From NCBI RefSeq assembly GCF_001854225.1, contig NZ_CP015208.1, forward strand, positions 186,001 to 250,000: a stretch of 64,000 nt of DNA, given 5' to 3'. Of this stretch, positions 1-64,000 are shown piece by piece (the stretch's first letter is position 1; the number at the start of each line of letters is the position of its first letter). The translations under genes and the position numbers were made by a program. Under the pieces are notes generated by a model. That model worked only from the letters and a program-made list of their open reading frames with translations. It had not been told where the DNA came from and ran no database searches. The stretch is from Candidatus Rhodoluna planktonica (GTDB lineage Bacteria > Actinomycetota > Actinomycetes > Actinomycetales > Microbacteriaceae).

Positions 1-71
1 ACGACGTTGACGCAGCAGCCAAGATCATTGCTGGTACTGCGCGCTCAATGGGCGTAACCGTCGACGCATAA
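1..71 (+). CDS. rplK: 50S ribosomal protein L11, C-terminal end (partial)
   Basis: This is the last 22 codons of an open frame entering from the left edge and ending at TAA (69-71). The visible tail ends in AGTARSMGVTVDA, matching the conserved end of L11, and it sits directly upstream of rplA in the usual rplK-rplA order. L11 forms the GTPase-associated stalk base of the 50S subunit. The rest of the gene lies outside the window. Confidence 0.9.
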   Translation, partial: DVDAAAKIIAGTARSMGVTVDA

Positions 72-89
72 ATAAACTAAAACCCCTAA

Positions 90-122
90 CGCGGGAGTGC
101 CGGGCGCGGCACGTTGACCGCG
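90..122 (+). promoter_or_regulatory. Two-stem hairpin between rplK and rplA, candidate L1 autoregulatory site
   Basis: An outer stem CGCGG (90-94) pairs with CCGCG (118-122). An inner stem GTGCCG (97-102) pairs with CGGCAC (107-112) around a GGCG loop. Between them is an asymmetric internal loop, GA against GTTGA. L1 is known in bacteria and archaea to bind its own mRNA at two short helices joined by an asymmetric loop that mimics its 23S rRNA site. There is no T-tract, so it is not a terminator. The structure is seen; binding by L1 is inferred. Confidence 0.5.
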
Positions 123-147
123 TATGTGACCAGAAAAGGAATAACAA

Positions 148-849
148 ATGGCAAAGCGCTCAAAGGCTTATGAAGCCGCAGCAGCTCTCATCACCGAGGG
201 CAAGCTATACACCCCAGCCGAGGCAGTAACTCTAGTTCGTGAGACTGGCTCGAAGAAGTTCAACTCAACCGTTGAGGTTGCTATGAAGCTTGGTGTCGAC
301 CCACGTAAGGCCGACCAGATGATTCGTGGCACCGTAAACCTTCCTCACGGAACCGGTAAAACCGCCCGCGTTATCGTTTTTGCAACTGGTGCCGCAGCTG
401 ACGCTGCAGTTGCAGCAGGCGCTGACGAGGTCGGTGGCGACGAGCTAATCGAAAAGGTAGCCGCTGGTTACACCGACTTCGATGCAGCCGTAGCAACCCC
501 TGAACTTATGGGTAAGGTCGGTCGTCTTGGTAAGGTTCTAGGTCCTCGTAACCTAATGCCAAACCCTAAGACCGGAACCGTTACCCCTGACACTGCCAAG
601 GCAGTTACCGACATCAAGGGTGGAAAAATCGAATTCCGCGTTGACAAGCAGGCTAACCTGCACTTCATCATCGGTAAGGTTTCGTTCACTAAAGAACAGC
701 TTGGCGAAAACCTAGCTGCAGCTCTTGACGAGGTTCTTCGCTTGAAGCCTTCAAGCTCGAAGGGTCGCTACATCATGAAAGCGGCAATCGCTACCACCTT
801 CGGTCCCGGTATCCCACTAGACACCAACGTGACCAAGGTCGAATTCTAA
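148..849 (+). CDS. rplA: 50S ribosomal protein L1
   Basis: The 233-aa product is full length for L1, which forms the mobile L1 stalk of the 50S subunit, assists E-site tRNA release and commonly represses its own operon. Family hallmarks are the N-terminal basic stretch ([11 protein letters not shown]), the [11 protein letters not shown] segment near residue 60, and the central [18 protein letters not shown] block around residues 130-147. The ATG is preceded by AAAAGGA at a normal distance. The gene follows rplK by 76 nt, and that gap holds a structured hairpin. A strong terminator follows, so rplKA forms its own unit here, apart from rplJL. Confidence 0.98.
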
Positions 850-867
850 GAATTCACCAAACCTTAA

Positions 868-918
868 AGACGAGGGATCGGGTTTCATACACCCGGTCCC
901 TTTGTCTTCTCTAAACTT
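868..918 (+). terminator. Rho-independent terminator of rplKA
   Basis: A long imperfect hairpin runs from AGACGAGGGATCGGGT (868-883) to ACCCGGTCCCTTTGTCT (891-907) around a short loop, and a T-rich tail follows. It lies 18 nt after the rplA stop and isolates the ribosomal unit from the decarboxylase downstream. Confidence 0.85.
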
Positions 919-952
919 TTTATCCTGACCATCCCGATGGTGGTTAGGCAGT

Positions 953-2455
953 TTGAGCTCGGCGAACGACCGAGACCTAAAGAAGGGCGGGATATTGCCT
1001 CAGCACGCATTTGGCGCAGCCACACTACTTGACACTAAAGACCCGATGGGGCTTCGATCAGATGCCCCACTACTCGATGCCTGGATTCGAGATATGGAGA
1101 CCGACCGGTCACCATTCCAGATTCCTGGCCACAAGGGTCGCACCGATCTCACCGGTGCAATCGTAGATGGCGACATCCCAGTGCTACCTGGCAATCACCC
1201 GCATCGAATCTCACCTTCGCTAATTCTTGAAGCCGAGAGCTTGGCCGCATCCCTATGGGGTGCCGACCTCTGTCGTTTCGGGGTAAATGGCTCGTCTGGT
1301 TCTAATCACGCAGCGGTAATGGCGGTCGCCAGCCCAGGCGATAAAGTCATCGTCTCGCGAACTTTGCACAAGTCTGTTTTGGTTGGCATGGTTTACGCCG
1401 GGGTTGTTCCGGTTTGGATTAGACCTGAAATTAATCCGGCAACCGGGCTTCCAGAATATTTGCCTTCGAGTCGTCTGCGACAAACTCTTGAAGAGCACCC
1501 CGATGCCAAAGCCGTACTAATCGGCGAGCCTTCATATGTCGGCACAATGTCCAACATTCCAAGACTGGCTGCGGTGACCCACGAATTTGGGATTCCACTG
1601 GTCGTTGATGCAGCCTGGGCGGCGCACTACGGATTTCATCCGGAGCTGCCAAATCACCCGCTTGCTGAAGGCGCAGATATCGTTGTCACTTCGGCGCACA
1701 AAACATTGCCTTCATACTCGCAGGCATCTTTCGTCTTGGTTCGTGGCGAATACGTTGATTTAGCTCGATTCAACAAAATGTTTGACTCAACTCAAACCAC
1801 TTCGATGTCGGGTCGAATTTTGGCTTCTATCGATGCTGCTCGGGCTCTTTTGCAGCGTCACGGTGAAGAGCTAATTGGCCCAGTTATTGAAGCTACCGAA
1901 CAGGGACGTGCCACACTTCGTGCGGCCGGCATTGATGTGATTGATGGCGAGTACATCGACCCGCTAAAACTGGTTATTTTGCTTAGCTCCTGCGGTGCCG
2001 ACGGTAACGCAGTAGAGGCTGATTTACTGGCCGCAAACATCGACGTCGAGATGGCAAACCGCGACATCATCATTCCGATGATCACCTTCGCCGATACCCC
2101 AGATCGCATCCACGATTTGGTGAAACGCATAATCGCATCGGTCAACGAGCACCGTGGTGTACCTCGCCCAATCGAGATTTTGCCGGCATTTTCAATTGAG
2201 CCAGAAGTTGTGGTTACTCCGCGCGCAGCATTTTTCTCCGGCTATGAAGTGGTGCCAGCAGCCGAAGCGGTTGGCCGAGTTTCCGCCGAGATGATTTGCC
2301 CGTATCCACCGGGAGTCCCGGTACTTTCTCCGGGCGAACTAATCACGGAGGCAGCACTTTCGGCGCTTTTTGAAGCCCGTGACATGGGTGTTCGCATTGC
2401 GTTTGTGGCCGACCCGACTCTGCAGACGCTTAAGGTTTTGCCAAAAACCCAATAG
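953..2455 (+). CDS. Orn/Lys/Arg decarboxylase family protein (PLP fold type I)
   Basis: The 500-aa protein matches the short (SpeA/YaaO-type) branch of the Orn/Lys/Arg decarboxylases, which make cadaverine, putrescine or agmatine. The N-terminal QIPGHKGR (residues 56-63) is the family signature. D219 in VVDAAWAAH should bind the PLP ring nitrogen, and K250 in TSAHKTLPS is the Schiff-base lysine. The length fits the Gram-positive form without the receiver-like wing domain. The substrate cannot be read from the sequence. The frame opens at TTG 953 with a weak ribosome site; TTG 995 or ATG 1046 are possible alternatives because the first 30 residues are not conserved. The stop codon TAG overlaps the -10 box of the next gene. 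Confidence 0.85.
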   Translation: MSSANDRDLKKGGILPQHAFGAATLLDTKDPMGLRSDAPLLDAWIRDMETDRSPFQIPGHKGRTDLTGAIVDGDIPVLPGNHPHRISPSLILEAESLAASLWGADLCRFGVNGSSGSNHAAVMAVASPGDKVIVSRTLHKSVLVGMVYAGVVPVWIRPEINPATGLPEYLPSSRLRQTLEEHPDAKAVLIGEPSYVGTMSNIPRLAAVTHEFGIPLVVDAAWAAHYGFHPELPNHPLAEGADIVVTSAHKTLPSYSQASFVLVRGEYVDLARFNKMFDSTQTTSMSGRILASIDAARALLQRHGEELIGPVIEATEQGRATLRAAGIDVIDGEYIDPLKLVILLSSCGADGNAVEADLLAANIDVEMANRDIIIPMITFADTPDRIHDLVKRIIASVNEHRGVPRPIEILPAFSIEPEVVVTPRAAFFSGYEVVPAAEAVGRVSAEMICPYPPGVPVLSPGELITEAALSALFEARDMGVRIAFVADPTLQTLKVLPKTQ

Positions 2456-2458
2456 TGT
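2453..2458 (+). promoter_or_regulatory. Leaderless -10 box inside the upstream stop codon
   Basis: TAGTGT begins with the TAG stop of the decarboxylase gene and lies 6 nt before the ATG at 2465. There is no Shine-Dalgarno sequence. The spacing puts the transcription start on the A of the ATG. Confidence 0.5.
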
Positions 2459-2464
2459 TCAAGC

Positions 2465-2848
2465 ATGAATTTTGAACAAGCTGATCCAGAAATCAAAAAG
2501 CTAATTGCCGACTACTTTGAAGTGCTGCACTTTCAAGACATGCAACTTTTTGACAAGGTGTTTCACAAAGACTGCGTGCTCTATTCAGCTCAGGGTGGTG
2601 AATTAAGTATTCGGCCATACGCCATCTATCGTGAGGCTGTTGCCAATCGAAAGTCGCCGGCTGAACTTGGCAATCGAAGAAACGATCAAGTTTTGATGTT
2701 CGATCAAATCTCTCCGACTTTGGCTTTGGTCAAACCTCAGCTGGAGATGTTTGGTGGCGTGATGCAGGATTATCTTAACTTGGTCTTCTTAGACGGCCAG
2801 TGGTGGGTAATGGCTAAAATGTGGGAAAAAGTCGGCGAAGTCGAGTAA
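2465..2848 (+). CDS. NTF2-like / putative lumazine-binding family protein
   Basis: The 127-aa single-domain protein has the cone-shaped NTF2/SnoaL-like pattern. It has a helical N-terminus (IKKLIADYFEVLHFQD), a strand-rich middle, and the closing motif DGQWWVMAKMWEK typical of Lumazine_bd_2-like members. Such proteins bind small molecules or act as simple isomerases or accessory subunits, and no catalytic role can be assigned. It has no ribosome site and probably starts leaderless. Its last 60 nt overlap the 3' end of the helicase-nuclease gene on the other strand. Confidence 0.75.
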   Translation: MNFEQADPEIKKLIADYFEVLHFQDMQLFDKVFHKDCVLYSAQGGELSIRPYAIYREAVANRKSPAELGNRRNDQVLMFDQISPTLALVKPQLEMFGGVMQDYLNLVFLDGQWWVMAKMWEKVGEVE

Positions 2849-5800
2849 CCCAACCAAGCGACTAACGCACTTAACCTCGGCCACACTGGAAAATTTTGAA
2901 CGTGCCAAACCGGGGCTAAACACAAGATAGCTGTTGGTGCGTGCCCTCGACAGCGCCACATTTAGCCGGTTTTTGTCGAGCAAAAATTCGAGACCGCGAG
3001 GTGCGTCGGCAGCCGAAGAGGTAGCCAAACTGATAATGACCACCATGCCTTCTCGTCCCTGAAATTTATCGACGGTGCCAACCTGAACATCGCTGAAGTT
3101 GGCTGCCGATAGGGCCTTTCGAATCAGGTCAACTTGGGCGTTGTATGGCGCTACCACCAAAATCTCGGATTGCTCGGTGAGGCGGGCATGCTGCCTTACC
3201 AGTTGCAAAACAACCTCGATCTCTTCGAAGGCGTAAGTGCTGTTGCCCGAATGCTCGCAGGCAATTGCTTGAAACGCAGGTGCCAATTGCGGCAGTGACT
3301 GATTGCTGGCCGAAGGGTGTGAGTGCAACCGCTGTTGATAGGCAAGCCAAGAAACCGGTTGGTTTACCTTGGGGTGCATTCGCCGAGTTACTTCGATGAA
3401 ATAGCCAAAAGTATCGTCGATAATTTCACTTTCGCCCATGTAGTGCCCGAGAGCCGAGTTATCGACACCACCTGGATGAACTGCCTGAACAACCTGAGTT
3501 AGCTGCATGGGATCGCCCAAGAGAATCAGGTTTTTGGTTGCTGCAGAAACGGCTATGGCGTCGACCAGAGAGAATTGCGCTGCCTCATCGATGAATAGGT
3601 AATCGAAGTTGACCGAACTAACTTTGGGATTTGAAAGAGTCCAGGATGTGCCACCGATGACAAAGCCACCGGTTTGTCGGTTGATGAAGTTTTCTTGTAC
3701 CGCGTAGCTGCTTGGCGTTACCCAGGGTTTTGCTGATTTTTCGCCCTTTTTGTTTTGCTTAGCGATTTTTGCTGGGTCGACACCGGCCCGGATACAGCCG
3801 TGCAGCATGTTTTCGATAGCCGAATGAGAGTTTGCAACAACCGCAACTTTTTTACCCTGTGCCACAAGATGAGCGATTGTGTGCGAACCCAAATATGTTT
3901 TACCGGTGCCCGGTGGGCCTTGAATTGCCAGTACAGAATTATCGAGTCGTTCGACGCTGTCGATTATGGCGGGCAAATATTCTTCTTCGATAACTGGTGC
4001 TAGATTGCCTTGGGTCAATCGTGGTGGACGTCGCATTAGAAGATCGAGTGCGGCAAAACCCATAGGTGGTTCAAGAGTTGGGTCACCCCATTCGTTCGCC
4101 AAAAACAGCGCATAATCGCGAATTGTTTCTTGCTTACTGCCCGCCATCACCAGGGTATTTTCGATGAGCGCTAATGGTTCATATTGGGTGCCGTCGGCCC
4201 CCAAGTTACGTTTGAAAAGAACCTGGCCATTTTCGATTGAAATAACTTCGCCGCGATCGGTGTCTTGTTGGTTGGCGCCGTAGTCGAAGCGGATAAAAAG
4301 TTTGTCACCGGGTTTCAAAAAACAAACCTGATTGGGCTCAAGCTGATATTTGTAGGTTGCTGTTGACCTAACCGGGTCGGTGTCTAGTAATTCGCAGCCC
4401 AGCACCACTAACGCAGTGCGATCTCGTTCTAGAGCCTCGAGCGGGGCATCGCGTTTGATAAGCAGATCGCGCCAAAAGACAACTTCTTCTCGCTTATAGA
4501 AGAGAACCGAGTGCACCAGAGCCAGCCAAATTTTGGCCCGATAGTCGGCTTCGTGGTCTTTGCCCCAGGGCCAGTTTGCGAGAGCTTGAGCAATTTTGTC
4601 GGTGGTCTGTTGCAGCTGCGCGAGTTCTATTTCAGACTTAGTTCCGGCGCGCTCTTCCTCGGTTTGGTCAGCGCGCTCGCGTTTTTTTCTATCGACCACC
4701 GCACGGTGATGTTCATAGAGAGTTGCGGCGGCAGGCATGCCAGCAAGCCAATCGTAAAGTTTTTGGGTAGATATGCAGTCGGCTCGGTTGTAGTCGCCAA
4801 TGCTTGCCAATTCAATCTGAGCTTTATCGAATTCGTTGCTTTGCATTAGTTGGCGATAGTTTTCGTAGGACTCAACGCTGCCCATTGCATCGGTGACGTC
4901 GCCCTCGCGACCAAGTTCGTAAAACACCTCGAGTTTTTTTATTGAATAACTTGGTTGGCTGATTTGAATCGAACCTCGAACCACTTTGTAGAGATCGATG
5001 AACCGGCCCTCTTCAAGCAGCCAACTAACCTCTGCTGACATGGAGCCGTGGCGCTGCACCATTCGATTTAGCGCGGTTATCTCGTATTGCGCATAGTGGT
5101 AGATGTGGGCCTCGGGGTGTTTTTGCATTAGCTGGTAGGCCCAGGTCACGAAGCCTTCAAAAGCAAGTTTTTCTTGGTCGCGGTCGTGGGCCCACCAAGG
5201 ATGAAAACTGCCATCGCGCAGGGTTGCACCCCAGAGATACTCGAGGCCGCCGCGCTCTTCGTAAAACGGAAAACCCTCGATATCAAAAAACACATCAAAT
5301 TGATTGCTGGGCGGTAACACCTGCAGTTCGGGATCAGGCAGAATCTCAAAACTGTGTTGGCCGGTGGTCTTGAAACTGTGCTGTAAGGCTGCTTGTTTTT
5401 GAATTTTGCCGAAAGTTTCACCGTTGAGGTTTTCTGGGGATTGGTTTGCGGCAGCAAGCTGAGCCAATGTTGTGATGCCGTGCACCCTGAGTTTTTCGAT
5501 TTGGCTGCGGTTGATGCCGGCAACCTGGCTGAGGTGATCGACCTTTAGCCGTGAATCGGCGCAAAGATCTGGGTATTCGCAGACCGAGCAGATGTCGGTG
5601 CTTAAGCAGTAGAGGTTTTCTGGTGAGAGCTCGAAGTCGCTGATTGGGTTGCTGGTTTGATTTATCAAAAATTGTCTAGCCTGTCGCATGGCTGGAACAA
5701 TTTCGGCTTCGTCAAAAAAGGCTAATTGCCTCGAGCCCAAAATTAGACCGTGCTGCTGGTTGGCTTTGAGCCCAACGTTTTCGAGGGCATCGGCGTAAAG

Positions 5801-6322
5801 GGCAACCTGAAGCAGGTAGTGAGGTTTGGCTGTGCCGGCCAGTTTTGCATCGAATGCGGTGTAGCTTTCGGTGTCGAAAACCTGATGGGTATCTTGGCCA
5901 AAAACTTTTGGTCGAGCGGTTAGTTTGCCTTCAATAAATTCGAGGATGTAGTCGCCGCGAACAAGAAAGTCGGGTCGGCCGGAAAATTCTAGGTTGCCGG
6001 TTCGATGTTTTAGCGAGCCCTGGTAAATGATAGGCACCTTGGCTCGCATTAGCGCGATAGTTGCTTCGGGGTCGGCACTTTGGGGTTTTTGAACCGCGTT
6101 GGGGCCAAGATTTTCTAGCAGTTCTTGTTCGATTGCCGCTTCAAAGCGCTCGCCGTAAATAACCGGAAGACCCTGAACCGGTTTATCAAACTGGGAAATT
6201 AGTTGGCGAACCCCGGGCAGGTCTAGCTCGCGAGCGATTGCCAACCGGGTGCAGTGGTCGCAACTGGCTGCTCGCATTAGATCGCGGGTGTTGAAAGACC
6301 AAAGCTCGTCAAGTTTTTTCAT
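2789..6322 (-). CDS. TM0106-family RecB-like nuclease fused to DEDD exonuclease domain and SF1 helicase
   Basis: The 1177-aa protein appears to have three parts. Residues 1-260 are RecB/Cas4-like: the nuclease core includes GRPDFL near 115-120 and the following LEF strand. It also has CDHC at 21-24 and a later Cys cluster (239, 245, 248, 254), a layout like the Fe-S cluster of Cas4/AddB nucleases. Residues 340-530 look like a YprB/RNase-H-fold 3'-5' exonuclease, with DIEG at 347-350 and YNRADC near 511-516. Residues 790-1150 form a Dna2/Upf1-type SF1 helicase with Walker A GPPGTGKT (802-809), DEAAQ (912-916), LLGDPMQL (934-941) and a C-terminal ALSRAR motif. A role in DNA end processing or repair is likely but not proven. 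The start has no clear ribosome site. The 3' end overlaps the convergent NTF2-like gene by 60 nt. Confidence 0.85.
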   Translation of the reverse strand: MKKLDELWSFNTRDLMRAASCDHCTRLAIARELDLPGVRQLISQFDKPVQGLPVIYGERFEAAIEQELLENLGPNAVQKPQSADPEATIALMRAKVPIIYQGSLKHRTGNLEFSGRPDFLVRGDYILEFIEGKLTARPKVFGQDTHQVFDTESYTAFDAKLAGTAKPHYLLQVALYADALENVGLKANQQHGLILGSRQLAFFDEAEIVPAMRQARQFLINQTSNPISDFELSPENLYCLSTDICSVCEYPDLCADSRLKVDHLSQVAGINRSQIEKLRVHGITTLAQLAAANQSPENLNGETFGKIQKQAALQHSFKTTGQHSFEILPDPELQVLPPSNQFDVFFDIEGFPFYEERGGLEYLWGATLRDGSFHPWWAHDRDQEKLAFEGFVTWAYQLMQKHPEAHIYHYAQYEITALNRMVQRHGSMSAEVSWLLEEGRFIDLYKVVRGSIQISQPSYSIKKLEVFYELGREGDVTDAMGSVESYENYRQLMQSNEFDKAQIELASIGDYNRADCISTQKLYDWLAGMPAAATLYEHHRAVVDRKKRERADQTEEERAGTKSEIELAQLQQTTDKIAQALANWPWGKDHEADYRAKIWLALVHSVLFYKREEVVFWRDLLIKRDAPLEALERDRTALVVLGCELLDTDPVRSTATYKYQLEPNQVCFLKPGDKLFIRFDYGANQQDTDRGEVISIENGQVLFKRNLGADGTQYEPLALIENTLVMAGSKQETIRDYALFLANEWGDPTLEPPMGFAALDLLMRRPPRLTQGNLAPVIEEEYLPAIIDSVERLDNSVLAIQGPPGTGKTYLGSHTIAHLVAQGKKVAVVANSHSAIENMLHGCIRAGVDPAKIAKQNKKGEKSAKPWVTPSSYAVQENFINRQTGGFVIGGTSWTLSNPKVSSVNFDYLFIDEAAQFSLVDAIAVSAATKNLILLGDPMQLTQVVQAVHPGGVDNSALGHYMGESEIIDDTFGYFIEVTRRMHPKVNQPVSWLAYQQRLHSHPSASNQSLPQLAPAFQAIACEHSGNSTYAFEEIEVVLQLVRQHARLTEQSEILVVAPYNAQVDLIRKALSAANFSDVQVGTVDKFQGREGMVVIISLATSSAADAPRGLEFLLDKNRLNVALSRARTNSYLVFSPGLARSKFSSVAEVKCVSRLVGLLDFADFFPHFSHYPPLAV

Positions 6323-6331
6323 TGCGGCAAT

Positions 6332-6351
6332 TGTCGCACTGGTATGCGACA
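6332..6351. promoter_or_regulatory. Inverted repeat upstream of the nuclease-helicase gene
   Basis: The arms TGTCGCA (6332-6338) and TGCGACA (6345-6351) are a perfect 7-bp inverted repeat with a 6-bp centre. It lies 10 nt upstream of the ATG at 6322, where the promoter should be. It could be an operator. It does not match the actinobacterial LexA box. Confidence 0.4.
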
Positions 6352-6369
6352 GCCTTTCAGAAATAGGCC

Positions 6370-7365
6370 TTAGTTGTCTGCGTTGAGTACCTGTTGTAAG
6401 TCGGCTGCGGTAGGTGGCTCGCAGCCGGCACGCTCACAGGTTATTGAAGCGGCGACACCGGCAATTCGAACATAATCAGCCAACTGCGCATCGTTGATGT
6501 TAGCCAATCGATCAAATGGATTAGCACCAAGGGCATCGTCGTCGGAGAGCTGACCGAGCAGATTCGCACAGAAGGTATCGCCGGCACCAACTGTATCGAC
6601 CACATTTATCTTGCGCGAGGGAACATCTAGTCGGCTACCGCCCGGGCGATAAATCGAAACACCCTCGCTACCCCTCGTTACAAAAACGTGCCGGCCGCTT
6701 GCGCCAATCCACTCCTGCACAATCGCTTCTATCTGGGTCGGAGTGTCAGCATCCTCGTGATCAAGGTCGTAAAGCCACTCGATGTCTTCATCGCTTGCCT
6801 TAATAATGTGACTGATTCGGTTTAGGCGCTCGACTCGTTCACGCTCGTGTTCGCGGTCAAAGCCTAGAGCTGGCCGCATGTTGATGTCGTGCGAAATAGT
6901 GACTGAATTTTGCAGGTAGTGCTCGCGAGCCCATTTTTCGATGACCAGATTGCCGGGTTCTATAGCCATAGCGAGACAGCCAAATTGGATGCAGGTTGCA
7001 CCCAAATTAGTGAGTTCCACATCGCTAGGCAGTTCGTCTTTGGTCCAGCCCCAATCGGCGGTGCCGTTCACGTAAAAGGAATATTGAGGTATTCCATTTG
7101 AATCGATGCTGACCACAACCAGAGTGCTTGGTTCGTTGGTGCTAACCGAGTATCCAAGCTGCACCGCATTTGATTGCAGGCGCTCGCGGATGATTTTGCC
7201 GAATCTATCGGTCGATAGGCGACCTAGAAATTGATGTTTGGTGCCACGGCGAGCCAAGGCAAGAGCCACATTAGCGTTTGCCCCACCGACGATTGCATTG
7301 AATGCGCCGGGCTGGTAGCGATTTTCAATCAAGTCGATAAGTGCTTCGCCTATTACCAAAATCAT
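6370..7365 (-). CDS. PfkB-family carbohydrate kinase (fructokinase-like)
   Basis: The roughly 331-aa sugar kinase has the ribokinase fold. The N-terminal strand ILVIGEALIDL is followed by the substrate glycine pair in VGGANANVALALARRG. The C-terminal signature DTVGAGDTFCANLL carries the catalytic Asp (GAGD). It probably phosphorylates fructose or a related sugar in the cytoplasm; the exact sugar is not readable. I place the start at ATG 7365 rather than TTG 7371, because TAAACT lies exactly 6 nt upstream of that ATG, the leaderless pattern seen repeatedly here. It is divergent from the membrane protein at 7397, with only 31 bp between start codons. Confidence 0.88.
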   Translation of the reverse strand: MILVIGEALIDLIENRYQPGAFNAIVGGANANVALALARRGTKHQFLGRLSTDRFGKIIRERLQSNAVQLGYSVSTNEPSTLVVVSIDSNGIPQYSFYVNGTADWGWTKDELPSDVELTNLGATCIQFGCLAMAIEPGNLVIEKWAREHYLQNSVTISHDINMRPALGFDREHERERVERLNRISHIIKASDEDIEWLYDLDHEDADTPTQIEAIVQEWIGASGRHVFVTRGSEGVSIYRPGGSRLDVPSRKINVVDTVGAGDTFCANLLGQLSDDDALGANPFDRLANINDAQLADYVRIAGVAASITCERAGCEPPTAADLQQVLNADN

Positions 7366-7396
7366 GCTCAAAGTTTATGGGTCTAGGCTCATTGTT
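7366..7396. promoter_or_regulatory. Divergent leaderless promoter pair, 31 bp in total
   Basis: On the minus strand TAAACT (7377-7372) lies 6 nt before the pfkB ATG. On the plus strand TAGGCT (7384-7389) lies 7 nt before the ATG at 7397. The two -10 boxes are separated by 6 bp, so each gene's -35 region must fall in the first codons of the other gene. No ribosome-binding site is present on either side. Confidence 0.55.
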
Positions 7397-8446
7397 ATGA
7401 ACAGAATTCCTCTTGCGAATCGCGCAGTTGCTGCACCCCTTGTGGGACTCATGCTGGCTTGGGTATTTTTTATGGTCAGCCAGTTCGTGGATCTTTACAC
7501 TCCGCAACCCGAATGGGATCAGTATGGAAATATCGTCGCCGGTGAAAACATCATCAACTTCGGTGTGTACTTCAGATTGTTGGGCATTGCCGCCGGGGCT
7601 GTGCTGTCATTGGTTGGACTGAACTGGGCTTTGCGTGCCCGAAAGTTGAACGGTGAAGACGATATGCTGTCGCGGGCCGCGCATCGATTCACAACCCTCG
7701 CAGTTATCGTCGGCCTAGGTGCCGGTGCAATTTTTGCTATCGGCAGCTTCTTAGGAGCATTTAACAACTACGGACCCCGCGATGATGTACCAATTCGGTT
7801 CATCGATGTTTATCTGCCAATTCTTTTGGCTACCGCCTTGGTGATTGTGGTTTTGCTCCGTGCTTTTGTCTTCCGCAAAGATGACATGCACCAGGAAGAC
7901 GGGAAAAAAGCCAAACTTACCGCGCGTCAAAAAGCTTTGGGTCTCGGTTATGCGGTGCCCATTTTGGCCACTGCGGTGGCAATCATATTTGGCTTGATTG
8001 TCTACGACGTAACCCGAACCGACTTGCAGGTCTGGGTTTGGGTTATCATCCAGGTCATCATCGCTCTAGGTATTGTTCAAGGCACTCGATTTGCGAATCG
8101 CGCCAAGACCGGTGAGGTTTTGCCAGCTAAGCCGCGCGGTGCCTTCGCTGCTGCTGGTGCATCGAATCTGAATTTTGTGCTGAGCATAGTTTTCGGCACC
8201 GTGGTGTCGATCATGTCGTTCACTTTCGGGTTCGCCGCGATTGAAAACCTGCGCCGCTGGGACATTCCAGTTGACCCGAGCGAAGGTAAAGAAGTCAGTA
8301 CCATGCCGACAATTGAAATGCCTGATCTTCCTTGGCTGATTGAAGATTTCTTGCCAGCCAAAATTTTGTTGTTGCTTGCGGTGGCTGGAATTTACCTAAC
8401 CATTACCGAGCGCAACCGCAAGGCAGACCGGGTTACCGGCAAATAG
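7397..8446 (+). CDS. Polytopic membrane protein of unknown function
   Basis: The 349-aa protein has about seven hydrophobic segments: one near the N-terminus, one ending in LNWALR, one with GLGAGAIFAIGSFLG, one with LPILLATALVIVVLLRAF, two around residues 185-235, and two further segments near 260-290 and at the C-terminus. A soluble acidic loop with PSEGKEVSTM precedes the last one. It resembles DUF5671-like multi-pass proteins of Microbacteriaceae, but I do not recognise a function. I use ATG 7397, since upstream codons overlap the pfkB start and TAGGCT lies 7 nt before. The HAD gene follows after 17 nt, probably in one operon. Confidence 0.7.
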   Translation: MNRIPLANRAVAAPLVGLMLAWVFFMVSQFVDLYTPQPEWDQYGNIVAGENIINFGVYFRLLGIAAGAVLSLVGLNWALRARKLNGEDDMLSRAAHRFTTLAVIVGLGAGAIFAIGSFLGAFNNYGPRDDVPIRFIDVYLPILLATALVIVVLLRAFVFRKDDMHQEDGKKAKLTARQKALGLGYAVPILATAVAIIFGLIVYDVTRTDLQVWVWVIIQVIIALGIVQGTRFANRAKTGEVLPAKPRGAFAAAGASNLNFVLSIVFGTVVSIMSFTFGFAAIENLRRWDIPVDPSEGKEVSTMPTIEMPDLPWLIEDFLPAKILLLLAVAGIYLTITERNRKADRVTGK

Positions 8447-8463
8447 TTTGACCTGGAAATTAC

Positions 8464-9108
8464 ATGAAGTTCTACGCCGCGGCTCTGCTGTTTGACAATG
8501 ATGGTGTCTTGGTTGACTCGCACGCTGCAGCCGCAATTGCTTGGGCAACCTGGGCAGAAAAATACGCTCCCGGATGGAATTGGGATGTGCCAGAACATGC
8601 TGGAGTCCGCGCCGAAGACATGGTGCGGAAAATGGTTGCTGCTGACCTGTTCGAAGAGGCCAACAACTTCATCAATCAACTCGAGCAAGACACCGCCGAT
8701 CAAACCGTGCCGCTACCTGGAGGATTAGAACTAGTTCAAAGTTTGAAGCCAGGAACCTGGACGGTGTGTACATCTGCGAATCCGAATCTAGGCAAGGCCA
8801 GACTTGCGGCAGCGGGTTATCCGTTACCTGCAGAATTAGTTACCGCAGCCGACGTCGCAAACGGCAAACCGGCGCCCGACCCTTATTTACTCGGTGCCAG
8901 ACGATTAGGGTTTGACCCAGCCGATTGCGTTGTTTTCGAAGATGCCCAATCGGGAGTCTTAGCCGCCATCGAAGCCGGCGCAGGGCTGGTGGTTGGAGTT
9001 TCTGCCAGAGCGTTAGAAACTGATGCGGACATCGTCGTAAAAAATCTCAGTGGCATCGCATTCGACGGTGAAGTGTTAACTATTTCGGATAAAAGCAGAT
9101 TGCGGTAA
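8464..9108 (+). CDS. HAD-superfamily hydrolase, beta-phosphoglucomutase-like sugar phosphatase
   Basis: The 214-aa protein has all four HAD motifs. Motif I is FDNDGVLVDS with nucleophile D11 and acid/base D13. Motif II is CTSAN, motif III the lysine in GKPAPDPYLLGA, and motif IV is FEDAQSGVLAA. The GKPAPD and EDAQSG versions and the helical cap put it among the sugar-phosphate phosphatases/phosphoglucomutases. Its exact substrate is unknown. It may serve as a housekeeping phosphatase next to the sugar kinase across the divergent promoter. It lies 17 nt after the membrane protein and 28 nt before the glutaredoxin-like gene. Confidence 0.88.
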   Translation: MKFYAAALLFDNDGVLVDSHAAAAIAWATWAEKYAPGWNWDVPEHAGVRAEDMVRKMVAADLFEEANNFINQLEQDTADQTVPLPGGLELVQSLKPGTWTVCTSANPNLGKARLAAAGYPLPAELVTAADVANGKPAPDPYLLGARRLGFDPADCVVFEDAQSGVLAAIEAGAGLVVGVSARALETDADIVVKNLSGIAFDGEVLTISDKSRLR

Positions 9109-9136
9109 ATTCGACTGTCGAAGAAAAAGGTAAATC

Positions 9137-9388
9137 ATGTCTGAAGTAATTTTTTACGGCGCCGACTGGTGCAGCGACTGCCGCCGATCAAAAGCTCAAC
9201 TGAACGAGCTAGGCGTCAAATACGAATTGCGCGATGTTGAAAAAGAACCCGAGTTCGCAATTCAATCCGAACTTGTTGCTGGCCGCAAAAACATTCCGGT
9301 TATTTTGTTTGAAGACGGCAAATTTTTAGTCGAACCATCAAACATTCAACTCGCAGATGCCCTGCGCGAGCGTGGTCTGATTGCTTAA
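9137..9388 (+). CDS. Glutaredoxin/mycoredoxin-like protein
   Basis: The 83-aa thioredoxin-fold protein has a CSDC active site (ADWCSDCRRSK) near residue 13, the NIPVILFEDG segment holding the conserved cis-proline, and a final helix (QLADALRERG). It should reduce disulfides or mycothiol mixed disulfides in the cytoplasm. The CxxC pair distinguishes it from NrdH (CVQC), encoded at 31.0 kb. The start has an AAAGGT ribosome site. Its last 8 nt overlap the response regulator start, which implies coupled translation of a redox protein with a two-component system. Confidence 0.85.
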   Translation: MSEVIFYGADWCSDCRRSKAQLNELGVKYELRDVEKEPEFAIQSELVAGRKNIPVILFEDGKFLVEPSNIQLADALRERGLIA

Positions 9389-10034
9389 GCGAACCGTTGT
9401 CGTCGTCGAAGATGAGGCGCTGCTTCGCGACCTGGTTGCCCAGAGTCTAGAGCGAGCGGGTTTTTCAGTAACAACTGCCGCTAATGCCGCCGATGCTCGT
9501 CGCGCATGTGTTGCGGTAGATCCAGATGCCGTGGTTGTCGATATTGAACTTGGTCCTGGCCCTACCGGCTTTGACTTTGTCGAGGCTTTGCTTAAAACCA
9601 CTCCAGATGTAAGTGTCGTTTTTCTGACTAACCTGCCAGATGTTCGATTTGCCGGGCAAGACCCAAAGCAGCTTCCAAAGTCGATTGCTTACCTTCGCAA
9701 ATCGCAGCTGGTCAACTCGGATGAGTTGGTAATGGCACTTGAAAATGCCCTAAAAGGCAATGTTTCACCGGCGTTTAGACACGACCAAAGCGGTGAACGG
9801 CCTTTGGCCGGGCTTTCACGCAAGCAAGTTTCGGTGCTGCAGCTTTTGGCACTGGGATATTCAAATAGTCAGATAGCCGAAAAAAGAGGCACCACCATTA
9901 GAGCTGTCGAAGGCATCGTCAGTCGAATTTTTATGGCCATGGGAATTGATCCGCAGGCACCAGGCAATGCTCGAGTAGAAGCAGCGCGCCAATACCTAAC
10001 TGCCAGCGGTCATCAAATTCCAGAGCCTGCCTAA
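9381..10034 (+). CDS. Two-component response regulator, REC plus LuxR-type HTH
   Basis: The 217-aa protein has a receiver domain with acidic pair E10/D11, phosphoacceptor D54 (VVVDIELG), T83 and K107. Its C-terminal HTH (residues about 145-195) has the LuxR/NarL pattern (LSRKQVSVLQLLALGYSNSQIAEK). It should bind DNA as a dimer when phosphorylated by the kinase encoded next. The start is TTG 9381, overlapping the end of the glutaredoxin-like gene by 8 nt. The kinase gene begins 20 nt after its stop, so the two form a cognate pair. Confidence 0.9.
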   Translation: MLKRTVVVVEDEALLRDLVAQSLERAGFSVTTAANAADARRACVAVDPDAVVVDIELGPGPTGFDFVEALLKTTPDVSVVFLTNLPDVRFAGQDPKQLPKSIAYLRKSQLVNSDELVMALENALKGNVSPAFRHDQSGERPLAGLSRKQVSVLQLLALGYSNSQIAEKRGTTIRAVEGIVSRIFMAMGIDPQAPGNARVEAARQYLTASGHQIPEPA

Positions 10035-10054
10035 CTGGCACTATACGGGGGATC

Positions 10055-11815
10055 TTGAATCAGCAGGTTAGGGCGGCTACTCCGAAAAGTAGTCTTCGCG
10101 AGGCTATTACCAACGCTGCCGGTCCGGTGGCACTGAGCAATCAGGTACTGCTGCTATTTGCGATTCCGTCGTATGCCTCGATTTTTCTTTACAATCTTCA
10201 ACGATCAAACGGCACTATTTTTGACTGGTTCATCATCGGTTCAGTTGCCTACCTCACTACGATTGGTGTTCTGCTAATTTTCAGAGCAACAGTTTTGGGG
10301 ACAGATTTCAGGCCTTCGAAGCCTTTTGTGATGATATCGGCGCTGGTGACCGCCGGAACCGCTAGGGCTATAAGCGTTCTGATAATCGGCGGCTGGCTTG
10401 GCGTTGTGCCCGCCAGTGATGCGCTATTTCGACTTTTTAGCGGGCCATTTTTTGTGCTTGGTGCTATCGCCACTATTGCCATTTACTATGCTTCCGTGCG
10501 TCGCAATGAAGAGACTCTGGCTCAGCTGCGACGTGAGAAAGCTGTACTTGATGAGTTGCGCGGCAGCGTCCGCGAACGCATTAGGTTGCAGCGTGAGCAG
10601 CTGGTATCCCAGGTAGAGCGAGCTATAGCACCTGTTATTGAACGCTTCGAAAAAGAGCGAAACGCAAAACAGTCAATAGAGATTTTGAGGGCCTCTGTTG
10701 ATGAAGTTGTTCGCCCGCTAAGTCACGCTATTGCCAAGCCGGGTGCCTTCCCAACCGAGACCGGGACTCTGGATGCGGTTCTCGAAAAGGTTGAAAAAGA
10801 ACGGCAGCGGCTGCCCAAACTAGTAAATGTCGGTGACATGCTGGTGCCGCTGTTTATTTTGTTCACCATGACCACCGCCGGCATCGGCCCACTTTTTGAG
10901 ATAACCCCTGGCCGCGAAGCGCTTGCGGTAATTACCTTCACAGTTGGTGGTTGGACGTCACTCAAGTCGATTCAGGCTTTGGCGCGAAAAATTTGGGCAC
11001 CCGTTTGGCTGGCCGCAGTCTGGGTGCTGGTGATCAGTTTTGTCGTCGCAGTAATCATCGAGGCATTACTAATTTTTGTTGCCCGCTCAAGCTTTGAGCA
11101 GGTGCAGCTCTGGCAAGTTTTTTCGCTAATTTCGTTGGGCTCAGTCACTTCGATGTTTATGCAGGTGCCCAGAACTTTGCGATTTGCGTCCGAGCAGCAG
11201 TTGCGTGCAGTAGTTCAAGATCTTGAAATTTTGAACTCGGAACTTCGGCAGCAGGTTTGGCATAACCAGCGCCGCATCGCGTCTATTTTGCACGGCTCGG
11301 TGCAGGCAGCAATTTATGCGGGCGCCATGAAGATTGCGGAACAGGCAGTGCTTGACCCGACGCTAATTACAAAAATACGTCGGGATGTCGACGCTGCGAT
11401 TAACCGGTTGCACACAGAAACCGAGTCGACCGATGTAGTTGAAGTAATTGGTCAGATGAGTGCTGTCTGGCACGGTGTCTGCGATGTGCGTTTGGCTGAA
11501 TATTCGAAGCGAGCGGCTACAGCACTGGCCGGCAACTCGGTGGCAGCAAGTTGCACTATCGAGGTGGTTCGCGAAGCGGTCAACAATGCCATCAAACACG
11601 GTGGGGCTAAGCAGCTTTCAATTTACATTCGTCTCGAGTCGGAAAAACTGGTTCGCCTGGTCATTGAAAATGACGGCGCTCCAGCACTCGACGATGCAGT
11701 TGCCGGGTTTGGTAGTCAGGTGCTCGATGAAATCACCCACCAGTGGAGTCTAAAAAGTGAAAATGGCCTTACTTATCTGGTGGCGATGATTCCGGTTTCA
11801 AAAATCTCTAGGTAA
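10055..11815 (+). CDS. Membrane sensor histidine kinase with split transmembrane region
   Basis: The 586-aa protein has four N-terminal membrane segments (about 25-150). A charged helical stretch (150-260) that looks coiled-coil follows, then a second membrane block of about four segments (260-370). The cytoplasmic kinase part has a candidate phospho-His H413 in ILHGSVQAAI, in a HisKA_3/NarX-like dimerisation helix. The ATP domain has an N box EAVNNAIKHG (507-516) and a G box NDGAP (539-543). The long coiled coil between two membrane blocks is unusual and may be the sensing module. The signal is unknown. The start is TTG 10055, 20 nt after the regulator. Confidence 0.83.
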   Translation: MNQQVRAATPKSSLREAITNAAGPVALSNQVLLLFAIPSYASIFLYNLQRSNGTIFDWFIIGSVAYLTTIGVLLIFRATVLGTDFRPSKPFVMISALVTAGTARAISVLIIGGWLGVVPASDALFRLFSGPFFVLGAIATIAIYYASVRRNEETLAQLRREKAVLDELRGSVRERIRLQREQLVSQVERAIAPVIERFEKERNAKQSIEILRASVDEVVRPLSHAIAKPGAFPTETGTLDAVLEKVEKERQRLPKLVNVGDMLVPLFILFTMTTAGIGPLFEITPGREALAVITFTVGGWTSLKSIQALARKIWAPVWLAAVWVLVISFVVAVIIEALLIFVARSSFEQVQLWQVFSLISLGSVTSMFMQVPRTLRFASEQQLRAVVQDLEILNSELRQQVWHNQRRIASILHGSVQAAIYAGAMKIAEQAVLDPTLITKIRRDVDAAINRLHTETESTDVVEVIGQMSAVWHGVCDVRLAEYSKRAATALAGNSVAASCTIEVVREAVNNAIKHGGAKQLSIYIRLESEKLVRLVIENDGAPALDDAVAGFGSQVLDEITHQWSLKSENGLTYLVAMIPVSKISR

Positions 11816-11831
11816 AAGTGTCTTACTCGGC

Positions 11832-11975
11832 TAGGCTGGCCTAAGCAACAAAATCGTTGCAGTAGTCGTTTGCGAATTTTCCTTCTTATTGTGTGTGGGT
11901 CTAGCGCTGTTCGACTAACCCAAACAATCGTGCAGCTACTCCCTGTGTGATTACACAAAACTGAATGAGGAAAAA
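11832..11975 (+). promoter_or_regulatory. Promoter and structured 5' UTR of the DEAD-box helicase gene
   Basis: A TAGGCT -10 box (11832-11837) is followed by roughly 130 nt of untranslated leader, long for this genome. It contains a GCAAC/GTTGC hairpin (11845-11860) and a second hairpin, TGGGT-TAG against CTA-ACCCA (11896-11922, one bulge). A GAGGAAAA ribosome site precedes ATG 11976. DEAD-box helicase mRNAs in other bacteria are often controlled through long leaders; that role here is inference. Confidence 0.5.
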
Positions 11976-14243
11976 ATGCCAAATTTTGGCACTACAAACG
12001 CGCGCGCCGCAAAGGGCGGCGCCAAAAAATCTGCCCTAAAGAGTGGCGCTAAAGGCGCACCTAAATCGGCTCGCAAGGCCGTGGGTTCAAACTTTAAGAC
12101 TCGTGAAGACGGTCGTGGTGGCCGTGCTCCGCATCGCGCTGATGCTGCCCCACGCGGCAAGCGCACTCCATTTTTCGAAGAAGGCCCTAAGCGCAGCTAC
12201 GGTGCCGACCGTGAAATGTCTCAGGGTCGTGAAGACCGCGGCCGCGACTGGCAGCCACGCGAAAACCGTGAAGGTTTCGCTGGCCGCAAGCCACGTCATG
12301 CCGCGTCTGGTCGCGATGGCGCCCGTGAATTTAACCGCGATGACAACCGTGGTGGCCGTGACTATGGCCGCAGCGACAACCGCGGAGGCCGTGACTGGCA
12401 GCCACGCGAAAACCGCGAAGGCGCACGTCGTTTTGACGACCGCGCACCGCGTCGCGATTTTGACGATCGCGCACCGCGTCGCGAATGGACCGAAGAGCGC
12501 CCAGCACGTCGCTCATTCGATGGTGACCGTGCCCCTCGTCGTGATTTTGATGACCGCGCACCACGTCGCAATTTCAGCGAAGATCGCCCAAAGCGCGACT
12601 TCGGAGACCGCCCACGCTTCGGTGACCGCAACGATCGCCGTGCTGACTTTGCCGGTGACCGCAGCCCGCGCCGCGGTTTCGAAGACCGTGCGCCGCGACG
12701 CGACTTTGAGAACGGTCGCCCAGACCGCGCCGACCGCCTAGCTCGCGACGAATCTCGCGACCAGGTTTTCAAGGCTGCTCGCAGCAAGACCCCAAATAAA
12801 AAGGCTTTCTTCGAGGATGAGGTTCTTGAGCGTTTGACATCGGTCTCAACCGACGACGCAATTACCGTTGAAAGCTTCGAAGACATGGGCTTGCACCCAA
12901 AAATGCTGGTTTCGCTAACCGGCATGGGTGCCGAGCGTCCGTTCCCAATTCAGGCCAGCACCATCCCAGCCGCTATTTCAGGCCGCGATGTTTTGGGTCG
13001 CGGAAAAACCGGTTCAGGAAAAACAATTGCCTTCACAGTTCCACTGGTAACCAAGTTGGTTGCCGGAGGTTCACAGCCACGAAAGCCAGGTAAGCCTCGT
13101 GCTTTGATCCTGGCTCCGACCCGCGAGTTGGCCGATCAAATCGACCGCACCGTAAACGGCATCGCTCGTCCGGTTGGTTTTTACACCACCTGCATCTACG
13201 GAGGTGTACCGCAGCGCAAGCAAGAGAACGCCATGAGCCGCGGTGTCGACATCGTGGTGGCAACTCCTGGTCGTCTTGAGGACTTGATGGCTCAGGGCAT
13301 TGTTGACCTAAGCGAGGTCGAGACTATGGTTATCGACGAGGCCGACCACATGTGTGACCTTGGCTTCATCGAAGGTGTGCGTCGCATCATGACCGCTGCT
13401 GGCGACAGTCAGAAACTACTCTTTTCGGCAACCTTAGACAAAGAGGTTGATGCGCTGGTCAAACAGTTCATGCCAGACCCCTACGTGTTTGAAGTTCCTG
13501 AAGAAGAAGTTGACCACTCAAACATCACTCACCGTGTTTTGGTTGTAGACGACCACGACCGCTCACAGGTGCTGTTGCGTTTGGTTCAGGGTGCAAACAA
13601 GTCGCTGATCTTTGCTCGCACCAAGATGACCGCCGAGCGCTTGAGCGAAAGCTTGACCGCTGCCGGCGTGCCAGCCGCACGCTTACACGGTGACCTAAAT
13701 CAAAACCAGCGCAACCGAAACCTCGAGCGTTTCACTCGTGGCGAAGTTCGCGTATTGGTGGCGACTGATGTGGCCGCTCGCGGCATCCACGTTGATGACG
13801 TTGCCTTGGTAATTCAGGTTGACCCACCGCAGGAATACAAGACCTACCTGCACCGTTCGGGCCGAACCGGTCGTGCGCACAACAAGGGAACCGTAATCAC
13901 TTTGATTCCGCGTTCACGTCGTCGTCGCATGGAAGATTTGCTGAACCGTGCCGAGCGCGACGGAATCTTCAGCGAAGTTCGCCCAGCAGCGCCGCTGTTG
14001 GAAGAACTTGCTGGCCCGATTGCGCCACCTCCGGTAGCTGATTCGCTTGACTTCGGTGACAGCCGTGGCGGCGACCGTGGCGGTGACCGTGGTTCACGCG
14101 GTGGTTCACGTGGTTCTTACGGTGGCAACCGTGGTGGCCGTGGTGGCGACCGTGGATTCTCTGGTGGTCGTTCACGTGGCGAAGGCGCTCGCGGTGGCGA
14201 ACGTTCAGGGCCACGCACCAAAGCTCGTAAATTCGACAACTAA
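11976..14243 (+). CDS. DEAD-box ATP-dependent RNA helicase with long disordered R/D/G-rich tails
   Basis: The 755-aa protein has an N-terminal basic region (1-280) of low complexity that includes about seven imperfect DDRAPRRDF-type repeats (152-245) and two [11 protein letters not shown] repeats. The helicase core runs from about 295 to 680. Its motifs are I GKTGSGKT (343-350), Ia PTRELADQ, Ib [14 protein letters not shown] in [31 protein letters not shown] and [10 protein letters not shown]. The C-terminus is an RGG-rich tail (about 690-755). It should remodel RNA in ribosome assembly or at low temperature. The tails resemble those driving RNA binding and condensate formation in CsdA/DeaD-like proteins. 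It is a CDS with no close downstream partner. Confidence 0.95.
12429..12713 (+). repeat. Intragenic imperfect repeats encoding DDRAPRRDF-like units
   Basis: Roughly seven tandem or near-tandem 27-30 bp units in the helicase gene encode variants of (D/E)DRAPRR(D/E/N/G)F. They are separated by short variable linkers. Nucleotide identity is high at the GACCGCGCACCGCGTCGC core. Confidence 0.75.
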
Positions 14244-14254
14244 ATAATTTGCAC

Positions 14255-14284
14255 TTGCGCCGAGGTCGGCGGTCTTGTTAGGCT
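14255..14284 (+). promoter_or_regulatory. Promoter of rplJL
   Basis: TTGCGC (14255-14260) and TAGGCT (14279-14284) are separated by 18 bp. The predicted transcript starts about 14291, giving a leader of about 200 nt before rplJ. Confidence 0.6.
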
Positions 14285-14491
14285 GTAAGAAGCCAAAGAC
14301 CGCCGGTTTCGGTCGTGAGCAATCCTTCGAAGAAATTCAATGGGTTATTCACGCCGACTAAGAAACCAAAAGTTGACCTGCGTAGGTGTACTAGAACTAA
14401 ATCCCGTTTTCGGGTTTTGCTGCTCTGTGCGTCTGCGCCAGAGCATTTTTTATTTCTTGGGGCTACCGGCAAATCGAAATCAAGGAGTGCC
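14285..14491 (+). promoter_or_regulatory. L10 leader region
   Basis: The roughly 200-nt untranslated leader before rplJ is in the position of the ribosomal protein L10 leader, where the L10(L12)4 complex binds and represses its own mRNA. The stretch has GC-rich paired segments near 14298-14325 and ends with a terminator-like hairpin. I assign it by position and structure; a covariance-model match would settle the fold. Confidence 0.6.
14422..14452 (+). terminator. Attenuator hairpin inside the L10 leader
   Basis: GCTCTG (14422-14427) pairs with CAGAGC (14439-14444). The inner GCG/CGC pairing has a one-base bulge, and a T6 tract follows at 14446-14451. It is upstream of the rplJ start at 14492, so premature termination would control rplJL. 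Confidence 0.65.
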
Positions 14492-15001
14492 ATGGCGAAC
14501 AAGGTGCAGAGCGTTGCCGAGCTAACTGAAAAGTTTCAGAGCTCGACCGCGATCTTTCTAACCGAGTACCGCGGCCTAACTGTGGCTCAGCTCAAAGAGC
14601 TGCGCCGTTCAATCAGTGCGGACGCAACCTACGCCGTGGCAAAGAACACGTTGATCGAGATCGCTGCAAAGAACGCTGGAGTTACCGCATTTGACGGCCA
14701 GTTGTTCGGACCAACCGCTCTCGCTTTTGTTTCAGGTGACGGTGTCACTGTTGCAAAAGCCCTACGCGACTTTGCCAAGGCAAATCCTCAGCTTGTAGTT
14801 AAGACCGGTCTGTTTGACGGTGCCGCTCTTTCTGCTGATGAGGTACAGAAGCTTGCCGACCTCGAAACCCGCGACGTTCTATTGGCCAAGGCCGCTGGAA
14901 TGTTCAAGGCTTCGCTATACAAGGCTGCTTACACATTCAACGCTCCACTTGCTCAGGCAGTTCGCACTGTCGACGCGCTTCGCGCAAAGCAAGAGGGCTA
15001 A
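14492..15001 (+). CDS. rplJ: 50S ribosomal protein L10
   Basis: The 169-aa L10 anchors L7/L12 dimers on the 50S stalk. Family features are the N-terminal MANKVQSVAELTEKFQSS, the TEYRGLTVAQLKELRR segment, VAKNTLIEIA, and the C-terminal helix (ETRDVLLAKAAGMFKAS onwards) that carries the L7/L12 dimers. The open frame extends further upstream, but the AAGGAG site at 14482-14487 and family length fix the ATG at 14492. The upstream codons belong to the L10 leader. The gene lies 45 nt before rplL. Confidence 0.98.
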   Translation: MANKVQSVAELTEKFQSSTAIFLTEYRGLTVAQLKELRRSISADATYAVAKNTLIEIAAKNAGVTAFDGQLFGPTALAFVSGDGVTVAKALRDFAKANPQLVVKTGLFDGAALSADEVQKLADLETRDVLLAKAAGMFKASLYKAAYTFNAPLAQAVRTVDALRAKQEG

Positions 15002-15046
15002 AACGCTTCAAACGATTTACAAATCTAAAAACCCAAGGAGAAAAAA

Positions 15047-15427
15047 ATGGCAAAGCTGACCACTGACCAGCTAATTGAGGCCTTCAAAGAGCTATCTCTA
15101 ATCGAGCTTTCAGAGTTCGTTAAGAAGTTCGAAGAGGTATTCGAAGTAACCGCTGCTGCACCAGTTGCAGTTGCTGCTGCAGGCGCTGCTGCTCCTGCTG
15201 CTGCTGCAGAAGAGAAAGACTCATTCGACGTCGTTCTTGAGGCTGCTGGCGACCAGAAGATCCAGGTTATTAAAGAGGTTCGTGCTCTTACCAACCTAGG
15301 TCTAGGCGAAGCAAAGGCTCTTGTAGACGGTGCACCTGCAACCGTTCTAGAGGGTGCAAACAAGGATGCTGCCGAGAAGGCAAAGGCTGCTCTAGAGGGC
15401 GCCGGCGCAAAGGTAACCCTAAAGTAA
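15047..15427 (+). CDS. rplL: 50S ribosomal protein L7/L12
   Basis: The 126-aa protein has the N-terminal dimerisation and L10-binding domain (ending near VFEVTAAA), an Ala-rich hinge (residues about 38-56) and the conserved C-terminal domain ([27 protein letters not shown]) that recruits translational GTPases. An AAGGAG site precedes the ATG. The codons are strongly biased, as in highly expressed genes. A classical terminator follows, so rplJL is a two-gene unit; rpoB is not immediately downstream here. Confidence 0.98.
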
Positions 15428-15445
15428 GTTCTCTTACCAAATTTC

Positions 15446-15483
15446 AAAACCCGCTCGGCTTCGGCCCGGCGGGTTTTGTTTTT
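15446..15483 (+). terminator. Rho-independent terminator of rplJL
   Basis: AAAACCCGC pairs with GCGGGTTTT around an inner CGG/CCG stem with a CTTCGG-type loop, followed by GTTTTT. It lies about 20 nt after the rplL stop. Confidence 0.92.
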
Positions 15484-15509
15484 AACCCAGGCGATGTTTC
15501 AATAGGCGG

Positions 15510-15650
15510 ATGGATACCCCCTACTTGCCGATTGGCGCACTGGCCGGAACTTTTGTGATGCTACTTTGGCGCGCGCTGCCGTGGCTGATGATTATCTTCG
15601 GATTGATCGTCACATTTCGCTGGCTGACCGGTAAACGCAAAAAGAAGTGA
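15510..15650 (+). CDS. Putative 46-aa membrane microprotein
   Basis: A short frame ATG 15510 to TGA 15648-15650 encodes MDTPYLPIGALAG followed by a hydrophobic helix (about residues 16-36) and a basic tail ending GKRKKK. The topology fits a single-pass protein with its basic end in the cytoplasm. It fills most of the gap between the rplL terminator and cystathionine beta-synthase and ends 3 nt before that gene's -10 box. The ribosome site is weak (AGGCGG close to the ATG), and an internal ATG at residue 17 is possible. Function is unknown. Confidence 0.5.
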   Translation: MDTPYLPIGALAGTFVMLLWRALPWLMIIFGLIVTFRWLTGKRKKK

Positions 15651-15652
15651 CC

Positions 15653-15658
15653 TAGGCT
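15653..15658 (+). promoter_or_regulatory. Leaderless -10 box of the cystathionine beta-synthase gene
   Basis: TAGGCT lies 6 nt before ATG 15665, with no ribosome site between them. Confidence 0.55.
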
Positions 15659-15664
15659 TAAGTC

Positions 15665-17041
15665 ATGAAATTCGTCAACAATGTCACCGAACTGATCGGC
15701 AACACTCCGCTAGTCAAGCTAAATAAGGTGACCGCCGGCATCAAATGCACCGTGTTGGCGAAGGTCGAATATTTCAATCCGGGCGGTTCAATCAAAGACC
15801 GAATCGCCGCCAAGATGGTCGACGATGCTGAGGCAAAGGGTCTGCTAAAGCCCGGCGGCACCATTGTTGAACCAACCTCGGGAAACACCGGAATTGGGTT
15901 GGCGCTGGTCGCGCAGCAGCGCGGCTACCGCTGCATTTTTGTTCTGCCTGACAAAGTTGCCGAAGACAAGCGCAACACTCTGGTTGCTTACGGGGCCGAA
16001 ATTGTGGTGTGCCCAACTGCCGTGGCACATGAAGATCCTCAGTCTTACTATTCCGTCAGCGATCGTTTGGCTCGCGAAATTCCTGGGGCATGGAAGCCCG
16101 ATCAGTACTCGAACCTCAACGGACCACAAAGCCACTATGAAGCTACCGGGCCAGAAATTTGGGCTGACACCGATCAAAAAGTTACCCACGTGGTAATTGG
16201 CGTTGGCACCGGCGGCACCATCTCTGGCACCGGCCGGTATCTCAAAGAGGTGTCTCACGGCGCCGTAAAAGTAATCGGTTGCGACCCTGCCGGTTCTATT
16301 TATTCAAACCCCGAAGGTGTGGGTAAACCATATTTGGTCGAGGGTGTTGGCCGCGGTGATGACTTTTTGCCCGAGGCCTACAACGCCAGCGTCGTAGACA
16401 CCGTCATCCCGGTTCCAGACCGACAATCGTTTGAGATGACCCGTCGCTTGGCCAGTGAAGAAGGCTTACTGGTTGGCCCATCCTGCGGAATGGCAGTGGT
16501 GGCCGCACTGGAAGTTGCCAAAGATTTGCCCGAGGATGCGGTGGTCGTGGTGATTTTGCCCGATGGTGGGCGCGGCTACCTAGCCAAGGTTTTCAATGAC
16601 AACTGGATGCGCTCCCACGGATTTATGTCGGCGCTCGAGGGCGAAAAAATTGAGAAACTTCTGGAGCTGAAGGGCAAAAAGCTTCCGGCTTTGATTCACG
16701 TTCACCCCGATGACTCAGTCGAAACGGCTATCAGCATCTGCCGTGAGTTTGATGTTGCGGTGCTGCCAGTTTTGCTTGCCGAGCTGCCGGTTCGAATTGG
16801 GCAGGTTACCGGTTCGGTTACCGAGCAAGATTTGGTCGAAAAGGTTTCAGCTGGGCTGGCCCAACTCGATGATCCGGTTTCGAAGCACCTCGGGCCAAAG
16901 CCGGTAATTGTGGGTATTGGTGAGTCTATTGAGGTTGCCCGAGACCTTCTAAAAACCGAGTCGGCGCTGCTGGTGCTGTCCGATGGCGAACCTGTCGGCC
17001 TAATCACCAGCCACGATGTAACCGATTATCTAAGTAAGTAG
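15665..17041 (+). CDS. Cystathionine beta-synthase
   Basis: The 458-aa PLP enzyme is predicted to condense serine with homocysteine to cystathionine. The fold-type II catalytic part has the lysine K44 in PGGSIKDRIA, the substrate loop TSGNTGIGLA and the phosphate-binding GTGGTISGTGRYLK. A C-terminal extension (about 335-458) with two CBS-domain repeats, the last ending DGEPVGLITSHDVTDYL, separates it from the roughly 310-aa O-acetylserine sulfhydrylases (CysK). Whether the CBS pair is regulatory here is unknown. The next gene is its pathway partner, 9 nt downstream. Confidence 0.92.
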   Translation: MKFVNNVTELIGNTPLVKLNKVTAGIKCTVLAKVEYFNPGGSIKDRIAAKMVDDAEAKGLLKPGGTIVEPTSGNTGIGLALVAQQRGYRCIFVLPDKVAEDKRNTLVAYGAEIVVCPTAVAHEDPQSYYSVSDRLAREIPGAWKPDQYSNLNGPQSHYEATGPEIWADTDQKVTHVVIGVGTGGTISGTGRYLKEVSHGAVKVIGCDPAGSIYSNPEGVGKPYLVEGVGRGDDFLPEAYNASVVDTVIPVPDRQSFEMTRRLASEEGLLVGPSCGMAVVAALEVAKDLPEDAVVVVILPDGGRGYLAKVFNDNWMRSHGFMSALEGEKIEKLLELKGKKLPALIHVHPDDSVETAISICREFDVAVLPVLLAELPVRIGQVTGSVTEQDLVEKVSAGLAQLDDPVSKHLGPKPVIVGIGESIEVARDLLKTESALLVLSDGEPVGLITSHDVTDYLSK

Positions 17042-17044
17042 GCT
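17039..17044 (+). promoter_or_regulatory. Leaderless -10 box overlapping the upstream stop codon
   Basis: TAGGCT begins with the TAG stop of the cystathionine beta-synthase gene and lies 6 nt before ATG 17051. The second gene of the pair therefore seems to have its own start site. Confidence 0.5.
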
Positions 17045-17050
17045 AATTTC

Positions 17051-18193
17051 ATGTCTCAATTTGAAACCCGCGCAATCCACACCGCTCAACACCCAGATCG
17101 CAACAACGGTGCTGTGATTCCACCTATTTACATGACCTCGACTCACCGCCAAAATGCAGTGGGCGATTTGGCTGAAGGGTACGAATACAACCGCGGTGGC
17201 AACCCGACCCGCGACGCGCTGCAAGAGGCTTTGGCTTCACTCGAGGGTGGCCGATTTGGTTTCAGCTTTTCTTCTGGGTTGGCAGCTGAAGATGCGGTCA
17301 TCCGAGCCACTATGACTGCCGGCGATCATGCCATTTTGGCTAACGACTTATACGGTGGTAGTTTTCGCATGTTCAATCGCGTGCACAAGCCTGCCGGCAT
17401 CGATTTCGACATTGTCGATTTAAACGACGAGGATGCCCTGCGCGCCGCGTTCAAGCCAGGTAAAACCAAGCTGGTTTGGATCGAAACCCCAAGCAACCCG
17501 ATGATGACAATTTTCGACATCAACAAAGTTTCACGCATCGCTCACGAGCACGGTGCCTTGGCGGTTGTCGACAACACCTTCGCAACCCCATACCTGCAGC
17601 GCCCACTTGAATTGGGTGCCGATATTGTGGTGCACTCGACGACCAAATATCTTGGCGGACACAGTGACATTCTCGGCGGCGCGGTAATCCTCAATGATGG
17701 TGAGGTAGCCGACAAAATTCGCTTCATCCAGTTTGCTGTTGGTGCAGTTTCAAGTGCCTTTGACGCTTGGCTGACCCACCGCTCGCTCAAGACTTTGGCG
17801 CTACGCATGCGAGCACACTGTGCCAACGCGCAGGTAGTGGCCGAGTTTTTTGACGGCCATCCAAAGATTGAGCAGGTTTACTACCCTGGCCTGCCAGCAC
17901 ACCCAGGTCACGAGCTGGCTAAAAAACAGATGCACGGCTTTGGTGGAATGGTCAGCGTCAGGCTCAAGGATGGCGCGGCTGCCAAGCGTCTTGCCGAGTC
18001 GACCAAACTATTCACCTTGGCTGAAAGCCTTGGCGGTGTTGAGTCGCTGGTAAACCACCCGGCTGAAATGACTCACGCTTCGGCCGCTAATAGTCCAATC
18101 GAGGTCGGCCCAGAAATCGTTCGTTTCTCGGTTGGCGTTGAGCACATCGATGACCTACTGGCCGATTTAGAGCAGGCGCTGTCGCGAGTTTAA
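17051..18193 (+). CDS. Cystathionine gamma-lyase / gamma-synthase family protein
   Basis: The 380-aa Cys/Met-metabolism PLP enzyme has the lysine K199 in VVHSTTKYLGGHSD, the YNRGGNPTRDALQ N-terminal active-site segment, and D174 in VVDNTFATPYLQRP near the cofactor. With cystathionine beta-synthase just upstream, the pair most likely runs reverse transsulfuration (homocysteine to cysteine), so gamma-lyase is favoured. Sequence alone does not exclude gamma-synthase (MetB). The promoter and operator for the next genes lie directly behind the stop. Confidence 0.88.
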   Translation: MSQFETRAIHTAQHPDRNNGAVIPPIYMTSTHRQNAVGDLAEGYEYNRGGNPTRDALQEALASLEGGRFGFSFSSGLAAEDAVIRATMTAGDHAILANDLYGGSFRMFNRVHKPAGIDFDIVDLNDEDALRAAFKPGKTKLVWIETPSNPMMTIFDINKVSRIAHEHGALAVVDNTFATPYLQRPLELGADIVVHSTTKYLGGHSDILGGAVILNDGEVADKIRFIQFAVGAVSSAFDAWLTHRSLKTLALRMRAHCANAQVVAEFFDGHPKIEQVYYPGLPAHPGHELAKKQMHGFGGMVSVRLKDGAAAKRLAESTKLFTLAESLGGVESLVNHPAEMTHASAANSPIEVGPEIVRFSVGVEHIDDLLADLEQALSRV

Positions 18194-18197
18194 TAAT

Positions 18198-18227
18198 TTG
18201 ACCCGCAGATTCTACGTTTTGTAGAAT
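18198..18227 (+). promoter_or_regulatory. Promoter with palindromic operator for the copper chaperone/DyP genes
   Basis: The -35 TTGACC (18198-18203) and -10 TAGAAT (18222-18227) are 18 bp apart. A perfect inverted repeat, ATTCTAC (18209-18215) and GTAGAAT (18221-18227) with a 5-bp centre, covers the spacer and the whole -10 box. That is the ideal position for a repressor site. A metal or redox regulator is plausible from the downstream genes but is inferred. Confidence 0.65.
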
Positions 18228-18261
18228 AGAACTGTCGAGCACTTAATTGTCAAAGGAAATC

Positions 18262-18750
18262 ATGAAAAAGTTTGCTCTGTTCGCTGCGGCTTCAGCACTA
18301 GTTTTGGCAGCATCGGGCTGCAGTGCAGCTACTGAGGCACATCCCGAAGAAATGCACGCCGACAACGGTTGGGTTCGTGCCTATGAAATGACAGCTATGC
18401 CTGGTGGCATGACTGGCGCCTTCGCAGAAATCACCAACCACACCAACGCTGACGTCACCCTAGTTGGTGCATCCAGCTCGATTGCCAACATGGTCGAGGT
18501 TCACGAAGTGGTTTCGGTAGATGGCGAAATGAAGATGCGACCTAAAGAGGGCGGCATTGTGATTCCTGCTGGTGAAACCGTCACTCTTGAACCGGGTGGC
18601 TTGCACATCATGCTGATGGACACCACCGCGGCAATTCTTGAGGGTGATGAAATTACCTTGACTCTAGATTTTGACGGCGCTGAAGATCTGACTGTAACTT
18701 GGCCAGCAAAAAGCGCAGCAGCTGGCGACGAGGAATACCAGAGCAAATAG
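18262..18750 (+). CDS. Exported PCu(A)C-type copper chaperone lipoprotein
   Basis: The 162-aa protein begins with a lipoprotein signal (MKKFALFAAASALVL, lipobox AASGC). The cupredoxin-like domain has the Met/His pattern of PCu(A)C proteins: a His-Met rich start (MVEVHEVV), GEMKMRP, then GGLHIMLMD. These bind Cu(I) outside the membrane and deliver it to cytochrome oxidase or protect against free copper. I choose ATG 18262, with AAAGGA just upstream, instead of TTG 18247. The DyP gene follows after 11 nt with an overlapping AGGAGA site, so the two are co-expressed. Confidence 0.9.
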   Translation: MKKFALFAAASALVLAASGCSAATEAHPEEMHADNGWVRAYEMTAMPGGMTGAFAEITNHTNADVTLVGASSSIANMVEVHEVVSVDGEMKMRPKEGGIVIPAGETVTLEPGGLHIMLMDTTAAILEGDEITLTLDFDGAEDLTVTWPAKSAAAGDEEYQSK

Positions 18751-18761
18751 GAGATAAAACT

Positions 18762-19994
18762 TTGAGCAAGATCAGTAGACGAGGGTTTCTGTTCGGCGGC
18801 GCTGCCGCCACGGGGGCTCTCGTCTCTGCATCTGCCGGAGCAGCTGTTGGTGCGAGCCTTGGTGCTGAGGCTGCAACCGAAGCTGCGAACAAGGCGAATC
18901 TCACCGCGGTTTTGAAGCGGCGCGAGCGATTTTTTGGTCAACACCAAAACGGCATCGAAACTGAACTGCAAACATTTACAAATTTTGTGGCCTTCGACCT
19001 GAAGCCAGAAACCGATGCCGCCGCGGCAGCGCGCTGGTTCAAATTAATTACCGACGACATTGCCCGTCTCAGCGTTGGCGAAGCACCTTTGGCTGATCCA
19101 ACACCGCAGTTGGCTATGGGTCCAGCCAGATTCACCGCCACTTTGGCCGTCGGTCCAGGATTCTTCGACAAGCTAGGTTTGGCTGACAAAAAGCCGACGG
19201 GTTTTGAGCAGTTGCCAGCCTTTAACGTCGACCAGCTTCGCGAAGAATATTCCTACGGTGATGTGTTGTTGCACATCTCTGCGGATGACCCCATCATCCT
19301 CAGTCATGGTGTTCGCTCGCTGGTTCGAGACAGTGTTGGTTTTGCTAAGGTCCGATACTCGCAACAGGGGTTTTCTAACGCGCAAGGGGTTGTCCCCGGC
19401 GGTGTTCGCCAGCGAAACCTGATGGGGCAGGTTGATGGCACCGATAATCCCGAAATTGGCTCATCCGATTTCAACAACATCGTCTGGGTCGAAAACGGCC
19501 CAGACTGGTTAATCGGTGGCACATTTCTGGTTTTCCGTCGTATTGCGATGCAGTTGGGAACCTGGGATGCACTCGGTCGAACCGACAAAGAATTGGTCAT
19601 CGGTCGAAATTTGCAGAATGGTGCCCCACTGGGCAAGCAAAACGAAAACGATCCGATCGACTTTGATGCGGTTGATGCCAACGGACTTAAATTGATTCCA
19701 GAATTCGCCCACATTAGGCGCGCCCACGCTACAAATCCGACAGAGCGAATTTTTCGCCGGCCGTTCAATTATGAGGTTGGGGTTACCCCCGATGGCGAAC
19801 CGGATGTTGGCTTGCTGTGGACGGCCTATCAGCGCGACATTTCGACCCAGTTTTTGCCAATTCAAAAAAGACTCGATCAACTTGACCTGCTGAATAAATG
19901 GACAGTCCCGATTGGATCTGCAGTCTGGGCTGTGCTTCCCGGGGTGGAACAGTCGGCAAACGGCGATTACCTAGGTAAAAAACTTTTCCAATAA
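18762..19994 (+). CDS. Tat-exported Dyp-type heme peroxidase (EfeB-like)
   Basis: The roughly 410-aa peroxidase starts at TTG 18762 with a clear AGGAGA site and a twin-arginine signal (SRRGFLFG, hydrophobic Ala-rich stretch after it). The GxxDG motif is present as GQVDGTDNPEIG, near residue 215. A conserved His region (EFAHIRRAHATNP) and the arginine-rich RIFRRPFNYE are the expected heme ligand and distal Arg areas. Such enzymes use H2O2 outside the membrane; the EfeB branch helps take iron from heme. No EfeU or EfeO gene is adjacent, and pairing with a copper chaperone points to metal or oxidative stress. Confidence 0.92.
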   Translation: MSKISRRGFLFGGAAATGALVSASAGAAVGASLGAEAATEAANKANLTAVLKRRERFFGQHQNGIETELQTFTNFVAFDLKPETDAAAAARWFKLITDDIARLSVGEAPLADPTPQLAMGPARFTATLAVGPGFFDKLGLADKKPTGFEQLPAFNVDQLREEYSYGDVLLHISADDPIILSHGVRSLVRDSVGFAKVRYSQQGFSNAQGVVPGGVRQRNLMGQVDGTDNPEIGSSDFNNIVWVENGPDWLIGGTFLVFRRIAMQLGTWDALGRTDKELVIGRNLQNGAPLGKQNENDPIDFDAVDANGLKLIPEFAHIRRAHATNPTERIFRRPFNYEVGVTPDGEPDVGLLWTAYQRDISTQFLPIQKRLDQLDLLNKWTVPIGSAVWAVLPGVEQSANGDYLGKKLFQ

Positions 19995-19999
19995 TCGCT

Positions 20000-20005
20000 T
20001 AGTCT
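20000..20005 (+). promoter_or_regulatory. Probable leaderless -10 box of the MFS efflux gene
   Basis: TAGTCT lies 7 nt before ATG 20013. The alternative in-frame ATG at 20010 would be only 4 nt away, so the spacing supports 20013 as the start. Confidence 0.45.
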
Positions 20006-20012
20006 TGACATG

Positions 20013-21224
20013 ATGTCGACTACAACCATTACCCAGCGTCAGCGTTGGAAATTTATTTTTCTCATTGGTGGATTACAGGCTTTGCAGCCTTTTTCACTCG
20101 ACCCTTATCTACCATCGGGTCCGATCATTGCTCGAGATTTCGCCGTCGACAATTCACTGATTCAACTAACCCTCAGTGCGCTAACCGTGGGATTTGCTAT
20201 TGGCCAACTTGTAGCCGGGCCGCTTAGCGACGCCATCGGCAGACGCAAGCCGCTGCTGTTTGCATCCACCCTTTATGTTCTGGCCAGCTATCTAGTTTTC
20301 ATTGCCCCAAGTATGGAGTTCTTCTTTGCAGCACGACTGCTGCAGGGAATGTCTGGTGCGGCAGCTCTGGTTGTCGGCAACGCAATTATTCGCGATCTTT
20401 ATGAAGGTCTGCCGATGCTAAAGATGATGGGCCGTGTGCTGCTGATTCAAGCATCAGCCTGGTTCATCGGCCCGTTCGCCGGTTCACAACTATTGGTAAT
20501 CATGGACTGGCGGGGAGTGAGCCTAATTCTTGGTTGCTACGCGGTATTCATGCTAATTGCTTCATTTATGTTTTTGACCGAAACACTTCACCGGGACAAT
20601 CGTCGCGATACCGTTTTCGCCGGGATGCTGAAGCGCTTCGCCTATGTTTTACACGATCGAATTTATGTCGGATTGCTGCTGGTGCAGATCATGGTTGGAA
20701 TCGGGCTTTGGGCCTATCTCAGCGCAATGCCTTTTGTTTTCACCCAGCAATTCGGGTTGGCTCCAGAACAGTACGGCTTGCTTTTGACCCTGAACTCGGT
20801 TGGTGCCTACATCGGCGTTCAACTCTCTTCTAAGCTGGCCCAGTACATCCCCGCTCAGTGGCTGCTGGTTGGTGCCTTGTCGATGTCGCTGATTGTCGGT
20901 GCAATCTTGACTCTGATTTCTAACACCCAGCCGCCGCTGTGGTTGGTTGCCGGTCTAATTTGGCTATTCCTCGTTGCCTTCGGTTTGACCGTCACCCCAA
21001 TTGGAGCGCTATCGTTGGCACCCCACCCAAACGAGGCCGGTACTGCCGCCTCGCTAATGCTGGTCCTGGGCTCTCTGGCAACATCGGCGGCCGGTCCGCT
21101 CTATGCAGCACTTCCAAAAGAAACCGCCTTCGGTGTTGGTCTAACCATGGTGGCGGCCCATCTGATTTCATTAACCGTAATGTTTACTGTGGTTAGGCCT
21201 AAGTCGGTTCCGGCCCTTACCTAA
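20013..21224 (+). CDS. MFS drug-efflux transporter, Bcr/CflA family
   Basis: The roughly 403-aa protein has twelve predicted membrane helices. The MFS motif A is visible as GPLSDAIGRRKPLLFASTLY between helices 2 and 3, and LQGMSGAAALVVGNAIIRDLY in helices 4-5 is typical of the Bcr/CflA group. The N-terminal LDPYLPSGPIIARDF loop is also characteristic. These are proton-driven exporters of drugs or metabolites such as sulfonamides or bicyclomycin in other species. The substrate here is not known. An uncertain start at ATG 20010 would add one residue. Confidence 0.88.
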   Translation: MSTTTITQRQRWKFIFLIGGLQALQPFSLDPYLPSGPIIARDFAVDNSLIQLTLSALTVGFAIGQLVAGPLSDAIGRRKPLLFASTLYVLASYLVFIAPSMEFFFAARLLQGMSGAAALVVGNAIIRDLYEGLPMLKMMGRVLLIQASAWFIGPFAGSQLLVIMDWRGVSLILGCYAVFMLIASFMFLTETLHRDNRRDTVFAGMLKRFAYVLHDRIYVGLLLVQIMVGIGLWAYLSAMPFVFTQQFGLAPEQYGLLLTLNSVGAYIGVQLSSKLAQYIPAQWLLVGALSMSLIVGAILTLISNTQPPLWLVAGLIWLFLVAFGLTVTPIGALSLAPHPNEAGTAASLMLVLGSLATSAAGPLYAALPKETAFGVGLTMVAAHLISLTVMFTVVRPKSVPALT

Positions 21225-21251
21225 AACGAAATTCAAGTCGAAGGAGCAATT

Positions 21252-21842
21252 GTGGTCAGGGTTCTGATTCATCACGGTTGGACAAATCGCCGACAGCCAG
21301 ATGTTTGGCACCGCCACCTCACCTCCTCACTGCGCCAAGCTGGGCATCAGGTTATCTACCCGCAGTTTCCCAGTACCGATAATCCAATCTTGGCTGAGTG
21401 GCAAGAGTTGTTGATTGCCGAGCTGGGTCACCTAAAAGAGGCCGGCGAGGGCGAAACTGTGATGATTGCTCACTCGCTGGGTTGTGTCAACTGGATGCAG
21501 GCGGCTGCCTCAGGTTTGATTGATGAGCCGGTTGATCGACTCCTGTTGGTTGCGCCCGCTGATCCAAAATTGCTAGGCGATGTTCCAGGCGTCGATCTTG
21601 ACTTGAAAAAAACTGCAACTCGGGATGCAATTTTGTCTTCAGCAACGAGCATCACCTTGGTTGGCTCAGACGGAGACCCCTGGATTCCCGACGGAATTGA
21701 CCAAACGTTTGGGCGCCATTTGGGAATTGAATCGGTTGTAATTCCAGGAGCCAAGCATTTATCTCTGGCCGATGGCTGGGGATACTGGCAGGGTGTAATC
21801 GACTGGGTGCTTGACCCAAATGCCGACATCACAGTCCGATAA
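21252..21842 (+). CDS. RBBP9/YdeN-type alpha/beta hydrolase
   Basis: The 196-aa protein belongs to the small RBBP9/YdeN hydrolase family. The nucleophile elbow AHSLGCVNW carries the catalytic Ser. The acidic residue lies in the VGSDGDPWIP segment, and the catalytic His is in GAKHLSLADGWG near the C-terminus. The N-terminal HHGWTNRRQPDVWHRHL is typical of the family. The biological substrate is unknown; serine hydrolase or esterase activity is predicted. GTG 21252 is chosen because of the AAGGAG site 6 nt upstream. Confidence 0.85.
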   Translation: MVRVLIHHGWTNRRQPDVWHRHLTSSLRQAGHQVIYPQFPSTDNPILAEWQELLIAELGHLKEAGEGETVMIAHSLGCVNWMQAAASGLIDEPVDRLLLVAPADPKLLGDVPGVDLDLKKTATRDAILSSATSITLVGSDGDPWIPDGIDQTFGRHLGIESVVIPGAKHLSLADGWGYWQGVIDWVLDPNADITVR

Positions 21843-21938
21843 TTTTTAGCATTTATCTACTGCTTTGACAGAGCCTAGGTAGGCTTAGAAAAAGCTCCTG
21901 ATTTGCCCCAGGGAGTACCTTTACATTTAGGAAAATCA

Positions 21939-23225
21939 ATGCGGATTTTGCTTGTTGGTGCCGGCGGAGTCGGCGACGCTATTGCAAAGATTGCCTCAAC
22001 TCGAGACTTTTATGAACTAATCGTGGTCTCAGATTATGACTTCAGTCGAGCAGAAAAAACTATCGAGTGGATCAGGGAACACCGTGGCGAAGCGGCTGCT
22101 TCGAAATTTATTCCAGCCAAGATTGACGCCTCAAACGCATCAAATGTTGCTGAGTTAGCACTTAACCACCGCATCACACACATTCTCAACGCTGTTGAAC
22201 CAAAATTCTTGCCAACAGTTTTCTCGGGTGCATTTACCGCTGGCTGTCACTACATGGATATGGCTCTGAGCCTCAGCGAAGCCCACGAGAGCGACCCCTA
22301 CCACCTGCCAAACATCAAACTTGGCGATGCCCAATTTGCTGTTTCGGAACAGTGGGAACGAGCAGGAAAATTGGCTCTCATCGGCATGGGTGTCGAGCCG
22401 GGTCTATCAAACATTTTTGCTCGCTACGCTCAGACCTACCTGTTCAGCGAAATTGATGAAATCAGTGTGAAAGACGGTTCGAATCTCGCCGTCTATGACG
22501 ACAGTGGCAACGAAATTTTCGCTCCATCATTTTCAATCTGGACAACCATCGAAGAATGCCTGAACCCCCCGATGATTTATGACCGGGCCAAGGGTTGGCA
22601 CACCACCGAGCCGTTCAGCGAGCCGGAAATTTTTGAATTTCCAGAAGGTATTGGCGCTGTCGAGTGCGTAAACGTCGAGCACGAAGAAGTGACTATGCTT
22701 CCTCGTTACATCGATGCAAATCGTGTCACCTTCAAATTCGGCCTAGGTCGTGACTTTATCGGCGTTCTAAAAACTCTGAACGCGCTCGGCCTAGATCGAA
22801 CCAAGCCAGTGCGTGTGCGCTCACCGCAAGGTCCGGTTGACGTTTCTCCTCGAGATGTAGTTGCCGCCGTGCTGCCAGACCCAGCAACAATTGGCCCACG
22901 GATGACCGGAAAAACCTGTGCTGGCGTGCTGGTTACCGGTAAAGATAAAGACGGCAAAGACCGCGCCACGTATCTCTATCACGTAGCCGACAACGCCAAG
23001 ACCATGGCCGAAATTGAAGCTCAGTGCGTAGTTGCCCAAACAGCGTTCAACCCGCTTATTGCGCTCGAATTGTTGGCAACCGGCGTCTGGCAAAGTGCCG
23101 GCGTGCACGGACCAGAACACTTCGATGCCAAGCCATTCCTCGACCTGATGTCTTCGTCAATTGGTTACAACGAGAGATGGGTTCAGCAGGAACGTCTGCC
23201 AGCCAGCCCGTTACGTCATCCGTAG
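21939..23225 (+). CDS. Saccharopine dehydrogenase-family NAD(P)-dependent oxidoreductase
   Basis: The 428-aa protein has an N-terminal Rossmann fold with the dinucleotide loop VGAGGVGDAIAK. It then shows the saccharopine-dehydrogenase-like second domain (GCHYMDMALSLSE and IGMGVEPGLSNIFARYA), which also occurs in carboxynorspermidine and homospermidine synthases. The length is as usual for the single-domain family. The true substrate could be an amino-acid or polyamine adduct, but the sequence does not decide it. ATG 21939 with TAGGAAAA upstream is preferred over TTG 21903, whose extra codons look non-coding. The GMC oxidoreductase follows after 20 nt. Confidence 0.83.
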   Translation: MRILLVGAGGVGDAIAKIASTRDFYELIVVSDYDFSRAEKTIEWIREHRGEAAASKFIPAKIDASNASNVAELALNHRITHILNAVEPKFLPTVFSGAFTAGCHYMDMALSLSEAHESDPYHLPNIKLGDAQFAVSEQWERAGKLALIGMGVEPGLSNIFARYAQTYLFSEIDEISVKDGSNLAVYDDSGNEIFAPSFSIWTTIEECLNPPMIYDRAKGWHTTEPFSEPEIFEFPEGIGAVECVNVEHEEVTMLPRYIDANRVTFKFGLGRDFIGVLKTLNALGLDRTKPVRVRSPQGPVDVSPRDVVAAVLPDPATIGPRMTGKTCAGVLVTGKDKDGKDRATYLYHVADNAKTMAEIEAQCVVAQTAFNPLIALELLATGVWQSAGVHGPEHFDAKPFLDLMSSSIGYNERWVQQERLPASPLRHP

Positions 23226-23245
23226 TTAGTTATCAGCATTCAAAA

Positions 23246-24946
23246 ATGAATTTTGATGTCGCGATAATCGGGTCAGGTTTTGGCGGTTCGGTAGCCGCTT
23301 TGCGCCTGGTTGAAAAGGGCTACCGAGTTTTGGTGATTGAAGCCGGTGCGCGTTTTGCAGACCACGAATTTGCCCGCAACTCGTTTGACCTAAAAAGGTT
23401 TCTGTTTTTTCCAAAACTTGGCCTGACCGGAATCCAACGCATCGATCTTTTGAAGAATGTGCTGGTGCTATCCGGGGCTGGTGTTGGCGGAGGTTCACTG
23501 GTGTACGCAAACACCCTTTACCGACCCCCGCAGAGCTTTTACAAAACCGGAAGCTGGGCAAACCTTGCCGATTGGCAGAAGTTGCTCGAGCCCTATTACG
23601 ACCTTGCAGAGCGAATGCTAGGTGTCGAGGTTAATCCTTACGATTCGCCAGCCGACAAAGTCATGCGCAGCGCTGCGTCGCAAATGGGTGTGGCCGATAC
23701 CTACCGGCCAACACCGCTTGGTATTTTCTTTGGTCAAGGCAAGGTTGCCGCCGGCACTGAAGTTACTGACCCCTATTTCGGTGGTGTGGGGCCCAGTCGC
23801 AGGGCTTGCATCAATTGCGGCGAATGCATGACCGGTTGCCGGCACGGAGCAAAAAATACTCTGGTAAAGAATTACCTTGGCCTTGCTGAAAAGGCGGGGG
23901 CCGAAGTTTGGCCACTCACCAAGGTTGATTCAATTGAAAAATTGGCTAATGGCAGTTTTGAACTCAAGCTTTCCTCAGTTGGTAAGAACCGCGATGGCAG
24001 ACCGACAAGCTTGACTGTCCCGCAGGTAATAGTCGCGGCTGGTGCTCTCGGTTCAGCCAAACTGCTGCAGCGATCAAAAGATTTGGGATTGCTGCCGAAC
24101 CTGAGCGAGCGAATGGGTGAACTCAGTCGCACCAACTCCGAGTCACTGTTGGGTGTTGTTGCCCAAAATAATGACCGTGATTTCAGTCTCGGTGCGGCAA
24201 TCACATCCTCGTTCTATCCCAGTGCCGATACTCACATCGAGTCGGTTCGTTACGGCCGGGGCAGTGGATTTATGGGCTTGCTGCAAACTGTGCTGGCCAG
24301 CACACCTTCCGGAAAAAGCCCAAACCCGCTGCGCTTGGTTTGGAACACCGTCAGGTCGATCACCAAACTACCAAGTTTTTACAACCTCAGAACCTGGCCT
24401 GAACGCACCCTGATTTTGCTGGTCATGCAGGCGCGAGACAACTCGCTCACCACCTATCTCAAACGGGGTTGGTTCGGATCGAAGAAATTAACTTCTAAGC
24501 AGGGCACTGGCGAGGCAAACCCAAGTTGGGTGCCGGCCGGTCACGACGCTGCCCGCCTGATTGCCGCCGAGATTGGTGGCACTGCCGGAGCTGTCGTCGG
24601 TGAACCTTTCGGAATTCCGTTGACCGCACACTTTATTGGCGGCTGCGTCATGGCAGATTCAAGCGAGAAAGGTGTGGTTGATCCATACCTGCGCGCATTC
24701 GGCGTCGAAGGTCTGCACATCTGGGATGGTTCGGCACTATCGGCTAATCCCGGGGTCAATCCTTCGTTGAGTATTACGGCGATCGCCGAGTGGGCAGTGG
24801 CTCACTGGCCGAACCGTGACGAAAAAGACTCGCGTCCGGCCATAAACGAGACTTTCGAGTTGGCGCCTAAAGTTGCTCCGAAGTTTCCGGTGGTGCCAAA
24901 AAACGCTTACGCTGCGCTAAAAATTACCCCGAAGAAACCCAACTAG
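23246..24946 (+). CDS. GMC-family FAD-dependent oxidoreductase (cholesterol-oxidase-like)
   Basis: The 566-aa flavoprotein has the N-terminal FAD loop IIGSGFGGSVAALRL, the acidic ribose-binding residue in VLVIEAGARF and GAGVGGGSLVYANT. It has a Cys-rich ING/TGC segment (CINCGECMTGCRHGAKNT) characteristic of a bacterial sub-branch. The C-terminus carries HFIGGCVMADSSEKGVVDPYLR and NPGVNPSLSITAIAEWA, the GMC signature. It oxidises an alcohol or sterol-like substrate using FAD. ATG 23246 is used; codons further upstream overlap the previous gene and show no homology. Its stop overlaps the stop of the convergent EamA gene by 4 nt (CTAG). Confidence 0.87.
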   Translation: MNFDVAIIGSGFGGSVAALRLVEKGYRVLVIEAGARFADHEFARNSFDLKRFLFFPKLGLTGIQRIDLLKNVLVLSGAGVGGGSLVYANTLYRPPQSFYKTGSWANLADWQKLLEPYYDLAERMLGVEVNPYDSPADKVMRSAASQMGVADTYRPTPLGIFFGQGKVAAGTEVTDPYFGGVGPSRRACINCGECMTGCRHGAKNTLVKNYLGLAEKAGAEVWPLTKVDSIEKLANGSFELKLSSVGKNRDGRPTSLTVPQVIVAAGALGSAKLLQRSKDLGLLPNLSERMGELSRTNSESLLGVVAQNNDRDFSLGAAITSSFYPSADTHIESVRYGRGSGFMGLLQTVLASTPSGKSPNPLRLVWNTVRSITKLPSFYNLRTWPERTLILLVMQARDNSLTTYLKRGWFGSKKLTSKQGTGEANPSWVPAGHDAARLIAAEIGGTAGAVVGEPFGIPLTAHFIGGCVMADSSEKGVVDPYLRAFGVEGLHIWDGSALSANPGVNPSLSITAIAEWAVAHWPNRDEKDSRPAINETFELAPKVAPKFPVVPKNAYAALKITPKKPN

Positions 24947-25827
24947 CGTTTGCCACCTTGCGCGATGTAGGCACCAAAAATTACGATTGCTGCACCAACC
25001 GGTTCGTGCCACGTCAAAGTTTCACCCAACAGCATGACCCCAATTGCTACACCGACAACGGGGGTGATGTAGGTTACGGTGCTGGCAATTGGTGATCCGG
25101 CAATCGCAATTACTCGGTAGTACATCACATACGCGATACCGGTGCCCACTGCCCCTAGCGCCAACATGCTCAAAACACCATCGACCGTGGGTTGCCCGGT
25201 GACCCAGCCACCCGCAGCATAAAAAGGCAACAGCGAAACTGCGCTGGTGGTTACCTGGCCAAAAACAGCAACCTCGCGCTGTATTTTCATTGGTTCCACA
25301 AAGCGGCGGATGAAAGGTGTGCCAATTCCGTAGCAAGAAACTGCACCGATCAAAGCCAAAATTGCCAGCGGTTCGTTTTCACCAAAACCTCGCCAGACTG
25401 CTAGAACGGTGGCTACCCCAATCAAACCGATAAGCAGGCCAACGAGTACGCGAGGCTTTGGCTTTTCGGCCCTGAAAGCGATCAAGATTGCAATCACGGT
25501 AAAAATCGGAGTGCTGGCGTTGATGATGCTGGCCAGCGAAGAACTTACGTACTGTTGTGCGAAGCCGAATAGTGCTGCCGGTATGGCGCTCATGAATAGC
25601 CCGCCGAGCCAAAGGAACAGCCAGGCTTTCGGATTTCTTGGCAGGGCAAGTTTTCGAACTACCAGTACAACAGCAAGAGTCACTGCACCCAAAAAAGTTC
25701 GCCAGAACGCGATTCCAGTCGGGGTTAGAAATGCCAGGGAACGTTCAACAAATAAAAATGATGAACCCCAAATGACGCCCAAAATTAAATAGCTGGGAAC
25801 CCAAGATGTGGTTTTTGATGATGGCAC
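24943..25827 (-). CDS. EamA/DMT-family metabolite exporter
   Basis: The 294-aa protein has ten predicted membrane helices in two EamA repeats. The first begins ILGVIWGSSFLFVERSLAFLTP and the second includes LGAVGTGIAYVMYYRVIAIAGSPIAS. It resembles RhaT/EamA-type exporters of amino acids or related metabolites. The start is GTG 25827, because TAGGCT lies exactly 6 nt upstream, giving a leaderless transcript. It is divergent from the methyltransferase pseudogene and convergent with the GMC gene, sharing CTAG at the stops. Confidence 0.9.
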   Translation of the reverse strand: MPSSKTTSWVPSYLILGVIWGSSFLFVERSLAFLTPTGIAFWRTFLGAVTLAVVLVVRKLALPRNPKAWLFLWLGGLFMSAIPAALFGFAQQYVSSSLASIINASTPIFTVIAILIAFRAEKPKPRVLVGLLIGLIGVATVLAVWRGFGENEPLAILALIGAVSCYGIGTPFIRRFVEPMKIQREVAVFGQVTTSAVSLLPFYAAGGWVTGQPTVDGVLSMLALGAVGTGIAYVMYYRVIAIAGSPIASTVTYITPVVGVAIGVMLLGETLTWHEPVGAAIVIFGAYIAQGGKR

Positions 25828-25833
25828 TTGATG

Positions 25834-25839
25834 AGCCTA
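25834..25839 (-). promoter_or_regulatory. Leaderless -10 box of the EamA gene
   Basis: TAGGCT on the minus strand lies 6 nt before GTG 25827. It faces the methyltransferase promoter at 25886 across a 70-bp divergent gap. Confidence 0.55.
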
Positions 25840-25885
25840 GCGTGAAACATTTCGTAATTTTTTGGGCAACGAGCAGATCAATATT

Positions 25886-25891
25886 TAGAGT
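25886..25891 (+). promoter_or_regulatory. Leaderless -10 box of the methyltransferase locus
   Basis: TAGAGT lies 6 nt before ATG 25898, without a ribosome site. Confidence 0.5.
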
Positions 25892-25897
25892 CTTCAT

Positions 25898-26501
25898 ATG
25901 ACCGAATCTGACATGAAAATTACCAGCGCCTACGACAAGTTTGCCGAAACTTACGACGAGTTTTACTCTGAGTCAGAGTTCGTCGCAGAAGACAGAGCGC
26001 TGTTTAAATTGTTCAGCGATCAACTGAAAAAACCAGTACTCGATCTTGGTGCCGGAACCGGATTGGCTTTGAAGTATTTAGCCCTGGAGCCAAAGGAGTA
26101 TCTTTGCCGTTGAGCCTAGCGGCGGAATGCTAAAACGACTTCGCGAGTCACACCCGGGCTACCTTTCTGAGCAAAAAACTTTCGAAGAGTATGCCCCTGC
26201 GGCAATTGCAGAAAACAAGAAATTCGGTTCAATTTTGGCGCTCTACGGAGCGGCCACCTATTTCGACATCGAAAGTTATGAAAATGTCGAAAGACTGATG
26301 AACCCGGACGGCAACTATTTCTTGATGTTTTATCGTCCTGGTTACTATCCCGAACACCTGTATTCGGCTGAAGAAATCGATTTGATCAAGAGCAAGCAAA
26401 ACTATGCTGCTATTTCCGCTGCTTTTGAAAACAAGTATTTGTTCTCAAAGTATCTAGTCGCGACAAATCTCCAACTTGATCTTGAGGTGTTTCAGCTCTG
26501 A
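25898..26501 (+). pseudogene. SAM-dependent methyltransferase split by a frameshift
   Basis: The first 71 codons encode the SAM-binding start (ILDLGAGTG-like LDLGAGTGLAL) of a class I methyltransferase and end at TGA near 26113. In the +1 frame, from about 26106, the sequence continues with AVEPSGGMLKRL, the next conserved strand and helix, through to 26501. The shift lies in CTTT (26102-26105), where one extra T would break the frame. The remaining 124 codons include a strand-rich methyltransferase end (PDGNYFLMFYRPGYYPE). It could be a true pseudogene, a sequencing or assembly error, or rarely a programmed shift. The leaderless promoter is intact. Confidence 0.75.
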
Positions 26502-26512
26502 ATCAGTCGCCT

Positions 26513-26527
26513 TTGGTGGCGCACCAA
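26513..26527. terminator. Weak hairpin between convergent genes
   Basis: TTGGTG pairs with CACCAA around a 3-nt loop between the methyltransferase and ZIP gene ends. The T-tract is poor on both sides, so termination is uncertain. Confidence 0.3.
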
Positions 26528-26538
26528 CAACTTGTTCT

Positions 26539-27372
26539 TTAGAGTTTGAGCAAAACTAATGAGGTTGCCATTACGGCCATGCCTGCGATGAAGCCATAAA
26601 CGGTCAAGTGCCCGCGGGCAGAGTTGCGCGCGGTTGGCAAAAGGGTGTCGATGCTTAGAAACACCATCACGCCGGCAACCATGGCGAAAATTGCGCCCAA
26701 TAGAAAATCGCTTAAGAATTGGGCCAGAACGAGATAACCCACTGCTGCACCTATTGGCTCAGCAAGACCTGAAAGAAAACTTAGACGAAAGGCCTTTAGC
26801 CTCGAGCCGGTAGCTTGGTAAATCGGCACTGAAACAGCGATTCCTTCTGGGATGTTGTGCATCGCAACGGCGATGGCTAATGCAATACCTACTTTGGGAT
26901 CTTCTAGCACCAGCATGAAAGTGGCCAGACCCTCGGGCAGATTGTGAATGGCGATAGCCAGGGCCATAAAAATACCCATCCGCATCATTTTGCTAGTCTC
27001 GGCCTGAAATTGCGGTCTGCGGTCTTCGCCGATTAGTTCGACATCGGTGTTTTCGTGCGGGTTGCTTGAACTAGGAACCAAGTTGTCAATCAGTGCCATC
27101 AGCAACATTCCAGCGATGAAAAATGCAGCGGTCAATCCACTTGATTCTGGGCTATTCAGTGTGGTTTCAGAGCCTGAAGCCAATCGGGCATCGGCTTTAG
27201 GCAGGATCTCGACAAACGAAAGATAGATCATTACGCCGGCGCTGAAGCCCATGGAGGCGGCAAAAAAAGCGCGATTGGTGTGATGGGTAAAGAACGCGAT
27301 TGTGCTGCCAATGCCGGTTGCTAGGCCAGCGCCGAGCGTTACTAAAAACGCTGTGATCAGTGCGGCATCCAT
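26539..27372 (-). CDS. ZIP-family metal transporter (ZupT-like)
   Basis: The 277-aa protein has eight predicted helices and the two ZIP signatures HNLPEGLATF and HNIPEGIAVS in helices 4 and 5, whose His, Asn and Glu residues form the binuclear metal site. An acidic/His-rich loop (residues about 110-125) separates helices 3 and 4. It imports Zn2+ or other divalent metals such as Mn2+ or Fe2+. Its position directly behind nrdF may be meaningful, as class Ib reductase uses Mn or Fe, but a terminator separates them. The N-terminal ATG 27372 fits the first helix. Confidence 0.9.
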   Translation of the reverse strand: MDAALITAFLVTLGAGLATGIGSTIAFFTHHTNRAFFAASMGFSAGVMIYLSFVEILPKADARLASGSETTLNSPESSGLTAAFFIAGMLLMALIDNLVPSSSNPHENTDVELIGEDRRPQFQAETSKMMRMGIFMALAIAIHNLPEGLATFMLVLEDPKVGIALAIAVAMHNIPEGIAVSVPIYQATGSRLKAFRLSFLSGLAEPIGAAVGYLVLAQFLSDFLLGAIFAMVAGVMVFLSIDTLLPTARNSARGHLTVYGFIAGMAVMATSLVLLKL

Positions 27373-27410
27373 GGCTGCCTACTTTCGTAAAAGAAATTCA
27401 GAGACAAAGA

Positions 27411-27436
27411 AGCCGGGCAACATTTGCTACCCGGCT
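27411..27436 (-). terminator. Terminator of the nrdHIEF operon
   Basis: AGCCGGG and CCCGGCT form a strong 7-bp GC stem that extends inward through wobble pairs to 10 bp, with a short AAAT loop. On the minus strand it is followed by a T-rich TCTTTGTCT. It lies between nrdF and the ZIP gene. Confidence 0.75.
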
Positions 27437-27452
27437 GCTAAGTTTTTGAGGC

Positions 27453-30591
<3,139 letters not shown>

Positions 30592-30607
<16 letters not shown>

Positions 30608-30996
30608 AGCTTGGCCAGCCTTTCCTTTACTAAAGCAACATCTTCTGGGGTGCCCAGCAGTTCTACCCGCTGAATTAGTGGGACACCGAGTTTTTGAGAA
30701 ACGATGTCTCCGGCTAACCCATAGCTGTTGCCGAAATTTGTGTTTCCAGTGGCGATTACACCTTTAATGTGTTTTCGATTTTCTGGGTTGTTTAGAAACT
30801 TGATTACCTGCTTGGGGACAGTAGTTTTCTCTTCGCCCGAACCATAGGTCGGTACTACGAGGATGCTATCTCGGTTGTAGGTAAAGTGTTCGGCTTCTTC
30901 GGTTTTGAGAGGGATTCTGACCGAGTTGAGACCGAGTTTTTCTACGAATCGTTTTGTATTTTCAGAGACGCTCGAAAAATACACAACGTCGTACAT
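30592..30996 (-). CDS. nrdI: Flavodoxin-like NrdI, reductase cofactor assembly protein
   Basis: The 134-aa flavodoxin-fold protein supplies superoxide or peroxide to the dimanganese centre of NrdF. The N-terminal [17 protein letters not shown] is the FMN phosphate-binding loop, and [10 protein letters not shown] and [12 protein letters not shown] follow as the other FMN contacts. Its gene lies between nrdH and nrdE as usual and overlaps nrdE by 16 nt. Confidence 0.95.
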
Positions 30997-31011
30997 GGTG
31001 CAACTGCTTGA

Positions 31012-31242
31012 TTAGGAGGCTTTTAGGGCTTTGATGCGGTCCATGCGGAAGCCGCTCCAGTGCTCATCGCCGGCAATAACAACCGGTGCCGAGGTGTAGC
31101 CGAGAGTTTTAACCATTTCGAGTGCGATTGGATCTTGGCTCATGTCGACCTCTTCGAATTCAACATCGATGGTCTTTAGTAGACGTTTGGTGCTATCGCA
31201 CTGTACGCACGATGGCAAGCTGTAGACCTTTACTGTCGACAT
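31012..31242 (-). CDS. nrdH: Glutaredoxin-like NrdH
   Basis: The 76-aa redoxin with a CVQC active site (C12, C15) donates electrons to NrdE and is in turn reduced by thioredoxin reductase. The C-terminal WSGFRMDRIKAL is the NrdH hallmark. A good ribosome site (GGAGAG) precedes the ATG. It is the first gene of nrdHIEF; the upstream region holds tandem NrdR-like boxes. Confidence 0.95.
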   Translation of the reverse strand: MSTVKVYSLPSCVQCDSTKRLLKTIDVEFEEVDMSQDPIALEMVKTLGYTSAPVVIAGDEHWSGFRMDRIKALKAS

Positions 31243-31533
31243 AGCCCTCTCCTATGAGTTGTGGAGGCTAATTTCCCCCGAAATAACCGATATTTTGTGA
31301 ATTCTTCGCGTTTTGTTCGCTAGTACAACATAACAGAAAAACCACTAGATGTAGTAGCAAGCACTAAATTTTTTCACTTATTTAGTGATTGCTGGAAAAT
31401 GATGCTCCTGAAAATTCAAAAACCTCGGATGCGACGCGCGTGTCGCGTGAAATTATCGAAAAATTTATAAAGTTGCTAAATTCCAGCTTCAAAATGTTCG
31501 CAAAAAGGTCTGACACAACTTTGGTCTAGTGGC
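31243..31533. promoter_or_regulatory. nrdHIEF control region with two NrdR-like boxes
   Basis: The 291-bp gap has no gene. CACTAGATGTAGTA (31343-31356) and CACTTATTTAGTG (31375-31387) resemble the NrdR consensus CACWATATATWGTG. Their centres are about 31.5 bp apart, three helical turns, as in known NrdR site pairs. A TATGTT-like -10 on the minus strand (31332-31327) lies just downstream of box 1, so box 1 covers the -35 area. The second box is also one arm of a 13-bp inverted repeat starting at 31358. The stretch at 31400-31533 is AT-rich with a small GCGAC/GTCGC palindrome, and I see no gene. Confidence 0.6.
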
Positions 31534-32466
31534 TTAGGCCGAAGCTGAACTCAGTTTGCTTAGCTGTTCGACAGAAAGCTCAACGATAGGCATTATTTCC
31601 TGAAGTTGCTGAATCGTTCTGGCGCTGGCTATTGGTGTCGAAACTACATCTTGCTGGCGCAGCCAGGCCAACGCCACAGCTGAAATTGAACTGTGCTGCT
31701 CAGCTGCAATTTCGCCAAGCGCGGCAATTACCGCCCAACCCTGTTCGTTTTGATACTTCGAAACCCCGCCGGCTCGAACTGAGTCAACTTCGGTGCCTGG
31801 CTGGTATTTGCCGGTAAGGAATCCGCTGGCTAGGGCATAGTAGGGCAATGCCGAAAGGCCGCGCTCGCGCAAGATTGGGGCGGCGTCGGTTTCAAATTCG
31901 CCACGCTCGAGCAGGTTGTACTGATTTTGCAGAGCCACATAGCTGGTCAAATTATTTTCTGCACTGACCCGAAGTGCCTCGCTGAGCCGCGCACCTGAGT
32001 AGTTGGATGCTGCCGCATAGCGAATTTTGCCGGCGGTAACCAGTTCGTCGAAGGCCGACAAGGTTTCTAGCAAATCAACCGATTGGTCATCCTCGTGGGC
32101 GTAGTAGAGGTCGATGTAGTCGGTTTTCAATCGCTTCAGGCTGTCGTCGCAGGCGGCGATTATGTTGGCCCGGCTTAGGCCCGCTCTGGTGCTCAACTTG
32201 GCTACCTTGGTGGCGATGACCACCTGATCGCGGCCACCGCGGCTACTCATCCAATTTCCGATGATCGATTCAGATTCGCCACCGCGGTTACCCTCAACCC
32301 ACTCGCTGTAGACATCCGCGGTATCGATAAAGTTTCCACCCAAATCGCGGTGAGCATCAAGTACGGCAAACGATTGGTCCTGGTCGGCAGACCAACCAAA
32401 AACATTTCCGCCAAGGCTCAACGGGTAAACCGAAAGGTTGGTATTGGGCAGCGTAATTCGGGTCAT
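31534..32466 (-). CDS. Aldo/keto reductase
   Basis: The 310-aa (beta/alpha)8 enzyme has the AKR residues: Asp and Tyr in FIDTADVYSEW, Lys in VIATKVAK, and His in LYYAHEDD. The C-terminal VSTPIASARTIQQL is the NADPH-binding end. It reduces aldehydes or ketones with NADPH; the natural substrate is unknown. It overlaps the MFS gene start/stop by 4 nt (ATGA) and is probably co-transcribed with it, so it may process a transported compound. Confidence 0.9.
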   Translation of the reverse strand: MTRITLPNTNLSVYPLSLGGNVFGWSADQDQSFAVLDAHRDLGGNFIDTADVYSEWVEGNRGGESESIIGNWMSSRGGRDQVVIATKVAKLSTRAGLSRANIIAACDDSLKRLKTDYIDLYYAHEDDQSVDLLETLSAFDELVTAGKIRYAAASNYSGARLSEALRVSAENNLTSYVALQNQYNLLERGEFETDAAPILRERGLSALPYYALASGFLTGKYQPGTEVDSVRAGGVSKYQNEQGWAVIAALGEIAAEQHSSISAVALAWLRQQDVVSTPIASARTIQQLQEIMPIVELSVEQLSKLSSASA

Positions 32467-33656
32467 CGGTCATCCTTGGGAACGTTCGGAAGGGGTTTGG
32501 TTATCGGGCTCAAAATTGCCGTCAGCACCATCATGATAAGCGGGATGGCAAATGCCACGTAAATACCAAAAGCCTCACCAACAGCGCCCATCGCCGGACC
32601 AACAGAAACACTCGAAATGTAGACCACGGTAATGATCATGTTGATTCTTGCCGACGCCATGGCCGGGTCATCACCCATCGCGGCCACTGTCATTGGAAAG
32701 CCGATCGCCATGCCTAAGCCCCAGAGGACCAGACCGAGAATTGGCAGACTGACCACATCGACCAACATAAATACGGTGATGCCGCTGGCGGTAATAAGAG
32801 CCGAGAGCAAGACCGTTCTGAATCGACCTATAGCCTCAACGATGAAACCACCAACCAGACGTCCAATCGCAACAATCACCCAAAACAGGCCAAAAGTTGC
32901 GGCTGCGTCAGCGGCTGTGAAACCGGTTCGGGTTAGGGCGATAGGCACCCAGGTTCCGGCAGAGACCTCAGCCATGATGAACGAGAAGCCAATCACGGCT
33001 AAAAGCAAGCTGCGCTTTTCTTTCCAGACGGCGACAAGCTGGGCGCGGTTTTGCTTCGCGGCAAGCGGATCTTGGGTTACTCTCGGGTGCTTTGGCAGTG
33101 CCAGGCTGGCCCAGCTAGCCGCGACTAAAAACAGCAGAGCAATCACTAGGTAGTGCCACTGCAGAAGAACTCCCTGGGCAATTACGGCGCTGGAGATGCC
33201 GGCTGCCAAGAGCATGCCAACGCCAAAACCGCCGTGCAGTGCTGGAAACAGGCTGCGAGTAGTGGCTTTATCAACCATGTTGCCCTCGTAGTTGGCGATG
33301 TAATCACCAATTCCCATCGGGAAGCCCATGACAAAAAGACAAATGGCAGCCAGCCAGGTGTTGCCTGACTCAAGCGCAAAGCCCAGGACACCTAGACCAA
33401 GTCCGGCAGAGCCGTAACCAAAAAGAGCCACCATTCGAGAACCAAAACGATTTGTCCAACCGTTTGCAAAGAAGATGCCCACCAGGCTGCCAGCCGGATA
33501 AACCATTGCCAGCCAACCCATCTCGGCATCGTTTAGGCCTAGCGACTCTTGAGCTTCGGGGGCTCGACTTAGCCAGGTCGAAAACAAAAACGCTCGGGTG
33601 AAAAACAGGAGGAAGGTTGCGGCGAACCAAACGCCGATGCGTGTTTGTCTTGACAT
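32463..33656 (-). CDS. MFS transporter, sugar/metabolite-type
   Basis: The 397-aa protein has twelve predicted helices. The motif A-like loop reads NGWTNRFGSRMVALFGYG and GLWVIVAIGRLVGGFIVEAIGRF covers the equivalent region in the second half. It most resembles YbjJ-type or sugar-related MFS proteins; the substrate is unknown. The ATG at 33656 has TAGCCT 7 nt upstream and no ribosome site, so it is probably leaderless. It overlaps the aldo/keto reductase gene by 4 nt. Confidence 0.83.
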   Translation of the reverse strand: MSRQTRIGVWFAATFLLFFTRAFLFSTWLSRAPEAQESLGLNDAEMGWLAMVYPAGSLVGIFFANGWTNRFGSRMVALFGYGSAGLGLGVLGFALESGNTWLAAICLFVMGFPMGIGDYIANYEGNMVDKATTRSLFPALHGGFGVGMLLAAGISSAVIAQGVLLQWHYLVIALLFLVAASWASLALPKHPRVTQDPLAAKQNRAQLVAVWKEKRSLLLAVIGFSFIMAEVSAGTWVPIALTRTGFTAADAAATFGLFWVIVAIGRLVGGFIVEAIGRFRTVLLSALITASGITVFMLVDVVSLPILGLVLWGLGMAIGFPMTVAAMGDDPAMASARINMIITVVYISSVSVGPAMGAVGEAFGIYVAFAIPLIMMVLTAILSPITKPLPNVPKDDR

Positions 33657-33663
33657 AACAGCA

Positions 33664-33669
33664 AGGCTA
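33664..33669 (-). promoter_or_regulatory. Leaderless -10 box of the MFS-aldo/keto reductase unit
   Basis: TAGCCT on the minus strand lies 7 nt before ATG 33656. The -35 region is AT-rich. Confidence 0.5.
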
Positions 33670-33843
33670 ACATTTTGGCAAAATTTACAATTTCGTTATT
33701 GACCAGTAAAAATGGGCGTTTGCGCCTTACAAACATCGCGAAATGTTCGGCCGGCACGACTTTTTACCCCGGTCCAGTGGGTCTTTCTCAGATATGTAAC
33801 CGTAACGAAATGTAAACGAAAATATTGGAAATGATTTCTGAAT

Positions 33844-33849
33844 TAGGCT
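33844..33849 (+). promoter_or_regulatory. -10 box of the oppA operon
   Basis: TAGGCT starts a transcript about 50-60 nt before the oppA GTG. The upstream 33670-33840 stretch holds no gene; it is AT-rich with short inverted repeats. Confidence 0.5.
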
Positions 33850-33907
33850 GGGACTACGCACGCTGACGTGGAATGCACGCCAGCTCGTATACCCATCGGG
33901 AGGAAAA

Positions 33908-35506
33908 GTGCGCTTTAAGAAATTACGTACGGCAGTTGTTGCGGTTGCAGCAGTTGCGGCGTTGACCCTGACCGGCTGTGCAGCAGCTGCGCCAGCAGGC
34001 AACGACAACATCATTACGGTTAACGGCAGCGAGCCGCAAAACCCAATCATCCCAACCAACACCAACGAGGTAGGTGGCGGTCTAATCGCCGACAACATCT
34101 TCGCCGGTTTGGTTTACTATGACGCGAGTGGCGCACCAGTTAACGACATGGCTGAGTCAATCACCTCAGAAGACAACCAGACTTGGAACATCAAGATCAA
34201 GAGCGGTTGGAAGTTCACCAATGGTGAAGAAGTCACCGCCGAATCATTTGTGAAGGCCTGGAACTACGGCGCATTGCTAAGCAATGCTCAGTTGAACAGC
34301 TACTTCTTTGAGGCTATCGAGGGCTTCAGCTACGACGTAGATTCAGAACTAACCGGCCTAACCGTAGTTAGCCCAACTGAATTCACCGTAAAGCTAACCT
34401 CAGCGCAGTCTGACTTCCCACTTCGTTTGGGCTACACCGCATTCATGCCGCTACCTTCAGTCTTCTACGACGACCCAGCCGCATTCGGTGAGAACCCAAT
34501 CGGAAACGGCCCTTACATGCTTGACGGCGAAGGTGCCTGGAAGCACAACGTTGAAATCACCTTGGTCAAGAACCCTGACTACAAGGGTGGCCGTGCTCCG
34601 CTAAACGGTGGTCTAAAGATTGTGTTCTACGCATCGTATGACGCTGCCTACGCAGACCTACTAGCCGACAACCTAGATGTTTTGACCGGTATCCCAGATT
34701 CAGCCTTGAAGACTTACAAGGCCGACCTAGGTGACCGCGCCATCGATCAGGGTGCAGCTATCTTCCAGTCGATCACCATCCCAGAGCGATTGGCTCACTT
34801 CTCGGGTGAAGAGGGTAAGTTGCGTCGTGCAGCTATCTCGATGGCAATCAACCGCCAAGAGATCATCGACGTTATCTTCAACGGAACTCGTAAGGCAGCT
34901 CGCGACTTCACTTCACCAGTAATTGCTGGTTGGAGCGACAAGCTTGCAGGTTCGGAAGTTCTTGACTTCAACCCAGAGAAGGCGAAAGAGCTTTGGGCAC
35001 AGGCTGACGCAATTTCACCTTGGACCGGTTCGTTCCAGGTTGGCTACAACGCCGACGGCTCACACCAGGCCTGGACCGAGGCTGTTGCAAACAGCATCAA
35101 GAACACTCTTGGTATCGATGCATCAACCAACCCAGTTCCAACCTTCTCTGAGTTCCGCACGCAGATCACCTCTGACACCATCCAGACCGCATTCCGCACT
35201 GGCTGGCAGGCAGACTACCCAGCATTGGCTAACTTCCTAGCTCCGCTATACAAAACCAATGCAGGTGCAAACGATGGCGATTACTCAAACCCAGAAGTAG
35301 ACGCACTGTTCGACAAGGGCGACCAGGCGGCCTCGCTTGAAGAAGCAAACGGCTACTACCAGCAGGCACAGGAGATCATGCTTCAGGATCTTCCAGTACT
35401 GCCCATGTGGTACGGAATTGCCAACGGTGGTTACTCAACCAAGGTCGAGGGCGTGAAGTTTGGTTGGAACTCTGTTCCACTACTACACGAGATCTTGAAG
35501 AAGTAA
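33908..35506 (+). CDS. oppA: ABC transporter substrate-binding lipoprotein, peptide/oligosaccharide family 5
   Basis: The 532-aa exported protein has a basic N-terminus, a hydrophobic signal and lipobox LTGC, so it is lipid-anchored outside the membrane. The mature part has the family-5 (OppA/DppA) pattern: GSEPQNPIIPTNTNEVGGG near the N-terminus, WNIKIKSGWKFTNGEEVTAESFVKAWNY, and a C-terminal domain ending VKFGWNSVPLLHEILKK. It binds peptides, or in some actinobacteria oligosaccharides. Start is GTG 33908 with a GGGAGGAAAA site. A strong hairpin lies between it and oppB, which often raises binding-protein dosage over the membrane parts. Confidence 0.93.
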   Translation: MRFKKLRTAVVAVAAVAALTLTGCAAAAPAGNDNIITVNGSEPQNPIIPTNTNEVGGGLIADNIFAGLVYYDASGAPVNDMAESITSEDNQTWNIKIKSGWKFTNGEEVTAESFVKAWNYGALLSNAQLNSYFFEAIEGFSYDVDSELTGLTVVSPTEFTVKLTSAQSDFPLRLGYTAFMPLPSVFYDDPAAFGENPIGNGPYMLDGEGAWKHNVEITLVKNPDYKGGRAPLNGGLKIVFYASYDAAYADLLADNLDVLTGIPDSALKTYKADLGDRAIDQGAAIFQSITIPERLAHFSGEEGKLRRAAISMAINRQEIIDVIFNGTRKAARDFTSPVIAGWSDKLAGSEVLDFNPEKAKELWAQADAISPWTGSFQVGYNADGSHQAWTEAVANSIKNTLGIDASTNPVPTFSEFRTQITSDTIQTAFRTGWQADYPALANFLAPLYKTNAGANDGDYSNPEVDALFDKGDQAASLEEANGYYQQAQEIMLQDLPVLPMWYGIANGGYSTKVEGVKFGWNSVPLLHEILKK

Positions 35507-35529
35507 TTTCGTTAGACAACTAGATAGAG

Positions 35530-35565
35530 TTGGGGCGGTGGCTGCGATCGCAGTTACCGCCCCAA
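35530..35565 (+). terminator. Strong hairpin between oppA and oppB
   Basis: A 16-bp stem runs from TTGGGGCGGTGGCTGC to GCAGTTACCGCCCCAA around a GATC loop, with two G-T wobbles. A short TTTC follows. It is likely an attenuator or 3' stabiliser that sets a high oppA:oppB ratio. Confidence 0.75.
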
Positions 35566-35590
35566 TTTCTGGGTAATCAAAGGTGAAACA

Positions 35591-36520
35591 GTGACCGGAT
35601 ACATCATTCGTCGCGTACTTCAAGCGCTACCGGTTTTCTTTGGAACAACATTCCTGATTTACTTCATGGTCTTCGCCATGCCGGGAGACCCGATCATTGC
35701 AATGTTCGGAGACCGTGGAGTTAACCAGGCTGTGTATGAGCAGCTGAGGGCGCAGTACCATCTCGACCAGCCCTTCATCGTTCAGTATCTGATTTACATC
35801 TCGGGCATTGTTCAGGGAGATTTCGGCACATCTTTCTCTGGCCAGCCGGTTGGTGAAATTCTCGCGGCAACTTTTCCGGTCACGGTTCGCTTGGCGCTAA
35901 TTGCAATCACAATCGAAATGATTGTCGGAATCGCCATCGGCCTAATTTCTGGCTTGCGCAAAGGAAAACTGTTCGACAATAGCGCGCTGGTGGTAAGCCT
36001 GCTGCTGATTTCAGTGCCGATCTTCGTTATCGCCTTCATCATGCAATACGTATTTGCGATCGAGCTGGGTTGGGCAAAGCCAACAGTCAGCGGCGAAGCC
36101 GGTTTCCTGGAGTTGCTACTTCCCGGAATTGTTTTGGCTTCGATCAGCATCGCCTACATCATTCGACTAACGCGGTCATCGGTAATCGACACCATGAACC
36201 AAGATTTCGTTCGAACCGCATACAGCAAGGGTCTCAGCACCACTCGAGTCACTCGAGTGCACGTGCTTCGAAACTCCCTAATTCCGGTAGTCACATATCT
36301 TTCTATTGACTTTGGTGTGCTGCTGGTCGGCGCCACCGTGACCGAAGGTATTTTCAACGTTCCTGGAGTGGGGCGCACTCTTTATCAGGCCATCATCCGC
36401 GGCGAGGGGCCTACAGTAGTTTCTTTCGTAACCGTGATGGTGCTCATCTATCTCGCAGTCAACCTGCTTACCGATCTGCTTTATGCAGTGCTTGACCCAA
36501 GGATTCGCTATGGCAAATAA
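35591..36520 (+). CDS. oppB: Oligopeptide ABC transporter permease, OppB type
   Basis: The 309-aa protein starts GTG 35591 (AGGTGAAACA upstream) and has six predicted helices. The N-terminal IIRRVLQALPVFFGTTFLIYFMV, the internal FVRTAYSKGLSTTRVTRVHVLRNSLIPVVTYL segment (EAA loop that contacts the ATPase) and C-terminal LLYAVLDPRIRYGK all match OppB. Its stop overlaps the oppC start by 11 nt. Confidence 0.95.
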   Translation: MTGYIIRRVLQALPVFFGTTFLIYFMVFAMPGDPIIAMFGDRGVNQAVYEQLRAQYHLDQPFIVQYLIYISGIVQGDFGTSFSGQPVGEILAATFPVTVRLALIAITIEMIVGIAIGLISGLRKGKLFDNSALVVSLLLISVPIFVIAFIMQYVFAIELGWAKPTVSGEAGFLELLLPGIVLASISIAYIIRLTRSSVIDTMNQDFVRTAYSKGLSTTRVTRVHVLRNSLIPVVTYLSIDFGVLLVGATVTEGIFNVPGVGRTLYQAIIRGEGPTVVSFVTVMVLIYLAVNLLTDLLYAVLDPRIRYGK

Positions 36521-37451
36521 AAACGAACACTTTGTAGCCGATTTCAGCGCTGATGCAGTTGCTGAGGTTGACGCGGTAAGAATTAGCGAAAAGACCAGCA
36601 ATCTCTGGCTTGATGCTTGGCGAGACTTGCGGAAGCGTCCGATGTTTTACATCTCGGCAAGTCTGATTGTTTTAGTGCTTTTGGTTGCGCTGTTTCCACA
36701 ATGGTTTACTCAAACCCCGCCAAATGACAATTGTCAGTTAGCCAACAGCAATGGTGCGCCTACGGAGGGGCATCCTTTGGGTTTCACTAAACAGGGCTGT
36801 GATGTTTACAGTCGCATTATTTACGGAACCTCAACTTCGCTAACTGTGGGCCTTTTGGTCATGATTATGAACTTGGTGATGGGAATAATTGCCGGTTCGA
36901 TTGCCGGTTACTTCGGTAAGTGGGTTGACGCAGTGATTTCGCGTTTGGGCGACATCTTCTTTTCGATTCCTTACATCTTGGCCGCAGTGGTCATCATGTC
37001 GGTTTTCTCGGCATACCGAAACATCTTCGTGATTGCCGCCGCTATCGGCATTTTCTCTTGGCCTTCAACGGCGCGTTTGTTGCGTGCAGAAATTTTGCGG
37101 GTCAAAAATGCCGACTTTGTGATGGCATCTACCGCCATCGGCGTCAGCCGAATGAAGATTCTGTTCCGACACGTTTTGCCAAACTCAATTGCGCCGGTCA
37201 TTGTGGTCACCACACTCTCGCTGGCAGCTGCAATTGTTGCCGAAGCAACCCTGTCGTTCTTAGGCGTTGGCTTGCCAACCACCACCATGTCTTGGGGCAA
37301 TGACATTAGCCAGGCTCAAACTGACTTGCGAACTGCACCTCAAGTTCTAATTTGGCCCTCGGTTGCACTTTCCGTAACAGTTTTGGCCTTCATCATGTTG
37401 GGTGAGGTTGTTCGAGATGCACTTGACCCGAAAGCGAGAGCGCGCCGATGA
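36510..37451 (+). CDS. oppC: Oligopeptide ABC transporter permease, OppC type
   Basis: The 313-aa permease has the OppC pattern: a soluble N-terminal stretch, an early helix (SASLIVLVLLVALFPQWF), the GTDxxGRD-related PLGFTKQGCDVYSRIIYGTSTSLTVG, and the EAA loop DFVMASTAIGVSRMKILFRHVLPNSIAP. ATG 36510 fits the ribosome site AAGGATTCGCT better than the upstream ATG 36483. It overlaps oppB by 11 nt and oppDF by 4 nt, so all are translationally coupled. Confidence 0.93.
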   Translation: MANKNEHFVADFSADAVAEVDAVRISEKTSNLWLDAWRDLRKRPMFYISASLIVLVLLVALFPQWFTQTPPNDNCQLANSNGAPTEGHPLGFTKQGCDVYSRIIYGTSTSLTVGLLVMIMNLVMGIIAGSIAGYFGKWVDAVISRLGDIFFSIPYILAAVVIMSVFSAYRNIFVIAAAIGIFSWPSTARLLRAEILRVKNADFVMASTAIGVSRMKILFRHVLPNSIAPVIVVTTLSLAAAIVAEATLSFLGVGLPTTTMSWGNDISQAQTDLRTAPQVLIWPSVALSVTVLAFIMLGEVVRDALDPKARARR

Positions 37452-39124
37452 GCGAAACACCACTGCTATCTATCCGTGATTTGCAGATAGATTTTCCTAA
37501 TCAAAGCGGTGCGGTCCGCGCTGTCGACGGGGTCAACCTCGACCTCTACCAAGGCGAGACTTTGGCAATTGTGGGAGAGTCTGGATCGGGTAAGTCGACA
37601 ACCGCGCACGCCATCATTAATCTGCTTCCCGGCACCGGAAAGATTTCTGGGGGCTCGATTGTTTTTGACGGCAAAGAACTCGTCGGCATGTCAGACCACG
37701 AGCTCGAATCAATTCGCGGAAATCAAATTGGCTTTGTGCCGCAAGACCCGATGTCGAATTTGAACCCGGTTTGGTCAATTGGTTTTCAGGTTGAAGAAGC
37801 AGTTCGAGCCAACGGAATTGCAACTGAGAAAAAAGCTGTTCGCGCCGCCGCCATTGATGTTTTACGCAAAGCCGGGCTGAGTGATGCCGAAGCTAGACTT
37901 CGTCAGTTTCCGCACCAGTTTTCAGGTGGTATGCGTCAGCGTGTTCTCATCGGTATCGGTCTCGCGGCTAACCCAAAGCTTCTGATCGCGGATGAGCCAA
38001 CCTCGGCTCTGGACGTCACGGTTCAGCGCACAATTCTTGACCATCTGACCGAGCTGACTCACCAGAGTGACACCTCGGTGATTTTGATCACTCACGATCT
38101 AGGTCTGGCAGCCGAGCGAGCCGAAAAACTCGTTGTCATGTACCGAGGAAAAGTAGTCGAATCTGGACCAAGCCTCGAAGTGCTAAGAAACCCCAAGCAC
38201 CCGTACACTAAGCGACTGGTTGCGGCAGCACCATCGCTGGCATCTCGTCGATTGAGCTCTGGCGGTTCGGCCGCGGTAAACGAATTCGACCTTTCGGCGG
38301 TAGCTAAAGAGCGCATTGCAAGGGTAAAGGCCGGCGAAACTGCGGTCAGTGTAAAAGACCTAACCAAGATTTACGCAATCAAGGGCCAAGGTTTCAAATC
38401 AACTCCGTTCACCGCGGTCGATTCAGTGTCATTCGAAATCAAACGTGGCACCACTCTGGCTCTGGTTGGCGAATCGGGTTCGGGTAAGTCAACGGTTGCC
38501 AAAATGTTGCTGGGTCTAGAAAAGCCAACCAGCGGAGACATCGTCATCGACGGTCAACACGTTGGTGAACTCAAAGCAAAAGCACTTTTCAAGTTGCGCT
38601 CAAAAATGCAACCGGTGTTCCAAGACCCTTACGGATCACTCGATCCGCTGATGAACATTGCCAACATCATTGCCGAACCGCTGTTGACTCACGGCATCGG
38701 AGATCGCGCCTCGCGCAATCAACGCGTAGCTGAGTTGCTTGACCAGGTGGCCTTGCCGGCAGCACTGGCAACTCGCTACCCCAATGAACTGTCTGGTGGT
38801 CAGCGCCAGCGTGTGGCGATTGCCAGAGCCTTGGCGCTGAAGCCTGAGATTGTTGTCCTTGACGAAGCAGTTTCGGCTCTGGATGTTTTGGTGCAGGCTC
38901 AGATTCTTGAATTGCTGGCTGGTTTGCAGGCAGAGATGGGCCTAACCTACCTATTTATCACCCATGATCTTGCAGTGGTTCGAGTAATCGCTGATCAGGT
39001 CGCTGTGATGAATAAAGGTCAGATTGTAGAGTTTGGCTCGACCGACGATATCTTCAACCGTCCGCAGCAAGATTACACACGCAACTTGCTCGATGCGATT
39101 CCTGGTGCGAAGTTATTGCTCTAA
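37448..39124 (+). CDS. Fused OppD-OppF ABC transporter ATPase
   Basis: The 558-aa protein joins two ATP-binding domains. The first has Walker A GESGSGKST near 40 and signature FSGGMRQR; the second has GESGSGKST near 345 and signature LSGGQRQR. Each ATPase carries the DEPTSALD or DEAVSALD Walker B region. In most bacteria OppD and OppF are separate; here one polypeptide supplies both nucleotide-binding sites. A linker of about 30-40 residues separates the domains. It overlaps oppC by ATGA and ends the operon. Confidence 0.95.
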   Translation: MSETPLLSIRDLQIDFPNQSGAVRAVDGVNLDLYQGETLAIVGESGSGKSTTAHAIINLLPGTGKISGGSIVFDGKELVGMSDHELESIRGNQIGFVPQDPMSNLNPVWSIGFQVEEAVRANGIATEKKAVRAAAIDVLRKAGLSDAEARLRQFPHQFSGGMRQRVLIGIGLAANPKLLIADEPTSALDVTVQRTILDHLTELTHQSDTSVILITHDLGLAAERAEKLVVMYRGKVVESGPSLEVLRNPKHPYTKRLVAAAPSLASRRLSSGGSAAVNEFDLSAVAKERIARVKAGETAVSVKDLTKIYAIKGQGFKSTPFTAVDSVSFEIKRGTTLALVGESGSGKSTVAKMLLGLEKPTSGDIVIDGQHVGELKAKALFKLRSKMQPVFQDPYGSLDPLMNIANIIAEPLLTHGIGDRASRNQRVAELLDQVALPAALATRYPNELSGGQRQRVAIARALALKPEIVVLDEAVSALDVLVQAQILELLAGLQAEMGLTYLFITHDLAVVRVIADQVAVMNKGQIVEFGSTDDIFNRPQQDYTRNLLDAIPGAKLLL

Positions 39125-39153
39125 GCAGGTTTTCTGGTCGAGTTTTAGAAGCT

Positions 39154-40152
39154 CTAAGCTGGTCGCCCAGTTGATTTTCTAATTACCAAAGTTGGGTCAA
39201 TTAGGTTTTTTACAGCCGGCTGGTTTGGGTTTTCTAGACGAGACAGTGCGGCCTTGGCGGCGAGTCGGCCCAGTTCTTTACCGTGACTGTCGATGGTGGT
39301 GAGTGAGGCCAGCGGAGTTCGACTCAGCGAATTATTGTCGTAGCCAATTATTGAGATGTCGCTGCCCGGCCTAAGACCACGAACTACAGCGGCGTCAAGT
39401 GCACCGAGAGCTGCCTGGTCGTTGTGGGCAAAAATTGCGCTCGGCGCATTGGCAGAATCCAGTAACTCACCGACAATTTTTTCGGTTGCCGAGCGAGAAT
39501 AGGTGGCTTCGATAACTGTTGGCTCTAGGCCGTGGTGCCGCATCCTGGTTAGATAACCCTCGCGTCGATCGCCGTAGCCCTCGGTTATCGGGTTGGCAAC
39601 GAAGGCAATGTTTCGGTGACCTAGCTCAACCAGGTGGTCGACCGCTGTTGCAGCACCAAGCTGGTTATCGCTGTAGACATTGTCCACCCCCGGCACGATT
39701 CGAGCCACGCTGACCACCGGCAACTGTTTTGCATATTTGAGAAACTGCTTTTCCGGCATCATCAAACCGGCAACGATAACCAGGTCAACCCGACTCTCGA
39801 AGAGGCTGTCTAGGGCCTCGGCATCGCGGCTGCCATCGATTGCGCCCACGGTGAGTACCAGATGCTTGCCGGCTGGTTCTAGAACTTCGCGAATGCCCTC
39901 GTACACCTCAGCAAACCAATCGTTGCGCAGATCTTGCAGGTAGATACCGATGGTGTTGGGTGATTTGCCGGCAAGTTGAGCGGCCACCCGATTGGGGTGA
40001 TAGCCAAGTTTTTTTCCGGCGGCAAAGATTTTGTCACGGGTGTCAGCATTGACACCGTAGGCGTTTCGATAGGCCAAAGATACTAGAGCGCGCGATACCT
40101 GTGCTTCGTTCGCAACATCAAGCATCGTGACATTTTTTATATTCTTAGCCAT
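39154..40152 (-). CDS. LacI-family transcriptional regulator
   Basis: The 332-aa repressor has an N-terminal HTH with hinge (VTMLDVANEAQVSRALVSLAYRN) and a periplasmic-binding-protein-like effector domain ending FDPTLVIRKSTGRPA-like. ATG 40152 is used: the open frame extends 64 codons further upstream, but those codons cover the operator and are not LacI-like. It is divergent from the IolE-like gene across a perfect 18-bp palindrome, so it probably represses that operon and its own gene. The inducer is likely a sugar or cyclitol. Confidence 0.93.
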   Translation of the reverse strand: MAKNIKNVTMLDVANEAQVSRALVSLAYRNAYGVNADTRDKIFAAGKKLGYHPNRVAAQLAGKSPNTIGIYLQDLRNDWFAEVYEGIREVLEPAGKHLVLTVGAIDGSRDAEALDSLFESRVDLVIVAGLMMPEKQFLKYAKQLPVVSVARIVPGVDNVYSDNQLGAATAVDHLVELGHRNIAFVANPITEGYGDRREGYLTRMRHHGLEPTVIEATYSRSATEKIVGELLDSANAPSAIFAHNDQAALGALDAAVVRGLRPGSDISIIGYDNNSLSRTPLASLTTIDSHGKELGRLAAKAALSRLENPNQPAVKNLIDPTLVIRKSTGRPA

Positions 40153-40158
40153 TTCTAT

Positions 40159-40188
40159 TTGACAATAGTATCTAGAGCGCTCTAGATT
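40159..40188 (+). promoter_or_regulatory. Promoter with 18-bp palindromic LacI-type operator
   Basis: The -35 TTGACA (40159-40164) and -10 TAGATT (40183-40188) are 18 bp apart. The palindrome ATCTAGAGC-GCTCTAGAT (40170-40187) covers spacer and -10, with the central CG step typical of LacI-family operators. It sits between the divergent repressor and the IolE-like gene. Confidence 0.85.
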
Positions 40189-40218
40189 GTGAACCACCAC
40201 CAAAATTACGGAGAAGTA

Positions 40219-41136
40219 ATGGCCGATAACACTGCACCAAAAGTTGGCATCGCACCAGATTCCTGGGGCGTTTGGAATGCCGTAGATCCTGCCCAGCCGG
40301 GGCCAGACCAATATTTGCGTGAGGTGGCCGAGGTGGGCTTTCACTTCACCGAACTTGGCCCCTACGGCTATTTGGGCACTGATCCGGCGAAGTTAGCCGA
40401 TCAGCTTGCCGAGCACAACCTGGCAATCACTGCCGGAACCGTGTTCACCGGATTACACCGCGGTCGAAGCGAATGGGACAATGCCTGGAAAAACGTTTCC
40501 GAAGTGGCAGTTTTGGCCAAAGCAATGGGTGCAGAACACCTTATTGTCCTGCCCGAAATGTGGAGTCGAGACGAACACGGTCACATTTCCTCAGAGCGTG
40601 AATTCAGTGCCGAAGAATGGCAAAACGCACTTGACGGCCACAACGAATTTGGCAAGCGCCTGATCGAAGAATTTGGTCTTCGTCAGCAATATCACGCCCA
40701 CGCCGAGACTCAGGTGGGCGATGAAAAAGAAATCGTTCGCCTGCTCGAAGGTACTGACCCGCGCTACCTGAACCTTTGTCTCGACACCGGGCACTACGCC
40801 TACTACTTTGGCGACAGCGTTTCACTAATCGAGCGCTATCCGGATCGAATTGGTTACCTGCACCTCAAGCAGGTTGAGCCGGTGCTGATGGCGCACGTGC
40901 TAAAAAATGACATTTCGTTTGTTGATGCGGTACAGCAGGGCTTGATGGTTGAGCCGCCCTTCGGTGTCCCAGGTTATGCGCCGATTTTGGCAGCTGCGCA
41001 AAAAGCGAATCCCGGCATCTTCGCCATCATCGAGCAAGACATGTATCCGGTTGCCGATTTTGCTAAACCCTTACAAATTGCCAAGCGCACCAAGGCCTAC
41101 ATCGAAGGCTGCGGAGCCAAAGTTCAATTCAAATAA
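40219..41136 (+). CDS. IolE-like sugar-phosphate isomerase/epimerase (TIM barrel)
   Basis: The 305-aa TIM-barrel protein begins KVGIAPDSWGVWN, the motif of inosose dehydratase (IolE), which removes water from scyllo-inosose. The metal-binding residues are spread through the barrel, including LCLDTGHYAYY and GYLHLKQVEP. The start is ATG 40219 with GGAGAAGT upstream; an upstream ATG at 40189 lacks a site. It lies in a two-gene operon with a MocA dehydrogenase, consistent with inositol or related sugar catabolism. No complete iol cluster is visible, so another substrate is possible. Confidence 0.85.
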   Translation: MADNTAPKVGIAPDSWGVWNAVDPAQPGPDQYLREVAEVGFHFTELGPYGYLGTDPAKLADQLAEHNLAITAGTVFTGLHRGRSEWDNAWKNVSEVAVLAKAMGAEHLIVLPEMWSRDEHGHISSEREFSAEEWQNALDGHNEFGKRLIEEFGLRQQYHAHAETQVGDEKEIVRLLEGTDPRYLNLCLDTGHYAYYFGDSVSLIERYPDRIGYLHLKQVEPVLMAHVLKNDISFVDAVQQGLMVEPPFGVPGYAPILAAAQKANPGIFAIIEQDMYPVADFAKPLQIAKRTKAYIEGCGAKVQFK

Positions 41137-41163
41137 TTCACTAAAAATCAAACCGAGGAAAAA

Positions 41164-42330
41164 ATGACAAAAACAATCAAGGTTGCTGTAATCGGCGCAG
41201 GTTTCGCCGGCCAGGCTCACGCATTTGGTTTTCGCAACGCATCGATGGCGGCTTCTGCCGAAATCAAAGTCGAGTTGGCATACATCGCCGACCCGAATTT
41301 GCCGCTAGCTCAAAAAACCGCGGCTCGTTACGGCTTTGCCAAGGCCGTGGCCGATATCGATGAGGTGATCAATTCAGACGTGGATGCGATCAGCGTTGCT
41401 TTGCCAAACTTCTTGCACGAAGAAGTGCTGCCGAAAGTCTTGGCTTCGGGTAAGCATGTTTTTGCGGAAAAGCCAATTGGCCGCACTCTAGGCGAGTCGC
41501 AGTCATTGCTGGCTCTTGCTGAAAAAACCAAAGCGGTTACCGGAGTGGGATTTTCATTCCGTCGTTTGCCAGGACTAGCAGCGGTTGCTCAGGCTGTAGC
41601 CGAGGGTCTAATCGGCAACGTGCACACTGCTCGGGTTTGGTACAACGCAGATTACGCGGCCGACCCTAAAGGTGCCCTGTCCTGGCGCTACTCAAGTGAG
41701 CAGGCAGGCGCCGGTGCGCTGCTCGATATCGGGTCGCACGCAATCGATGCTTTGCACTTTGTCGCTGGAAAGGTCAAGACCGTTACGAGTGCAAATCTGC
41801 GCACCGTAATTGTTGAGCGTCCAAAGCCGATTGCTGGGGCCATCGGTCACGGCGGCAGCGACTCGACCGATTTTGGTCCGGTCACCAATGATGATGTTGC
41901 ACAACTATCGGTCATCCTCGAAAACGGTGCACTGGCTCAGATTGGCCTTAGCCGAATCGCCCACGGTCAGCCAAACTCACTGGGTATCGAGGTGTTTGGC
42001 ACCCGTGGCAGCGCCAGTTTCGATTCCATGGCTGGCACTGATTTCCAGATTTACCAGCACGATGCCGGCAATTCGGCATTCAACGGTTCTCGCCGCGTTA
42101 TTACCGGTCCGCAGCATCCGCACTTTGCTGATGTTGCAGCGATGCCGGCTACCGGTGTTGGCACCGCCTATGCCGAGGCCTTCATCGCCGAGATTCAAGA
42201 GTTTTTAGTTGCAATTCAAAAGGGCACCAAGATGGCCACCGACTTCAAGACCGCCGAACAGATGATGAAAGTTGTCGATGCCGCGCTCAAGTCAAACGCC
42301 ACCAAGTCTCCAGTAGATCTAGAGCTCTAA
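41164..42330 (+). CDS. Gfo/Idh/MocA-family NAD(P)-dependent oxidoreductase
   Basis: The 388-aa dehydrogenase has the Rossmann loop VIGAGFAGQAHAFGFRNA, the EKP motif EKPIGRTLGES (catalytic Lys) and the C-terminal alpha/beta fold with GIEVFGTRGSASFD. It oxidises a sugar or inositol using NAD(P). Its place behind the IolE-like gene, under a LacI repressor, supports an inositol-type dehydrogenase. A GAGGAAAAA site precedes ATG 41164. A perfect bidirectional terminator follows. Confidence 0.88.
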   Translation: MTKTIKVAVIGAGFAGQAHAFGFRNASMAASAEIKVELAYIADPNLPLAQKTAARYGFAKAVADIDEVINSDVDAISVALPNFLHEEVLPKVLASGKHVFAEKPIGRTLGESQSLLALAEKTKAVTGVGFSFRRLPGLAAVAQAVAEGLIGNVHTARVWYNADYAADPKGALSWRYSSEQAGAGALLDIGSHAIDALHFVAGKVKTVTSANLRTVIVERPKPIAGAIGHGGSDSTDFGPVTNDDVAQLSVILENGALAQIGLSRIAHGQPNSLGIEVFGTRGSASFDSMAGTDFQIYQHDAGNSAFNGSRRVITGPQHPHFADVAAMPATGVGTAYAEAFIAEIQEFLVAIQKGTKMATDFKTAEQMMKVVDAALKSNATKSPVDLEL

Positions 42331-42342
42331 TTGGTTAGTTAG
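42327..42342 (+). repeat. 16-bp repeat, copy 1, just before a terminator
   Basis: CTAATTGGTTAGTTAG overlaps the MocA stop codon and directly precedes the terminator hairpin. An identical copy precedes the katG terminator at 53969-53984. Confidence 0.7.
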
Positions 42343-42373
42343 AAAAAACCCGGTCCTTGGACCGGGTTTTTTC
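42343..42373. terminator. Bidirectional terminator between the MocA and gabD-like genes
   Basis: An AAAAAACCCGGTCC arm pairs perfectly with GGACCGGGTTTTTT around a 4-nt loop. The A/T tracts on both sides fit termination in both directions. Confidence 0.93.
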
Positions 42374-42397
42374 TTAGCCATCGCTGCATTTTTTTGA

Positions 42398-43861
42398 TTA
42401 GCTGTTAGGCATCAGCACGTAACGAGTTTCAAGGTATTCAGCGATGCCTTCGGCACCACCTTCACGACCGAGTCCAGACTGCTTGACACCACCGAATGGG
42501 GCCGCGGCATTAGAGACCAAGCCGGTGTTGATGCCGGTCATTCCGGTTTCGAGTGAGTCAACCAAGCGCATGGCTCGACGAGCATCTTCGGTGTAGGCAT
42601 AACTGACTAGACCGTAAACGGTGTCGTTTGCAATCGAGACGCCCTGTTCTTCGGTTTCGAAGGTGACGATTGGTGCGACCGGGCCAAAAATCTCCTCCTT
42701 AAGAATTGACGCGTTGGCCGGAACATTGGTTAGCACTGTCGGCTCGTAGAAGTAGCCGGCACCTTCAGGCTTTTTACCGCCGGTAGCAATGTCGCCACCT
42801 TCGCTCACGGTGAGCTCCACTAGCCGCTCCATATTGGCGCGAGCCTTTTCGTCGATAACTGGGCCAACTGTGGTTTCTGGGTCGACACCGCGGCCGAGGC
42901 GCAATTCACCCATTTTGGCTGCAAACTTGCTCGCGAATTCGTCGGCAACCGACTTCTGCACAATGAAGCGGTTAGCTGCGGTGCAGGCCTGGCCAATGTT
43001 GCGCATCTTGGCGAGCATTGCGCCGGCAACCGCGGCATCGATGTCGGCATCGTCGAAGACTAGGAATGGGGCGTTACCGCCGAGCTCCATAGAGGTTCGG
43101 AGTACGTTCTTAGCCGCCTGCTCGAGCAGCTTTACGCCCACCTGAGTGGAACCGGTGAAAGTGATTTTGCGCAAGCGTGGGTCGGCAATCAGTGGGCCAG
43201 AGGTGGCCGATGATGTGCTGGTGGTGATTACGTTTAGCACGCCGTCGGGCAAGCCGGCCTCTTGAAAAGTTTTAGCCAACAGCAACGTGGTGAGTGGAGT
43301 GAGTTCAGCTGGCTTGACCACGATGGTGCATCCGGCGGCGACCGCGGGACCAATTTTGCGGGTGGCCATAGCCAATGGGAAGTTCCACGGTGTAATTGCA
43401 AATGCCGGACCGACAGGTCGATGGGTGACAATCATCTTGCCGGTACCCTCTGGGTTTGATCCGAATCGACCGTTGATGCGCGATGCCTCTTCGCTGAACC
43501 AGCGCAAAAATTCATTGCCGTAGGTGACTTCGCCACGAGCTTCCGCTAGGGGCTTGCCCATTTCCAAACTGATCAGCATGGCAAATTCTTCTGAGCGAGC
43601 ACGCACAAGTTCAAAAGCTCGACGCAAAATTTCAGCACGTTCGCGCGGCGCGGTTTTTGCCCAGCTGGCTTGAGCGTTATCTGCAGCAGTTAGAGCGGCC
43701 AGAGACTCCACGGCAGTGGCATTTGAAATTTCTCGCAGAATTTTGCCGGTCGCCGGATCTTCAACCCGGATGGAGCTCTCGCCGGAACCATCGACCCACT
43801 TACCGTTGATTAGAAGTTGATTTGGAACTGATGAAAGTAGTTCGGTTTCGTTAAGCGTCAT
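42398..43861 (-). CDS. gabD: NAD(P)-dependent succinate-semialdehyde dehydrogenase
   Basis: The 487-aa aldehyde dehydrogenase shows the general-base Glu in MELGGNAPFLVFDD and the catalytic Cys in NIGQACTAANRF, 33 residues later as usual for this family. The NAD-binding FTGSTQVG and C-terminal GMTGINTGLVSNAAAPFGGVKQSGLGREG match GabD. It oxidises succinate semialdehyde (or a related aldehyde) to succinate. ATG 43861 with AAAGG upstream is preferred over ATG 43900. The neighbour on the far side is the MMPL gene, divergent. Confidence 0.92.
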   Translation of the reverse strand: MTLNETELLSSVPNQLLINGKWVDGSGESSIRVEDPATGKILREISNATAVESLAALTAADNAQASWAKTAPRERAEILRRAFELVRARSEEFAMLISLEMGKPLAEARGEVTYGNEFLRWFSEEASRINGRFGSNPEGTGKMIVTHRPVGPAFAITPWNFPLAMATRKIGPAVAAGCTIVVKPAELTPLTTLLLAKTFQEAGLPDGVLNVITTSTSSATSGPLIADPRLRKITFTGSTQVGVKLLEQAAKNVLRTSMELGGNAPFLVFDDADIDAAVAGAMLAKMRNIGQACTAANRFIVQKSVADEFASKFAAKMGELRLGRGVDPETTVGPVIDEKARANMERLVELTVSEGGDIATGGKKPEGAGYFYEPTVLTNVPANASILKEEIFGPVAPIVTFETEEQGVSIANDTVYGLVSYAYTEDARRAMRLVDSLETGMTGINTGLVSNAAAPFGGVKQSGLGREGGAEGIAEYLETRYVLMPNS

Positions 43862-43911
43862 TGCCTTTTCTTTCTCAAGCCAACCCGAGATTTCCCTCAA
43901 GTAACGGCTTA

Positions 43912-43917
43912 AGCCTA
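43912..43917 (-). promoter_or_regulatory. -10 box of gabD, next to a GGCTTAAGCC palindrome
   Basis: TAGGCT on the minus strand (43917-43912) overlaps the perfect 10-bp palindrome GGCTTAAGCC (43906-43915). The rest of the 155-bp divergent gap to 44016 holds no further gene. Confidence 0.45.
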
Positions 43918-44016
43918 ACTAACTTTTGGTTCCAAATGATTTGAGTTTTCAATTGGGGAATTAGACCACACCTTTTGATTGTTGAATCAGTCTGAACCCC
44001 CAACCGAAAGTAGCTA

Positions 44017-46575
44017 ATGGCTCAATTGCTTTATCGTCTTGGTCAGGGCAGCGCAAAGCGCGCCTGGCTGGTCATCTCCACCTGGTTTGTGCTTTTAGCG
44101 ACAACTTTGACATTAATGTTGGTCGGCGGAGGCAAACTATCCTCGAGCATGACCATCGATGGTTTGCCATCCCAGCAAATTGTCGACCAGCTAAAAGAGT
44201 CGTTTCCTGAGGCCGGTCGCGGTTTCGGTCAGGTAGTTTTTCACAAGGCTAACGGCGAGAAATTCACCGAGGATGAAAAAGCTGCCATTGCAGCAGGGCT
44301 GAGCGATTCTGAAACTGTCGACGGTGTTGCCAATGCAATTGATCCGTTTGCCACGGCAGCAGATCTGCAAAAACAGCGCGATGAAGTAATCGATGGCAAG
44401 GCAAAAATTGAGCAGGCAAAAATTGATTTGGCTGACGGCCAGGCTCAAATTGACGCCGGCAAGCCCAAGCTGGCCAAAGCCGAAACTGACCTCAAGGCCC
44501 AGTCGGCTCAGCTAGAAGCTGCAATTGCTCAGGCTGAAGCGGCCGGAACACCAGCGGCAAATCTTGCCCCACTGTTGGTCAACCGAGCAAAAATCGCTGC
44601 CGGTTTTGCAGAAATTGAAAAGCAGAAAGCTGTGCTCGAAGCCAGCCAGGCGAAAATCAACGATGGCCTAGCCGAGATTGAGGCCAATAAAGACAAGCTG
44701 GTCTATGGCGAGCAGCTAATTGAGGTTATCGAAAACTTCCAGACGGTTTCGGCGGACGGTCTGACCGCGTTAGCCACCATCCAGTTTGAGGTGCCTGAAA
44801 ACGAGGTCGAGCAAAGCACCACCACTGAAGTTGTTGCCAAACTAAGCTCGCTAAATCTGCCAAACGTGCAAGTTGAATTTTCGAAGTCAATGGTTATGAC
44901 TCTCGACGGAATCCTCGGCGTTGGCGAAATTATCGGTTTGGCAATTGCCGCTGTAGTGCTATTTGTAATGCTTGGAACTTTGATTGCGGCCGGCCTTCCG
45001 GTGCTTTCAGCAATCCTTGGTGTTGGTGTTTCGGCAACCGCCACTATGGCGCTTTCCGCAGTCATCGACATGACCTCGACCACCCCGGTTTTGGGAGTGA
45101 TGCTGGGTCTTGCCGTGGGTATCGACTACTCGCTGTTCATCTTGAACCGACACCGTAAGCAACTAAAAGCTGGCATGTCGGTCAGCGACTCAATTGCTCT
45201 AGCCAACGGAACTAGCGGAAACGCGGTGCTGTTTGCTGGCCTGACCGTAATCATCGCCTTGGTCGCACTAAACCTCACCGGTATTGGCTTCCTCGGCTTG
45301 ATGGGAACAATGGGCGCGCTTTCAATCATCGTTGCGGTGGCTGTGGCCCTCACCTTCACTCCGGCTATTCTTCGCCTGATTGGCTTGCGCGTATTGAGCA
45401 AAAAAGAACGCGCCAAACTAACCGCGGGTGATCTTCAGGATGAAAATGAACATCCTAAAAATGAGAATCGCCCAGTCTTTGTCAATCGCCACCCAATCAT
45501 CACGGTGCTCGCCACAGTCGCGGTCTTATTGGTGGCAGCGATTCCAATGCAGAGCATGCGATTGGGTTTGCCAGATGGCTCTTCTGAACCGGTCGACACC
45601 ACTCAGTACCGCGCTTTCAAATTGACCAGCGCTGCATTCGGCGAAGGTTTCAATGGCGGGGTGGCAACCGTGGTCAACCTCGATGAGCCAATTGCCGAAG
45701 ATGACGAAGTAAAGATTCAGGCTGAGATTGCTACCGAGCTCTATGCCCTCGACAATGTCTCGGCTGTGGTTCCGGCAGGAATTTCTGATGACCGCCGAAC
45801 ACTGCTCTTCCAAGTTGTTCCAGCCACGTCTCCAGCCAGTGCCGAAACCGAAACATTGGTTTATGACATTCGCGAGCTAGCCACACAGATCGAGTCTGAC
45901 TATCAAGGTCAGGTTGGTGTTACCGGTTTCACCGCCAGCAACATCGACATTTCGCAGAAGCTGGCCGATGCCTTGCCAATTTATCTGGGCACCGTAATTC
46001 TGCTCTCGATTTTGTTGATGATCCTGGTCTTCCGCTCAATCATGGTTCCACTATTGGCCAGCGCGGGCTTCTTGCTGACCGTGTTTGCCACTTTGGGATC
46101 TGTGGTTGCGGTTTACCAGTGGGGCTGGCTGGGTGCGCTATTTGATGTGCACGATCCGGGTCCGATTCTGAACTTCTTGCCAACCATTCTGATCGGCATC
46201 CTGTTTGGTTTGGCGATGGACTACCAGTTGTTCTTGACCTCGGGAATGCGTGAAGCCTACGCCCACGGTAAGTCGCCAAAAGAGGCAATCAACCATGGAA
46301 TCCACCTGAGCCGAGCAGTTGTGGTTGCGGCTGCAATCATCATGATCACTGTTTTTGGTGGGTTTGCCTTCTCGCACCTGGCCATGATTCGTCCGGTCGG
46401 TTTTGGCTTGGCCATCGGCGTGCTGTTCGACGCATTCTTGGTGCGTCTGCTACTTGTGCCAGCAGCAATGTCGATGCTTGGCAATGCTGCCTGGTGGATG
46501 CCCAAATGGCTCGACCGCATTTTGCCTGACGTCGACGTTGAGGGTGCCAAGCTCGAGGTGAAGGCTATCCGCTAG
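44017..46575 (+). CDS. MMPL/RND-family transporter with coiled-coil insert
   Basis: The 852-aa protein has one N-terminal helix, a large extracellular domain (about 45-295) including a heptad-rich coiled coil (about 125-245), five helices (about 300-460), a second extracellular domain (about 490-655) and six C-terminal helices. GLAVGIDYSLFILNRHRKQL and FGLAMDYQLFLTSGMREAYA are the two conserved MMPL loops, with the DY acid-tyrosine pair of the proton relay. The family exports lipids, siderophores or drugs. Substrate unknown. It is a single gene here. Confidence 0.92.
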   Translation: MAQLLYRLGQGSAKRAWLVISTWFVLLATTLTLMLVGGGKLSSSMTIDGLPSQQIVDQLKESFPEAGRGFGQVVFHKANGEKFTEDEKAAIAAGLSDSETVDGVANAIDPFATAADLQKQRDEVIDGKAKIEQAKIDLADGQAQIDAGKPKLAKAETDLKAQSAQLEAAIAQAEAAGTPAANLAPLLVNRAKIAAGFAEIEKQKAVLEASQAKINDGLAEIEANKDKLVYGEQLIEVIENFQTVSADGLTALATIQFEVPENEVEQSTTTEVVAKLSSLNLPNVQVEFSKSMVMTLDGILGVGEIIGLAIAAVVLFVMLGTLIAAGLPVLSAILGVGVSATATMALSAVIDMTSTTPVLGVMLGLAVGIDYSLFILNRHRKQLKAGMSVSDSIALANGTSGNAVLFAGLTVIIALVALNLTGIGFLGLMGTMGALSIIVAVAVALTFTPAILRLIGLRVLSKKERAKLTAGDLQDENEHPKNENRPVFVNRHPIITVLATVAVLLVAAIPMQSMRLGLPDGSSEPVDTTQYRAFKLTSAAFGEGFNGGVATVVNLDEPIAEDDEVKIQAEIATELYALDNVSAVVPAGISDDRRTLLFQVVPATSPASAETETLVYDIRELATQIESDYQGQVGVTGFTASNIDISQKLADALPIYLGTVILLSILLMILVFRSIMVPLLASAGFLLTVFATLGSVVAVYQWGWLGALFDVHDPGPILNFLPTILIGILFGLAMDYQLFLTSGMREAYAHGKSPKEAINHGIHLSRAVVVAAAIIMITVFGGFAFSHLAMIRPVGFGLAIGVLFDAFLVRLLLVPAAMSMLGNAAWWMPKWLDRILPDVDVEGAKLEVKAIR

Positions 46576-46659
46576 TGGCTGGGTAACCTTTTTGATCGTT
46601 GAGGGGCAACCCTTCGGGAAAAGTAACCGAGACCGTGCAATCGGCCATTACATTCGGGT

Positions 46660-46665
46660 TAGCCT
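46660..46665 (+). promoter_or_regulatory. Leaderless -10 box of the DUF554 gene
   Basis: TAGCCT lies 6 nt before ATG 46672, with no ribosome site. Confidence 0.55.
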
Positions 46666-46671
46666 TAAGTA

Positions 46672-47421
46672 ATGGTTGGCACAGGCACAATAATCAACGT
46701 ACTCACGATTGTTATCGGGGCAGGTCTCGGAGTTTTACTAGGCTCTCGTTTTCCAGAGAAAACCAATCGCACCGTAACTGACGCACTCGGTTTAATTACC
46801 TTGGTAATCGGTGGCCTCAACCTAATGTCGCTGAACGATAAGGCGTTTCAGCAGGCGGTTACCCCGGCAGGCACTTTGCTGGTGGTTATTTTCGCCATCC
46901 TGTTTGGTGGCGTTGCCGGTTCGCTGTTGAAAATTGAAAGCCGACTTGAAACCTTTGGCGGCTGGCTACAGGCAAAGCTGTCACGCAAAACCAACAGCAG
47001 TGAGAGCCGCCAGAGATTCATCAACGGATTTGTCGATGCCTCGCTGCTTTTTGCTATCGGACCGATGGCAATTCTGGGTGCCATGTCTGACGGTATGGGT
47101 CAGGGAGCGAACACGCTAATTGTTAAGGCAATTCTTGACGGCTTTGCCGCAATCGCCTTCGCTTCAACATTGGGCTGGGGAGTAGCCTTCTCGGCTATCA
47201 CCGTTGCGATTTGGGAGGGTGGACTTACCGCTTTGGCCTTCTTCGCAAAAACCGGTGTTCCAGAGGCGCTGGTTTCTTCAATCACGGCCACCGGGGGTAT
47301 TTTGATGCTGGGCATCGGCCTGCGATTGCTCAAGATTCGTCAGGTTTCGGTGGCAGACTTATTGCCTGCTCTGATTTTTGCACCGGTGCTAACCTGGCTG
47401 GTCGGCTCGTTCATTCTCTAA
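46672..47421 (+). CDS. DUF554-family membrane protein
   Basis: The 249-aa protein has about seven membrane helices and the DUF554 pattern: a GTIINVLTIVIGAGLGVLLG start, the internal FVDASLLFAIGPMAILGAM and GWGVAFSAITVAIWEGGLT. Members (such as YdfK) are thought to be transport-related, but the function is not established. It is followed after 11 nt by the DUF3817 gene and probably shares its transcript. Confidence 0.88.
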   Translation: MVGTGTIINVLTIVIGAGLGVLLGSRFPEKTNRTVTDALGLITLVIGGLNLMSLNDKAFQQAVTPAGTLLVVIFAILFGGVAGSLLKIESRLETFGGWLQAKLSRKTNSSESRQRFINGFVDASLLFAIGPMAILGAMSDGMGQGANTLIVKAILDGFAAIAFASTLGWGVAFSAITVAIWEGGLTALAFFAKTGVPEALVSSITATGGILMLGIGLRLLKIRQVSVADLLPALIFAPVLTWLVGSFIL

Positions 47422-47432
47422 CTTAGGAAAAT

Positions 47433-47897
47433 ATGACACCCGCAAAGTTGTACAAAACATTCGCAGTAGCCGAGGCATTCACCTGGACTTTTCTGATCGC
47501 CGGTTTGATTACCCGAGCAGTGGTCGGCATTCCAAGCGAAATCATGTTTGGCGTTGGTGCTCTTCACGGTGCTGTCTTTTTGGGTTACGGCGTGAGCGCT
47601 GCCCTGGTTGGGGTAAACCAGCGGTGGTCTTTTGGTCGAATTCTGCTTGCTATTTTCTTGGCAATTGTGCCTTATGCAACGGTGCCATTTGAGCGCTCAG
47701 TTGAGAAGAAAAACCTCTTGGCTGGCCCTTGGCGCAAGACCGAAACCGATGATGCCCGCGATAAAAACTGGTTTGACCGACTTTTCCGCTGGTTCATCAA
47801 CCGTCCGGTTTTGCTAGTGCTGGTTCTCATCCTCGTGGTCGTCATAATTTTTGCGACGTTGCTCTTTGTTGGCCCGCCAGACACCTGGGGCAAATAA
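47433..47897 (+). CDS. DUF3817 membrane protein
   Basis: The 154-aa protein has about four helices and belongs to the DUF3817 group common in actinobacteria. The KTFAVAEAFTWTFLIAGLI start and LHGAVFLGYGVSAALVGVNQRW middle are typical. A longer C-terminus with a fourth hydrophobic stretch (VLLVLVLILVVVIIFATLL) follows. Function is unknown. An AGGAAAA site precedes the ATG. Confidence 0.83.
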   Translation: MTPAKLYKTFAVAEAFTWTFLIAGLITRAVVGIPSEIMFGVGALHGAVFLGYGVSAALVGVNQRWSFGRILLAIFLAIVPYATVPFERSVEKKNLLAGPWRKTETDDARDKNWFDRLFRWFINRPVLLVLVLILVVVIIFATLLFVGPPDTWGK

Positions 47898-47907
47898 CCA
47901 ACTGAAC

Positions 47908-47913
47908 TAGGCT
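47908..47913 (+). promoter_or_regulatory. Leaderless -10 box of the hrpA gene
   Basis: TAGGCT lies 7 nt before ATG 47921 and has no ribosome site between. Confidence 0.55.
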
Positions 47914-47920
47914 TCACGCT

Positions 47921-50900
47921 ATGCGCCCACTGAACATCTCGTACCCGCAAAACTTGCCGGTCAGCGAGCGCAGAGAAGAGATTTTGGCGACCATAGCGGC
48001 AAATCAGGTTGTCATTATTGCCGGCGCCACCGGCTCGGGTAAAACTACACAGTTGCCGAAAATGTGTCTCGACTTGGGCCGTAAATCGATTGCGCACACC
48101 CAGCCTCGACGTATCGCAGCGCGTTCGGTTGCCGAACGCATAGCTGAAGAGTTAGGCGTCGAGATTGGGGCGGAGGTTGGCTATCAGGTGCGGTTCACCG
48201 ACAAAGTGAGCAAGAACACCCTGGTCAAAGTGATGACCGACGGCATCCTGTTGAACGCGCTGCAGAGCGACCGAAACCTGAGCAGGTACGACACCATCAT
48301 CATCGACGAGGCTCACGAGCGAAGCCTCAACATCGACTTTCTTCTTGGCTATCTCAAGCAACTTTTACCCAAACGTCCCGATTTGAAAGTGATTGTTACC
48401 TCGGCAACCATCGATCCCGAATCTTTCAGTCGCCACTTTGAAAACGCTCCGATTATTGAAGTTTCGGGTCGCACCTATCCAATTGAGGTTCGCTACCGTC
48501 CAGTGCAGCGTGAGAAATCTGATGACGATGATCCCGATGAAGAAACCACAGCCGACGATTATGTCGACGGCATTGTTGAAGCGTTGCTCGAACTTGAAGC
48601 TGAAGCCAACGGTGACGTGCTGGTCTTTTTGTCCGGTGAATCTGAAATCAAGGATGCGCAAGACGCCATTGAAGGAAGCGTTGTCGGCGGGGTGCTGCAA
48701 AAAGGCATCGAGGTGTTGCCGCTGTACGGCCGATTGAGTTCAGCAGAGCAGCATCGCGTTTTTGAGAGAAGCAAGGTTGCCGGGTTAAAGCGGCGAGTGA
48801 TTTTGGCAACCAACGTAGCCGAAACCAGTTTGACTATCCCAAACATCAAATACGTAATCGATGCGGGAACAGCTCGAATTTCGCGCTACAGCCCGAGGGC
48901 AAAAGTTCAACGACTGCCTATCGAGGCGATCTCGCAGGCCAGCGCGAATCAGCGAGCTGGACGAGCCGGGCGAACAAGTCCGGGTGTGGTCATCCGTCTC
49001 TACTCTGAAGAAGATTTCAACGCTCGACCAGAATATACCGACCCGGAAATTCTGCGCACAAATCTGGCCTCGGTGATTTTGCAGGCTGCCACTCTGGGGC
49101 TTGGCGACTTGGCTAAGTTTCCGTTCTTGCAGCCGCCAGATTCTCGCGGTGTTAAGGACGGACTCGGATTACTGAGCGAATTGGGTGCTTTATCAACGGC
49201 TAACCCTGCCGAAGTGAAACTAACTCCGCTGGGTCGCGAATTAGCCCGCTTGCCGATTGAACCGAGATTTGCTCGAATGCTGCTCGAGTCTCGTAAACAC
49301 GGTCTGACTCGCGAAGTGATGGTCATCGTGGCTGGGCTGACTATTCAAGACACCCGCGAGCGGCCGGCTCTAAAGCGCGAGCGAGCCGATCTGCTGCACG
49401 CCCGCTTCGCCGACCCGAGCAGCGATTTTTTGACCCTGCTAAATCTTTGGAACTACATCGAAGATCAGCAGAAGAAGCTTTCCTCATCTGCGTTTAGGCG
49501 TCTATGCCGAAACGAATTTTTGAACTATCTTCGAGTTCGTGAGTGGCAAGACCTGGTGCGCCAGCTTCGCTCGGTGACCAAGAATCTGGGGCTCGAATAC
49601 GGTGAGCCGCAGGTGAACCCCGACGGTATTCACAAGAGTTTGCTGGCTGGCCTGCTCAGCCAAATCGGTATCAAACAGGCTAATGAGAAACGCGGACCAA
49701 ACGGCAAACCGATAAAAGCTCCGGCCGAATATCTGGGCTCAAATAACAAAAAGTTCTTCATTTTCCCCGGCTCCACGCTTGCCAAGAAGCCGCCCGAGGC
49801 AATCATGAGCGCCGAGCTAGTTGAGACCAGCAGATTATTCGCACGGATGAATGCCGCCATCGATCCTGCCTGGGCCGAAAAATTAGGCGGCGAATTATGT
49901 CGTCGAACTTTTAGCGAACCGCACTGGGAAAAGAGCCAGGGTGCAGTTGTTGCCTATGAGCGAGTGATGCTATTCGGGGTGCCAATTGTGGTTTCTAGGC
50001 GAATGCAGTACTCACGCATAGACCCGGCATTCTGCCGTGAGTTATTTATTCGGCACGCCTTGGTTGCCGGCGAATGGGATTCGCAGCAACAGTTTGATCG
50101 AGGCAACCGAGCTTTGCTAAAGCAACTTGAAGCCGCCGCGGCCAGAGCACGCAAGCCTGCGCTTGCCCCCAGTGAAGAAGATGTTTATCGCTTTTACGAA
50201 GCCCGAATACCCGCTGAAGTTTTTTCCACCCGAAACTTTGAGGGTTGGTGGCGCAAAGCCAAACACCAAACGCCTGATTTGCTAACCATGACCAAAGCCG
50301 ACTTGCTCGGCGAGGAAACCTCTGACCTAGACAATCTGGATTTGCCGGCCCAGTGGGTTCATTCCGGACAAAATTTGAGGTTGCAGTACCGGTTTGAGCC
50401 CGGTGCCGTTGATGACGGAGTAACCGTGGCAATTCCGCTGCCACTGTTGGCTAATCTCAATTCAGACAGCTTCGACTGGTTAGTGCCCTCGATGCGTCCA
50501 GAGTTAGTGACCGAATTAATTCGCAGTCTGCCAAAACCAATTCGGAAAAATGTTGTTCCAGCCAATGAATGGGCCAAGAAAGTTCTGCAAATTTTGCCGG
50601 CTGAGCCCAACGGTAATTTACTTACCGAATTGGCGAGAATCTTGCAGCAGCTCAGCGGTGTTCGGGTAACCGCAAACGATTTCGATGTCACGCGGCTAAC
50701 GTCTGCGCAGCGTATGACCTATCGGGTAATCGATGAGAAAGGTCGCACGCTCGGGCTTTCCACCGACTTGCATTTGTTGCAACAGAAACTGGCTGATCGA
50801 TCGCGCGTCGCTGTCGCGGAAGTAGCCAGCGACCAAAAATCTCCGATTGAGCGCGAAAATCTGAGCACCTGGGATTTTGATGAGCTTCCGAAAACCATCG

Positions 50901-51712
50901 AGGTAAACCACGGGCTCAATGCAGTCCGCGCTTTTCCGGCCCTGGTCGAAAACTCGGACGGCACAGTCGACATCCGCTTATTTGCCACCCAAGATCAGCA
51001 AATGCAGCACCACCCTCGCGGTGTGGTGCGCTTACTGACCATGGCTAACCCTTCGGTTGCGAAATATGTTGAAGAGCACCTGGCCGCCAACGAAAAATTG
51101 GCACTGCTGACCCTGCCTTATTCGACTATTTCGGCCTTGCTGGACGATGCCGCCAAGGCTATCGCCGAAGCCGAACTTCACCAGTTTGTGGCTGATGGAC
51201 TGCTTTTCAACCGAACTGATTTTGAAACCGTGCTGCTCAATTTCCGAACTGTGGTCGTCGATCGCAGCTTTGAAATCGCGGCACTCGCGGTCAAAATTGC
51301 CAACGCTGCCCGAGAGGCTAACAAGGTGATTTCAGAAACCAAGGCCATCGATTTTTTAAACGAACTAACCGCAGAGAAACAGCACATTCAAGACTTGCTC
51401 ATCCCAGGTTTCATCGGCCAAGCCGGAGAAAAAAGGCTTGCGCGTATTTTGGTTTACCTGCAGGCGATAAAGCACCGAATTACAAAACTTTCAGAAAACC
51501 CGATGCGTGACAGAACCGCCGCAGCCGAATTCAATCATGCCCTGAGTCTCTTTGAATTTGCCGGGGGATCAATACCGCTTCCGGAAAACGCTACAGAAAA
51601 ACATCGTCAAGCGAGATGGTTGCTTGAAGAACTGCGCGTAAGTCTTTTTGCCCAGGTTTTAGGGGCGGCTGAAAAAGTTTCGGTTGAGCGAATCAAAAAA
51701 GTTTTGAGTTAA
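47921..51712 (+). CDS. hrpA: HrpA-type ATP-dependent RNA helicase (DEAH box)
   Basis: The 1263-aa helicase has motifs I GATGSGKT (35-42), Ia TQPRRIAARSVAER, II DEAH (129-132), III SATID (161-165), V NVAETSLTIP and VI QRAGRAGRTSPG. It continues with the winged-helix/ratchet and OB-fold parts and a long C-terminal DUF3418-like domain, giving the usual HrpA length. HrpA resolves mRNA and stalled ribosomes in E. coli. The transcript is probably leaderless. katG follows after 77 nt with its own leader. Confidence 0.95.
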   Translation: MRPLNISYPQNLPVSERREEILATIAANQVVIIAGATGSGKTTQLPKMCLDLGRKSIAHTQPRRIAARSVAERIAEELGVEIGAEVGYQVRFTDKVSKNTLVKVMTDGILLNALQSDRNLSRYDTIIIDEAHERSLNIDFLLGYLKQLLPKRPDLKVIVTSATIDPESFSRHFENAPIIEVSGRTYPIEVRYRPVQREKSDDDDPDEETTADDYVDGIVEALLELEAEANGDVLVFLSGESEIKDAQDAIEGSVVGGVLQKGIEVLPLYGRLSSAEQHRVFERSKVAGLKRRVILATNVAETSLTIPNIKYVIDAGTARISRYSPRAKVQRLPIEAISQASANQRAGRAGRTSPGVVIRLYSEEDFNARPEYTDPEILRTNLASVILQAATLGLGDLAKFPFLQPPDSRGVKDGLGLLSELGALSTANPAEVKLTPLGRELARLPIEPRFARMLLESRKHGLTREVMVIVAGLTIQDTRERPALKRERADLLHARFADPSSDFLTLLNLWNYIEDQQKKLSSSAFRRLCRNEFLNYLRVREWQDLVRQLRSVTKNLGLEYGEPQVNPDGIHKSLLAGLLSQIGIKQANEKRGPNGKPIKAPAEYLGSNNKKFFIFPGSTLAKKPPEAIMSAELVETSRLFARMNAAIDPAWAEKLGGELCRRTFSEPHWEKSQGAVVAYERVMLFGVPIVVSRRMQYSRIDPAFCRELFIRHALVAGEWDSQQQFDRGNRALLKQLEAAAARARKPALAPSEEDVYRFYEARIPAEVFSTRNFEGWWRKAKHQTPDLLTMTKADLLGEETSDLDNLDLPAQWVHSGQNLRLQYRFEPGAVDDGVTVAIPLPLLANLNSDSFDWLVPSMRPELVTELIRSLPKPIRKNVVPANEWAKKVLQILPAEPNGNLLTELARILQQLSGVRVTANDFDVTRLTSAQRMTYRVIDEKGRTLGLSTDLHLLQQKLADRSRVAVAEVASDQKSPIERENLSTWDFDELPKTIEVNHGLNAVRAFPALVENSDGTVDIRLFATQDQQMQHHPRGVVRLLTMANPSVAKYVEEHLAANEKLALLTLPYSTISALLDDAAKAIAEAELHQFVADGLLFNRTDFETVLLNFRTVVVDRSFEIAALAVKIANAAREANKVISETKAIDFLNELTAEKQHIQDLLIPGFIGQAGEKRLARILVYLQAIKHRITKLSENPMRDRTAAAEFNHALSLFEFAGGSIPLPENATEKHRQARWLLEELRVSLFAQVLGAAEKVSVERIKKVLS

Positions 51713-51738
51713 ATTCTGGATTATTTCGACCCGAATGA

Positions 51739-53952
<2,214 letters not shown>

Positions 53953-53968
53953 TACTTCAAATCATTAG

Positions 53969-53984
53969 CTAATTGGTTAGTTAG
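53969..53984 (+). repeat. 16-bp repeat, copy 2, just before the katG terminator
   Basis: It is identical to the copy at 42327-42342. Both are placed within 6 nt of a rho-independent terminator stem. Confidence 0.7.
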
Positions 53985-53988
53985 CAAA

Positions 53989-54021
53989 GAAAGGGTGGGG
54001 CCGAAAAGCCCCACCCTTTTT
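53989..54021. terminator. Terminator of katG, probably bidirectional
   Basis: AAAGGGTGGGGC pairs with GCCCCACCCTTT around a short loop and a T-tract follows. The opposite strand also ends in a T-rich run, serving the convergent DUF1801 gene. Confidence 0.92.
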
Positions 54022-54050
54022 GCTGTCTGGGCCGGTGAATTTTTGCTCGG

Positions 54051-54491
54051 CTAAGCAACTGCTCGCTTGATTAGCTCAGCAACCTGAGCTTCAATTTCTT
54101 TGTTCCAGTCCAGAATTGCAAAAGAAGTCGGCCAGAGATTTCCGTCATCCAACTTCGCGGAATCGTTAAAGCCCAAGGTTGAGTATCGTACTTTGAATTT
54201 TCCGGCATCCTGGAAAAACACAACAGATTTGCCATCCAGGTTGTAGGCGGGCATGCCGTACCAGGTTTTCGCCTGCAGTTGTGGAGCAATTTTCTTCACC
54301 AGTGCGTGCAAACCTTCGCCAATTTTGCGATCTGCCGCAGCCATAGCCGAAATTTTTGCCAGAACCTCGGCTTCTAATTCTTCGGCTGACATTTTTTTGC
54401 TGGCCCGTCGTCGTTCGGCGGCTGCCTCTTTCATGGCCTGTCGTTCTTCAGCGGTAAATGTCTCTTCAGCTTTGGTTTTTTTCTCGGCCAC
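54051..54491 (-). CDS. DUF1801-family (YdhG-like) protein
   Basis: The 146-aa protein has a charged, probably coiled N-terminal part (EERQAMKEAAAERRRASKK) and a C-terminal YdhG/DUF1801 domain with KTWYGMPAYNLDGKSVVFF and FKVRYSTLGFNDSAKLDDG. Related proteins have been named iron chaperone-like (frataxin-type fold), but the role is not established. Start is GTG 54491 with AGAGAG upstream. It converges on katG. Confidence 0.83.
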   Translation of the reverse strand: MAEKKTKAEETFTAEERQAMKEAAAERRRASKKMSAEELEAEVLAKISAMAAADRKIGEGLHALVKKIAPQLQAKTWYGMPAYNLDGKSVVFFQDAGKFKVRYSTLGFNDSAKLDDGNLWPTSFAILDWNKEIEAQVAELIKRAVA

Positions 54492-54576
54492 AGTCGCTCT
54501 CTTTTTCTATCTGGGGGTAGGCGTGCTGCCCTATGGTTAGAACTAGATTAGAGGCATTTCAGCTAGGGGATTCTAG

Positions 54577-55374
54577 GTGTTCAGAAGATTTTTGGCGGTT
54601 GCAGTAAGCGCTGTGGTTGCTCTCTCGCTTTCGGGTTGCCTAGCGCCCAGCGAACCTCTGGTCGACAAAATTTTCGGCTCTCAACTTTCGCCCTTGAGGA
54701 TTGCCACCGACAAGGTTCAGCCGAATTGCGCAGCCAGCCCTTTTGGCTGCTCAAACCCGCTCTACGACATCCCGTTTTATTCGGATTCAAGCGCTAAACC
54801 GGCCGATGTTTGTCGAAGCGTAATCGAACTGCAGCGCGAAATTGGCATGGTTGCCTACTCGGTTGAAGGAGCTGCCGCTGGAATTGCGCCCGCGGAAAAT
54901 CAGCCGCTAATCGATTTTTGTGTTGCGGGCTTCGAGCCTGGCATAAAACTGGATGACGGCTCGATGCTCTACCAGGGTTTTGTGCTCTATGACGATGGTG
55001 CCAACGATGGCTTGGGTAAGGTGACCGTAATTCAACGGCGCGACGATAAATCGTTTGTGGTGGTTTTTAGTTTAGGTCGAGACCCGAGCCGAATTGGGTC
55101 GATTAACTTCGGTGAAAAACCCAGGCACCTAACCGCCGATGAAATTGCAAACGCCGATGAGATGCAGAAAATCGCTGCAAAAACGCAGCAGTTTGCCAAT
55201 GGTCTACTGGGTGAATCAGAAACGGCTGCCAAAACCAAAATCGAGGATGCCGGCTACAGTTGGCGAATCGCGCATCGGGATGGCCAGGATTTTGCACTAA
55301 CCGAGGACTACAGCCCAACGCGCATCAATCTTTTCATTCGCTCCAATCGCGTCTTCGACGCGACTGTTTGGTAG
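54577..55374 (+). CDS. Predicted lipoprotein of unknown function
   Basis: The 265-aa protein starts GTG 54577 (AGGGGA site) with a signal peptide and lipobox LSGC (Cys21). The mature part has no motif I recognise; it contains Cys pairs (CAASPFGCSN and VCRS) and a C-terminal segment ending INLFIRSNRVFDATVW. It is most likely anchored outside the membrane. It is a single gene, converging with the kinase gene at 55385. Confidence 0.75.
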   Translation: MFRRFLAVAVSAVVALSLSGCLAPSEPLVDKIFGSQLSPLRIATDKVQPNCAASPFGCSNPLYDIPFYSDSSAKPADVCRSVIELQREIGMVAYSVEGAAAGIAPAENQPLIDFCVAGFEPGIKLDDGSMLYQGFVLYDDGANDGLGKVTVIQRRDDKSFVVVFSLGRDPSRIGSINFGEKPRHLTADEIANADEMQKIAAKTQQFANGLLGESETAAKTKIEDAGYSWRIAHRDGQDFALTEDYSPTRINLFIRSNRVFDATVW

Positions 55375-55384
55375 TTAAAGAAAC

Positions 55385-57088
55385 TTAGCGTAGGCGACCG
55401 AAGCCAACAGCGTGCAGCAAAGGCAGAGCCGAGCCAATCAAAAGCCAATTGCCCAGTTCGTCAGCATTCTGGCGCAGGACCAAACCAGAGATAAATAGGG
55501 TTGCAAAAATAATCGCCGAGGTGGTTCGCTTGATGCTGCCATCGAGTGATCGAACCCGTTTTTCAAGTTCGGGATTTCTGGTTACCAGCTCACCACGATC
55601 GATTCGATTTGCCAGCGCTTCCAGCCGTTGCGGCAACCTGATCAGCGAACCAGCGATGTTGCTGAATTCTCGACCAACCGTTTTCAAGGTTGAATTGCCG
55701 CCGCCGTTAAGCAGAGTTCGCGCGAAGGGATCAACCGCATCCCACATATTGAAGTCTCGATTCAGTGCGCTAGTCACACCGGAGATCACCGAAATAGTTC
55801 TAATCAGCAGCAGGAAGTTTTCTGGCAGCTGAAAAGGCAGAGCCTGAACCAATTCGTTGAAGCGCAGCGCAAAATCGCGAATCTCTCTAGGGTCTGTTTG
55901 TGCAATTTCACCAACGGCCACCCCACCAAATCGATCAAACAATTCACCGATTGCCCGCTCGAGGTCTACCGTGTCGGCTGAAGGCAACAGCACCCCAAGT
56001 CGTTCAACCGAGGTTATCCAGCCGCGAGCATCACGAGCGACAACCGCAAAAATAAACCGCTGCAGGTTTTGTCGAAGATCATCGCTAATTTCGCCCATCA
56101 TTCCGAAATCGATAAACGTCAAACTAAAGTCAGTGCGATCATCGTTGATTTCAGGGTTGACAAGGATATTTCCGGGATGAGGGTCGGCGTGGAAAAAGCC
56201 GTGCACAAAGAACTGTTCAAAGGTGATTCGGGCCAACTCGGCGGCAACCGCATTTGGGTCAATTCCGGATGCATCAAGAGCATCGATGTCGGTAATTTTG
56301 ATTGCGGTCACATCCGAGAGGGTAAGCACCCGGCGAGAGCTTCGATCCCAAACCACTGATGGTGTTTTTACGCGGATGTCGCTGGCGAAGTTGTTCGCGA
56401 ATCTTTCGAGGTTGGCTGCCTCATTTAGGTAATCGATTTCCTGAAGTGAAGTGGTGGCAAACTCTTCAACCAAGGCCGGTGCATCGGCTCGGCGCGACAC
56501 CAGTTTTACCTTGGATAGCCAGCCGCCAACTTTGCGAAGCGCCTTTAGGTCAACCGCGACAATCTGTTCGATGCCCGGCCGTAATACTTTGACAACTACC
56601 TCGTCACGGCCAAGAGTTTCAGAAATCGCTGGGTTGAGGCGGGCTCTGTGGGCCTGGCCGAGTGAGGCGGCAGCAATTGGGTCAGCGTCGAAGCTGGCAA
56701 AAGCTTTGTCGACAGGCAGTCCTAACTCACGTTCAATTTGGGCAGCCACATAGGCAAACTCAACAGGCGCAACCTCATCTTGAAGACCTTCGAGTTCCTG
56801 GGTTATTTCTTTGGGCAATACGTCAAGTCGAGTGGACAAAAATTGCCCTGCTTTGATCATTAAGCCGCCCAGATCTAGGGCAAGGTCGTGAAATTTTCTA
56901 GCCAGTTTCTGGAAACGCCGAATTCTGGTTTTAGCTGAAATTCGGCCCAGGCCAATCTGTGGCAGAAACAGCTCAAACCACCAAGATTGGGCCAAGGCTA
57001 ATGCGGCGAACTGAATTATTCGGCGGTATCTAGCTTTGAGTGCGCGATCGTTGTTCGGTGATTCTGGCAACTGCTGACGTTCTGGCAA
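55385..57088 (-). CDS. UbiB/AarF-family (ABC1) atypical kinase
   Basis: The 567-aa protein has the ABC1 kinase features: KxGQ in MIKAGQFLSTR (about 82), ASLGQAHRARL as the A-rich loop, HADPHPGNILVN catalytic loop and FIDFGMMGEI metal loop. Two C-terminal membrane segments follow (about 520-560). UbiB proteins are membrane-bound and support quinone (here menaquinone) or lipid metabolism through ATPase-like activity. It follows the PadR-like gene by 3-4 nt and is probably co-transcribed with it. Confidence 0.92.
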   Translation of the reverse strand: MPERQQLPESPNNDRALKARYRRIIQFAALALAQSWWFELFLPQIGLGRISAKTRIRRFQKLARKFHDLALDLGGLMIKAGQFLSTRLDVLPKEITQELEGLQDEVAPVEFAYVAAQIERELGLPVDKAFASFDADPIAAASLGQAHRARLNPAISETLGRDEVVVKVLRPGIEQIVAVDLKALRKVGGWLSKVKLVSRRADAPALVEEFATTSLQEIDYLNEAANLERFANNFASDIRVKTPSVVWDRSSRRVLTLSDVTAIKITDIDALDASGIDPNAVAAELARITFEQFFVHGFFHADPHPGNILVNPEINDDRTDFSLTFIDFGMMGEISDDLRQNLQRFIFAVVARDARGWITSVERLGVLLPSADTVDLERAIGELFDRFGGVAVGEIAQTDPREIRDFALRFNELVQALPFQLPENFLLLIRTISVISGVTSALNRDFNMWDAVDPFARTLLNGGGNSTLKTVGREFSNIAGSLIRLPQRLEALANRIDRGELVTRNPELEKRVRSLDGSIKRTTSAIIFATLFISGLVLRQNADELGNWLLIGSALPLLHAVGFGRLR

Positions 57089-57091
57089 TTT

Positions 57092-57652
57092 TTAGTCTTC
57101 GGCCAAAATTGCGAACAGCTTTCGGCGAGCATCATCCAAGATTTGCTCGGCGCGTTTCTGCTGCTCACCGCTGCCGCTGTTGGCAACTGCGGTCACCGCT
57201 TGGGCAAGTTTTGCGCCAGACTTCAAGACGTCACCACGGCAATTCGGCGACCAATTTTGGCTCTGCTGCTGATTGGTTGCAAACATAGTGCCCAGGTCCT
57301 CTTTGACAGCACCTGCTACTTTTTTGCCCGCTTTGGTGAGCGAGTAGCACTTCAATTCTCCGTCGACGGTTGAGCTAATTAGGCCATCAGTAACTAGCTT
57401 TTCAAGCACCGGATAGACATCGCTTTCAGCAGGAACCCATGAGCCGCTTGTGAAACCGGCGACGGTAGTCATGATTTCTCTAGCTGTCTTATCGCCCGAC
57501 TGCAGAGCCGACAAAACTGCGTTGCTAATTTGCTCGCTGGTAGGTTTTACGACCTGTGTTTTACTTGAGCTTGCGCCTGAGTACTTGGTAACCAGTGACT
57601 TGATGTCATCGGCAAGTTCACGAAAATCGAAACCGTTGGTTGAGCTGTTCAC
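57092..57652 (-). CDS. PadR-like transcriptional regulator
   Basis: The 186-aa protein has a PadR-type winged helix in its middle (EQISNAVLSALQSGDKTAREIMTTVAGFTSG, then SDVYPVLEKLVTDGLIS and CYSLTKAGKKVAG), with a polar N-terminal extension and a C-terminal helical stretch. I use GTG 57652 with AGGGA upstream. ATG 57667, 5 codons earlier, sits 6 nt after CAGAAT and could be a leaderless start. The effector and target are unknown; the kinase gene just downstream is a candidate target. Confidence 0.72.
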   Translation of the reverse strand: MNSSTNGFDFRELADDIKSLVTKYSGASSSKTQVVKPTSEQISNAVLSALQSGDKTAREIMTTVAGFTSGSWVPAESDVYPVLEKLVTDGLISSTVDGELKCYSLTKAGKKVAGAVKEDLGTMFATNQQQSQNWSPNCRGDVLKSGAKLAQAVTAVANSGSGEQQKRAEQILDDARRKLFAILAED

Positions 57653-57740
57653 TTTAGATCCCTTCATCGGAGCATTCTGCCCCTAGTGTCAATTGATTTG
57701 GGGTCGAATTTCTTCCGGCTGCCAGCAATTGAATACACGC

Positions 57741-58037
57741 TCAAAAGTCAATTAGTTCGAGGCTGACAGAAATGCTCGAGCCTTCGCTAATTTGGTTGGC
57801 TTTTCTTATTTCTGCTTTGAGTGGCAGGTCAAAAAGGCCACTTGTTGAGTCGGGAAAAATGGAGGTTCGCCAAATACTCTGACCGATTCGCGCTTCAACT
57901 CGCAATGAACCGAAGCCGTTAGTGAGTCCAGCTGAAACTTCTCTAATTTCCTCAGACAGTTCTAACGGGATGCTGACTAAGAATATTGCTGGATTCTTAG
58001 ACCAGCGATAGGCGACTCCCTTGAATGAAAGCCTCAA
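57741..58037 (-). CDS. DUF1905 domain protein
   Basis: The 98-aa protein is a complete DUF1905 domain: SFKGVAYRWSKNPAIFLVSIP, LSEEIREVSAGLTNGFGSLRVEARIG and WRTSIFP are the conserved blocks. The start is TTG 58037, overlapping the ATPase stop by 4 nt (TTGA) in a start-stop coupling. A longer frame opening at 58097 lies inside the ATPase gene and is not used. Function of the domain is not known; coupling suggests co-expression with the ATPase. Confidence 0.78.
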   Translation of the reverse strand: MRLSFKGVAYRWSKNPAIFLVSIPLELSEEIREVSAGLTNGFGSLRVEARIGQSIWRTSIFPDSTSGLFDLPLKAEIRKANQISEGSSISVSLELIDF

Positions 58038-60355
58038 TTTGAGTCTCTCGCAATTGTGCGTTGGGCCAGTCGATTTGAAATTTCGATAAGCAAACAAGCC
58101 AAAATGCCAATCGCTGCGGTTATACCAATTTGTGACTCGGTCAGATAACTAAACCCGAAAAACTCGATTGTTATCGGCAGGGTAAACATCCCTACAGCCA
58201 AGACAATCATGGCCAGCAAAATTGCGACTTTAGGTGCTGACCATGGTCGCGACAAAGTGCCTAAAACCCAAAGCCCGGTGATTGAAAGAAAAATCGAGGT
58301 TGCTGTTTGTGACTCACTGACAGTCCAATCGCCCGAAATGCGCGCGGCTATCGCGAGACCGATGACCCCCAGTGCGGTGGCGAAACCGGCGGGAATGCAG
58401 AAAGCTAAGGCTCGGCGAAGAAATCCTCGCTGGTAAATTTTCTGGTTTGGCAGAAACGCCAATAGAAACGAGGGGATGCCGATAGCAAAACCATCAACTG
58501 CTGAAAGTTGGCGCGGTAAGAATGGAAATTCCCACAGCAGCACACCGAAGACCAAGGCCAAAATCATCGCCCAGGTGGTTTTGGTCAGGAACAGCCGTGA
58601 TAGTCGTTCGACATTGGCAATGACCTGGCGCCCTTCGGCCACCACTTTAGGTAACCGATCAAAACTGTTATCTAGCAGGGTTAGATTTGCCACGGCTCTT
58701 GTGGCTGCGGAGCCACTTCCCATAGCGATTCCAATGTCCGCCTGCTTGATGGCTAAAACATCGTTGACTCCATCGCCCACCATCGCCACCACGTGACCAG
58801 ATTTCTGCATGGCCAGAACCATTTGTTTTTTCTGAGCTGGGTCGACTCTGCCAAAAACATGCTCGCGTTCCATGATGCTGCGCAACGCACCGAAATCGGT
58901 TGGCAGATTTCGGGCATCAAAACCGTTGCCCTCGAAATCTAAGCCGGCCAATCGTGCCACTGTTGCCACAGTGCTTGGGTGGTCGCCAGAAATTACCTTC
59001 ATGGTTACCGATTGATCTTTGAAGTAAGCCAAGGTTTGAGTAGCCTGCACTTTGATTTCCTCGCGCAGTGCAACCAGTGCAACCGGGATGAATTGTTGGT
59101 ATTCAACTCCCAGCATCAGTACTCGCAGCCCTTGGTTGGCCAATGTTTTTGCCTGCTCTAGGTGCGCCGCATTTGTGGTCAACACCTCAGGTGCGCCCAA
59201 ATACCAAGTGTGTCCAGCCACGGTGAGCGAACTAAATTTCTGTGCCGAATTGAAATCTTGACTGCTTGAGACAGGTATCGAAGTATCGGGGAATTGTGTC
59301 TTTAACGCCCTGGCCGTGGCATTTGCGTTTGGTTGGGTGGCAAAGGCTCCCAAAATGTTCCGCCAGTTTTCTAGCTGAGGTAGCGACTGCCACTGGTCGA
59401 CGTCCAGTTCAATGGCTTGGTCAAATTCAAATTGGCCCGAGGTCAGTGTGCCGGTCTTGTCAAAGCAGATCAGATCAACCCTGGCCAAGCCTTCAACCGC
59501 GGCCAGTTCTTGAACCACGACTTTTCGTTTAGCTAACTTGGTTGCCGCAATTGCAAAAGCAATGCTGGTGATGAGTACCAGACCCTGCGGAACCATGCTT
59601 ATCGCACTTGCAACCGCGCGAACCAGTGCATCCACCGGTTTTGACAGGGTAACCAGTTGGCCGATTAGCACAATCACAATCAGTGGACCAAGTGCCCAAC
59701 TAATCCACTTAATTAGTCGGTCTAGCGACTCTCGAATTTCGGAAGAAACCTTGGTGAAACCTCGGGCCTCAAACTCGAGTTTGCTGGCGAAAGTATCTGC
59801 GCCCACCCTGGCTACCTCGGCCAGGCCGCTGCCGTTGACGACCAGTGAGCCGGAAAGTAGCAAGTCGTCGATGTTTTTTTGAACCGGGTCTGCTTCTCCG
59901 GTTAGTAGCGACTCGTCGATTTCAAGATTGTTGGCAAAAACAACCCGCGCGTCTACCGCGAGTTGGTCGCCGGCTGAAAACTCGAGCAGGTCGTTGAGTA
60001 CCAGCTGATCATTTTCGACCTTTTCAGTGATACCGTTTCGACGCACTCGCGAAGGCTTTCGGCCGATTAGTGAGAGGCGATCGAGAATGATTTTTGAACG
60101 GAGTTCTTGAATTATGCCGATGAGAATATTGGCAATTACCGCCAACCCAAAAAGCGCATCCTGCCATTTGCCGAGGGCCAACAGCAATAAAAACCCGACT
60201 CCAACAACACCGTTGAAAAGCGTGAATATGTTGGAGCGCAGGATGGTAACAAGATGGCGGCTGGTGCTGAACTCGTGGCGATTGGTCTGGCCGGTCAGTT
60301 TTCGCTGTTCAACCTCGGCACTGGTTAGACCCAAAAAATCTGTGGACGATTGCAC
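58034..60355 (-). CDS. P-type cation ATPase, CtpE-like
   Basis: The 773-aa P-type ATPase has the phosphorylated Asp D299 in CFDKTGTLTSG, the TGEADPV actuator motif near 152-158, the MVPQGLVLITS membrane motif (254-264), and the hinge VAMVGDGVNDVLAIKQADIGIAMGSG. The fold without N-terminal metal-binding domains and the MVPQGL motif match CtpE, reported as a Ca2+ transporter in mycobacteria. Ten predicted helices. Start is GTG 60355, where CAGAAT lies 6 nt upstream, a weak leaderless signal. Confidence 0.88.
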   Translation of the reverse strand: MQSSTDFLGLTSAEVEQRKLTGQTNRHEFSTSRHLVTILRSNIFTLFNGVVGVGFLLLLALGKWQDALFGLAVIANILIGIIQELRSKIILDRLSLIGRKPSRVRRNGITEKVENDQLVLNDLLEFSAGDQLAVDARVVFANNLEIDESLLTGEADPVQKNIDDLLLSGSLVVNGSGLAEVARVGADTFASKLEFEARGFTKVSSEIRESLDRLIKWISWALGPLIVIVLIGQLVTLSKPVDALVRAVASAISMVPQGLVLITSIAFAIAATKLAKRKVVVQELAAVEGLARVDLICFDKTGTLTSGQFEFDQAIELDVDQWQSLPQLENWRNILGAFATQPNANATARALKTQFPDTSIPVSSSQDFNSAQKFSSLTVAGHTWYLGAPEVLTTNAAHLEQAKTLANQGLRVLMLGVEYQQFIPVALVALREEIKVQATQTLAYFKDQSVTMKVISGDHPSTVATVARLAGLDFEGNGFDARNLPTDFGALRSIMEREHVFGRVDPAQKKQMVLAMQKSGHVVAMVGDGVNDVLAIKQADIGIAMGSGSAATRAVANLTLLDNSFDRLPKVVAEGRQVIANVERLSRLFLTKTTWAMILALVFGVLLWEFPFLPRQLSAVDGFAIGIPSFLLAFLPNQKIYQRGFLRRALAFCIPAGFATALGVIGLAIAARISGDWTVSESQTATSIFLSITGLWVLGTLSRPWSAPKVAILLAMIVLAVGMFTLPITIEFFGFSYLTESQIGITAAIGILACLLIEISNRLAQRTIARDSN

Positions 60356-60474
60356 TAGGCAATTCTGTCACTGCCTTGAACTCAACAAGAAAACCCAGTT
60401 GGTTCTCAGATGATTCTCAAATTGTTGGCCTGTCACTGAACTATTCTTTGATTTGTGATCAGAAGAGGTGACCT

Positions 60475-60735
60475 GTGGAGAAACTAAAAAAGATTCTCGG
60501 CAAGCTTCCACACCCTATTCGCTGGGCAATCGTTATGGTTTTAGGCTTCCTACTTCTGATTCTTGGCCTCATCATGATGGTTACACCCGGTCCCGGTCTG
60601 CTATTCATCTTTTTTGGGCTCACCATCCTTGCCTTAGAACTTGAGTGGGCTAGAGAGTTGAATAAACAGGGTATGCAGGGCCTAGAGCGACTTATGTCAA
60701 AATTCAAAAACTGGATGAAGAGAAAAAAGAACTGA
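60475..60735 (+). CDS. PGPGW-family small membrane protein
   Basis: The 86-aa protein carries the PGPG motif in MMVTPGPGLLFIFFGLTILALELEWARELNK, which covers a hydrophobic hairpin with two membrane helices and a charged C-terminus. The family is widespread in actinobacteria and uncharacterised. Start is GTG 60475 with a GAGGTGACCT site. It converges on the patatin gene with a 9-nt gap. Confidence 0.88.
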   Translation: MEKLKKILGKLPHPIRWAIVMVLGFLLLILGLIMMVTPGPGLLFIFFGLTILALELEWARELNKQGMQGLERLMSKFKNWMKRKKN

Positions 60736-60744
60736 GAGCCGCGA

Positions 60745-61731
60745 CTACCAGTCAGCCAAATCCATAGCCTGAGTTGCTAACTTCTCACCTAGTCGAATCA
60801 TCTGTTTAGCCTTGTGGAATTCCAAAACACCACAGGCATCAATCGGCAATCCGACAACAAGATCTGGGCGGTATTTTGAAAACTCAACCTCGGTCAGGCG
60901 CTGCTGCAGTGTTTGAATTGACATCAGCATCACGTCTGCCGAAGTAATGGCTTTTGGCACATCGTTGATTATTTTTTGCAGCTCAGTCTCTACTGGCAGG
61001 GAAACAACTTTTTGAATTCGAGTATCCACTCCCAACTGTTTAGCGATTTTTCTCGAACCCGGTTTATTGGAAATCTCAGCGGCTTTATCCCGCGTTGCCT
61101 TTACGGTCTCTTTTACAGCGCGGCTTAGAAAGTGCTCAGAGATCTGTCGCTCAAAAGGATTAGTCATTCTGCCGCGGGCCAAATCTACGGCGACGATATG
61201 TTTTGCTCCGGCGCCAATTAGTGGACTAATTGGAACTGGGTTTACCAATCCACCATCTGCCAACAATTTGCCGTTAATCAGCACAGGTGTAATCACACCC
61301 GGAATCGCCACGGAGGCTCTGAGCGCCAAGGTAGCTGAGCCAGATTGAAAACGTACCTCTTTGTTTTCAAGTAGGTCAGCAGCAATCGCGGTAAAGGGAA
61401 TCGAGAAATCCTCGATCGAAACCCCGGCCAGCATGTTGTCAACAACGCTCAAAATTCGCTCTGCTCGAATTGCCCCGGCCTTGCCAACGCTGAAATCCAT
61501 TAGACCCAAGACATCCAAGGGGGTTAGTTTTCTGGCCCACTTTTCAAACTCGGCAAGCTTTCCTGCTGCGTAAAGAGCGCCGATAACGGCTCCCATGGAT
61601 GTACCAGCCACCGCAGTTATCTCGTAGCCGCGTGCTTCCAACTCGCGAATCACCCCGATGTGCGCATAGCCTCTCGCCCCGCCGCCTCCAAGAGATAGCG
61701 CCACTGTTTTCTTTTTCTTAACGAAGAACAT
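60745..61731 (-). CDS. Patatin-like phospholipase
   Basis: The 328-aa hydrolase has the oxyanion loop GGGGARGYAHIG (about 15-26), catalytic Ser45 in GTSMG and the dyad Asp159 in DGGLVNPVP. The length and lack of other domains fit the single-domain bacterial NTE/RssA-like group. It is expected to cleave membrane phospholipids or lysophospholipids. The start is ATG 61731 with AGGAGC upstream. Role in membrane remodelling is inferred. Confidence 0.9.
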   Translation of the reverse strand: MFFVKKKKTVALSLGGGGARGYAHIGVIRELEARGYEITAVAGTSMGAVIGALYAAGKLAEFEKWARKLTPLDVLGLMDFSVGKAGAIRAERILSVVDNMLAGVSIEDFSIPFTAIAADLLENKEVRFQSGSATLALRASVAIPGVITPVLINGKLLADGGLVNPVPISPLIGAGAKHIVAVDLARGRMTNPFERQISEHFLSRAVKETVKATRDKAAEISNKPGSRKIAKQLGVDTRIQKVVSLPVETELQKIINDVPKAITSADVMLMSIQTLQQRLTEVEFSKYRPDLVVGLPIDACGVLEFHKAKQMIRLGEKLATQAMDLADW

Positions 61732-61824
61732 TTCTAGCTCCTGAATTAAGGGTAGCCTGATGATGAAGCCTTGTTGTTTTGATTATTTCGCTTCACTCAA
61801 ATCCGAATAGAAGAAAGTGAAGAA

Positions 61825-62025
61825 ATGAACGAGGAAAAGAAAGACCAGAAAATCCAGGAGATGTCTGACTGGGTTGAGTTGAGAGATTCTTGGACCCGCA
61901 AGCGTTTTGATTTTCAAGAACGCTGGCACGGTTGGAAATCTCCGACAGGTCTTGGTTTGGGGTTTGCACTGCTTTCGGCAGGGCTTTTCCTTCTGAGTCT
62001 GGCTTGGACGAACTTAGTTCGTTAG
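61825..62025 (+). CDS. Small single-pass membrane protein
   Basis: The 66-aa protein has a charged N-terminal half (MNEEKKDQKIQEMSDWVELR) and a hydrophobic C-terminal helix (about 43-63) ending TNLVR. No family is recognised. The ATG has GTGAAGAAA upstream as a weak site. A perfect terminator follows, so it is transcribed alone; the divergent patatin gene is on the other side. Confidence 0.6.
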   Translation: MNEEKKDQKIQEMSDWVELRDSWTRKRFDFQERWHGWKSPTGLGLGFALLSAGLFLLSLAWTNLVR

Positions 62026-62027
62026 CC

Positions 62028-62060
62028 AAAATGCCCCTGATGAATGTCAGGGGCATTTTT
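62028..62060 (+). terminator. Rho-independent terminator after the small membrane gene
   Basis: AAAATGCCCCTGA pairs with TCAGGGGCATTTTT around a 6-nt loop; the T run is five long. Confidence 0.93.
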
Positions 62061-62138
62061 CAACGCCAACTTCTTTTTTGCTTATGCATCAAGCTAGATA
62101 TTGGCAAACGGCGCGCGCCACCTCTAAACAAATGCGGC

Positions 62139-62160
62139 TAGAATAGATGTAATGAATTAG
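62139..62160 (+). promoter_or_regulatory. Promoter and minimal leaderless ORF upstream of phzF-like gene
   Basis: TAGAAT (62139-62144) lies 7 nt before ATG 62152, which opens a two-codon frame (Met-Asn, stop TAG at 62158). The main gene starts 12 nt later at ATG 62173 with AGAGGTGG as ribosome site. The mini-frame may be fortuitous. Confidence 0.4.
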
Positions 62161-62172
62161 AGGTGGTGACTG

Positions 62173-63024
62173 ATGCGAACTCGAGCAAAAAAATTCGCGC
62201 AGGTCGATGTTTTTTCACGCATCCCGTACTTGGGAAATCCAGTGGCGGTCGTTCTCGATGCTGATGGTCTGAGCGATGAATCCATGCAACGTCTGGCTCG
62301 CTGGACAAACCTTTCAGAGACCACCTTTATTCTCAGTCCAACAACTGCCGAGGCTGACTATCGTCTTCGTATTTTTACTCCCGGCGGAGAACTGCCATTT
62401 GCTGGACACCCAACTCTTGGCTCGGCGCACGCCTGGCTAGAAAACGGCGGCAAACCAAAGGTTACCGGCCAACTTGTTCAGGAGTGTGGCGTGGGCCTTG
62501 TGGCTTTGAACCAAAGCGAGGAAGGCTCACAGCTTTCTTTTCGTGCGCCGGCCACGATGAAGAGTGGGCCACTAGAACCAGGTCTTCTGTCGAAGATTGT
62601 CAGTGCGCTTGGCGTCGATGAATCAGAAGTTGTAGCTCATCAGTATGTCGATAATGGGCCAGGTTGGGTCTGTGTCCAACTCACCTCGGCGGCACGAGTA
62701 CTGGCCGTTGATCCGAAGTTTGACGACGACTCAGAACTGATGCTCGGTCTTCTCGGTGCCTACCCATCAGGCGGTGAATCGGCTTTTGAGCTGCGGGCAT
62801 TTGCCCCCAAAATCGGAGTGTACGAAGATCCTGTCACTGGAAGTCTCAATGCGAGCGTCGCGCAGTGGTTGTTCCGAACAGGCGCAGTTGCAAACTCTTA
62901 TCAAGCATCGCAAGGTCAACGCGTTGGAAGACAAGGAACCATCTCTTTGAGCGTTGATGGAAAAGGCGAAGTATGGGTTGGCGGTCCAACAGTAACCTGT
63001 ATTCGCGGCTCAATCGAAATATAA
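62173..63024 (+). CDS. PhzF-family isomerase
   Basis: The 283-aa protein has the diaminopimelate-epimerase-like fold of PhzF. The catalytic Glu is E49 in WTNLSETTFIL, and TPGGELPFAGHPTLGSAHAW and EDPVTGSLNASVAQWL are the conserved active-site loops. PhzF itself isomerises dihydro-hydroxyanthranilate in phenazine synthesis, but most family members have other unknown substrates. No phenazine genes are present here. The terminator of the convergent tRNA gene overlaps its stop. Confidence 0.92.
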   Translation: MRTRAKKFAQVDVFSRIPYLGNPVAVVLDADGLSDESMQRLARWTNLSETTFILSPTTAEADYRLRIFTPGGELPFAGHPTLGSAHAWLENGGKPKVTGQLVQECGVGLVALNQSEEGSQLSFRAPATMKSGPLEPGLLSKIVSALGVDESEVVAHQYVDNGPGWVCVQLTSAARVLAVDPKFDDDSELMLGLLGAYPSGGESAFELRAFAPKIGVYEDPVTGSLNASVAQWLFRTGAVANSYQASQGQRVGRQGTISLSVDGKGEVWVGGPTVTCIRGSIEI

Positions 63025-63046
63025 AAAAGACCCTCTTGCGAGGGTC
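63022..63046 (-). terminator. Terminator of tRNA-Ser on the minus strand
   Basis: GACCCTC (63029-63035) and GAGGGTC (63040-63046) form a 7-bp stem with a TTGC loop. On the minus strand the T6 run follows at 63028-63023. The T run overlaps the stop codon of the phzF-like gene. Confidence 0.88.
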
Positions 63047-63051
63047 TTGAG

Positions 63052-63136
63052 CGGAGAATATGGGATTCGAACCCATGAGGGCTTGCACCCAACACGCTTT
63101 CCAAGCGTGCGCCATAGGCCACTAGGCGAATTCTCC
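63052..63136 (-). tRNA. tRNA-Ser (anticodon GGA)
   Basis: The 85-nt tRNA has a 7-bp acceptor stem (GGAGAAT and ATTCTCC), the anticodon loop TTGGAAA with GGA, a long variable arm typical of serine tRNA, and the T-loop GGTTCGAATCC. Discriminator G follows; CCA is not encoded. A terminator stands just downstream, and TAGACT upstream may be its -10 box. Confidence 0.95.
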
Positions 63137-63195
63137 TGAACCCCAATAGTCTAGCGAACTGAGAATTAGAAAAAAGTACGCGCTTTTTCGGTTTG

Positions 63196-63278
63196 TTGCA
63201 AAAAATTTATGGAAAATCTAGAGTAATGACAGAGGAATTCCGTAATCTTATTCCTAAATAAAGATTTCATCCGTAATC
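63196..63278 (+). promoter_or_regulatory. Promoter and direct repeats upstream of the partial gene
   Basis: TTGCAA (63196-63201) and TAGAGT (63219-63224) are 17 bp apart. Two copies of CCGTAATC (63240-63247 and 63271-63278) lie in the leader, 31 bp apart. The leader is about 58 nt. The repeats may be an RNA or protein site; this is only a suggestion. Confidence 0.5.
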
Positions 63279-63288
63279 GGAGGCAAAG

Positions 63289-64000
63289 ATGCAAAAAATC
63301 GCCCGTATTTTGATTGACCAGGCCCACAACCAAGCTTGGGCAGTCAAGCCCGAAATTGCGGCAACTATGAACCCGGCAAATCCAGCGGATGCCAGCTACG
63401 CCAAAATGGCTGAGGCCGCCAAGGTCGCCGAGTTTGAAGTGAATTTGCACGAAACCGGTCTGTTTACGGCAGCTTCGCTAGCCGAAACCGACATCCTGGT
63501 TATTCCACACGCGTCAACCGAAGAGTGGGAAAAAACTATCGGAGTTGGCTCGCCAAAATTTAGCCCCGACGAATTGGAAGTTATTGAAAGTTTTGTTCGC
63601 GGTGGCGGTTCATTGCTGTTGCTTGCCGAAACCGAGCAACCAAAATACGGAAACAACTTTGCCGAGCTTGCCGCAAAGTTTGGCGTTGAAATCAAAAACG
63701 CGACCGTGCAAGACCCTAGCCGTGCCTATAAAGAGGTGCCAACTTGGATCATCGGTGATTTTGATCGTCTGACAAAATCTGATTTTGCTTTCATGGTCGA
63801 GGAGGTTTGCCTTTACCGCGCCGGAGTTCTCGATGTGGCGACCGGAATTGATGCTGAGGTATTCATGCACACCTCTGAGCACGCAGCACCAGCTTCTGCA
63901 CCCTTGGGTGTAGCGGTTCAACACGAGCTTGGTCGTGTCGTGGTCTTGGCTGACTCTGACCTTTTCGGCGACGACTCAATTGATGACTGCGACAACAAGC
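63289..64000 (+). CDS. Glutamine-amidotransferase-like-fold (DUF4350-like) protein, 3' end outside window
   Basis: The open frame runs from ATG 63289 (GGAGG site) to the right edge, 237 codons without stop. It contains LIDQAHNQAW at the N-terminus, FTAASLAETDILVIPHAS, SFVRGGGSLLLLAETEQ and a visible end HELGRVVVLADSDLFGDDSID. These match a class I GATase-like fold often found in DUF4350 and ThuA-like proteins, where the Cys nucleophile is absent. I cannot name the function. The rest of the gene lies beyond the window. Confidence 0.65.
   Translation, partial: MQKIARILIDQAHNQAWAVKPEIAATMNPANPADASYAKMAEAAKVAEFEVNLHETGLFTAASLAETDILVIPHASTEEWEKTIGVGSPKFSPDELEVIESFVRGGGSLLLLAETEQPKYGNNFAELAAKFGVEIKNATVQDPSRAYKEVPTWIIGDFDRLTKSDFAFMVEEVCLYRAGVLDVATGIDAEVFMHTSEHAAPASAPLGVAVQHELGRVVVLADSDLFGDDSIDDCDNK

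Follow-up and report, generated by a model that had tools for sequence, protein, structure and literature searches.

A conserved palindrome over the -10 box of a copper chaperone-peroxidase promoter in Candidatus Rhodoluna planktonica as a candidate operator of a BlaI/MecI-family repressor

RESULTS

The PCuAC-DyP locus and its promoter

The stretch of DNA analysed here (the window) covers 64,000 nucleotides, positions 186001 to 250000 of contig C1 in the 1.42-Mb genome of Candidatus Rhodoluna planktonica. A palindrome lies in it just upstream of two genes encoding a copper chaperone and a peroxidase, where the following features were recognized (window coordinates):

17051-18193, plus strand: upstream Cys/Met-metabolism PLP enzyme (PF01053), outside the putative regulated unit
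18198-18203, plus strand: -35 hexamer TTGACC (sequence and consensus scan; with the -10 hexamer 10/12 consensus matches, 18-bp spacer)
18209-18227, no strand: candidate BlaI operator ATTCTAC-GTTTT-GTAGAAT, core TTCTAC-N5-GTAGAA at 18210-18226 (sequence and comparison)
18222-18227, plus strand: -10 hexamer TAGAAT, within the right arm of the operator (sequence and consensus scan)
18252-18259, plus strand: ribosome-binding-site-like AAAGGAAA (by eye)
18262-18750, plus strand: PCu(A)C copper chaperone, predicted lipoprotein with ASGC near the N-terminus (PF04314; lipobox by eye)
18762-19994, plus strand: DyP-type peroxidase with twin-arginine signal SRRGFLFGG and a TTG start after AGGAG (PF04261, PF20628; start and signal by eye)

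The first-pass annotation had read the downstream pair as a copper chaperone and a heme peroxidase, and Pfam confirmed both assignments. The PCuAC protein matched PF04314 with an E-value of 5.5e-36 (123.2 bits, cut-off 29.4), while the peroxidase, besides PF04261 and PF20628, exceeded the cut-off of TIGR01413 and reached 363 bits against TIGR01412 (deferrochelatase/peroxidase), under the cut-off of 428. A gene for an MFS transporter (20010-21224) directly follows the DyP gene. The sequence and coordinates of the palindrome were likewise as first described, with the left arm ATTCTAC at 18209-18215, the gap GTTTT at 18216-18220 and the right arm GTAGAAT at 18221-18227; since this right arm contains the whole hexamer TAGAAT, the placement of the operator over the -10 box also stands. 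The consensus scan of a 301-bp region returned two promoter-like sites against 0.3 expected, the second one lying on the minus strand, on the mirror TAGAAT of the same palindrome.

Perfect 7-bp arms around a 5-bp gap occur five times in the 64-kb window, against a mean of 3.7 in 20 mononucleotide shuffles. The palindrome alone, without comparison, is not beyond chance, and the case for its being more than that is the comparative evidence.

A BlaI-type repressor encoded outside the window

The annotation had further proposed a metal- or peroxide-responsive repressor encoded somewhere outside the window. Its location was well guessed, for a blaI gene (C1:24003-24359, 119 aa) was found about 180 kb from the palindrome. 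The product matches PF03965 (penicillinase repressor) with an E-value of 1e-18 and 68.2 bits, above the cut-off of 22.6. With a profile of 16 homologues, the nearest chain among solved structures was 2g9w, which we take to be M. tuberculosis BlaI, followed by S. aureus BlaI and MecI; weak matches to Fur winged-helix chains in the PDB reflect a shared fold. The model of CopY/TcrY repressors, TIGR02698, gave 27.1 bits, far under its cut-off of 121.95. Cysteine is absent from 10 of the 16 aligned BlaI proteins, that of this organism included, and C-x-C from all 16, so the protein lacks the Cys-X-Cys copper site of CopY. Phe102 is invariant in the 16 proteins and aligns with the Phe at P1' of the site where BlaR1 cleaves S. 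aureus BlaI, a cut reported to fall between Asn101 and Phe102 (PMC9834060).

The gene next after blaI encodes a candidate protease:

L018:421-1113 (contig C1, about 23.3-24.0 kb), minus strand: BlaR-like membrane protein, 231 aa

A BlaR-like neighbour was found at 16 of the 17 blaI loci of the genus, the contig ending at the 17th (L050), and the HExxH motif with its downstream Glu is invariant in 18 BlaR-like homologues. In Pfam the protein of this organism had no match to PF05569 (M56) and gave only a sub-threshold M48 match, and that of one relative reached 17.9 bits against PF05569, with a cut-off of 31. Its AlphaFold model (pLDDT 82.8) retrieved S. aureus BlaR1 chains as the six best Foldseek matches, modest ones with a best E-value of 5e-4, only one below 0.001, a TM-score of about 0.43 and an rmsd of 15-16 A. 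The assignment of the modelled protein to the BlaR1 family therefore follows from the rank of these matches and a loose superposition. Membrane helices and metalloprotease fill the 231 residues, without an extracellular penicillin-binding sensor domain, and on this model the protein may act like the protease half of BlaR1 and not as a beta-lactam receptor. After ELAA its C-terminus diverges from those of the homologues, a near-invariant Asp being replaced by Lys and the usual ending missing, with no continuation of that ending in any other frame. As read from its sequence, this BlaR may be weakened or altered, and its activity is therefore uncertain.

Judged by these family memberships, the regulator missing from the window is a BlaI with a BlaR1-like neighbour. 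The wording of the first proposal is not supported by this identification: the repressor belongs to the BlaI/MecI family and has neither a cysteine nor a Cys-X-Cys copper site, and its gene adjoins that of a BlaR1-like protease, so that the signal probably enters via the protease rather than through direct binding of metal or peroxide by the repressor.

The operator word in this genome

The exact 14-base word occurs at a single place in the 1.42-Mb genome. Allowing up to one mismatch in the 12 core bases added two further places. One of them, C1:24367-24383, lies with one mismatch on the blaI promoter and covers its -10 box; the absence of a second genomic site, one half of what would have refuted the first-pass proposal, is thus not borne out. 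The other, C1:343885-343901, carries C at position 7 and G at position 11, without the conserved purine/pyrimidine pair described below; it lies 46 bp before a 373-aa ORF which by eye resembles phosphoserine aminotransferase. With up to two mismatches, the genome holds 30 matches against 70 for the reversed pattern; given this lack of enrichment, any regulon in this organism must be small. One such two-mismatch match (window 34625-34641) lies inside a 532-aa ORF.

The closest match near cydA of this genome has three mismatches and lies 25 bp before its ORF, and copC has no match up to three mismatches. A two-mismatch site at C1:810817-810833 (L141) lies 54 nt before ctaC (shuffle P 0.014), its right half being a shared -10-like box. 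In the ctaC promoters of 10 other genomes with blaI, within a comparison of 30 of 60 ctaC loci, the best matches had 4-6 mismatches, and one genome without blaI reached three (rank test P 0.10). As the site is not conserved in those 10 genomes, we rejected it as evidence for ctaC as a third target and rate that role a weak possibility.

Co-occurrence of the word with blaI

Of the 67 genomes of the genus, 15 yielded a PCuAC gene, 11 of them together with blaI and four without it. The word was present in the PCuAC promoter of all 11 genomes with blaI (eight exact, two with one mismatch and one with two) and within 200 bp in none of the four without it, among which G001 is single-contig and G005 and G017 have distant PCuAC homologues only (36 and 30% identity). 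Two exact copies lie in the PCuAC promoter of G026, and two imperfect ones in those of G056 and G022. In four relatives (L003, L005, L006, L007) TTGCAT, TTGCAG or TTGCAA stands 16-17 bp before TAGAAT, on which the right arm again lies. The 17 blaI genes found in the genus each have the word 24 nt upstream of their ATG, in exact form at four, with one mismatch at 10 and with two at three. At every one of these promoters TAGAAT falls within the right arm and stops 6 nt short of the ATG, an arrangement that would be expected if the transcript were leaderless and its -10 box lay in the operator.

Of all 67 genomes of the genus, 16 have blaI, and the 12 in which the exact word appeared all belong to these 16 (Fisher 3e-10, kinship ignored); the reversed pattern, used as control, showed no link (8/16 against 25/51). 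The family gave a similar picture. The word occurs exactly in 171 of 398 genomes, and 168 of these 171 have a PF03965 match below E 1e-8, a limit chosen in this analysis, which is passed by 229 of the 398 genomes and by 61 of the 227 without the word (Fisher 4e-55, kinship ignored). When the first listed genome of each of 78 genera was taken, PF03965 was present in 31 of 32 with the site and in 16 of 46 without it (P 6e-9), the reversed pattern giving P 0.74. Many blaI-type genes thus lack the exact word, which is no surprise in a family that has further members, but the word itself hardly occurs without such genes. The three family genomes with the site and no PF03965 match are G071, G374 and G441. 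In G374 and G441 (L110 and L133) the word lies 160-205 bp before an MFS transporter gene, the product of which in L133 is 35% identical to the MFS transporter at 20010-21224 of the window; in G374 the word is also near a BlaR-like gene, and the blaI of that genome may have been missed.

We also fetched blaI loci by protein. In the best 80 of 453, some from genomes also present in the genus and family counts, the word was found within 300 bp upstream in exact form 59 times, with one mismatch 18 times and with two mismatches three times, whereas the reversed pattern came within two mismatches at one locus and had 3-6 at the other 79. A TAC...GTA dyad on the gene's own promoter, within two mismatches of the word, is accordingly common to 17/17 blaI genes of the genus and to 80/80 of these best loci. 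Microbacterium, Cryobacterium, Leifsonia, Agromyces, Arthrobacter, Nakamurella, Pseudonocardia and Stackebrandtia are all represented, which implies that the word is old. A protease-like gene lies near blaI in 76 of the best 80 loci; in the remaining four, from MAGs (L188, L190, L195, L196), blaI and an operator with one mismatch are directly followed by dcd and no BlaR-like gene was found in the fetched stretch, so the neighbouring protease is not universal. In view of this distribution, the palindrome is very probably a genuine binding site of a BlaI-type repressor encoded elsewhere in the genome.

A block consisting of an ATG22-like MFS gene, blaI, blaR and dcd (dCTP deaminase) recurs in L018, L049, L178, L186 and other loci. 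PCuAC-DyP or YcnI-CopC is located within it or next to it in some relatives, whereas PCuAC-DyP of the window genome lies 180 kb away.

Genes beside the word in relatives

A census of 117 distinct exact sites, drawn from mixed loci of genomes with many sites so that its proportions are not unbiased, placed 105 within 420 bp of a gene start matching our reference set. The neighbours were blaI (66), cydA (58, all in a region shared with blaI), PCuAC (17), ycnI (8) and a flavohaemoglobin (hmp) reference (6, three of them weak, with 26-28% identity), followed by ctaC, atpB, pta, a molybdopterin-domain/MFS pair and an HTH regulator with two each. Among the best 80 of 453 blaI loci, cydA is divergent from blaI in 39. 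The other 12 sites had no such match. Pfam was run on 10 ORFs adjoining otherwise unassigned sites, which include MFS, MarR, ECF sigma, PdxS-type SOR/SNZ, Lnt, amidase and glycosyl hydrolase 3 proteins; none of the 10 is a beta-lactamase or transpeptidase, a partial check given that the reference set contains no beta-lactamase or PBP.

Position 7 is a purine and position 11 a pyrimidine in 89% of the 117 sites, and positions -1 and 19 are A or T in 86%. Conservation at positions that the search did not select supports one binding specificity. The window operator conforms at positions 7, 11 and 19 and departs at -1, where it has G. Operators are doubled or stand three to four in a row at a spacing of about 23-26 bp in several loci (L066-L071, L115, L118, L122, L040, L042); such clusters occupy the interval from blaI to cydA or precede ycnI, an arrangement that would suit several dimers bound next to one another.

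DISCUSSION

Our comparative data make it highly likely that the palindrome serves as operator for a repressor of the BlaI/MecI family, which would cover the -10 box of the PCuAC-DyP promoter and probably be relieved by BlaR-type proteolysis. A BlaI dimer would bind TTCTAC-R-N3-Y-GTAGAA and shut the promoter off, and it would likewise cover the -10 box of its own blaI-blaR operon. Once activated, the BlaR1-like membrane zinc metalloprotease would cleave BlaI, the cut probably falling just ahead of the conserved Phe102, and expression of PCuAC, DyP and blaI-blaR would be derepressed.

Systems of this kind are already known. The site recognized by S. aureus BlaI is TAC-ATAT-GTA, with a gap of four bases between TAC and GTA, whereas the gap here is five; BlaR1-BlaI of S. 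aureus (and MecR1-MecI) shares with the present pair the repressor family, the membrane gluzincin, here by predicted fold, and the conserved P1' Phe, but not the penicillin-sensor domain. M. tuberculosis BlaI/BlaR (Rv1846c/Rv1845c) provides, with 2g9w, the solved chain nearest in sequence to the present repressor, and differs from the present system in its targets, which here in the window are a copper chaperone and a DyP peroxidase. In Clostridium thermocellum, BlaI_0696 is described as binding inverted repeats five nucleotides apart, with autoregulation, blaR1 genes in the operon and paired sites, all of them features met here, but its half-site is GTCTAT and its regulon one of signalling genes, with no copper or respiratory genes named in the part of the article consulted (PMC8457756). 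New here are PCuAC-DyP and YcnI-CopC as putative targets, together with the operator word and how widely it occurs. Titles and abstract openings of open-licence PMC articles yielded no report of BlaI control of PCuAC or YcnI-CopC, which does not prove that none exists.

With regard to the signal, we tentatively suggest as a real possibility that the trigger is a haem-copper cytochrome oxidase whose copper supply fails or whose turnover is impaired, since relatives have this operator next to copper-handling genes and the gene of the copper-free cytochrome bd. Against it counts that in this genome cydA and copC lack the word within two mismatches and that the ctaC site is not conserved. The results published on M. 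tuberculosis would fit a respiratory or copper input. There, the cytochrome bd and ATP synthase promoters are described as bound by BlaI, with Sala 2009 cited as the source (PMC5473688), and copper deprivation of a chalkophore mutant induced cydABDC, qcrABC and the ATP synthase, in an article whose main text does not contain the term 'BlaI' (PMC12140626). SigC is reported to prevent copper starvation in the same species (PMC7924339), and sigC has been assigned to the BlaI regulon (PMC8265638).

A copper-excess switch of the CopY/CopR kind, with a repressor that binds Cu(I) and releases DNA at high copper and a chaperone serving detoxification, is an unlikely alternative explanation for the operator. 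CopY belongs to the same family as BlaI, uses TAC..GTA half-sites within a similar palindrome, RNYKACANNYGTMRNY (PMC7253601), and shares with the present system a copper-related target, here a copper protein. TIGR02698 also matches BlaI weakly (27 bits), but far under the CopY cut-off, the TAC-GTA gap is five bases and not four, and a protease-like gene lies near blaI at 76 of the best 80 of 453 loci. CopY also carries C-terminal Cys-X-Cys motifs (PMC7253601), the lack of which in all 16 BlaI proteins argues against a copper site of this type.

We consider quite unlikely a response to beta-lactams or cell-wall stress as in Staphylococcus, with BlaR sensing the antibiotic or wall damage and BlaI controlling the response. 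Both the regulator and the protease are of the BlaI/BlaR1 families, and M. tuberculosis BlaI also controls blaC (PMC5473688); yet the 231-aa protease has only its membrane and metalloprotease parts, and the lack of a sensor domain argues against direct beta-lactam sensing. The neighbours recognized at the sites are moreover respiratory and copper genes, as named by a reference set without beta-lactamase or PBP, and Pfam, in the partial check above, named none of the 10 ORFs beside unmatched sites as either.

An iron or peroxide repressor of the Fur/PerR/IdeR type, along the lines first suggested, would suit a haem protein such as DyP and could be brought into connection with the weak matches of BlaI to Fur chains and with the reported membership of M. 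tuberculosis blaI in the iron (IdeR) regulon (PMC7924339). It is nevertheless very improbable, given that the word tracks blaI in 168 of 171 family genomes and lies on every blaI promoter of the genus. A terminator or mRNA hairpin at the end of the PLP-enzyme gene, or a mere chance palindrome, is hardly credible: the palindrome does lie 15 nt from the stop codon of that gene and can fold (z -2.5, 3/200 shuffles equally good), and palindromes of this size do arise by chance, but no terminator-like site was found in the 301-bp region, the word was seen in none of the PCuAC genomes without blaI, and it persists behind different upstream genes in the relatives' loci listed and so does not belong to the PLP-enzyme gene.

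If BlaI is indeed the repressor of PCuAC-DyP, a lone palindrome becomes a testable circuit whose regulator, protease and operator word can all be named, and the word provides a sequence key present in 171 of the 398 family genomes searched. Operons for copper chaperones and copper-binding proteins (PCuAC-DyP, YcnI-CopC) would be added to the targets of a repressor family that is known from beta-lactamase control and from cytochrome bd and ATP synthase, and the circuit suggests what a sensor-less actinobacterial BlaR might watch. More speculatively, sensor-less BlaR/BlaI might act across the Actinomycetes as a general switch that answers failure of the cytochrome aa3 branch, copper starvation included, where BlaR would sense the state of the oxidase, the membrane or periplasmic copper and cut BlaI, and the shared word would turn on copper delivery by PCuAC and YcnI-CopC, the copper-free oxidase encoded by cydAB and, in certain lineages, also ctaC, atp, hmp and pta. 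Such a switch, if real, would supply the input that sensor-less BlaR is missing and tie the family of beta-lactamase repressors to the nutritional use of copper. In some larger Microbacteriaceae genomes the exact word also stands before pta (L114, L116), before an MFS gene with a molybdopterin-domain gene (L113) and before a flavohaemoglobin gene (L111, L083); these sites at acetate, nitrate-transport-like and nitric-oxide genes hint at a wider respiratory regulon.
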